IMG/VR virus record: IMGVR_UViG_3300042868_002307
Coordinates: 1-33,371 of that record
Length of the DNA: 33,371 nt
Origin: a virus
Direction: 5' to 3' (one strand)
Each line of letters begins with the position of its first letter. Position 1 is the first letter of the stretch. This document shows, piece by piece, positions 1 to 33,371 of this stretch. A model generated the notes under the pieces. The model was not told the DNA's origin. It searched no databases and was given only the letters and a program-made list of their open reading frames with translations. The position numbers and the translations under genes were made by a program.

Positions 1-2
1 CG

Positions 3-743
3 CTTGTAACAGGGGACTTCACAGCCAACGTAGCTACGCTCACCCTGCTAGATACCAATGCAAGCCAAACCGCCCGGGCCTTTGTACTGGATGTAACCGC
101 TACGCTATCTGCTGCGGGTACGATCAATGTGCCTGCTATTCAGAAGCCGTACCTTGTGTTTAACAACACTGTAGGCGGGTTTGCTCTGACTGTTAAGGTA
201 TCCGGGCTTACCGGCGTTGTGGTCCCCAATGGCAAGCGAATGCTGGTGTACAACAATGGCACAGATGTCATTGACGGTATCAATTACCTTAATGGGGTAG
301 CTACCAGTGCGCTAACGGCCACAACAGCGACAACAGCGACAACCGCTGGGAGTGCTACGACCGCTGGAAGCGCTACGACCGCTGGAAGCGCTACGACCGC
401 AGGCACTGCTACTAACATAGCGGGAGGGGTAGCAAACAACATACCGTACCAACTTGGCGCGGGCAGCACAAGCTACATTACCGCCCCTGTAAATCCCGGA
501 TACGTTTTGAGCTGGAGCGGCACTGCGTTTACATGGGTTGTAGCCCCGCCAGCGGTTAACTCCGCAGCATTGGCGGGCGGCTCGGCGGGGGTTATCCCAT
601 ATCAATCAGCGCCTAGCATCACAGGGTTTACCGCTGCGGGAACTACAGGCCAGCTTCTGCAATCCACTGGAACTACGGCTCCGGTCTGGGTAGACCCAAC
701 GATTACTCCCGGACTTATCCTCTTTAACTTAGGAATCATCTAA
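3..743 (+). CDS. Tail fibre-like structural protein, C-terminal part (5' end cut by window edge)
   Basis: The reading frame is open from the first full codon of the window, so the visible 246 residues are the C-terminal part of a longer protein. The GTG at 129 is only an internal codon. The first 90 or so residues are beta-rich ('KPYLVFNNTVGGFALTVK'), a style I know from phage fibre proteins. A Thr/Ala-rich stretch follows (ATTAGS repeats, DNA about 315-410). Then come two loosely similar units of the form 'IPYQ...G..L...GT...WV' (DNA about 440-540 and 590-690), typical of distal fibre regions. The stop codon overlaps the next start (TAATG). A fibre or appendage role is inferred from composition and from the neighbouring adhesin-like genes. 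I recognise no specific family. Confidence 0.7.
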   Translation, partial: LVTGDFTANVATLTLLDTNASQTARAFVLDVTATLSAAGTINVPAIQKPYLVFNNTVGGFALTVKVSGLTGVVVPNGKRMLVYNNGTDVIDGINYLNGVATSALTATTATTATTAGSATTAGSATTAGSATTAGTATNIAGGVANNIPYQLGAGSTSYITAPVNPGYVLSWSGTAFTWVVAPPAVNSAALAGGSAGVIPYQSAPSITGFTAAGTTGQLLQSTGTTAPVWVDPTITPGLILFNLGII

Positions 744-1396
744 TGTCTATCAATGCCCAATATGCGGCGACTCCGCTAATCCAGAGTGGCACGACCACTA
801 CCGCCGATACCTCGTATACGGCCCCCACGAATGCTACCGTAGGTGTAATCGTCACTGCGGGCTCTACTGGGGCGCGGATTGATAACCTTGATAGTATTAC
901 GCAGGGCACCTCCGTTGCCGGGCTGCTTCGCTTGTGGGTGTGCCAAGGCACAATGGGATCAACCATTAGCTCCATTACTTCGGCAACCACAACAGCGACG
1001 GTAACTACCGCTACGGCCCACAACCTGATTACGGGGGACTTGGTAACCATTCAAGAGGCCTATCCGGTTGAATACAACAAGAACTCTGTCGCAATCACGG
1101 TGACATCCACTACAGCGTTCACATACACAATTACCAGCGTTTCCAACGTTGCGGCAAGCGCAGTTGGGTTTTACTCAAGCACGCGGGCGGCAGCAACATA
1201 CAGCTTGCTGCAAGAAGTGACTATCCCGGCTAATACAGGGTCAACCACAGTGCCGGCGAATGCAACCTCATTCTCAAGTATTGCCAATCCTGAGTTCATG
1301 CCGGTCATATTACCTGCTGGCTATAGCCTTCGGACTACGGTATCTGTGACGCAAACGGGCGGCATCATAACAACGGCGCGTGGAGGTAGCTTCTAA
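743..1396 (+). CDS. Beta-rich fibre-associated structural protein with an internal inserted module
   Basis: This is a 217-residue Ser/Thr/Val/Gly-rich protein with no catalytic motif. Residues 1-70 and 149-217 read as two halves of one beta-sandwich ('GLLRLWVCQG', then 'YSLLQEVTIPANTGS'). Residues about 71-148 look like a separate module containing 'AHNLITGDLVTI', 'YN' and 'AFTYTITS', a repeat style often seen in phage tail and fibre proteins. The start overlaps the previous stop and the stop overlaps the next start, so it is one cistron of the fibre operon. The function is unknown. A role in the fibre or baseplate is inferred from position only. Confidence 0.65.
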   Translation: MSINAQYAATPLIQSGTTTTADTSYTAPTNATVGVIVTAGSTGARIDNLDSITQGTSVAGLLRLWVCQGTMGSTISSITSATTTATVTTATAHNLITGDLVTIQEAYPVEYNKNSVAITVTSTTAFTYTITSVSNVAASAVGFYSSTRAAATYSLLQEVTIPANTGSTTVPANATSFSSIANPEFMPVILPAGYSLRTTVSVTQTGGIITTARGGSF

Positions 1397-2394
1397 TGAA
1401 CAAAGGTGCATACGGGTTTTCTAACCCCATCATTATTGGCTCGCGGATTAAACCTCCGTTCTGGAGCAGCGCACGCCTGATTACGGCAACAACCAGCACT
1501 GAACGTGTACCCCGCAACACATACCAAATGGGCGTGATGGTCTTTGGGGGTGGGGGTAATGGTGGGACGACCGGTAATGGCGGTGGTGGCGGCGGCGGTT
1601 TCGCGTGGGGGATTGTGGATGTCAATCCGGGGCAGTTGCTACCCACGATCACGGTTGGCGCAGGGGCTGGTACTTCTTCTTTTGGCACACTGTTAACGGC
1701 AACTGGCGGCGGCAGCCCGGGTACGGCTACCGGAGGTGCGGGGGGCACAGGGTCTTTTATCACTAATTTGCGTGAGGGTTTTAGTGCTACTGGTGGCGGT
1801 GGGGGTACTGGGGGTTTTGGGGGTGGTGCCGGTGGCGCTGCGGGTTCATTGCTAGGAAGCGGCGGGACTGGGGCAACAGGGGTTACATCCGGGTCCGGGG
1901 GCGGAGGTATTGGGGGTGGCTTTGGAGGTATTGGGTTTGCCGCATCATCTGGCTCTGCAGGCGGCGGCGGGGGTGTTGGATCGCATGGAAGCCCGGGAAC
2001 AACTGGCGTTGCGGGGGGTAACGGAGGCACAGGCACTACGGGGGCCGGCCTCATGGCTTTCTTGCTACTGTCTGATAGTGCCGCTGCAACTCCCGGAGGC
2101 GTAGGAGGCGTACTTACCACAACTGCTTTCGGGGGTTCAGGAGCTACTGGCCCCGGTGGCGGGGGTGGCGGCGGCCCGAGTACGACTGCCACAGGCCGGG
2201 GTGGCGGTGGTGGCTTTGGATGCGGCGGAGGCGGCGGAAGCGGCGGCGGCGGAGGCGGTGGGGGCGCAGGGGGTTATATGGGAGGCGCTGGTTCGAGTGC
2301 AGGAAATACCGGAGGCGGCGGAGGGTTCTTTGGGGGCGTCGGCCAACTTGGCGGTCCGGGGGCAGTGATTCTTTATTGGACTGAGGGTTACTAA
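1396..2394 (+). CDS. Glycine-rich adhesin-like tail protein
   Basis: This 332-residue protein has a short ordinary N-terminus (about 50 residues, 'FWSSARLITATTSTERVPR'). The rest is dominated by glycine, in runs of up to ten (GGGGGGGG tracts around DNA 1545-1600, 1795-1830, 1900-1970 and 2150-2330). It ends in a short hydrophobic beta tail, 'PGAVILYWTEGY'. Glycine-rich repeat domains of this kind form polyglycine-II sandwiches in receptor-binding adhesins such as T-even gp38, and similar proteins are common in phage fibre operons. A host-recognition role is therefore plausible but not shown. Long antisense frames across this gene are composition artefacts. The start overlaps the previous stop and the stop lies one base before the next ATG. 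Confidence 0.65.
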   Translation: MNKGAYGFSNPIIIGSRIKPPFWSSARLITATTSTERVPRNTYQMGVMVFGGGGNGGTTGNGGGGGGGFAWGIVDVNPGQLLPTITVGAGAGTSSFGTLLTATGGGSPGTATGGAGGTGSFITNLREGFSATGGGGGTGGFGGGAGGAAGSLLGSGGTGATGVTSGSGGGGIGGGFGGIGFAASSGSAGGGGGVGSHGSPGTTGVAGGNGGTGTTGAGLMAFLLLSDSAAATPGGVGGVLTTTAFGGSGATGPGGGGGGGPSTTATGRGGGGGFGCGGGGGSGGGGGGGGAGGYMGGAGSSAGNTGGGGGFFGGVGQLGGPGAVILYWTEGY

Positions 2395-2395
2395 A

Positions 2396-2833
2396 ATGAA
2401 ATACGCATGGATTGAAAACACGGTTATTCGTGACCTGACTGCCGGTGATCCGCTAGATGTGTTTCACCCCGACATCGCCACGCTATTTGATACGCAAGTA
2501 CCAGATGAAGCAGAATCGGGCGACACCTTTACAGATGGCGTATTGACCAAAAAGCCAATTCCAGAGCCGGTTATTCCAGAACTTCCTGTATTCGTGCCTC
2601 CTACGGTCAGTGCTATCCAGTACAAGATGTTGTTCACTTCGGCAGAGCGTATTGCCGCTAAGAAGTCTACCGATCCGGTGATTATGGATTTGCAAGACCT
2701 CTTGAATGATCCTCGCACACTGACGGTTAATATGGCGCTGAAGTCAATCAGTGACAGTCTGGACTATATGACAGCAATCAAAATCCTTGCCCCGGGGCGT
2801 AAGGCTGAGATTCTGACGGGCGATCCAAGATAA
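2396..2833 (+). CDS. Small fibre-associated conserved phage protein
   Basis: This 145-residue protein begins 'MKYAWIENTVIRDL', has a proline-rich hinge ('PIPEPVIPELPVFVPP', residues about 55-70), and ends in a helical segment containing 'SAIQYKMLFTSAERIAAKK' and 'ILAPGRKAEILTG'. I recall small proteins of this shape directly after fibre or adhesin genes in betaproteobacterial phages, but I know no experimentally assigned function. A chaperone or accessory role for the upstream glycine-rich protein is possible from position. It starts one base after the previous stop, and its stop overlaps the next start (TAATG). Confidence 0.6.
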   Translation: MKYAWIENTVIRDLTAGDPLDVFHPDIATLFDTQVPDEAESGDTFTDGVLTKKPIPEPVIPELPVFVPPTVSAIQYKMLFTSAERIAAKKSTDPVIMDLQDLLNDPRTLTVNMALKSISDSLDYMTAIKILAPGRKAEILTGDPR

Positions 2834-3300
2834 TGTTCGCGGCGCTCCTGTCCTTTCTTGGCGGCTCTGTATTTCGCATGTTGTTTGGCGAGATAAGCTC
2901 TTGGATGAACAAGAAACAAGATCACCTGCATGAGATGGATCGGATGCGGCTGCAAGGCGAACTAGATAACTCCCAGTTTCTGCGTAACCAAGACGCGCTA
3001 CGCCTCCAGGCAGAGTTGGGGGTCAAGCTTGTGCATGTGCAGGCCGAAGCGGTAGTGGACCAAATAGAAGCCGATGGATGGCTGGCTGCAGTCAAGGGGA
3101 CTACGCAGACTATTGGTATCTGGTTCATTGACGCTTGGAACGGGGTTATCCGCCCCTTCGTGGCTACATGGGCCGTTATTATGGTCACACTGCACTTCGC
3201 GCAAACTGGATGGGTACTGGACGATAACGGCTGGAGCATATGCGGCGCGGCACTGGGTATCTATTTAGCAGATCGGTCCCTCTTCAAGCGTGGTAAATGA
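2833..3300 (+). CDS. Holin candidate (3TM / GTA-holin-like)
   Basis: This is a 155-residue protein. Its middle (residues about 28-75) is a charged, probably coiled-coil segment. The C-terminal part has hydrophobic stretches around residues 108-125 ('RPFVATWAVIMVTLHFAQ') and 133-147. The sequence 'DAWNGVIRPFVATW' resembles the conserved part of the three-transmembrane holin family (GTA_holin_3TM), which I know from gene-transfer agents and many marine and freshwater phages. Its stop overlaps the endolysin start as ATGA, the classic holin-endolysin arrangement. A holin would permeabilise the inner membrane for the downstream signal-less endolysin. Family membership is by eye. An alternative is an unrelated small membrane protein. 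Confidence 0.6.
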   Translation: MFAALLSFLGGSVFRMLFGEISSWMNKKQDHLHEMDRMRLQGELDNSQFLRNQDALRLQAELGVKLVHVQAEAVVDQIEADGWLAAVKGTTQTIGIWFIDAWNGVIRPFVATWAVIMVTLHFAQTGWVLDDNGWSICGAALGIYLADRSLFKRGK

Positions 3301-3758
3301 GTACGGAAGCCGTTGCGATAGCGGCCTCGCTCTGTCGGCAGTTTGAAGGGCTGTATCTCAAGCCTTATACGTGCCCGGCCCTCGTGGCGACTGTGGGCTA
3401 CGGATCGACCCGGTACGAGGATGGGCGCAGAGTAACTCTAGCAGACGCCCCGATAACCCGAGCCCGGGCCGAAGAACTTTTGCGGTGGGAGCTAAATAGG
3501 GTCTGCATACCTGCGGTAAGACGATCCTGCCCTAAGCTTACAGAGCCCCGCAAACTAGCGGCGATACTGGATTTCACCTTCAACCTAGGCTCCGGAAACT
3601 TGCATAGCAGTACGCTTCGTAAGAAAATCAACCTCGAAGACTGGGCTGCTGCGCAGTTAGAATTGGCTAAATGGGTACGCGGCGGGGGGCGCATACTCCC
3701 CGGCTTGGTAAAACGCCGCGCTGCAGAAGCCGCACTATTAAGGTCTATATGCCCATAA
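3297..3758 (+). CDS. Endolysin, GH24 lysozyme (T4/P22-type muramidase)
   Basis: This 153-residue protein has the size of a single-domain glycoside hydrolase 24 lysozyme, which cleaves the beta-1,4 bond between N-acetylmuramic acid and N-acetylglucosamine in peptidoglycan. The catalytic triad has the family spacing E-8x-C/D-5x-T: Glu17 in 'FEGLYLKPY', Cys26, and Thr32 in 'TVGYG'. The conserved C-terminal region is present ('LDFTFNLGSGN' at residues about 89-100, then 'WVRGGGRILPGLVKRR' near 126-141). No signal peptide or N-terminal anchor is visible, so export should depend on the adjacent holin. The gene starts within the holin stop (ATGA) and its last 10 bases overlap the next gene. No spanin was recognised. 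Confidence 0.92.
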   Translation: MSTEAVAIAASLCRQFEGLYLKPYTCPALVATVGYGSTRYEDGRRVTLADAPITRARAEELLRWELNRVCIPAVRRSCPKLTEPRKLAAILDFTFNLGSGNLHSSTLRKKINLEDWAAAQLELAKWVRGGGRILPGLVKRRAAEAALLRSICP

Positions 3759-5887
3759 AAAAAATTGGAATCCAGAGTGGAGTCTCGAAGGAAAATACCC
3801 GCTACACCTCCGAAGGCAAATGGTACGACAGCGACAAGATTCGGTTTCGTAAAGGGACCCCCGAGAAGTTAGGTGGGTGGGCTCGGTATTCCGTCTATAC
3901 ATTTCTAGGCGTATGCCGCTCACTGTGGACATGGGTTACGCTTACTGGACTGACGCTTATAGGCGTGGGTACAAACCTGAAGTTCTATATCAACAAGGGC
4001 GGGCTGTACTATGACGTAACGCCTATTCGGAAAGTTGTACGCCCCATGCTTGGGGCTACAGGCACGGGAAACCCTTTCACTGCCACTCTAGGCTCTAATA
4101 TTATTACGGTCTACGATACGGCACATGGAGGTGGGTCGAATGACTTTGTATCCTTCAGTGGAGCGGTAGGGCTTGGCGGTAACATAACTGCGGCTCTACT
4201 TAACCAAGAGTACCAAGTAACCGTTATCACTGCCGATACCTATACGATTACCGTTGCAACTACTGCTACAGGTACTGATGTAGCGGGCTCTCCGGGTGGA
4301 GGTGCGGCGGTTGTTGCCGCGTACCAAGTCGCTACAGGGTTAGAGGTACAAAGCCCCGCTGCTGGATGGGGTAGTGGTGGCTGGGGGTCCGGAGGCTGGG
4401 GGACTGGGGTTACGGTGGGTACGCCGCTTCAGCTTTGGAGCCAGAATAACTTTGGTGAGAGTTTGGTGTTTGCCCCTGCGGGTGGGGCTATATATTACTG
4501 GAATGCGAGCGCTGGGCTGGGTACTTCGACCTTTACCGTGACTATCGGGGCAACCGCGGTACTGACCTTTACGACTGGCCCCCTGCTACTTAACGGTACT
4601 GCAGTCATGCTAGAGACCACTGGGGCACTGCCTACAGGGCTCCTTACCTATGTGGTGTACTACGTTATAAACTCCACAACAGTTAGCGGGGTTACTACGT
4701 GCAATCTATCCACCACGTACGGCGGCACTGCTATAACTACGTCTGGAACTCAGTCGGGCACCCATATCCTTTCTAATAGGGGAATTGCAGTTACGTCTTT
4801 GGGTGGGGCCTCCAACGTTCCGATTGTTCAGAACGCGATCTTTATATCGGACACAAGCCGCTTTGTGTTTGCCCTAGGGGCTAACGAATTCGGGACTGCC
4901 ACACAAGACCCTATGGTGGTACGCTGGTCCGATCAAGAGTCTGTAACCCAGTGGACGCCATCTGCCACTAATCAGGCAGGAAGCATTCGGCTCTCTCACG
5001 GGTCCAAAATCGTAGCTTGCTTGCAGGCGCGGCAAGAGATTCTGATATGGACCGACTCCACCCTCTATGCATTCCAATATGTAGGGGCTCCGGTAGTTTG
5101 GCAGACGCAGCTTGTGGGCGATAACATTTCGATTATGGGGCCTAACGCAGTAGCCCTAGCTTCAGGCGTTGTCTACTGGATGGGTATTGATAAGTTCTAC
5201 ATGTATGACGGTACAGTACGAACCCTTGACTGCGACCTGCGAAAGTTTGTCTACCAAGACATCAACCTGACGCAAAACTACCAAGTATTTGCGGGCACCA
5301 ATGAAGGCTTTAATGAAGTCTGGTGGTTTTACTGCGCGGCAGCTAGTACCGCGATCAGTAATTATGTTATCTACAACTACGTCGAGAAGGTTTGGTACTA
5401 CGGCACGATGGGACGCACCGCATGGCTCGACTCGGGGCTAATAAACTACCCTATTGCGGCTACATACAGCCATAATATCGTCAACCATGAGTTTGGGGTG
5501 GACGATGAAGAAACGGATGTAACGCTCCCGATCCATGCCTATATCTCCTCCTCTGAGTTCGATATGGATGACGGGGATCACTTCATGTTTGTATACCGTA
5601 TGCTACCTGACCTCTCGTTTGCGGGGTCTACTGCAGGCACTACTGCGGAGGTAACCTTGGGGCTGTACCCCATGAAGAACTCTGGGTCGGGCACGGGATC
5701 GCTTGTATCTCAGCCTGTTAACCAATTGACTGGGGCGGAATACACCGTAACTGAAGGGTTTACAGGGCAGATTTACACGCGCCTTCGCGGGCGGCAGATG
5801 ATCTTGAAAGCCTCGTCCAACAAAATAGGTACCGCATGGCAACTAGGTTCTATCCGTTTCGATGTAAGGCCTGATGGGAAACGTTGA
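3749..5887 (+). CDS. Large structural protein, P22 gp10-like stabilisation/tail protein candidate
   Basis: I place the start at ATG 3749, giving 712 residues. The longer frame from 3671 begins inside the endolysin gene, whereas 3749 has an upstream AAGG and gives the N-terminus 'MPIKKIGIQSGVSKENTRYT' that I recognise from many podovirus structural proteins. A WG-rich turn ('GWGSGGWGSGGWGTG', residues about 207-220) and 'DPMVVRWSDQESVTQWTP' also fit that group, which is often matched to the P22 packaged-DNA stabilisation protein gp10 (beta-propeller hub at the portal-tail junction). Two segments, residues about 107-193 and 258-342, look like inserted beta modules interrupting the conserved sequence. 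Virion location is likely. The exact equivalence to gp10 is inferred. Confidence 0.7.
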   Translation: MPIKKIGIQSGVSKENTRYTSEGKWYDSDKIRFRKGTPEKLGGWARYSVYTFLGVCRSLWTWVTLTGLTLIGVGTNLKFYINKGGLYYDVTPIRKVVRPMLGATGTGNPFTATLGSNIITVYDTAHGGGSNDFVSFSGAVGLGGNITAALLNQEYQVTVITADTYTITVATTATGTDVAGSPGGGAAVVAAYQVATGLEVQSPAAGWGSGGWGSGGWGTGVTVGTPLQLWSQNNFGESLVFAPAGGAIYYWNASAGLGTSTFTVTIGATAVLTFTTGPLLLNGTAVMLETTGALPTGLLTYVVYYVINSTTVSGVTTCNLSTTYGGTAITTSGTQSGTHILSNRGIAVTSLGGASNVPIVQNAIFISDTSRFVFALGANEFGTATQDPMVVRWSDQESVTQWTPSATNQAGSIRLSHGSKIVACLQARQEILIWTDSTLYAFQYVGAPVVWQTQLVGDNISIMGPNAVALASGVVYWMGIDKFYMYDGTVRTLDCDLRKFVYQDINLTQNYQVFAGTNEGFNEVWWFYCAAASTAISNYVIYNYVEKVWYYGTMGRTAWLDSGLINYPIAATYSHNIVNHEFGVDDEETDVTLPIHAYISSSEFDMDDGDHFMFVYRMLPDLSFAGSTAGTTAEVTLGLYPMKNSGSGTGSLVSQPVNQLTGAEYTVTEGFTGQIYTRLRGRQMILKASSNKIGTAWQLGSIRFDVRPDGKR

Positions 5888-5890
5888 CTT

Positions 5891-6748
5891 ATGACGCTAC
5901 TACTTAAACCAAAGGCCCCTGCGCTGCAGATACTGCCCGCAGAATATTCGCAGGACTCCTTTCGAGCGCAGAATAACATGCTGCGTATCTACTTTAACCA
6001 GCTAGACGCGGCAATGTCGGAACTGCTGGGCGGCACTGGAGGTAGGTTCTTGCAGCATCCGTATGGGGCGTTTCAATCTTTAGTTACCCAGACCGCCCCT
6101 GCTAACACCGCCAAAGCGCTTACTTTTGACACGTTGGATTACGCCAATGGCGTAGCACTCGGGGACCATGTAGCCGTAATGACGGCTTCGCAAGCTCTAA
6201 CAACCCTTACAGTCACTGCAGTGTCGGGGGATGATATCTATCTTGGGATGACCCTAACGGGTACCGGAGTCGTACCGGGCACCACAATTACTGCGTTCTT
6301 GGGCGGTACGGGCGGTACCGGGACGTACACGGTCAGCACATCGGCTACGGTAGCTAGCACCACAATTACAGGGTCCATAACCTCCCGGCTGGTAGTAACT
6401 TACGGCGGCATTTACAACTTGCAGTTCAGTGTGCAGACCAAAAACATATCCTCGCAAGCCCACGATCTTGACATATGGCTTCGCCAAGACGGCCCCGGCC
6501 CCGGAGTGGATATCGCGGGTTCTCGTGGGTCTGTAACGATAGCGCCTCGGCACGGCTCCGTTGATGGCGGGAGTATCGTGGGGTGGAACTATTTTGTGCG
6601 CTTAGAAGCGGGGGAGTTTGTAGAACTTTGGTGGGCGGTCGATAGCACAAATGTTACGATACCTACATACCCGGCAGCCACGGCTCCTGTGCGCCCCTCA
6701 ACAGCCTCTGCGATAGTCACCCTATCGTATGTATCCGCAATAGCTTAA
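5891..6748 (+). CDS. Structural protein with C-terminal jelly-roll-like domain and inserted module
   Basis: This 285-residue protein has an N-terminal helical segment ('[20 protein letters not shown]', residues 25-44). A beta-sandwich resembling C1q/TNF-like jelly rolls of phage proteins starts near residue 60. The sandwich is split: '[14 protein letters not shown]' (77-90) is separated from '[17 protein letters not shown]' (169-185) by a Gly/Thr-rich module with '[18 protein letters not shown]' (about 95-162). The last part ('[17 protein letters not shown]') completes the sandwich. The gene follows the preceding stop by three bases and belongs to the same operon. It could be a tail, head-decoration or fibre-base protein. 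No enzymatic motif was seen. Confidence 0.65.
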
Positions 6749-6760
6749 AGGTTCCGCATC

Positions 6761-8671
6761 ATGCCTATGCCTGAAGATACCCCTACGGTGCCGCCTTTAA
6801 CGGCGGGCAGTAATAAAAATCAAATTGCTGACGCCTATAGGCAGTACTTTTCCCAACTTGGGGGGGCTACAGACGCTAATCGTAGTGAAGCTAAAACGTA
6901 CCTTCAAGGGCTTGGCATTTCGGACCCTGTAGCATCTCAGGGGTATGAAACCTATTTATTGGGCCAGCGTTACGCGGACTATTTAGAGCAAAACCCTGAC
7001 GTCAAGGCGTATTACCAGCAACAAGGAAACTTTGACCCTATAGCAGCGGGCGCAAAACACTATTCCATGTACGGTTCTGGTGAGGCCCGTCCCGGTGGGG
7101 GCTTCCAAGACACAATTGATAGCTTAACCAAGCAGATTTTGGGTCAGGGGACCTCCTCAAAATGGGGTGGCGAGGCCTTCGGAAGTGCGGAATCCACCGC
7201 TAGAGATATGGCGCGGCTTTTGTCACGTGCAGGCCTTACAGACATTAAAGACTTTGGTGTTCGAGATAGAGTTATCCCGGAGCACGAGGTTTCTCAGGTG
7301 ACGGGGGAGGGAGACGTCCCATCCAGCTATATGGCTCCTGCTACCACAGTAAAGGAATACTACAACAAGGCGACTGGTGAATCCTTCGTAAACGACACCT
7401 ACGACAAAGCCAGAGGCAATACTTGGGGGGGAACTTTTGCTGGAGAGGGCTCTACTGAATATAACGTTCAATTTAAGCCTGATGGCACTCCCGTTTTCTA
7501 TACACAATACGGGGGTACCAGTAATGACTTCGCTAAACTCTTGCAGACCCCTGTGCTTGGGCACATACTTCAAGCAGGCGCTTCAATTTTCGGCGGGCCT
7601 CTTGGGGTTGCCGCGCTAAATCTTGCTGCGGGTCGAGATATTGAAGATGTGTTGAAAGCCGCGGCGCTTTCATGGGTTGGAAGTAGTGTTGCTTCTGGCA
7701 TCGCGGGCTTTAGCCCCGTAGTTGATGCCCTCGGGCAAACCGGGGCGAATATTGCAGGCCGCGTGGCGGGCTCTATTGCGACTGGCGGCGGCGTAGAGGG
7801 AGCGCTCCAAGCACTTGTCACGGGTGGGATTTCGGCGGCAATGCCTACGGTTACAGGCCTAATTCCGGGGTTTGATGACCTCCCCGATTTTGCGAAAAAA
7901 GCGGCTACCTCAGTAATAGCGAATACCCTAGTAGGGAAGCCGTTAGACCAGTCCATAATAAACGCGGCGCTTACCGCAGGTACAGATGCCGCTCGAAACG
8001 CCCTGAGCGATGCCGCTCGAGACGCCCGTACAGATACCTCTGCAACCCAGTTTGTGTTTAACCCCCGTGCAGACAGCGATCAAGCTACCAGAGACTTAGG
8101 TCTGACCCCTGCAGATACCTCTAGTTACGACACGACTACAACCCCGTTTGTGTTTAACGCCGCGAAAGATAGCCAGCAGGCTAACGAGGACTTGGTCCCG
8201 TTTGTGTTTAACGCCGCGAAAGATAGCCAGCAGGCTAACGAGGACTTGGGGCTGACCGCTACAACAACGCCCACACCGACGCCTAAAACAACGCCCACAC
8301 CGACACCTAAACCGACACCTAAACCGACACCTAAACCGACACCTAAACCGACACCTAAACCGACACCCCAAGTGCAGGCGCAGACCGCCGCAGCCTTAGG
8401 GTTCCCCCTCCTCGCCAATATGTTCTATTACGGCAAAGAGTTTGGTTCCAAGAAGCAAAAATTGAAGGGGCGGGGCGACCTAGTCGATGAGGACTACCGG
8501 GGTCTAAGTGTTACCGCTGCAGGAGCGGAGCCGTGGCAGTTTGCTGAGCAGCTTGCGGATACCCCTAAACCCGACGAAAATAGTGCGGACGAACTGATAC
8601 AGAAACTTACGGCAGGGGACTCATCTGCCACTACGCTCGATGAGCTAATGAACATTATTGGGAGAGCTTGA
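6761..8671 (+). CDS. Large virion protein, probable internal/ejection protein with repeat linker
   Basis: This is a 636-residue protein. Residues about 66-113 contain 'YLEQNPDVKAYYQ' followed by 'AKHYSMYGSGEARP', a small domain also present in the next gene. The middle (about 265-410) is rich in Ala/Gly and amphipathic or hydrophobic, as in proteins that insert into or cross the host membrane during DNA ejection. Residues about 425-500 hold three 'FVFN' peptides, two of them an exact 18-residue tandem repeat. A Pro-Thr-Lys repeat linker (about 503-537) precedes a short C-terminal domain. The gene has AAAGG ten bases before ATG 6761. No homologue with a known function was recognised. The ejection role is inferred from position and composition. 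Confidence 0.65.
   Translation: MPMPEDTPTVPPLTAGSNKNQIADAYRQYFSQLGGATDANRSEAKTYLQGLGISDPVASQGYETYLLGQRYADYLEQNPDVKAYYQQQGNFDPIAAGAKHYSMYGSGEARPGGGFQDTIDSLTKQILGQGTSSKWGGEAFGSAESTARDMARLLSRAGLTDIKDFGVRDRVIPEHEVSQVTGEGDVPSSYMAPATTVKEYYNKATGESFVNDTYDKARGNTWGGTFAGEGSTEYNVQFKPDGTPVFYTQYGGTSNDFAKLLQTPVLGHILQAGASIFGGPLGVAALNLAAGRDIEDVLKAAALSWVGSSVASGIAGFSPVVDALGQTGANIAGRVAGSIATGGGVEGALQALVTGGISAAMPTVTGLIPGFDDLPDFAKKAATSVIANTLVGKPLDQSIINAALTAGTDAARNALSDAARDARTDTSATQFVFNPRADSDQATRDLGLTPADTSSYDTTTTPFVFNAAKDSQQANEDLVPFVFNAAKDSQQANEDLGLTATTTPTPTPKTTPTPTPKPTPKPTPKPTPKPTPKPTPQVQAQTAAALGFPLLANMFYYGKEFGSKKQKLKGRGDLVDEDYRGLSVTAAGAEPWQFAEQLADTPKPDENSADELIQKLTAGDSSATTLDELMNIIGRA
8143..8250 (+). repeat. 54-bp tandem duplication encoding an 18-residue FVFN peptide
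   Basis: Two adjacent 54-bp units (8143-8196 and 8197-8250) are identical except for the last base. Each encodes a peptide built around 'PFVFNAAKDSQQANEDL'. The first 36 bases of this sequence context (8138-8173) recur exactly at 8871-8906 in the following gene, and a diverged copy ('FVFNPRADSDQATRDLG') lies just upstream. The identity points to recent duplication. Confidence 0.9.
8268..8370 (+). repeat. 12-bp tandem repeat encoding a Pro-Thr-Lys linker
   Basis: A 12-bp unit (ACCGACACCTAA and variants) is repeated head to tail and encodes 'PTPK' units. The linker separates the FVFN peptide array from the C-terminal domain of the 636-residue virion protein. Repeats of this kind expand and contract readily by slippage, so copy number may vary between isolates. 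Confidence 0.9.
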
Positions 8672-8672
8672 T

Positions 8673-11306
8673 ATGCCAACTATTCTGGGCGATAACGATG
8701 GGGCTAACAAAACGTTTTGGGATCTGTTCTTTGGTGGGGGCGACACCGACGCCGACTCCCACGAGGCGGTTAATGAAGCGTACTGGAAGGAGCTCATTGG
8801 TGGAGGTGTAACCGATAACGAAGCGGTTAATGACGCCTTTTGGAAGGAGTTCCATGAGAAAGGTACGTTTACAACCCCGTTTGTGTTTAACGCCGCGAAA
8901 GATAGCTCTGAGGCCAGTAAGCTTTTTGGGTTCACCGCTGAAGATGTATCTGAGTACAGCAAACCTGAATGGACCAAAATCCTTAAGGCCTTAGGGCTAA
9001 CCCCAACTAGTGCCGCAGTGCTTGGCGGCGCAGGGCTAGGTGCATTTTTTGGCGGCTCTGGCGGCTCTGGCGGTTCTGCGGGGGATACCGGCTACAAAGG
9101 GGGGATTCCTTCTCTTGCTGCTAGTCGAACCATGCTGCCTATTCCGCATACAGTGACTACAGACGCAGGGGGTGAAGCGTATTTACGGGCGAACCCGGAT
9201 GTGGCTGCAGCATACAAAGCTGACTCACAGGGGTTAAGCCCCAAAGATTACGCAGCGACGCATTACGCTAAGTTTGGGCAGGGTGAAGGGCGTACGTTGG
9301 CTACGGCACCTCGCAGGGCTGGGTCCGGTGGAGTTACATACTTCAGCCCCATGCAGTACAAGCCTGTGGCCTCTAATCCCGGGCTAACCCCCACTCCGTT
9401 TACTCCGCCTCCCATTATCCCTGCTCCGATAACACCAACACCAACACCAACACCAACGCCAACGCCCACACCGACGCCCACACCGACGCCCACACCGACG
9501 CCCACACCGACGCCCACACCGACGCCAACGCCAAAAACGTATGCCCCCTTAGGTGCTACCGAGCGGGCTACCGTCGAGCGAATGGCTAGGGAACAAGCCA
9601 CGGCCCAAGGAATCAGTCCCGAAATGGCGTTGTACCGATACGCACAACAGCAAGGTATTTCCAATGCGGGAGTGGATACGTTAATGGGGTTTGAACCGGG
9701 CTCTACCGATAAATGGGTAGGTGGGCAGCCTTCCTTACAAGCGAACGCTGCAATGGGTATAGCAAGTTTAACGCCAACGCCAACGCAACAATACGCCCCT
9801 CTGGGGGCTACCGAGCGGGCTACTGTAATCGCGGAAGCCAACAAGCGAGCGGCTGCGCAGGGTATTTCCCCCGAAATGGCGCTGTATAACTACGCACGGT
9901 TCTACGATATCCCCAATGCGGGGGTTGACACCCTGATGGGGTTCGAACCGGGCACTGCCGATAAATGGGTAGCGCAGAATATTCCCGCACCTCAAGGGAA
10001 TACATATGTAGCGCCAATTGGTGATGGGGAGGTTGCCTCCGTGTTCAAGCCCGGTGATACAGTGAACCCCAACGCGGTACCATTCAACGGGCCGGGGTCC
10101 AAGGCTGCATGGACCGCTGCACAGGACGCTGCACTGGGTGCTGCACAAAACGAAGAGGTTGCCTCCGTGTTCAAGCCCGGTGATACAGTGAACCCCAACG
10201 CGGTACCATTCAACGGGCCGGGGTCCAAGGCTGCATGGACCGCTGCACAGGACGCTGCACTGGGTGCTGCACAAAACGCTGCGCAAGGTATAGCAAGTTT
10301 ACCTACAACGGCTACGCCTCCCCAATACGCCTTCTTAGGCGAGACGGAAAAAGCGCGAGTCATTGCGGAGTTTAATAGACTTGCCGCTGCCCAAGGCATT
10401 AGCCCAGAAATGGCAATGTATAACTACGCACAACAGCAGGGTATCCCCAATGCGGGGGTTGACACCCTGATGGGGTTCGAACCGGGCACTGCCGATAAAT
10501 GGGTAGCGCAGAATATTCCCGCACCTCAAGGGAATACATATGTAGCGCCAATTGGTAATGGGGAGGTTGCCTCCGTGTTCAAGCCCGGTGATACAGTGGA
10601 CCCCAACGCGGTACCATTCAACGGGCCGGGGTCCCGGGCTGCATGGGAAGCTGCACGGGACGCTGCAATGGCTAAAGCAGGTTTAACGCCACCGCCAAAA
10701 ACGAACGCTGCAATGGGTATAGCAAGTTTAACGCCAACGCCAACGCCAACGCCAACGCCAACGCCAACGCCAACGGCTACGCAACAATACGCCCCTCTGG
10801 GGTCTACCGAGCGGGCTACCGTCGAGCGAATGGCTAGGGAACAAGCCACGGCCCAAGGGATCAGTCCTGAAATGGCGTTGTACCGATATGCACAACAGCA
10901 AGGTATCCCCAATGCAGGGGTTGATGCAATGATGGGGTTTACCCCGGGCTCGACTACTAGCTGGCTAGCTACGCAGCCTGCACCTCAAGGCCACTCGTAC
11001 ACGGGCGCTACCCCCGTAAAACTTGCACAGGGCGGCATTGCATCTCTGGCTAAAGGCAGACTGCTTAATGGTCCGGGGGATGGCGTTTCGGACTCTATCC
11101 CTGCGTCTATTGATGGGCACCAACCCGCAGCGCTTGCAGACGGCGAATACGTCATACCGGCCCGAATCGTGTCTGAGCTTGGGAATGGGTCTACTAAAGC
11201 AGGTGCGCAACAGCTAGACGCTATGATGAAACGCATTCAAACTACTAGGCGTAAAGCAACCAATATTGCCGCAAATACGCGAGCCACTAAACACCTCCCC
11301 GCATAA
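8673..11306 (+). CDS. Repeat-built virion protein with four ISPEMALY modules and a C-terminal 'LADGEYVIPA' domain
   Basis: I choose ATG 8673 (877 residues). The TTG at 8658 lies in the upstream gene, whereas GGAGAG at 8661-8666 suits the ATG. Layout: residues 1-60 contain repeated 'A(N/V)xxFW/YW' peptides; near 68-78 is one 'FVFNAAKDS' peptide; about 165-210 is a 'YLRANPDVAAAY...HYAKFGQGEGR' domain shared with the previous gene; about 254-288 is a Pro-Thr linker. Four copies of a roughly 67-residue 'QGISPEMALY' module start at residues 290, 374, 552 and 706. A 42-residue unit occurs at 453, 495 (identical) and 631. Residues about 783-877 form a C-terminal domain with 'LNGPGDGVSDSIPA' and 'LADGEYVIPARIVSELG', which I know from structural proteins of environmental podoviruses. 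A virion role is likely; its action is unknown. Confidence 0.75.
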   Translation: MPTILGDNDGANKTFWDLFFGGGDTDADSHEAVNEAYWKELIGGGVTDNEAVNDAFWKEFHEKGTFTTPFVFNAAKDSSEASKLFGFTAEDVSEYSKPEWTKILKALGLTPTSAAVLGGAGLGAFFGGSGGSGGSAGDTGYKGGIPSLAASRTMLPIPHTVTTDAGGEAYLRANPDVAAAYKADSQGLSPKDYAATHYAKFGQGEGRTLATAPRRAGSGGVTYFSPMQYKPVASNPGLTPTPFTPPPIIPAPITPTPTPTPTPTPTPTPTPTPTPTPTPTPTPTPTPKTYAPLGATERATVERMAREQATAQGISPEMALYRYAQQQGISNAGVDTLMGFEPGSTDKWVGGQPSLQANAAMGIASLTPTPTQQYAPLGATERATVIAEANKRAAAQGISPEMALYNYARFYDIPNAGVDTLMGFEPGTADKWVAQNIPAPQGNTYVAPIGDGEVASVFKPGDTVNPNAVPFNGPGSKAAWTAAQDAALGAAQNEEVASVFKPGDTVNPNAVPFNGPGSKAAWTAAQDAALGAAQNAAQGIASLPTTATPPQYAFLGETEKARVIAEFNRLAAAQGISPEMAMYNYAQQQGIPNAGVDTLMGFEPGTADKWVAQNIPAPQGNTYVAPIGNGEVASVFKPGDTVDPNAVPFNGPGSRAAWEAARDAAMAKAGLTPPPKTNAAMGIASLTPTPTPTPTPTPTPTATQQYAPLGSTERATVERMAREQATAQGISPEMALYRYAQQQGIPNAGVDAMMGFTPGSTTSWLATQPAPQGHSYTGATPVKLAQGGIASLAKGRLLNGPGDGVSDSIPASIDGHQPAALADGEYVIPARIVSELGNGSTKAGAQQLDAMMKRIQTTRRKATNIAANTRATKHLPA
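9432..9534 (+). repeat. Pro-Thr codon repeat (6/12-bp units)
   Basis: Tandem ACACCA, ACGCCA and ACGCCCACACCG units encode an uninterrupted Thr-Pro linker of about 34 residues between the NPDV domain and the first ISPEMALY module. The unit changes along the array, which suggests successive expansions. Confidence 0.9.
10029..10280 (+). repeat. 126-bp perfect tandem duplication
   Basis: Units 10029-10154 and 10155-10280 are the same over about 124 bases, encoding a 42-residue unit that begins 'EVASVFKPGDTVNPNAVPF' and contains 'NGPGSKAAWTAAQDAALGAA'. A diverged third copy begins at 10563. Absence of synonymous change between the first two units means a very recent duplication, or an assembly artefact that read data could exclude. 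Confidence 0.92.
10731..10774 (+). repeat. 6-bp ACGCCA tandem repeat (Pro-Thr linker)
   Basis: Seven head-to-tail ACGCCA-type hexamers encode a Thr-Pro run just upstream of the fourth ISPEMALY module. A short two-unit version of the same hexamer precedes the second module near 9771-9784, so linker and module appear to be duplicated together. Confidence 0.88.
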
Positions 11307-11315
11307 GGACTTAAC

Positions 11316-12371
11316 ATGGCAACCGCACCTACCACTACACCCGGAAGCAGCGCTTCCACCCTGTCTACTTGGGCAGGGCCCTATGTAACGGATATGCTAG
11401 GTCAGGCTCAAGGCATTGCGGCTACGCCTTACCAGACCTACCAAGGCCCCATGACGGCAGGAGAGTCGGGGCTGCAGTCCAAAGTCTTTCAAGGGTTAGG
11501 AAACCTAACCATGCCGCAAAACTTAGGGGGCACCTTCGCGCAACAGGGCGGGTCTTTCTTCCCTAAAGACGGGGCTGGCGGGGCGCAGCAATACACCTTC
11601 TTAGGAGCCGATCAATCCGCAAAGGTTATGGCTGAAGCTAAAAGGCAGGCTGCTGCGCAGGGTATTTCCCCCGAAATGGCGTTATATCAATACGCAAAAA
11701 TAAACAACATCCCCAATGCGGGGGTGGATACGTTAATGGGGTTTGAACCGGGCGCTACCGATAAATGGGTAGGTGGGCAGCCTTCCCTACAGTCAGGTCT
11801 TCCTCAGGGGGCCGGTACGGGTCAGCCCTCAAGCGTAGCGCAGTCCTACATGAACCCGTACTTGCAGTCTGTGCTGCAGCCGCAGATGGAAGAGCTTCGT
11901 CGCCAATCTCAAATTACTCAAATGGGTAACGCTGCCAAGATGACAGGCGCTGGGGCTTTTGGAGGCGCTCGCCAAGGTATTATGGACGCCGAAACCCAGC
12001 GGAACCTCATGCAAGAGATGAATAAGACCGTAGGCCAAGGTTACGCGACGGCTTTTGATAAAGGCACAAACCAGTTCAACGTCGAGCAGGGTCAAGGTAT
12101 GGGGGTTGCAAACCTGCTAGCCCAACAGGGTGCGGTACAGCGTGGGATCGAACAAGAAGGTGTAACAGCCGACTACAATGAATTCCTTACGCAGCGGGAC
12201 TATCCTATGAAGCAAACTCAGTATCTGCAGTCAATGCTTCAGGGGCTGCCAATCTCTACCGTAACTAGCTCCGCTGCGCCACAATCTACACTGGGAAACC
12301 TCACCTCCACAGTGGGCGGCCTAGGCTCCTTGTTCGAGAATATTAAAAAACTCATCCCCGAGACCAAATGA
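11316..12371 (+). CDS. Virion protein carrying one inserted ISPEMALY module
   Basis: This 351-residue protein has AAGGAC upstream of ATG 11316. Residues 1-75 ('STWAGPYVTDMLGQAQG', 'PYQTYQGPMTA') and 170-351 ('YMNPYLQSVLQPQMEELRRQ', 'GAFGGARQGIMDAE', 'DYPMKQTQYLQSMLQG') match the style of a conserved structural protein in environmental podoviruses. Between them, residues 93-159 are a fifth copy of the module found four times in the preceding gene. The C-terminal half is Gln-rich and helical. By position it is probably part of the internal core or ejection apparatus. The last bases overlap the next start (ATGA). No enzymatic motif was seen. Confidence 0.7.
   Translation: MATAPTTTPGSSASTLSTWAGPYVTDMLGQAQGIAATPYQTYQGPMTAGESGLQSKVFQGLGNLTMPQNLGGTFAQQGGSFFPKDGAGGAQQYTFLGADQSAKVMAEAKRQAAAQGISPEMALYQYAKINNIPNAGVDTLMGFEPGATDKWVGGQPSLQSGLPQGAGTGQPSSVAQSYMNPYLQSVLQPQMEELRRQSQITQMGNAAKMTGAGAFGGARQGIMDAETQRNLMQEMNKTVGQGYATAFDKGTNQFNVEQGQGMGVANLLAQQGAVQRGIEQEGVTADYNEFLTQRDYPMKQTQYLQSMLQGLPISTVTSSAAPQSTLGNLTSTVGGLGSLFENIKKLIPETK
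11592..11791 (+). repeat. Fifth ISPEMALY module copy, in a different gene
   Basis: This copy resembles the module at 9540-9740 in the previous gene. The last 75 or so bases of the two (ending near 9740 and 11791) differ at only about four positions, so exchange between the two genes is recent. The flanking sequence in this gene is unrelated to the donor gene. Confidence 0.88.
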
Positions 12372-14002
12372 TGAACCAAATGCAATCTCAACCTATGCCA
12401 ATGGGCCAACCGCAAGGCGCTCCACAAGGGGGTCCTCAAGGATTCAGCGCTCCCGCTGCCGGGGTAAATCTGTTCAAAGTTCAAGAGCAGTTGAAGGACA
12501 TGCCGCAGCAGCAGATCATGGCGTACGCCAACGGGTCCAATCCTGACATGGTGCCTCCATATATCGCCTTAGGCGAGATGGAACGTCGCACGCGCATGGC
12601 TAAGAATGCGCAGACCGGCCAGCCCCCACAAGGTACTGTCAAAGACAATCTGGAGAACCAGATTAAGCAGACTGCGGGTATCGCATCCCTCGGTAATATG
12701 CGTCCGCAGCAGATGGGGCAGGCCCAAGCACAGCAAGCTATGAGTACCCCCGGTGCCGTACCGGGCGGAGTGCCCCAACCCCAGCCCCAAGGGGAGCCCC
12801 CTGTAAGGATGGCCCAAGGCGGACTTGCTTCGGTGCCTATCAACTCCCGCATGACTGCGTATAAAGATGGCGGTATTGTTGGGTACGCAGAGGGCGGGGA
12901 TGTAGAGGACGAAGAGGACGAAGAAGATGACATGGGAGCCCCTAGTCCGGTAATGCTTGCTAGCGCTCAACTTCCGGGGGCGGGTATGGGAAACCCAATG
13001 GGGGACTATGCGGCTGCTAGAGACGCAATTACCGCGCAGATGGGCAAAAGAGGCCCTGCACCTAAATCCCGCGAAGAAATAATAGCTGCATTGACCCAAT
13101 CAAATCCTGAACAAGCCGCCATGCTGAAGCGGGATGTTGAGGGTGAATACCTTAAACGTTTGGAAGAATTGCAAGGCAGACAAGGGGAGAACGATATCCG
13201 GGCTCGAGAAGACCTGCAATCTCGTAGGCGTATGGACTTGTGGCAATCGCTTATTGCTGGTGGCGAAGGCTCTCGGGGCCGGGGTATTGGCGGACTCATG
13301 GCGGGTATGGGGCAGTCGCTTGGGCGTTCGTACGCAGAAAGGGCCGCAGAGGAAGCTGCACTGCGTGACTTACCCCTTAAACGCCAAGAGATTATGGTTA
13401 AGGCGCAGTATGAGATGCAAGGATTGCAACGCGCTCGCGCGGAGGGGGATATTAAAGCCGCCACCATGCACCAGCAAAACTTGGCTAAGCTAGAAAATGA
13501 AGCGAAGAAGGCTGAGTTGGGCGCATTGGGCCGATCTGTCGGCGCAGCAGGTAATGTAGCCGGTCGATATGTGTCCGGGGAAGCAACTAAAGAAGCGGCT
13601 CGAACTTATGCCGCACAACGCCTTGAGTCTTCAAAAATTGCTGCGAAATCCAAAGAGGTGCGTGCAGGTTTACGGGGTAGTGGAAAAACTCCTCCAACGC
13701 CCATAGACATAGAAATGCTGCTAGCCGAATACAAGGAACTTGTAAAAGCAAATGCCGAATCTCCTAAGCTAAGCGAACCTGAGGGCTTACGTGCAGAGCG
13801 AGCCGCTCGCATTACAGAGATTAGGCAGCAGCTAGAAGCCTTTGGTAAGACTGGCAAACGCCTCCCCGATTCTGCCCCCGCAGGCCCAACCGCAGGTCCA
13901 ACCGCAGGTCCAGTAAAGATATCCAGTGACGCTGAGTACAATGCGTTAGCAAGCGGGACTGTTTTTATCGGGCCCGATAATAAACCTCGGAGAAAGCCAT
14001 AA
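12368..14002 (+). CDS. Gln/Gly-rich internal virion protein candidate
   Basis: This is a 544-residue protein whose ATG overlaps the previous stop. The N-terminus is low-complexity (Met/Gln/Gly/Pro). Residues about 140-180 contain 'AQGGLASVPINSR' and 'KDGGIVGYAEGGD', motifs often seen in structural proteins of environmental podoviruses. An acidic run of Asp/Glu follows (about 178-188). Residues 215-430 are predicted by eye to be long charged helices, probably coiled coil, with many Arg/Glu/Ala/Leu. The C-terminal 40 residues hold a three-fold 'AGPT' repeat and a small beta end. Its position before the very large protein suggests a core or pilot protein like T7 gp14/gp15. That is inference, with no catalytic motif seen. 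Confidence 0.65.
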   Translation: MMNQMQSQPMPMGQPQGAPQGGPQGFSAPAAGVNLFKVQEQLKDMPQQQIMAYANGSNPDMVPPYIALGEMERRTRMAKNAQTGQPPQGTVKDNLENQIKQTAGIASLGNMRPQQMGQAQAQQAMSTPGAVPGGVPQPQPQGEPPVRMAQGGLASVPINSRMTAYKDGGIVGYAEGGDVEDEEDEEDDMGAPSPVMLASAQLPGAGMGNPMGDYAAARDAITAQMGKRGPAPKSREEIIAALTQSNPEQAAMLKRDVEGEYLKRLEELQGRQGENDIRAREDLQSRRRMDLWQSLIAGGEGSRGRGIGGLMAGMGQSLGRSYAERAAEEAALRDLPLKRQEIMVKAQYEMQGLQRARAEGDIKAATMHQQNLAKLENEAKKAELGALGRSVGAAGNVAGRYVSGEATKEAARTYAAQRLESSKIAAKSKEVRAGLRGSGKTPPTPIDIEMLLAEYKELVKANAESPKLSEPEGLRAERAARITEIRQQLEAFGKTGKRLPDSAPAGPTAGPTAGPVKISSDAEYNALASGTVFIGPDNKPRRKP

Positions 14003-17000
14003 TGAGTTGGAGCGATGCCCCGGAAGTTTCTAGTGAAACCCCTGCATGGGCATCTGCCCCTGAATTAAATGCGGCCCCCGTCGAAGCAGCGCCAACCTCG
14101 CTATCTGATGTAGCCCTTACGGGATTACAAAGCTTAGTGGGGTCGGGCAAATCAATGCTGCAAGGCTTTGGTGCAGAGGTTGCTCCTGCCGAATCGTTAG
14201 ACGAACTGCAGAAGTGGCTGGGGTCGAAGATGACCCCGGAGCGCCAAGCGGAGCTTAAACGCCAATCGGAAGCGACCAAAGCCGCGGCCAAGTCGGGCAG
14301 CATAGGGCAGGAGATAGCTACTGCGGGTAAGAATATTGCAGCGGCGCCGATACTCACGGCTACGCAAGGTATTGGTTCGTCCGTGCTTCCTGTTGTATTG
14401 GGTCTGGGGGCTACGGCTCTTGGGGTTTCGCTAGGCGCTCCGGTAACGCTGGCTGCTGCGGTAGGTATTGGCGCTAAGTATGCGCTCGGTGCGCTGCAAG
14501 GCGCTGGTGAAGTTAAGGGTAACATCTACGAGGAAGTTCAGAAAGAACTCGTAGCTAAAGGCGTACCCAAAGAAGCTGCTAAACAGCAAGCTCTAGCGTC
14601 CCAAGAATACTTGGGTAAGAATTGGGGCGGTATTTTGGCTGCGGGGGGTATAGGTGCCGTTGCCGGAGGTACGGGCCTTGAGAAAAACCTAACAGGCTTG
14701 TTCGGCAAGAAAACCGCTGAAGAAATTGCCAAAGATACTGCACGTAAGGCTGCTGCAGGTTATGGGACTCGCGTTGGGGCCGCTGCCCTTAAAGAAGCAG
14801 TGCCGGAGGCCATCCAAAGCGGGCAAGCCCGGGGCGCTACCAACATCGCATTGACGGAAGCGGGAGTACCTACGCCCACAATGCAAGGTGTCGCTGGCGA
14901 AGCAACTACCGGAGCCCTCTCGGGGGCTTTGGCTGCGGGGCCTGTTAGTGCTTATACAGAACGCGGAGGCCCTGCTGCCCCCACAACCTCCACAGCCCCA
15001 CCTACCGGACCTCGTGCATCCACTGCACCTAGATACTCCGCAGCGTCACCTCCTGCCCCGGCTCCTGAAGTGGTAACTCCTGAAGCGGCGGTTGCTCCTG
15101 AAGCGGCGGTTGCTCCTGAAGCGGAAGTGGCTCCTGAAGCGGCGGTTGCTCCTGAAGTGGTAACTCCTGAAGCGGAAGTGGCTCCTGAAGCGGAAGTGGC
15201 TCCTGAAGCGGCGGTTGCTCCTGAAGTGGTAACTCCTGAAGCGGCGGTTGCTCCTGAAGCGGCGGTAGCCCCTGAAGCGGAAGTAGCCCCTGAAGCGGAA
15301 GTAGCTCCTGAAGCGCCTGCGGCTCCCGCTCCCCCTGCGGGCACAGTACGTGTTTATCACGGAGGTGTTGAGGCGGGGCAAACTGGCCCCTTATGGTTTA
15401 CCAGCGATCTACGAAATGCTGAAGGGTGGGCACGTAAAGCAGTAGGGGGAGGGGAAGTTTTCTATGTCGATCTTCCAAATACGCACCCCTTGGTAGCTAA
15501 AGACTCCGAGTTTGGAGTGTTGCCCCCGCAAAATTTTGAACTTCCTGCGGAATATGCGAATCAACGCAAACGCCTAACACCCGAGCCAATTCCCGAGCCT
15601 ACCCTGCGCCCTGCGCCTACGGTATATACCCCGGAGACTGCGCCTACGGTACTAGGCCCGGATACGTTCAAAGCACTGGGTATCGGCCCCACTGCAGTTA
15701 TTCGTAAGGCCCCCATTGTGGGGTTGGATATCACTGATCCGGCTAATGCTGCGCAGATTAAACGCGATCTGGAGATGTACCGGGAAGGTCGAAGCGAAGG
15801 AATTCAGGCTAAGATTGACCGCTATCTAGCCCGTCCTGAATTTAAAGCTGTACCTTCGGAGCCCGTCAATGTACAACCCTCTCCCCCTGCGTCACCTCCA
15901 ACTGTCCAAGCCACTGAGCCCGGAGGAAGTCAGCCTAGCGTGGAAGTACCTGTTCAACCTACCGAGCCAGCACCCGTTCAGCCCGCCGCAGCCGCGGCCC
16001 CCGCGAAGCCTGCGGAAACTGTCGGACTCGGATTGGCACCTGCTGGACCTCCTACTAGCACAGGAACTGCGGCTAAAGGAACGCCTCCCGTTGCACTGAC
16101 TAAGGACACGGCTATTGCAGGATTACAAGCCCGGGTCGACAACGCCGGTACGAAACCTGCGGCCCGCAAGGAAGCTGCGGACACTATCGCGCTGCTGAAT
16201 GATCCTACGGAGAACGAGACCCAAGAAGATAAAGCCGGTAACTTACGGTTAGCAGCCAAAGTATTAGGGCGCACGGCAGTCGAAACTCCGACTAAACCTG
16301 CAGAACCCGCAGAACCTGCGACAAAGCCAAAAGTTCCTGTAGGCGGGATGTTTGGCGCTTTGGTTAAACCCGGAACGCCCGATATTGCTCAAGAGGAAGC
16401 TCCTACAAAAGCTCCCAAGAAAGCTCCCAAGAAAGCCCCTAAGCAGGGCCGGGCGGTTGACTTTACTACTGAGGAAGCCAAGGCAGAGGCTAAGGCCGAA
16501 GCTGCTGCGGTAAAAGCCGCGCGGATTAGAGCCGATCAGGCTAAACGACAAGCGGCGGCACTAGCTAAGAAGTCAAAGAAACAGCAAGGGAAGATACTGT
16601 TCGGAGCGCCAAAAGCCCCTCCTGCTAAACCCCAAGCTGCGCAAGACGCGGCAGATACGCTGGCTGCAATGGGCCGCACGTTGCCCGCCGAAGATACCCG
16701 TAGCTTGCCAGAGCGCGTCAAAGATGCCGTGGCGGACTTTATGCCAAAGCGTAAGGGAACGGAAAGCTGGACTACTGCGTTTGTCAATATGGCGTCGGAC
16801 GCCCTTGACGCTAGTGAGCCGCTGATCCGGGCAGTTCGTGAGGAAGCCCGAGCTACCATGCCTGAAGGCGAAGCTACAGACCTGCTGATGCAGTTGAGCC
16901 AGTCTCAAGCATCCCATGCAAGCTCTTTGGCGGACTCCGCACTGCAGACAGGGGGGCTTAAATACAACCCTGAAACGTATAAATTTCAAACTACAAAGTC

Positions 17001-19368
17001 TGAGGCCAATACAAACGCTATAAATGCTGAGTATGGCGCGATGATGCGGGAGTACGGGCTCACGTTGCCAGAAGCCCGGTACTACGCAAGCACTGCACTA
17101 GAGTCTAAGCGTATGGATGCCTTGTATAAGGTACGCGACAAGATGCTGGCAGATGCCACTACGCTAGAAGCTACGGGTAAGAAAGATGGGGCCAAGAAAC
17201 TCCGGGATAAAGCAGAGGCGCTTGTATTCCACATGGAGCCTGACCAAGTTAAAGAGGGCTTGAAGTTATTCCAGACAATGCCAGAGATTCAAAAGATTGA
17301 TGACATTAAGCAGGAGATGCGTAGCTGGATTCGGGACCTCTTGCAGAAGACGGGGGTCTGGTCCGAGGAGCACGGGCAGTGGATGCTGGACAACGCGGAA
17401 TGGGTTCCATTCAATCGTGAGTTTACGGATAAAGAAACCATTGCATCTGGCTTTAACAAGTACGTAAAAGGCTTACAGGTAAAAGCGAAAGAGCAGGCCT
17501 TCAAAGGTTCCATGCGGGAAGTGCATGACGTGGTGGACAACTTCAGTAATTGGGCTGCGTACAGTGTGCGTAGCGCAATCGCTAACCAGAAAGCGCAGGA
17601 GCTTGCGCAAGCATCCCTAGAGTTCCTGCCTGATACGGAAGTCCGCCGTGTAGATACACCTGCAAAGGGTGCCGCAGATCGGACCATCTCGTATCTGGAG
17701 AACGGTACTACCAAGTATTTAGAGTTTGAGAGCGCGGCCAAAGCAGGTGTCTTCCGGGGCATGGAGTCTTTTGGGCGGTCCACCCTGCCGTTTATTGGCG
17801 GTATGTTGGACTGGACGAACAACGTGTTCCGGGCTTCCATTACAAACTTTCCCCTGTTCCCGCTGTACCAGCTTCCGATGGATGCCATTAGCGCGGTGTT
17901 TATATCTGGACTAAAGCCAAAGTACGCCTTCAAAATTCCGTTAACTGCAGTCGCAGAAGCAGTACGTACTATGACGGGCGCGAGCCAAGCACGGGAGACG
18001 CTAAAAGAATACGGGGCGGTAGGCGTGAGCGACTATAACGCTATGCTTAATCGTACTAATGCGGAGGCTAATGCCGGGTTGCAGAAGTTGTCTACATGGG
18101 CCAAGTATCAGAACCTCATGCAGAACATCAATATGGGGGCTGATAATGCCGTGCGTCAGGCGGTATACCTTGCTGCTAGGGATGCGGGGCTTACCGAAGC
18201 TGAAGCAGTTGAAAAAGCCTTTGAGATTATTAACTTCCGCACGCGGTTAGGTAACGCAGGGCTAACGCAAGTAGCACGAAACGTTGTGTTCTTCAACTCC
18301 TTGTTAGCGGCAACTCGGGCTGCATTGAAAGTAGTTAGCGGAGAAGGTATCTCCCCTGCCGATAGAGCGCAGGCTAAAAAATCACTGCTTAGTAATATGG
18401 CATGGCTGGCGGGGATATCGTTCCTAATGGCTGCGGCTAATGTAGGCGATGAAGATTACGAAAAAATGTCCCGTGTTGAGCAAGCTTCCAAGCTGACCCT
18501 CCCCGGTATGCACGGGTGGGGCATCCCCATGCGGCCCGATATCTTTACGTTGCCTAAGTTCTTTGCGGAAACATTGTTTCGCCAGTTTGCTAGCAAATAC
18601 TCAGACGACCCTGCAAAACTTACGGCGACCGTTAAGGACGTAGTGCTTAACGCACTAATCTCTGGCCCCCTGCCGGCTCCGCAAGCACTTAAAGTTGGGG
18701 TTGAACTTGCTACAAACTACAGTTTCTTTACCCAACGTCCTATTGTCGGACAGGGTTTGGCGAAACAAGAAAGCTACCTGCAGTCTTCTGCATCTACTAG
18801 TGAGGCTTCCAAGTTTATCGGAGAGACCTCTAAGCGGTTACTAGAGTCCGCAGGTATCGAGTCGCAAGGTATCTCCCCAATTAAGCTTGACTACTTCTTA
18901 CGCGGAATGCTGGGTATGTACGGCGGAGCCGTAATGTTAATGTCCAATAGCCTTGTAGGTAATAAGCCTTCGGAGTCCCTGCCAGATACGCTAGCCTCAG
19001 TACCCGGTATGAGCCGGATCGCGGTTAAAGAGTTTGACTCGCAGATCAAAAACGATTTTTACGATCTGGCTAAACGAGTAGATACCGCGGTTACTACACT
19101 GCGTAGACTGGAGTCCACCGGTAAAATTCCGGAAGCCCGTGCGTACCAAGAGAAGAACCTCAAACTCTTAAAATATCAAGCGTCCGTAAGCGGCATACAA
19201 GATGCACTTGGCGAGGTTAGAGCCGCGATATCTCAAATTAGCGCATTGCCGGACGATAAAAAAGGCGGGCGTGAGAAAGAAATCCGTAGGCTGCGAATAG
19301 TGGAGCGTCAGTTTCTTCAGCGATATGAATCGCTTATCAAAGAGATGCGGACCAAAGCCTTAGGCTAG
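14002..19368 (+). CDS. Giant polyvalent-type virion protein (candidate ejected protein, LPD38-like region, possible ART-like domain)
   Basis: At 1788 residues this is the largest product. Residues 100-310 are Ala/Gly-rich with hydrophobic stretches. Residues about 355-440 are a Pro-Glu-Ala-Val repeat. Residues about 448-515 ('VRVYHGGVEAGQTGPLWFTS', then 'AEGWA', then 'VFYVDLP') have the order of strands seen in ADP-ribosyltransferase-like domains of polyvalent proteins. Residues about 620-900 are linkers rich in Pro, Lys and Ala. The rest (about 900-1788) is a long helical region with 'NVFRASITNFPLFPLYQLPM' and 'VVFFNSLLAATRAALKV', resembling the large polyvalent protein-associated domain LPD38. 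By size and position it parallels T7 gp16 or P22 ejection proteins. No transglycosylase motif was seen. Its stop overlaps the convergent gene by 9 bp. Confidence 0.7.
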   Translation: MSWSDAPEVSSETPAWASAPELNAAPVEAAPTSLSDVALTGLQSLVGSGKSMLQGFGAEVAPAESLDELQKWLGSKMTPERQAELKRQSEATKAAAKSGSIGQEIATAGKNIAAAPILTATQGIGSSVLPVVLGLGATALGVSLGAPVTLAAAVGIGAKYALGALQGAGEVKGNIYEEVQKELVAKGVPKEAAKQQALASQEYLGKNWGGILAAGGIGAVAGGTGLEKNLTGLFGKKTAEEIAKDTARKAAAGYGTRVGAAALKEAVPEAIQSGQARGATNIALTEAGVPTPTMQGVAGEATTGALSGALAAGPVSAYTERGGPAAPTTSTAPPTGPRASTAPRYSAASPPAPAPEVVTPEAAVAPEAAVAPEAEVAPEAAVAPEVVTPEAEVAPEAEVAPEAAVAPEVVTPEAAVAPEAAVAPEAEVAPEAEVAPEAPAAPAPPAGTVRVYHGGVEAGQTGPLWFTSDLRNAEGWARKAVGGGEVFYVDLPNTHPLVAKDSEFGVLPPQNFELPAEYANQRKRLTPEPIPEPTLRPAPTVYTPETAPTVLGPDTFKALGIGPTAVIRKAPIVGLDITDPANAAQIKRDLEMYREGRSEGIQAKIDRYLARPEFKAVPSEPVNVQPSPPASPPTVQATEPGGSQPSVEVPVQPTEPAPVQPAAAAAPAKPAETVGLGLAPAGPPTSTGTAAKGTPPVALTKDTAIAGLQARVDNAGTKPAARKEAADTIALLNDPTENETQEDKAGNLRLAAKVLGRTAVETPTKPAEPAEPATKPKVPVGGMFGALVKPGTPDIAQEEAPTKAPKKAPKKAPKQGRAVDFTTEEAKAEAKAEAAAVKAARIRADQAKRQAAALAKKSKKQQGKILFGAPKAPPAKPQAAQDAADTLAAMGRTLPAEDTRSLPERVKDAVADFMPKRKGTESWTTAFVNMASDALDASEPLIRAVREEARATMPEGEATDLLMQLSQSQASHASSLADSALQTGGLKYNPETYKFQTTKSEANTNAINAEYGAMMREYGLTLPEARYYASTALESKRMDALYKVRDKMLADATTLEATGKKDGAKKLRDKAEALVFHMEPDQVKEGLKLFQTMPEIQKIDDIKQEMRSWIRDLLQKTGVWSEEHGQWMLDNAEWVPFNREFTDKETIASGFNKYVKGLQVKAKEQAFKGSMREVHDVVDNFSNWAAYSVRSAIANQKAQELAQASLEFLPDTEVRRVDTPAKGAADRTISYLENGTTKYLEFESAAKAGVFRGMESFGRSTLPFIGGMLDWTNNVFRASITNFPLFPLYQLPMDAISAVFISGLKPKYAFKIPLTAVAEAVRTMTGASQARETLKEYGAVGVSDYNAMLNRTNAEANAGLQKLSTWAKYQNLMQNINMGADNAVRQAVYLAARDAGLTEAEAVEKAFEIINFRTRLGNAGLTQVARNVVFFNSLLAATRAALKVVSGEGISPADRAQAKKSLLSNMAWLAGISFLMAAANVGDEDYEKMSRVEQASKLTLPGMHGWGIPMRPDIFTLPKFFAETLFRQFASKYSDDPAKLTATVKDVVLNALISGPLPAPQALKVGVELATNYSFFTQRPIVGQGLAKQESYLQSSASTSEASKFIGETSKRLLESAGIESQGISPIKLDYFLRGMLGMYGGAVMLMSNSLVGNKPSESLPDTLASVPGMSRIAVKEFDSQIKNDFYDLAKRVDTAVTTLRRLESTGKIPEARAYQEKNLKLLKYQASVSGIQDALGEVRAAISQISALPDDKKGGREKEIRRLRIVERQFLQRYESLIKEMRTKALG
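15063..15318 (+). repeat. 18-bp repeat encoding Pro-Glu-Ala-Val linker
   Basis: Units close to CCTGAAGCGGCGGTTGCT (18 bp) alternate with variants for 'PEAEVA' and 'PEVVT'. There are about fourteen six-residue units in all, with a larger order of blocks ending in 'PEVVTPE'. The repeat makes an acidic, proline-rich, probably extended spacer between the membrane-like N-terminal region and the possible ADP-ribosyltransferase-like domain. Confidence 0.9.
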
Positions 19369-19599
19369 GCGCCAGATACGTACACCGTAGTAGCCAAACT
19401 CTACGCGGTTGTGCGCTTTTAAAAGAATTCGGAAGTGGCGTTCCGCAGGCTTCAGCAACTTGCGGACTTCACTCGCGGTTGCGGTAGTCTTAAGGAACAC
19501 CGAATACCCGGGAAGTAGACCCTCCCACGGTATGTAGTACGGCACTCCGTAGACATGGATGAACCGAACCGAGTCAGGGATTAGATAGGGACGCGCCAT
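19360..19599 (-). CDS. Small basic conserved-looking protein, unknown function
   Basis: This is a 79-residue protein, rich in Tyr, Arg and hydrophobic residues ('FIHVYGVPYYIPWEGLLPGY'), with a helical Lys/Arg segment around 43-65 ('ASEVRKLLKPAERHFRILL'). Its ATG lies 26 bp inside the primase-helicase 3' end, so it is the last cistron of the leftward operon. Its stop overlaps the convergent giant virion gene by 9 bp. The helix could bind nucleic acid, but I recognise no family. A real gene is favoured because the space would otherwise be an unusually long non-coding gap for this genome. Confidence 0.6.
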   Translation of the reverse strand: MARPYLIPDSVRFIHVYGVPYYIPWEGLLPGYSVFLKTTATASEVRKLLKPAERHFRILLKAHNRVEFGYYGVRIWRLA

Positions 19600-22459
19600 T
19601 GTCTACTGCAAAAGTCGTATCGGTTAAGCCCACTGCTATACCGTCAATGCAATAGCAGCGAATACCCATAGCGTCGAAACTTCCGATAGCCCCAGCGCCG
19701 ATCCGCTTTGTCATCGCAGCCCCCCCATTCTTGAGCACCTTGCGATCTGCAAGCTCTTTGATAGCCTGCTGGAAGTCCACCTGCCGGGACACAAAATAGT
19801 CCTTAAGCGCCGCCGCAGGTATCCACAACTCACGAGTATCCGGCTCATACCGAATGCGCAGTGGGCCGCGTGGAGATTGCGTAGGGGCGCTTAGGTTGCC
19901 CAAGGTACGAGCGCCGTTGATGACCAGTGCATTGTTCAGGTTCTCGTTAACGTAAGTAGTCAGCGTTTCCTGTGCAGCCAAGGTGTTGTCTGCTGCGGGG
20001 GCAATGATGTCAGCCCGGATGTCGGTAATAACGTGCAACGCATAGGTGTATACCCGAGAGATACTGATAGCACACAAGCCTAGCTTCACCGCAATGCTGA
20101 GCCCGGTAAAGGCGCAGGCCAACACGATAGAGTAGAACCGATCCGCCTGCGTAAGGCTCAAGTCATTGTCTATGCGGGACTGAATCTTCTTAAGCTGCGC
20201 AATAACCTTCTCCCGGTTCTGCATAACGTACTGAATGAATACGGGTCCCGCAACCCCGTAGTTATCTGCCAACGCTCCAAATATAAGGTCTGACTCCTGT
20301 TTGCTTATATCGGCAGGGCGGTTAACCCGAAGCTCAATAAGCCTACGCAGTTCGCCGTCAGAGGTATTCTTGAGGCGGGTCAACTTGTCGTACAGCGACG
20401 AGTTACTGGACATAATCACGAAGGTCATCCATGATGTGTTGTTTACGCGCAACTTGTTTGTCTGCGACTCCATACGATTCTTGCCCCGCCCCTGCGGGAT
20501 ATCGTAGATCAACTCGGACAGTTCCTCGTCCCCGTAGTTGGTGACCTCATCCATAGTCGCCGCCATGCTGTTCAGCGTACCAAGCCATTGCATCTTGGAC
20601 ACGCCCGTGTCAGTCTTCTTCATCAACAATTCGCTGGGGTGCCCGAATATGGAGTTGATGACCATCTGCGCGGTAGTCTTGCCGGTACCGGACTTATTAG
20701 ACATCAAGTTAATGGCCGCACCTCGCACCTCCATACCGCCAATGAGCCGCAGGAGCGGAGCCCCAAACCCAAAGGCAAGGGAGAGGGCATGGGCTTCCAT
20801 GCCCGGACGGTCGTAGAAGTTGGCAATCGTAGACCACTTAGCCAGCGTACCCTTTGCCATCAACTTGGGGGCCATTGCTTTAGTCGCGCTAGCTGCGGGG
20901 GCAAGACGTATCCCGTGCGCTGTGTACTCCAACTCACCAACAACGAAGCCACTGTCGTCCGGGGTCCAACCCATTTGGTTGCGGGTACGGTCAGATGCAA
21001 ACGACTTCTGCAAATTGCGAATCGACGCTGCGAGATAGGCCATGATGTTATCCAGTTCTTTGTTGATCGCTACTACCCCGTGCTTGAGTAGCAGGTCACG
21101 CATTTTTTCTTTGGTTAGTAAGTGGGCTACGGGGGCAATGAAACGGCGAATACCATCGTGCGGGGTATGCAGGTTCACACCTACAAGTTCCCCCTCGCCG
21201 TCCCCTTGCTCTGAGGAGTCATAAAACCGTGAGGATAGATATAGGTCGTACTTGTAGATTTCTACTTCTATCGGGTCGCCCGATTCCTTGTCTTTGCTCT
21301 TGAGGTAGACCCCACCATGTAACCCCCGAAAGTATGGGAATGGGTATGCGGGGATTTCTACTTGGACCTTTGTATCGGCCCCGATCTCTGCGTTGTCTGG
21401 GTTCAACTGCTGCTCAACGATGTACACATCATTGATGGCTTCCGCAGCTTCTACCTTGCGGCCCAACGCAATAGGGCTAGTAACTCGTTGGGTACAGCCC
21501 GCACAGCCCGCGCTGTAATTAGAACGGTACCACTCACAAGTCATAGGCCCCTGCGTGCCCTCGGCTTTCTGCAACGTGCCTTCCGCGGTATACCCGGGGT
21601 GCCCGCGAGACAAGGTATGAATAGAAGTCTCAGCGTCTGTACAGCGCCATGCGATAGACAGTGCGGCCCTCCACAGAGGCTCTTCCAAGGTAGCGCTGTT
21701 CTGCACCGCGTTGGATATCTGAGCGCAACCTGTGCCCCGCAAGCTGCGGCGTACGATCCGGGAGAATTCTGACGCAGGGTAGTCACCCCCTGCAAGAGCG
21801 CGGGTCATGGCATCGACGCCCTCACCCTTAGCAGCAGACCAGTCGATCTCTTCCACTATCGGGGGCATCACGGCTTTAAGCGTAGCCAGATCGCTGACTA
21901 CCCCCTCTACCATAAGCAAGACTGGCACTGCAGGGGTAACCTTGTGGTTAGCGGTGTCTACCATGCGCAGGACCCGGGCAGGGTCCGCGGTCACGCTCAG
22001 GTCAATCGCCAGCTTGTGCTCTACACAAAGTTGTTTGAAAGCGCGGGCTAAGGGTTTCCACGTAGCCGTAGTAAGGACTTCATGGAACGGCCAGTAAACA
22101 TGCAACCCCCGGCCTGAGTTAACTATATAGGGGGTAGGTAGCCCTGTGGTAGCGATGAACGCCCGAAGTGCAGAAGCGCCTTCAGCCTGATCTTCGTAGG
22201 GCTTACCCTCGCCACAATCTATATCTACAAAAAGGCAGCGTAGTGCCTTCGCGTTTGCTGCCTTGCGGCCCTCTGCGGCATCGGTGTATGCAGCCAGAGC
22301 AAAGAATACGTTGGTGTCCTGTGCGTGTAACACATTGCCCCGGTCAACGAGGTCTTGGATGGTTGGGTGGAAACTAGGGACTACGGTCCCGTTTTTGATG
22401 CTTAAAGCACAGTACAAGCCTTCAGGAGGCAATACAGCATGATAGAAGGAAATATTCAC
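19574..22459 (-). CDS. Primase-helicase fusion (AEP-type primase plus DUF927-like SF3-type ATPase)
   Basis: This 961-residue protein starts at GTG 22459, preceded by GAGG; in-frame stops follow upstream. Residues 1-190 are an archaeo-eukaryotic-type primase: Asp79 and Asp81 in 'FVDIDCGEG', 'SGRGLH' at 115-120 with His120, and 'DLSVTADPARVLR' at 153-165. A Cys cluster of C-x10-C-x2-C type lies near residue 320 and may bind zinc. The C-terminal ATPase has Walker A 'SNKSGTGKTT' near 586 and Walker B 'ATMDEVTN' near 632, in a context like DUF927 phage and plasmid helicases. It would prime and unwind DNA for the phage polymerase. It stands in for the T7 gp4 type, whose Toprim and RecA folds are absent here. 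Confidence 0.85.
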   Translation of the reverse strand: MNISFYHAVLPPEGLYCALSIKNGTVVPSFHPTIQDLVDRGNVLHAQDTNVFFALAAYTDAAEGRKAANAKALRCLFVDIDCGEGKPYEDQAEGASALRAFIATTGLPTPYIVNSGRGLHVYWPFHEVLTTATWKPLARAFKQLCVEHKLAIDLSVTADPARVLRMVDTANHKVTPAVPVLLMVEGVVSDLATLKAVMPPIVEEIDWSAAKGEGVDAMTRALAGGDYPASEFSRIVRRSLRGTGCAQISNAVQNSATLEEPLWRAALSIAWRCTDAETSIHTLSRGHPGYTAEGTLQKAEGTQGPMTCEWYRSNYSAGCAGCTQRVTSPIALGRKVEAAEAINDVYIVEQQLNPDNAEIGADTKVQVEIPAYPFPYFRGLHGGVYLKSKDKESGDPIEVEIYKYDLYLSSRFYDSSEQGDGEGELVGVNLHTPHDGIRRFIAPVAHLLTKEKMRDLLLKHGVVAINKELDNIMAYLAASIRNLQKSFASDRTRNQMGWTPDDSGFVVGELEYTAHGIRLAPAASATKAMAPKLMAKGTLAKWSTIANFYDRPGMEAHALSLAFGFGAPLLRLIGGMEVRGAAINLMSNKSGTGKTTAQMVINSIFGHPSELLMKKTDTGVSKMQWLGTLNSMAATMDEVTNYGDEELSELIYDIPQGRGKNRMESQTNKLRVNNTSWMTFVIMSSNSSLYDKLTRLKNTSDGELRRLIELRVNRPADISKQESDLIFGALADNYGVAGPVFIQYVMQNREKVIAQLKKIQSRIDNDLSLTQADRFYSIVLACAFTGLSIAVKLGLCAISISRVYTYALHVITDIRADIIAPAADNTLAAQETLTTYVNENLNNALVINGARTLGNLSAPTQSPRGPLRIRYEPDTRELWIPAAALKDYFVSRQVDFQQAIKELADRKVLKNGGAAMTKRIGAGAIGSFDAMGIRCYCIDGIAVGLTDTTFAVDNGASLSNP

Positions 22460-22558
22460 ACATCCTCACGGTCGGGATAAATTGGGTAAAAGGTGGGGCA
22501 GCGGCCCGTGTTCCGCTTTGTCGAGAAGGGATCAGCTTCTCCTAGCCCCGGGACGGGA
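22460..22558 (-). other. Non-coding leader between the HTH gene and the primase-helicase
   Basis: This gap of 99 bp is long for this operon. It contains a 6-bp inverted repeat GAGAAG/CTTCTC with a 7-base loop (22523-22541) that lacks a following T run, so it is not a convincing terminator. No near-consensus promoter was seen. It might be an mRNA leader or operator for the adjacent HTH protein. Confidence 0.35.
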
Positions 22559-22807
22559 TTATGCCTGTGCTTTAGGCGGACCCGTCATAAAACTATTTAT
22601 TTTCTCAATGAACTCTCCCCGGGGCCGAAAGGTTCCTGTGAACCACGAGTACACAGTCTGCCTAGTTACCCCTAGGGTACGTGCCACTGCGGCAACAGGA
22701 ATCTCATGGTGCAGGCAGTAGTCGGCAAGCTGAACCCCCAAGAGGGCGGGGTCAGCCGCTTGGATCGCTTTCACAAGCGAATACGAATAACCCCGGGCAT
22801 CACTCAT
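22559..22807 (-). CDS. Small helix-turn-helix DNA-binding protein
   Basis: This 82-residue protein has a clear helix-turn-helix at residues about 36-57 ('IPVAAVARTLGVTRQTVYSW'), of the Cro/XRE or MerR-recognition-helix style. The rest is short helices with no effector domain. It starts inside the end of the ssDNA-binding protein gene (8-bp overlap), so the two are probably translated together. It may act as a phage repressor or activator, or as an initiation factor binding the nearby leader before the primase gene. The target is unknown. Confidence 0.75.
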   Translation of the reverse strand: MSDARGYSYSLVKAIQAADPALLGVQLADYCLHHEIPVAAVARTLGVTRQTVYSWFTGTFRPRGEFIEKINSFMTGPPKAQA

Positions 22808-23675
22808 CGTCAGAGCCCCACTCGTCCAACATAGCGCTCACATCCTTGGCAGGAGCCGCAACTACTTCAGGCTTTTTGGAAACCTTCTTAGGGGCGGCAG
22901 GCTCTGCTGCGGGTGCTTCAGCGGGCTTGTTGAAAGCTGCGGGGAGTGCGGCCAGTGCCGGGGTCTCCTTGATAACCATCTTGCTCTCGATAGCCTGTGC
23001 CGCATCCTCGGAGCCGCCTTGAGCGCGTGCAACTGTGAGTTCTTCCCGCGTCAACGGACGGATAGCGCGAAACTTCAGGACCGGAACTGCTTCAGATGTA
23101 TCGAACCGGGCTTCCGTAACCACGCCCGACATAGGAACACCGTGGCCTGACAGAAACTTAGCGTATGCCTGCAGGGGCATCTTGTCGCCTTCAGCGCGGC
23201 CAAACAAAGACTTGGCAGGGAGTTGCAAGCGATAGACGTTACCGCTCAAGTCACCCTCAAGGGCCACTGCAAAACGCTGGCTAAAGCGGCACGCACGAGA
23301 TTCGCCTTGCCCAGAACCTGCGATGTTCTGTTTGCAGGTGGCGCAGGAAGAACCTTGCGGAGCCTTAACCGTGGCGTCTGGCAGCTTGCCGTCAGCGGAG
23401 AAACAGGCAGGGCTGGTAGCTGCGCCTTCTTCATAAACACCTTCGTAGTAAGTACGGGCCACAGAAGGGGCTGCATTGACCACTACCAAATTCATGGCGC
23501 GGTCCTCATTCTTGGCAATCTCCTCGCCGCCAACGATCATGCGCCACACACCGCCTTTGATAGAGATGGTCTTGCCTGTTGAGCCACCAGCAAGGCGCTT
23601 GGTGAATTCGTCGGGGTCAGAGCGGAGGTAGTCAGGAAGGGAAGCGCCGGATTTAAATAATGTGAGTTCAGACAT
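22800..23675 (-). CDS. Single-stranded DNA-binding protein with zinc site and acidic tail
   Basis: This is a 291-residue protein. The N-terminal 220 residues are beta-rich with four cysteines, C91, C111, C114 and C129 ('SSCATCKQN', 'SRACRFSQRF'), a likely zinc site as in T4 gp32-like and some podoviral SSBs. An Ala/Pro/Lys-rich flexible linker (about 250-278) is followed by the acidic end 'SAMLDEWGSDDE'. An acidic, aromatic C-terminal tail is the partner-binding signature of phage and bacterial SSBs (T7 gp2.5, T4 gp32, E. coli SSB). It would coat ssDNA and recruit polymerase and primase-helicase. The start ATG at 23675 lacks a recognisable Shine-Dalgarno sequence and has a palindrome just upstream. 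Confidence 0.8.
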   Translation of the reverse strand: MSELTLFKSGASLPDYLRSDPDEFTKRLAGGSTGKTISIKGGVWRMIVGGEEIAKNEDRAMNLVVVNAAPSVARTYYEGVYEEGAATSPACFSADGKLPDATVKAPQGSSCATCKQNIAGSGQGESRACRFSQRFAVALEGDLSGNVYRLQLPAKSLFGRAEGDKMPLQAYAKFLSGHGVPMSGVVTEARFDTSEAVPVLKFRAIRPLTREELTVARAQGGSEDAAQAIESKMVIKETPALAALPAAFNKPAEAPAAEPAAPKKVSKKPEVVAAPAKDVSAMLDEWGSDDE

Positions 23676-23682
23676 GATATGT

Positions 23683-23696
23683 AACTAATATTAGTT
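23683..23696. promoter_or_regulatory. 14-bp perfect palindrome in the SSB leader (possible operator)
   Basis: AACTAATATTAGTT is fully self-complementary and lies 8-21 bases upstream of the SSB start codon, where a Shine-Dalgarno sequence would be expected. None is visible there. It could be bound by an HTH protein or take part in autogenous control, as with T4 gene 32. This is inference from sequence symmetry and position. Confidence 0.4.
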
Positions 23697-23738
23697 GGAT
23701 AGGGTTGACACGGGTAACACAGGAAGGCACGGATAGAT

Positions 23739-24146
23739 TTATTTGGTTGCTCTCCTTACAGTAACGGAATATTTGGCATCGACGTTGAGTCCTTCAGGCA
23801 TCAAGCCGGGGTTATCTTGCAGGAACTGCTTCATGTTAGTTTGCGCTACGCGGCGCTCCAAGAGGTCTACGGCATCGTGGGCACGAATGAAGGCGTGCAT
23901 AGCACTCCAGTCGCTAGTCCAGTAGCGGGTCTTCACCGTGCGGGTAAAAGAGCCGTGGGCAGTCTTGCCGCCATCTTGGCCGGTAGTCTTGCAGATGGTA
24001 AGAAGCTCAGCTTCTATAGCGTCCATCTGGGTCTCTAGGCCCGCTAAACGCGCCTCATGCTCCGCGACCATAGCAGTCTTGGCATCACGCATTTTGATAT
24101 ACACACGCACTAACTTATCAGCATCATACTTAGTTTCGTCGGTCAT
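23739..24146 (-). CDS. Conserved phage protein with N-terminal coiled coil, unknown function
   Basis: This 135-residue protein has residues 8-50 predicted by eye as a long charged helix ('KLVRVYIKMRDAKTAMVAEH' and on). Then comes 'GSFTRTVKTRYWTSDWSAMH' and a C-terminal segment 'FLQDNPGLMPEGLNVDAKYS' plus 'VTVRR'. I recall close relatives next to SSB or replication genes in several podoviruses, without an assigned function. The fold outline (helical coiled coil plus small beta part) recalls Gam-like nuclease inhibitors, but this is not established. A good AAGGAA Shine-Dalgarno sequence precedes ATG 24146, and a strong promoter lies just upstream, so it is the first gene of a separately transcribed SSB/primase unit. 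Confidence 0.7.
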   Translation of the reverse strand: MTDETKYDADKLVRVYIKMRDAKTAMVAEHEARLAGLETQMDAIEAELLTICKTTGQDGGKTAHGSFTRTVKTRYWTSDWSAMHAFIRAHDAVDLLERRVAQTNMKQFLQDNPGLMPEGLNVDAKYSVTVRRATK

Positions 24147-24171
24147 TTTGTTTCCTTGGTTGGGAGTCTTT

Positions 24172-24199
24172 ATTATACACAGTCTAGCCTGAGTGTCAA
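24172..24199 (-). promoter_or_regulatory. Near-consensus sigma-70 promoter driving the SSB/primase unit
   Basis: On the minus strand TTGACA (24199-24194) is followed after 16 bp by TATAAT (24177-24172). Both hexamers are perfect; the spacer is 1 bp shorter than optimal. The expected transcript starts about 20 bases before ATG 24146 of the 135-residue gene. It would then continue through the SSB, HTH, primase-helicase and 79-residue genes. The -35 box begins two bases downstream of the HNH stop codon. Use of a host-type promoter agrees with the absence of a phage RNA polymerase gene here. Confidence 0.85.
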
Positions 24200-24200
24200 G

Positions 24201-24217
24201 CTATCTCTTGTTTGTAT
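24201..24217. repeat. Left copy of 17-bp direct repeat flanking the HNH gene
   Basis: CTATCTCTTGTTTGTAT here matches CTATCTCCTGTTTGTAT at 24789-24805 at 16 of 17 positions. On the minus strand this copy contains the HNH stop codon and ends two bases before the promoter -35 box. Read in the helicase frame it encodes 'YKQEI', then Ala and a stop. Confidence 0.88.
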
Positions 24218-24788
24218 GTACTTTGGCCTGTGTCGTAAGCGTTCGCTCAATACCCCACCCTGCACGAAGGCGCTCAGATACGCAGGCCCCAGAAATCCCA
24301 ACTTCGCGCCCCCATGCAGATAGTGATTGGGTTCGCCCTTGAAACGTAATGTGCTTTTCATCAGCCCCAATAGGGGTCTCTATTGCTTGGACGATATCCC
24401 ATCCATGCTCGAGACGGTGCTTAAGCCGTTTGTAAGGAACGTTATGGGCTGCTGCCAAGGACTGCAATGTAGTCTGGATGCCGTTGTAGTAAAACAAGCG
24501 GGTTGTACTTCGGTTGTTACTTTGGGTACTTGGGCTTGCCCATCGACAATTAGACGCACAATACGGCCCATTGTTGTCTATTCGATCTAGGGAGTGTTGC
24601 GCGCTTGGTTTTGGCCCCATATCTGCATAGAACATTTCAAAGTGGGTAATCCAAGAAGGGCAAATTTGAATCCCGCGCCCGCCATACCTAGGGTATTTAG
24701 GATTGTTTGGGTTTAAGCATCGTCCTTTCATGCTTGCCCAAGTTGTGTATTCTGGGGCGCTACGGAGCCCGTGCGTTTGCGGCATCAT
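24201..24788 (-). CDS. HNH homing-type endonuclease with two C-terminal DNA-binding repeats
   Basis: This is a 195-residue protein. The N-terminal HNH domain includes 'EYTTWASMKGRCLNPNN' (13-29), 'YGGRGIQICPSW' (35-46) and the core 'HSLDRIDNNGPYCASNCRWA' (65-84) with later Asn90-92. This layout is common in phage-borne homing endonucleases. Two similar C-terminal units follow (residues about 100-139 and 147-186), each with a 'sL..xx...vp/Is...v..RL..GW.i' pattern like NUMOD-type HTH repeats, probably for target recognition. An AGGAGATAG sequence precedes two consecutive ATGs (24788, 24785). The gene overlaps the helicase 3' end by 29 bp and is bounded by direct repeats, indicating insertion as a mobile unit. 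Confidence 0.9.
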   Translation of the reverse strand: MMPQTHGLRSAPEYTTWASMKGRCLNPNNPKYPRYGGRGIQICPSWITHFEMFYADMGPKPSAQHSLDRIDNNGPYCASNCRWASPSTQSNNRSTTRLFYYNGIQTTLQSLAAAHNVPYKRLKHRLEHGWDIVQAIETPIGADEKHITFQGRTQSLSAWGREVGISGACVSERLRAGWGIERTLTTQAKVHTNKR

Positions 24789-26334
24789 CTATCTCCTGTT
24801 TGTATAAATCTACCAATAGTTGATGCGAATCAACCTTACCATCTAACATAGCGTACACCCGACGCTCCACGGAACTACCCTGCAGCCGAACTATCGTCAC
24901 CTTATTGACTTGTCCCGCCCGGTGCGCCCGGGCATTACCTTGCAAGTACAACTCAGCAGACGGAACGGGACTCCACCACACAACGGTATCCGCTTTCGTT
25001 AGCGTTAAACCGTGCCCAGCAGCCGCAGGCTGCGCCAGTATAACGCGAGGCGCGGTTTCGGTTTGAAAACTTTTTACGACTACGGATCGCTGGTTTGCTG
25101 ACACCCCCCCATGAATAACTCCTGTGGTTATCCCTGCCTTGGCAAGGGCTTGCTCCAGCATATCTAGGGCATGACGAAACGGTATAAACACAATGACCTT
25201 GTGATCGGTTTGGTTGATTACGTCCAGTAGCTCGTTAATCCTGTTACTCACATCGAACTCCACTACGTCTCGTTCGGTGGTATACGCACATCCGGCACTG
25301 ATTTGCAATAATTTATTCAACAGCCCCGCTGCATTGACCGCGGTAATCTCCGCACCTGCCGCAACAGCCACCATAGACTTGCGGACCTCCTCGTAGTATT
25401 TCATTTGCTGTACGGTTAACGGTACATCCCGAGTGGTGTACAACAAGTCAGGGAGGTCTAAGCACTCAGCCTTGGTGAAACGTATCGCGGGTTGCAATAC
25501 CTTGAACACGGTATCTTGTGCGGTAACTTTAGGAGCCCATTTGAAGTTGGTGATTTTGTACATAACCAAGTCGCGGAACGCCCCAAAGAACTTTGGCACT
25601 ACGCTGGGGTTGACCAGCTTAGCCAGCCCATATGCATCCGTAGGCGACTGCGAGGCAGGGGTGCCGGTCATAAGCCAGAGCCGGGTCGTGGGCTTAATCA
25701 GGCTGTGCAAAGCCTTCCAACGGTCTGTTGTAGTGCTCTTTACTGCAGTTGCTTCATCTACGATAACAAGATCGAACCCACCAGCCGCAAGCTCTTCGCG
25801 TACTACCTTCACCCCGTCAAAGTTGATGATGACGAACTCGTAGTCTCCGTTAATCAGTTGTTGACGCTTGGCTTTACTACCCGTAGCAATTGCCACGGTT
25901 CTGTGCATAAGCGTACGGAACAAGTCAGCCCGCCATGCGGTGTCCATGATAGACACGGGACAGACAATAAGCACCCGCTTGATCTCGCCTTGCAGCATGA
26001 GGTAATCCGCAGCCCATGCCGCTGCACTGGTCTTGCCCGTCCCCGCCTCAGAGAGCACAAGGCACCGTGGGTGGGTAGCGAGGAACGCTGCGGTAGTACG
26101 TTGATGGTCGAATGGGGTATACACCCCGGGCCACTTGTACCTGCCCGTTATGGGGTGCGGTACGTTTTTGATCTGCAGGTTACGCAGAAGCTTTGCCTCT
26201 ATATGCCCCCAGTTAACGAGGATTTTGGCTTGGTCGCCGTTGCGGGCGAGCACCTTGCTTTTCGGGATCAAGGCAGTGATCTGGTCTGCCTTGCGGGTCA
26301 CAAACTGCAGTGCCCGGTTATCTATTATTTGCAC
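24760..26334 (-). CDS. SNF2/SF2-type helicase (DEAD-like ATPase)
   Basis: This 524-residue protein starts at GTG 26334, with AAAGGA upstream. Motifs, in order: Q-like 'FDHQRTTAAF' (75-84), motif I 'SEAGTGKT' (95-102), motif II 'VDEAT' (192-196), motif III 'LMTGTPA' (221-227), a second RecA lobe, and motif VI 'GNARAHRAGQ' (466-475). The last is characteristic of Swi2/Snf2-like translocases. Such proteins recur in replication clusters of environmental podoviruses and are thought to aid replication, recombination or fork remodelling; the substrate is unproven. The last nine residues ('DDAANARAP') lie past the 17-bp repeat and overlap the HNH gene, so this C-terminus may be a product of the HNH insertion. 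A terminator lies just upstream of its ribosome binding site. Confidence 0.9.
   Translation of the reverse strand: MQIIDNRALQFVTRKADQITALIPKSKVLARNGDQAKILVNWGHIEAKLLRNLQIKNVPHPITGRYKWPGVYTPFDHQRTTAAFLATHPRCLVLSEAGTGKTSAAAWAADYLMLQGEIKRVLIVCPVSIMDTAWRADLFRTLMHRTVAIATGSKAKRQQLINGDYEFVIINFDGVKVVREELAAGGFDLVIVDEATAVKSTTTDRWKALHSLIKPTTRLWLMTGTPASQSPTDAYGLAKLVNPSVVPKFFGAFRDLVMYKITNFKWAPKVTAQDTVFKVLQPAIRFTKAECLDLPDLLYTTRDVPLTVQQMKYYEEVRKSMVAVAAGAEITAVNAAGLLNKLLQISAGCAYTTERDVVEFDVSNRINELLDVINQTDHKVIVFIPFRHALDMLEQALAKAGITTGVIHGGVSANQRSVVVKSFQTETAPRVILAQPAAAGHGLTLTKADTVVWWSPVPSAELYLQGNARAHRAGQVNKVTIVRLQGSSVERRVYAMLDGKVDSHQLLVDLYKQEIDDAANARAP
24789..24805. repeat. Right copy of 17-bp direct repeat flanking the HNH gene
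   Basis: This copy lies within the helicase 3' end (codons for 'YKQEI') and supplies the AGGAG Shine-Dalgarno sequence of the HNH gene. Its spacing from the left copy is 588 bp, exactly the HNH ORF including its stop codon. Confidence 0.88.
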
Positions 26335-26354
26335 GGGAGAATCCTTTCACGGAC

Positions 26355-26385
26355 GAAAAAAGCACGGTAGGGTGAACTACCGTGC
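26355..26385 (-). terminator. Rho-independent terminator upstream of the SNF2 helicase
   Basis: On the minus strand GCACGGTAG (26385-26377), a 6-base loop and CTACCGTGC (26370-26362) form a perfect 9-bp stem, directly followed by seven T residues (26361-26355). It lies between the HNH stop at 26440 and the helicase start at 26334. It should stop leftward transcription arriving from the polymerase, exonuclease and HNH genes. Confidence 0.9.
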
Positions 26386-26403
26386 AAAAACCAACACTCA
26401 GGA

Positions 26404-26427
26404 GAGACGCCAAATGACAAGCGTCTC
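26404..26427. other. Second hairpin upstream of the terminator
   Basis: GAGACGC (26404-26410) and GCGTCTC (26421-26427) form a 7-bp stem with a 10-base loop, 18 bases before the terminator in the leftward direction. No T run follows. It may modify termination, as in attenuators, or protect the mRNA end. Confidence 0.5.
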
Positions 26428-26439
26428 CGGGATACTACT

Positions 26440-26712
26440 CTACTTAGCGGCTTCCCGCTTGCTTGTTTGCGACTTCAGCGTCCCGGTCTTGGTGCGGGAG
26501 AAGCTTCGGTTGTTCTTTGCGGGTACGGCTCTAAGGTTACTTAGGCTCGTAGCGCCCCCTTTGGACATAGCCTTCTTATGGTCTACGTCTACGTTATCTG
26601 GCAGGGTGCCATGAGCCTTTTCGTAGATGCGACGCGCCCTATGCCGCTCTGCTTGAGCCTTAAGCTGCTTTGGCGTGCCTTGATAATTTTTATACTCGCT
26701 ATTTATAATCAC
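26440..26712 (-). CDS. Small HNH endonuclease, phage type
   Basis: This is a 90-residue protein. The basic N-terminus ('YQGTPKQLKAQAERHRARR', residues 10-28) is followed by the HNH core 'DVDHKKAMSKGGATSLSNLR' (42-61, with Asp44-His45 and Asn59) and 'NNRSFSRTK' (67-75, supplying the final Asn). This matches the compact HNH endonucleases found as free-standing genes in T7-like and related phages. The start is a GTG that overlaps the stop of the preceding HNH gene by 4 bp (GTGA), so the two are translationally coupled. A tandem hairpin and terminator follow its stop. Confidence 0.85.
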   Translation of the reverse strand: MIINSEYKNYQGTPKQLKAQAERHRARRIYEKAHGTLPDNVDVDHKKAMSKGGATSLSNLRAVPAKNNRSFSRTKTGTLKSQTSKREAAK

Positions 26713-27257
26713 GCGGTTTCGCCATGATCGTTCTCCTTTTCTCCTTGCACATCGAACAAGGTACGCGGGTCATGGTGCGCAGCCACCTTACGACACCATT
26801 CAACAAATTCGTCAACTGGCAAATCTCCTCGCCACATGTTGACGGCCCTACAAACCATTTGTATATTGTCGCTGGTATACAGGCCCCCGGCAACTATACG
26901 GTCAACTGAGGCGTTTGTACGCGCCAAAACCCCATGTACTAACTCGCAAGTTAGTTCAACATTAGACAAAGCGCATCTGTAATTTTGAGCCTCCAACTTA
27001 TCCAGTAGCATTTGCGCTGTCAAATGATCCCGTTTACGGCCTCCGTAGTACAGCAACCGAGAACAGTATCGTTTCCAATTACCGCTAATTTTTAGGTACT
27101 GATTTTCGGTTGAGGCGCTACCTGTTATGTACTTCCATTTCCCCTTGCATGGGACGGAACAAAACTTATGAACCCCACTCTTAGGGGTAAACGTTGCGCC
27201 GCAAACACCGCAGGTTTTAGGTTTCCATTTTGCATTAGTGTGATTCCATCCGGCCAT
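26709..27257 (-). CDS. HNH-like endonuclease with N-terminal zinc knuckle
   Basis: This is a 182-residue protein. Residues 16-37 carry C-x2-C and C-x3-C pairs (Cys16, 19, 33, 37), a zinc finger of the kind found at the N-terminus of phage homing endonucleases. The catalytic part is at about 93-155: 'YRCALSNVELTCEL', then 'TNASVDRIVAGGLYTSDNIQ', then 'VNMWRGDLPVDEFVEWC', with the beta-beta-alpha-metal outline and a terminal Asn. A clear AAGGAG lies 8 bases before ATG 27257. The sequence ATAGCTAT occurs on both sides of that ribosome binding site. It sits between the exonuclease and helicase genes, together with a second HNH gene, suggesting an insertion hot spot. Confidence 0.85.
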   Translation of the reverse strand: MAGWNHTNAKWKPKTCGVCGATFTPKSGVHKFCSVPCKGKWKYITGSASTENQYLKISGNWKRYCSRLLYYGGRKRDHLTAQMLLDKLEAQNYRCALSNVELTCELVHGVLARTNASVDRIVAGGLYTSDNIQMVCRAVNMWRGDLPVDEFVEWCRKVAAHHDPRTLFDVQGEKENDHGETA

Positions 27258-27306
27258 AGCTATCTCCTTTGATAGCTATAGTATACTCTAAATAGTTAAA
27301 CTACCA

Positions 27307-27966
27307 CTATCGGTGATGTTCGCAAGACTCTACCGGACAGAACCCGCAAAGTCCTGAGGGGCGAGCGTTCCATACCCCTGCTTCTAATGCAGCCTCAATC
27401 ATACTTGCATGGCCCGCCCACTTGGAGAAAATTTCAGGTAGTTGAGCGCGTGTGTACTCTGCTTTGACTGCATCCTTGGCAACCACGAATAGAAGGACAC
27501 CCTTAACGGTGTTGATCTTTGGGTAGTGTGCCATGACCATAGCGGCCATAAGCTCTAGCTGATCTGTATCTGCATAGCGACTGGACTTGCCAGTCTTGTA
27601 ATCTACGACTCGCGCAATGCCTTTGTCGTGGTTAAGTGCGAGATAGTCGGGCAACCCGCGGAACCATACATCCGGGGCAAAAAATTCGCATGGCGTGAAG
27701 TCTTTACGAATCCCGAGTTTGAGTTCGCATTTGATCTCTCCGGGGATTTTGGTGAGAGGTTCCACGAAAGGCAGGTAGTGTTGAAAAGCTTCTGGTAGTG
27801 GGGTGCCGTCTTTGACATAATTTTCAAATGCAGTATGCACCGCCGTCCCGTAAAGGGTAGCTGTGGTGTCGCCTTGTTTGTATTGCTTCAGAATACGAAC
27901 CACATGGTACTTGCGGGCGCAATTTTGGAAATCCTTGATCGCGCTATAGGAAAATGCGAGTGCCAT
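27307..27966 (-). CDS. PD-(D/E)XK exonuclease, Cas4/RecB-like, probable Fe-S protein
   Basis: This is a 219-residue protein. The nuclease motifs are 'GTAVH' (40-44, His44), 'RGLPDYLAL' with Asp107, 'VVDYKTGK' with Asp122 and Lys124, and Gln136 in 'TDQLELMAA' (QxxxY-like motif). Cys16 near the N-terminus and Cys207, Cys210 and Cys215 near the C-terminus are placed as the four [4Fe-4S] ligands of Cas4 and AddB-type nucleases. In phage replication clusters this protein often stands where T7 has its gp6 exonuclease, so roles in recombination, end processing or host DNA breakdown are plausible. It follows the DNA polymerase by 41 bp. Confidence 0.88.
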   Translation of the reverse strand: MALAFSYSAIKDFQNCARKYHVVRILKQYKQGDTTATLYGTAVHTAFENYVKDGTPLPEAFQHYLPFVEPLTKIPGEIKCELKLGIRKDFTPCEFFAPDVWFRGLPDYLALNHDKGIARVVDYKTGKSSRYADTDQLELMAAMVMAHYPKINTVKGVLLFVVAKDAVKAEYTRAQLPEIFSKWAGHASMIEAALEAGVWNARPSGLCGFCPVESCEHHR

Positions 27967-27991
27967 GTGTGTTCTTTATTCAGTTGATTGG

Positions 27992-28009
27992 GACTGTATT
28001 TTAACAGTC
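27992..28009. other. Short inverted repeat between polymerase stop and exonuclease start
   Basis: GACTGT and ACAGTC form a 6-bp stem with an A/T loop, overlapping the polymerase stop codon. No T run follows on the minus strand, so it is not a convincing terminator. It may be an mRNA hairpin upstream of the exonuclease, or chance. Confidence 0.3.
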
Positions 28010-29843
28010 AGCAGTCGCCCAGTGTGTAGCCAAACCCACCTTCAGCACCCAGCGGTAGCTCTTGTGCCCAGCTTGGCGGCGTACATAATGCGTCAATTGA
28101 AAACTGCAGCGCCGCTGCGCCATCCGCTTCTGGTGCAACGAAGTACTCCGCGTCATGAATCGTCAAGGCAACCAGATACTTCTTGGCTGTGCGCAACATC
28201 CCGTCCCCCATCACGCACCTAGCCAACGCTTGTGTGAGGCCTTGAAATACCTTGGCACCATACAGCTTCTCCGCACCTTTGCGTGTGTAGTATTGCCAAT
28301 GCGCTCGAACAACTTCCCCACCCTCAGGGGGTGTCTCGGTAACCATGACCTTCTCTAGCCCCGGGTACTTCATGAACATACCTGACGGCAGTTTGCACCC
28401 AGCCTTACCGTGCACCTTGATCACATCACGAGTACCATAATCCATCAGTTGATCTGCGGCTACGCTTTGTAGGACTTTCTCCCCCAGCTTCCACGCTTTT
28501 GCTACGAGGTGGTACTCTTGGCGATACAGGGCCACAATACGCTGAGCCTCCTCTTCCCCAATGTCTACGCCTGAACCCTGTTTGATGGCAGCACGCAGCT
28601 TCTTGTGGCCGACACCATAAATAAGCGACAACTGTGATGTCTTGCCAATGAACCGCTGATCCTTTGTAATCTCATCGTATGGCGTGTCGAACACCTTGGA
28701 TGCGAAGTCTTTGTATAAGTCCTTGCCGTCTGCTAGTAGCTCCAACTTATCCAACTGACCAGCGAACCACAAACCAACACGTAACTCAATATTAGACAAG
28801 TCGACACCAACAAGCACATGACCAGCAGGTGCGCGGATAGCGTACTTCAGTTTGGACACCCGTGGAATGTTCTGCATATTGTAGACCTCACCCGACCAGC
28901 GACCCGTACGAGCACCGTAGTACTTCAGCGGTACCGGGAGCTTACCGCGCTTTGCGGTTGCGATAAACAACTCTGTGCGTGTTTCCTCCAGCGTAGATTT
29001 GGCACCCAGCCTAGCTGCAGCCAGCGCCTGAATCACCGGGTTGGGGTGTTCGACTAGCGCTTTCATGCCTTCGTCTGTCTTAGCCAGCGCCCATGTTTCT
29101 TTGCCGGTAGTCGGGCTGATCTTGCGCGGCGCTACCACACCCATGCGCTCCAGCAATGCAGCAAACTTAGGGTTTGACGATAGCTCCTCTTGTGCCACAC
29201 CAGCGTTGATCAGTAAATTGGTCTTCATGTGCTTTACCTCATGCAGATGGGCTTCCAGTGCGTCCATGTCCAACTCCAACACCGGCTGAATGAACATCCG
29301 CAGTGTCATGTCAATGAGTTTTAGCTCCTTCTTGGGGAACCCCTCGCGCATGAAGTTCTGAAAGATAGCCTCGCACAACACCACATCATGAGCACAGTAC
29401 GCAGCTAGCTCCTCCTCAATACGCGGGGATAACTCTGTCAGTCCGTTCGTGTTATATACAGCCTTACCTTTGGGCGGCAGTCCATAGTGATCGGCCAACC
29501 TAGCCAGTGAACCGCCAGCGTCCACACCACGTAGCGCCCGCGCCATCGACAACGTATCGAACAGCACAGCAGGCACAGCGCCATATACCCATGCAAGGAT
29601 CGCATTGTCAAACATGCTGTTGTGCGCAACTGTAGCCGTATTGCCCCAGTCAACCGATGCGGCCCACGCAGGGATATCGTCGTGGGAAATCCACTTGGGC
29701 GGCTCTGCGCTATTCAGTTCCTTCACGCACAGGCCAAATGCCTTGAACCGTGGGTCGCGGATGTAGGCTTCTCCTGACAACTTACTCAATGTGTAGTTAG
29801 TTGAGTCCCACACAGTTTCAAAGTCGATAACTAATGTTTTCAT
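28008..29843 (-). CDS. polA: DNA polymerase, family A, with 3'-5' exonuclease domain
   Basis: This is a 611-residue protein. The proofreading domain is intact: Exo I 'IDFET' (Asp7, Glu9), Exo II 'AHNSMFD' (73-79), Exo III 'YCAHD' (149-153). Polymerase motif A is 'VDLSNIELR' (Asp348). Motif B is 'RFIGKTSQLSLIYG' (Arg397, Lys401, Tyr409), with Leu405 at the place of E. coli Pol I Phe762. Motif C is 'TIHDAEYF' (His563, Asp564), with Ala where most family A enzymes have Glu. There is no thioredoxin-binding loop of T7 type that I can see and no 5' nuclease domain. The gene overlaps the VRR-NUC gene at ATGA. It replicates the phage genome with the SSB and primase-helicase encoded downstream. Confidence 0.95.
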   Translation of the reverse strand: MKTLVIDFETVWDSTNYTLSKLSGEAYIRDPRFKAFGLCVKELNSAEPPKWISHDDIPAWAASVDWGNTATVAHNSMFDNAILAWVYGAVPAVLFDTLSMARALRGVDAGGSLARLADHYGLPPKGKAVYNTNGLTELSPRIEEELAAYCAHDVVLCEAIFQNFMREGFPKKELKLIDMTLRMFIQPVLELDMDALEAHLHEVKHMKTNLLINAGVAQEELSSNPKFAALLERMGVVAPRKISPTTGKETWALAKTDEGMKALVEHPNPVIQALAAARLGAKSTLEETRTELFIATAKRGKLPVPLKYYGARTGRWSGEVYNMQNIPRVSKLKYAIRAPAGHVLVGVDLSNIELRVGLWFAGQLDKLELLADGKDLYKDFASKVFDTPYDEITKDQRFIGKTSQLSLIYGVGHKKLRAAIKQGSGVDIGEEEAQRIVALYRQEYHLVAKAWKLGEKVLQSVAADQLMDYGTRDVIKVHGKAGCKLPSGMFMKYPGLEKVMVTETPPEGGEVVRAHWQYYTRKGAEKLYGAKVFQGLTQALARCVMGDGMLRTAKKYLVALTIHDAEYFVAPEADGAAALQFSIDALCTPPSWAQELPLGAEGGFGYTLGDC

Positions 29844-30133
29844 GCAAGCACCTTGAGAACTGCGCTTAATGCATCATAGTTGTCCTCGTTAATCACAATA
29901 GCCATACCGCCTGCATCCCTGATAGCCTGTATCTCCCGGTCTTGCAGTACCGTAGTCTTGCCCTTGCCTGCCTTGCACTCGATAGCGAGGAACTTTCCGT
30001 TAACGCAGCAGATGATATCGGGGACTCCCGAGCGCCCATACCCGCCCGTAGCCGGGGGGAAGTGATACACATCATGCGCATCAAGTATGCGCTTAACCGC
30101 TGCTTTTACTTTATTTTCCGGGGTTTGCGCCAT
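29840..30133 (-). CDS. VRR-NUC domain nuclease
   Basis: This 97-residue single-domain protein has the PD-(D/E)XK signature of VRR-NUC proteins: 'RSGVPDIICC' (Asp39), 'FLAIECKAGKGK' (Glu52, Lys54), Gln64, and 'IRDAGGMAIVI' near the end. Standalone phage VRR-NUC proteins are thought to act on branched DNA, like Holliday junction resolvases. AGGAAGAGA precedes ATG 30133. The start overlaps the DUF3310 gene by 23 bp and the end overlaps the polymerase start, so it is tightly coupled to replication. This small size is normal for phage members. Confidence 0.9.
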   Translation of the reverse strand: MAQTPENKVKAAVKRILDAHDVYHFPPATGGYGRSGVPDIICCVNGKFLAIECKAGKGKTTVLQDREIQAIRDAGGMAIVINEDNYDALSAVLKVLA

Positions 30134-30347
30134 TTGTCTCTTCCTTGTACTGTAGTTCTAATATTAGTTGGCAGTAGTGCAGAGCCTTGCGGACATCGGC
30201 AGCACCGTTCTTGTTCTTGTGGCGTGTGATGTACTTGATTACGTTGCCTTGCAGGAAATCCAACTCATTAGCGTGAATGAATTCGATAGGCTGAATCTTC
30301 ATCTTCCGGTAATGGTCGCCGCCTTCTTGAATGTCTAATGCGCTCAT
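30111..30347 (-). CDS. DUF3310 family protein
   Basis: I choose ATG 30347 (78 residues). A TTG two codons further upstream is possible but less likely. The sequence 'GGDHYRKMKIQPIEFIHANE' and 'VIKYITRHKNKNGAADVRKA' is the hallmark of DUF3310, a small protein widespread in phages. The same motif is found in T7 gp1.7, a nucleotide kinase, but whether the short standalone form has that activity is uncertain. The start overlaps the stop of the upstream 57-residue ORF (ATGA), and the end overlaps the VRR-NUC gene. Confidence 0.88.
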   Translation of the reverse strand: MSALDIQEGGDHYRKMKIQPIEFIHANELDFLQGNVIKYITRHKNKNGAADVRKALHYCQLILELQYKEETNGANPGK

Positions 30348-30517
30348 TTCCAATCATCTTTCTGTAGTTCGTTAACCAGCTTGGCTTCTCTAAGCGCAAG
30401 CCGTAATTTGGAGTTCCGCTCCACAACATCTATTAGTTGTTTGTGCATGGTGTATGCCAGTTTGTTAATTTCTTCCCGAGTCCACGTTTCAAATGCGGGG
30501 GTGTTCTGATCATGCAT
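30344..30517 (-). CDS. 57-residue helical protein, unknown function
   Basis: This is a short frame of 57 codons plus stop. It starts at ATG 30517 with GGAG about 9 bases upstream and an in-frame TAA directly before the ATG, and it ends in an ATGA overlap with the DUF3310 start. The product ('FETWTREEINKLAYTMHKQL', then 'ERNSKLRLALREAKLVNELQ') reads as one long amphipathic, coiled-coil-like helix. The ribosome binding site, the coupling and the lack of any other gene in this space support it being real. No family was recognised. Confidence 0.7.
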   Translation of the reverse strand: MHDQNTPAFETWTREEINKLAYTMHKQLIDVVERNSKLRLALREAKLVNELQKDDWK

Positions 30518-30543
30518 TTACCGTCTCCGTTACAAAGAAAGCG

Positions 30544-30957
30544 CTAATTGTGCCCGCTCGCATACATGCTATACAACGCTTTTTGCATTGCCTCCGGGTT
30601 AACCCTAGGATTAACTTCTTCCGCCGCGTCGAGCGCATCACAAATTACACGGGCTTGCATTGGGTCATAGGTACCCGCAGTAAGTAGTTGTACGCATACA
30701 TCTTTACCCGCCTGCATGGTCTGAATAAGCTCTTCCAGCTTAGTCCCTCGGTCTGTGGTTTCGATGCGTGCTGCTACGATCATGGGCTCCAGCGTAGCTC
30801 CGATAGCCTCCAGACGCTCCCGATACTCATCCTCAGGGGTCATCATGTACAGTGAAATCTTGGAGGTAAGCAAAAGACTTTTCAGCTTCTGCCGTGCGAC
30901 TGCCCGCGCTATGGGGTTAGTCGCTGCGTTCTTGGTAACCACACGGATGTAAGTCAT
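30544..30957 (-). CDS. Hypothetical helical phage protein
   Basis: This 137-residue protein has a basic N-terminal third ('IARAVARQKLKSLLLTSKIS') and an acidic, helical rest ('EYRERLEAIGATLEPMIVAA', 'ALDAAEEVNPRVNPEAMQKA'). No catalytic motif or known family was recognised. The start overlaps the preceding stop (ATGA) and the stop is followed by 26 bp before the 57-residue gene, in keeping with an operon of small early genes. Confidence 0.6.
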   Translation of the reverse strand: MTYIRVVTKNAATNPIARAVARQKLKSLLLTSKISLYMMTPEDEYRERLEAIGATLEPMIVAARIETTDRGTKLEELIQTMQAGKDVCVQLLTAGTYDPMQARVICDALDAAEEVNPRVNPEAMQKALYSMYASGHN

Positions 30958-31157
30958 TTTTCTAAGGGCTCAAAAGTTGGTAATGGAAACCAGTGCGTGA
31001 ACCCGTCACCCTTGTGGTGAACTCTGGTGTATGCCACGCCTTGCGCACGCTCTATAAGCTGCATCCGACAACCGATAGGCGTGTTCTCGTCAATCGGTAT
31101 CCACTTCACATCCGGCGCAATGACTGCGGTTCGGTCGCTGTTTAACTTGTGTGTCAT
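30954..31157 (-). CDS. DUF551-like small protein
   Basis: This protein is taken as 67 residues from ATG 31157, which has GGGAGA upstream. The longer frame from 31337 would run across the neighbouring zinc-ribbon gene and has an unnatural His/Arg-rich extension. 'VKWIPIDENTPIGCRMQLIE' and the end 'GFTHWFPLPTFEP' match the W-P-I ... H-W-x-P-L-P outline of DUF551, a short domain common in phage and prophage accessory proteins. The function is unknown. It is coupled to both neighbours by ATGA overlaps. Confidence 0.7.
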   Translation of the reverse strand: MTHKLNSDRTAVIAPDVKWIPIDENTPIGCRMQLIERAQGVAYTRVHHKGDGFTHWFPLPTFEPLEK

Positions 31158-31342
31158 GCTGTCTCCCTTGGTCGCCGCACTGACAACGGTATCGTTTCGT
31201 TCGCTGTGACAATCTCGATTGTGTTGTACCGGTGACCACAGGCCGTGCAAAGGTGAACGCGGTACGTTGTTGCAGCAGCCTTGCGTGACTCGACAATGCG
31301 GGTGTCGTCTGTGCTGGGGCAATCGTCGTTCATGCACTGCAT
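31154..31342 (-). CDS. NrdR-like zinc-ribbon protein, standalone
   Basis: The start is set at ATG 31342 (62 residues). GGGGAGG lies 6-7 bases upstream, while the longer frame from 31555 only shadows the winged-HTH gene. 'CMNDDC' (Cys3, Cys8), 'DDTRIVESR' (12-20), 'VHLCTACGHRYNTIEIV' (29-45, Cys32, Cys35) reproduce the zinc ribbon of NrdR, the bacterial repressor of ribonucleotide reductase genes. The ATP-cone domain that follows in NrdR is missing. A resemblance to P2 Ogr/Delta zinc-finger activators is weaker but cannot be excluded. It may bind DNA as a small transcription factor or decoy. Confidence 0.72.
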   Translation of the reverse strand: MQCMNDDCPSTDDTRIVESRKAAATTYRVHLCTACGHRYNTIEIVTANETIPLSVRRPRETA

Positions 31343-31701
31343 ATCAGACCTCCCCACATCCCCGCTTGTTGCCGCACTTCTGCGTAAGCCTGAGCCTTTG
31401 TCTGCACTGCCGCTGCCTTGGCTGCTTTCGCTTCTTTGGCGGCTTTGGATAAAGCACGCTTGCCTCGGGGCTTGCTTGCGGCGTCGGGCGCATCGCCAAT
31501 GGCATAAATGGGTGTGTTGCGACCCCCCGGCCCGCCGCCCGTGTACAGTATCCACTCCATGATGTGGGCTTCTCGCCGTTCGCGCAGACTTTTAAGCTGT
31601 GAGCTAATTGACGATGGGCTAAGTTCAACGCGTGCGCCAAGTTGCGCTGCGGTCATTGGGCCGTGGCGTGTGAGTGCTTCCCTGATTGATTGCAGGCTCA
31701 T
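31330..31701 (-). CDS. Winged helix-turn-helix DNA-binding protein
   Basis: This is a 123-residue protein. Residues 4-55 form a winged HTH: 'SIREALTRHGPMTAAQLGAR', then the recognition helix 'SPSSISSQLKSLRERR', with a wing ending 'NTPIYAIGD' near 68. The C-terminal half is Lys/Ala-rich ('SKAAKEAKAAKAAAVQTKAQ') and probably helical and nucleic-acid binding. The last 13 bp overlap the zinc-ribbon gene, so the two probable transcription factors are co-translated. Targets may include phage promoters. No ligand-binding domain was seen. Confidence 0.78.
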   Translation of the reverse strand: MSLQSIREALTRHGPMTAAQLGARVELSPSSISSQLKSLRERREAHIMEWILYTGGGPGGRNTPIYAIGDAPDAASKPRGKRALSKAAKEAKAAKAAAVQTKAQAYAEVRQQAGMWGGLICSA

Positions 31702-31940
31702 AAAACTCTTTCTGAATATCGTGGGTCATAGCGCAATGCTGTGCGCTCCGTATCAACGCGCAGCCATACTGCGTCTTTTTCAGGCTCACTCAACGGCCCA
31801 CGCGCAGGCGCTGCTACTTGCTGCGCACACATAGCTGACACAGTGGACAGTGCAGCTTCCGCCGCCCTCTTGACTTGCCCTGTGCTGATTGACGCGATAT
31901 AGCGCATTTCGTTGAGCAAGATTTCTTCTGTCGGGGTCAT
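31698..31940 (-). CDS. Hypothetical small protein
   Basis: This 80-residue protein has an N-terminal helix ('TEEILLNEMRYIASISTG', 'AAEAALSTVSAM'), then 'AQQVAAPARGPLSEPEKD' and a short end ('RTALRYDPRYSERVL'). The 'QQVA.P' linker recalls the linker style of the two upstream genes. Starts and stops overlap neighbours by 4 bp (ATGA). No family was recognised. Confidence 0.55.
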   Translation of the reverse strand: MTPTEEILLNEMRYIASISTGQVKRAAEAALSTVSAMCAQQVAAPARGPLSEPEKDAVWLRVDTERTALRYDPRYSERVL

Positions 31941-32362
31941 GGCTTTGCTCCTATGCCGTGGAAGGCTTCGATAGCGCGGGCAAAATCAATGCGCTGCTGG
32001 TCAAACATGACGTGAGGAACTGGGTCGCAAGCGAATATTTGAGCCTCAGTCATCGGCACTGCTACTTGCTGCGCCTTGTTACCCTCATTGATGAGGGAGA
32101 CATCAGCTTCCAGCATGTCGGCTGCGTCTTTGATTGCCGTAGCCTCGCGTGTCGTGAGTGCAGCAGGGCCGGCCAAACACTGAAGTAACGCCGTAACCAA
32201 CTCCGCACGCTCACCGGCTGGTGGTTGTGTGATTGATGTCCTCCACTGCCCACAAACCCCGTCCGGCTCGTCTTTGAACATGTAGCAGTGTCCCGGTTCT
32301 GTGCTGATTTCACCGCACCAACTGCCGCCGTAAATGCAAGTCATGCAATTTGATGTTGTCAT
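31937..32362 (-). CDS. Cys-rich N-terminal hypothetical protein
   Basis: This is a 141-residue protein. The first 40 residues have six cysteines ('NCMTCIYGGSWCGEISTEPG', then 'HCYMFKDEPDGVCGQW'), probably a small zinc-binding unit seen in other phage hypotheticals. A helical middle ('VTALLQCLAGPAALTTREAT') and a linker 'KAQQVAVPMTEAQIFACDPV' lead to a C-terminal segment 'MFDQQRIDFARAIEAFHGIG'. It is coupled to both neighbours by 4-bp overlaps. The function is unknown. Confidence 0.55.
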   Translation of the reverse strand: MTTSNCMTCIYGGSWCGEISTEPGHCYMFKDEPDGVCGQWRTSITQPPAGERAELVTALLQCLAGPAALTTREATAIKDAADMLEADVSLINEGNKAQQVAVPMTEAQIFACDPVPHVMFDQQRIDFARAIEAFHGIGAKP

Positions 32363-33168
32363 TCTGTTGCCTCTGTTTCTGCGCCTAAGTTGCGGATAAT
32401 TTCAATGCAGTCGCTGGCAGTGACAACACGCTCACGGCATTCGTCGTCTATCGCTTCTTCTGCATCTGACAGTGCGACTGCATAGCCGCGCTTGTATCGA
32501 ACCTTTAAGGATTCCTGAATAGATGGTGTTGGGGCTGGGTGGGTGAACAGTGGTGTCACTTCTGCGTTGTGGTTTGTGCAGTCATCTACAAGCTGTTGAT
32601 CGTCAAGATCGCATACGGCGTATTGATTGTTTGCTTCGGCGACATAGACCATCCACGCCACAGGCTCCACCGCCTGCGCTTGCTCGGCTGGTGGGGCTGG
32701 GTGCGCGTACACAGGCGCAAGGCTCGGTGACACGGATGCATACACGGCGCATTCGGGATGAGGCCAAAAAGTCTTGTCTGCATGTCTGACGTAGCCGATG
32801 GGCTCCACCGCCGGCGCTTGCTCACCCGTGGCTTGTGGGGCTGGGTGGGTGAAAAGCGGCATCTCGCTTTCATCGTCTGTTTCGCGCCAATAATCGCCAT
32901 TGTCCGAGTCAAAAACAAAATGGAAGTAGCCAAATGGGCGCTGGCATCCGGCCAACGCCTCATGCTCATCGAAGCATTCGGCAGAATGTAGCTTTGGGTT
33001 GATGCTTCCACAGTTATGACCCTTGCAAGGCTCCACCGCCTGTGCTTGCTCGGCTTCCAGTGCCACGCGCAATGCGTTGACGTACTCGGCGGTGTGCACC
33101 TGATATTTCCAGAGCGGCGATTCCCAGCGGGCTATGACTGCTTGTGCTGCTTGTTGTAGGGGTGTCAT
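32359..33168 (-). CDS. THPAP-repeat accessory protein
   Basis: This 269-residue protein begins 'MTPLQQAAQAVIARWESPLW'. It then has three units, each opened by a linker like 'EQAQAVEP' (residues about 40, 115 and 161) and closed by 'PLFTHPAP', 'PVYAHPAP' and 'PLFTHPAP'. Repeats of the form 'EPVAWM...LFTHPAP' are familiar from accessory proteins of phages and prophages, with frequent examples in Burkholderiales and enterobacteria. No function is known to me. Unit sequences differ greatly between the closing motifs, as if modules were exchanged. The start overlaps the end of the truncated HTH gene. Confidence 0.6.
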   Translation of the reverse strand: MTPLQQAAQAVIARWESPLWKYQVHTAEYVNALRVALEAEQAQAVEPCKGHNCGSINPKLHSAECFDEHEALAGCQRPFGYFHFVFDSDNGDYWRETDDESEMPLFTHPAPQATGEQAPAVEPIGYVRHADKTFWPHPECAVYASVSPSLAPVYAHPAPPAEQAQAVEPVAWMVYVAEANNQYAVCDLDDQQLVDDCTNHNAEVTPLFTHPAPTPSIQESLKVRYKRGYAVALSDAEEAIDDECRERVVTASDCIEIIRNLGAETEATE

Positions 33169-33371
33169 ATCTCCCCCCGGAGTGGTGATGGTGACAAAAG
33201 AACTTCGGCTGGTACTCCGATTGCAAATGCACGCTTTACAGACTTGATGGGCAAATCCCTCAATCCGTGTATTACTTCGCTGTAATGCGACTGCGATAGG
33301 TTAATCAGCATCCCAAATTCCTTTGCTGAAAGCCCGTACTGATCGCGCCTAAACTCCAGTGCATCGGGCAG
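33165..33371 (-). CDS. HTH (XRE/HigA-like) regulator, C-terminal part (5' end cut by window edge)
   Basis: The frame is open from the window edge and runs 68 residues to a stop overlapping the next start (ATGA). The visible part is 'LEFRRDQYGLSAKEFGMLIN' then 'LSQSHYSEVIHGLRDLPIKS' and 'VKRAFAIGVPAEVLL'. This is the HTH plus following helix of an XRE-family protein, like the antitoxin HigA or small phage repressors. The N-terminus and any toxin partner lie outside the window. It probably opens, or sits near the start of, the leftward operon and may regulate it. Confidence 0.75.
   Translation of the reverse strand: MPDALEFRRDQYGLSAKEFGMLINLSQSHYSEVIHGLRDLPIKSVKRAFAIGVPAEVLLSPSPLRGEI

Follow-up and report, generated by a model that had tools for sequence, protein, structure and literature searches.

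A small predicted helical domain repeated in two adjacent putative virion genes and related to segments of ejection-type and tape measure proteins

Analysis of the window (the whole stretch of viral DNA under study, 33,371 bases) revealed five copies of a module of ~62–68 residues, four in one putative virion protein (A) and one in the protein encoded next to it (B), and profile comparisons supported a single family that unites these copies with copies in ejection-type and tape measure proteins of other phages. The common thread of the settings in which the module occurs is its position in flexible parts of proteins that, to judge from studied phages, would exit the virion together with the DNA. 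Podoviral ejection proteins are analogues of tape measure proteins, since both exit the virion and help form the DNA route, and the link between them is the part of most interest: a domain common to both classes, beside the tape measure hook, provides a small, testable handle on the contacts made during envelope passage.

Module copies and their mosaic relationships

Protein A (877 aa; 8673–11306, plus strand) is the product of an open reading frame with N-terminal repeats, (Thr-Pro)n linkers, four modules and a C-terminal hook/hairpin motif, and the ejection-protein-like protein B (351 aa; 11316–12371, plus strand) consists of a conserved N-terminal block, a linker slot, an NPY...GAFGG.R core and long helices. 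A profile built from the five copies gave five strong matches in the window, each with i-E ≤ 2e-39 and all on the plus strand: copies 1 to 4 at 9537–9740 (3e-42), 9789–9980 (6e-40), 10323–10514 (8e-40) and 10785–10982 (2e-39; directly 5' of the hook motif) in protein A, and copy 5 at 11589–11792 (2e-41) in protein B. A DNA-level repeat search returned the same five places, and a search of the window's own record also gave five; all three approaches agreed with the original observation of four copies in the 877-residue protein and one in the next, and its coordinates were right. Among the five copies, 30 of 68 columns were invariant. The linkers around the modules are rich in tandem repeats, including a near-perfect 126-base tandem repeat and Thr-Pro tracts. 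An NPDV repeat at 9174–9290 showed weak similarity to the module (i-E about 100), which was not taken as homology.

Identity between copies differed along their length. The last 75 bases of copies 2 and 3 were 99% identical, versus 57% for their first 72 bases; copies 1 and 5, which lie in different genes, shared 91% of the last segment and 44% of the first, and copies 1 and 4 showed the reverse pattern (first segment 88%, last 71%). Near-identical DNA across the two genes, as had been noticed from the sequence, was recovered as 72 matching bases out of 76 between 9665–9740 in copy 1 and 11717–11792 in copy 5. Synonymous codons of copies 2 and 3 were identical at 22/22 sites in the C-terminal segment versus 11/27 elsewhere (p 5e-6), and those of copies 1 and 5 at 18/20 versus 7/21 (p 3e-4). 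A permutation scan agreed with the mosaic tracts; the scan takes no account of uneven amino-acid conservation, which makes it anti-conservative, a bias that does not touch the synonymous-codon test. Such mosaic copies, with near-identical C-terminal halves and different N-terminal halves, fit partial recombination, also across genes, and the proposal of copying between the two adjacent genes held, since copies 1 and 5 have near-identical tracts in common, synonymous codons included. The comparisons strongly support a history in which the copies multiplied by duplication and then exchanged partial tracts, some of them between the two genes. The dN/dS between copies was 0.09–0.25, indicating that the module sequence is under purifying selection.

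Close relatives and the wider family

In two close relatives (L011 and L012), the flanks at 11024–11563 and 11808–12399 were 93–95% identical to the window, and the 244 bases between them, the module-bearing linker slot of protein B (11564–11807, plus strand), were without homology; in L011 the slot contains 88 bases coding for a Gly/Ala/Pro linker in place of the module. Copy 5 had been described as interrupting conserved sequence, but the sequence around it is a Gly/Ala/Pro-rich linker that varies in length and joins two conserved blocks. All four protein A copies are also missing in L011 and L012, where the stop-to-stop frame of protein A spans 316 and 307 residues, respectively (288 in L017), and about 40 further orthologues are without the module in both genes. 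Another pair of relatives (L009 and L010) was 85% identical to the window over 10730–12399, mutually identical there, and carried its protein B copy at the same place; the record of L008, which ends within the gene, contains the first copy. Copy number thus differed among related phages: 4+1 in the window, 3+1 in L009 and L010 and 0+0 in L011 and L012.

Because relatives ~94% identical in both flanks are without every copy, gain or loss of the module was recent, not all relatives need it, and its function is not essential in this lineage. The module would either have been lost in L011 and L012 or have arrived in the window's lineage by recombination, and the data favor neither alternative. Two separate changes are likely for the protein A and protein B tracts, because the tracts stand 540 bases apart and those bases are 94.8% identical. 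Distant relatives of gene B have one copy each and no second copy in their partial records, so pairing across two genes is not obligatory.

Searches of Pfam, NCBIfam and PHROGs revealed no family covering the module. Pfam DUF2240 and DUF3173 gave weak partial matches to single copies (E 0.018 and 0.045, respectively), every single-copy score being under the curated cut-offs. The whole-protein score for DUF2240 was above the cut-off, yet without any single stretch passing alone; identity with this family was rejected, as the whole-protein E of 1.5e-6 is the sum of weak matches that reach 0.018 or worse for single copies. No description of the module was recognised among the top titles listed in the open-licence literature, and one copy used as a tblastn query had no match at E ≤ 1 in 50,697 phage records. 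The module family is new to Pfam, NCBIfam and PHROGs; the mosaicism process behind its copies is of an already known kind.

Widening of the family by profile and degenerate patterns in IMG/VR added L066 and L074 (two copies each, the latter with DUF4214), L078, L082, L071 and L080, and nine of the ten new loci L163–L172 carry the module. Its members fall into three settings. Proteins that have the protein B core, or are built in a similar way, carry the module in their N-terminal part (L071, L082, L164, L169 and L172). It also occurs in the C-terminal part of tape measure proteins, immediately 5' of an 'LPAF..G..' or similar motif, in L080 (phrog_16823), L168 (Pfam TMP_3), L165, L167, L170, L166, L083 and L173, a prophage in the order of Ralstonia. 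Several copies amid low-complexity linkers are found in the window, L066, L074 and L171. In L171, two adjacent genes each have one copy, 170 of 189 bases being identical; this locus is an independent parallel to the sharing between two genes in the window.

An alignment of 21 diverse members (A8) revealed invariant Asp47 and Trp60, with Gly51 and Gly55 in more than 90%, and this signature of four residues was found in register after G-[IVL]-[ST]. Profile-profile comparison (hhalign) of the window copies with the ejection-type and tape-measure-type groups gave probabilities of 96.8% and 97.4% over helices 2–4, scores that are inflated because part of the family set was fetched by a pattern fixing about ten conserved residues; the pattern played no part in finding L083 (tblastn) and L173 (profile). 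The helix 1 region varies in length across the family. In bacteria, 698 Pseudomonadota genome look-ups with a narrow profile (A3) yielded no member; first-pass candidates alone were scored, so that this is weak evidence of absence. The broad profile A8 found one member, the L173 prophage tape measure protein, in 399 look-ups in the order of Ralstonia, again with first-pass candidates alone scored. Among 55 pattern matches in bacterial genomes, L094 alone looks clearly to belong to the family, and most of the rest appear to be chance hits. The matches of one query that chiefly hit the tape measure C-terminal motif, not the module, were left out of the counts. The profile search of phage proteins thus led to no known domain with an assigned role, only to distant members of an unnamed family. 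The module is undescribed in the sense that the libraries give it no name, but it is not private to the window's phage, as the family to which it belongs is widespread among ejection and tape measure proteins.

Host proteins and predicted structure

The gene at 3671–5887 matches phrog_3287, and the relatives of this gene include some with the annotation phage stabilization, needle head or tail protein, for example in Phage DSL-LC04, Pelagibacter phages HTVC023P and HTVC027P and Pseudomonas Bruynoghevirus. Since this tail hub gene has such relatives and resembles those of short-tailed phages, gene content points to a short-tailed phage. The gene is followed by those for protein A, protein B, a 544-residue protein and a 1788-residue LPD38 protein. 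Phage DSL-LC04 keeps the same order (stabilization protein, tail tape measure protein, two hypothetical proteins and DNA transfer protein), interspersed with two small genes, and its syntenic counterpart of protein A is the one annotated as tail tape measure protein. HTVC023P gp79 and gp81 are the same kind of pair, to judge from their C-terminal motif and NPY...GAFGG core. In several relatives the two proteins form one fused frame, which fits joint action of A and B. The most likely role of proteins A and B is in DNA delivery.

Protein B appears, by profile comparison, to be a relative of the PHROGs 'DNA ejection' proteins: 12 of 17 members of its family matched phrog_4287 'DNA ejection protein' (best E 2.3e-10), whereas a profile search with the window's own protein B gave no match to it reaching E 0.1. 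Like the podoviral ejection proteins (phrog_4287; compare T7 gp14/15/16 and P22 gp7/16/20), the family is helix-rich, and protein B lies between the tail hub ('stabilization') gene and the large LPD38 protein, as in Phage DSL-LC04. It differs in that the window's copy stays below the phrog_4287 threshold and in that the module is an extra domain, missing from most orthologues.

The body of protein A gave no match to the TMP families in Pfam; low-complexity linker, N-terminal repeats and modules make up most of the protein, in place of the long helical body by which the tape measure of long-tailed phages sets tail length. Its C-terminal hook/hairpin motif, GGIASLAKGRLLNGPGDGVSDSIPASIDG..ALADGEYVIPARIVSELGNG... 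(11033–11240, plus strand), is conserved in module-less orthologues. BLASTP aligned this hook with residues 1014–1059 of the JBD30 protein (E 6e-5), the best place in its 1158 residues, and hhalign gave 98% against an alignment of three such motifs including JBD30 but only 30% against JBD30 alone. Residues 1022–1066 of JBD30 are predicted to form a hook, a proposed baseplate anchor composed of two helices and a hairpin, and residues 930–1021 upstream of it are predicted to be unstructured (PMC11445458). The modules of protein A occupy the stretch matching this unstructured region. In several siphoviral tape measure C-termini (compare JBD30 gp46, T5 pb2 and TMP_3), the module precedes the hook/hairpin, and protein A likewise ends with it after the fourth module; JBD30, in contrast, has the hook without the module, and the window's phage looks short-tailed. 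Equivalence of the JBD30 hook to the module itself was ruled out, the hook corresponding to the motif that comes after the module.

Structure prediction of the module alone (ten sequences) gave a pLDDT of 86 and four helices at residues 7–24, 28–38, 43–50 and 56–63. In the model of protein B (41 sequences), pLDDT was about 90–94 over most of residues 91–160, about 90 for the module, and 42–47 on both sides, followed by long helices. The models support a compact, autonomous four-helix domain, predicted to lie between disordered linkers. Fold searches gave no match at E ≤ 0.001 for the module in PDB and BFVD or for protein B in PDB.

Possible role of the module

The preferred reading, to which we give an even chance, is that DNA-delivery proteins carry the module as a tethered, low-affinity bead for binding, with extra copies to gain avidity. 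This small autonomous helical domain would be strung bead-like on flexible linkers of the two neighboring virion proteins, which, by analogy with studied phages, would leave the virion with the DNA. The bead would bind a partner met by both proteins on the way out, most likely a tail hub or ejection channel protein, and several copies would raise the avidity of a low-affinity module. Copy number would grow by duplication, and partial tracts would then be exchanged, between genes too. We infer that a hub or channel protein is the most likely ligand and that peptidoglycan is the next candidate. More tentatively, the module could be a mobile docking domain common to two DNA-delivery systems that are otherwise unrelated, the tape measure proteins of long-tailed phages and the ejection proteins of short-tailed phages; it would recognise the same partner or ligand along the delivery path in both, and recombination of neighboring genes would have amplified and homogenised it within a genome.

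Multiple copies set in Pro/Thr linkers are reminiscent of cell-wall-binding repeats, and tape measure and ejection proteins cross peptidoglycan; linker-borne beads that bind peptidoglycan or the envelope could hold the delivery proteins in the periplasm during channel formation. Cases in point are T5 pb2C, whose proposed role after release into the periplasm is to digest peptidoglycan (PMC10038345), and the hydrolase domain of T7 gp16, which can move to the gp15 homologue (PMC8954989). We consider this explanation unlikely: the module had no Pfam match to LysM, PG_binding, PG_binding_1, SPOR or similar, the one transglycosylase match was at E 0.15, and no catalytic domain was seen in module-bearing proteins at the loci read. 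A helix-turn-helix-like domain that binds DNA, whether to hold the end of the genome or to pull DNA in delivery, appears hardly probable. Helices 2–4 have the trihelical order and spacing (V46-D..M50-G51-F..W60), most clearly in L173 (QRLSRATGISLSDIEAWVRA), the best viral fold match of the module was a sigma-70 region 4 protein, a weak one (probability 0.66, E 0.8), and T7 gp15 and gp16 bind DNA (PMC8954989); however, DNA binding is made less likely by a net charge of 0 to −4 in all 14 copies tested, and there was no match to Pfam HTH families and no significant match to a solved structure.

The absence of any copy from relatives about 94% identical in the flanks, the variable copy number (4+1, 3+1 and 0+0) and linkers full of tandem repeats would also be expected of a nearly neutral passenger, a recombination-prone domain that chiefly tunes linker length and spreads by repeat recombination. 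This is quite unlikely given the dN/dS of 0.09–0.25 and two columns invariant over 21 diverse members, which indicate selection on the folded sequence. The 126-base tandem repeat and the Thr-Pro tracts could also have caused an assembly or collapse artefact of repetitive DNA, the error that had been named as a possible refutation, but this is very improbable, because the same kind of arrangement, about 15% diverged, came from two other metagenomes (L009 and L010) and the first copy from a third (L008).

The window and L011/L012 (about 94% identical in the flanks) are natural with/without pairs, ready for comparison. Fragment shuffling of phage proteins is established, with tape measure proteins over-represented by a sequence-based definition (Smug et al. 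2023, PMC10684548), and domain movement among ejection proteins has precedent (PMC8954989). The family resembles that mosaicism in that fragments are common to otherwise unrelated phage proteins; it differs in that the window shares them also within one genome, in adjacent genes and tandem copies and as partial tracts. Partial gene conversion between neighboring virion genes, of which the family is an example, is described more rarely than phage-to-phage exchange as a way in which phage proteins change.

A repeat missing from a close relative

A repeat with the pattern YLRANPDVAAAY...HYAKFGQGEGR, located at 9174-9290 of the window, is absent from L011, a close relative without modules, and the gap is bounded exactly by two GGTGAAG words, as if the repeat had been deleted through recombination between short repeats. 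Judged by eye, the upstream 636-aa protein carries a related repeat.

Other repeated elements in protein A and adjacent genes

A second repeat family within protein A, encoding EVASVFKPGDTVNPNAVPFNGPGSKAAWTAAQDAALGAAQN, forms a tandem duplication at 10029-10278 (spacing, 126 bases; 124 bases identical), with a third copy at 10563-10686 (identity, 85%). Thr-Pro (or Lys-Pro) tracts, built from 6- or 12-base repeats, were located at 8261-8379, 9432-9538 and 10730-10782 in two adjacent genes, and their length differs between relatives. A further piece common to adjacent genes is a PFVFN..(K/R).DS-type peptide, present three times in the 636-aa protein (8047-8249) and once in protein A (8876-8928).

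Proteins A and B and modules in other phages

Proteins A and B apparently form one open frame in seven relatives (L020, L041, L051, L052, L054, L059 and L063), where the protein B core comes after the hook motif; this apparent fusion suggests that the two proteins act jointly. In another phage, two adjacent minus-strand genes of L171 (1-414 and 418-1842) contain one module copy each, with 170 of 189 bases identical; the pair is a parallel case of module copying between neighbours. L066 encodes an Ala-rich protein with two modules (7233-10073), and the gene directly before it resembles, by eye, an M15-type peptidase.
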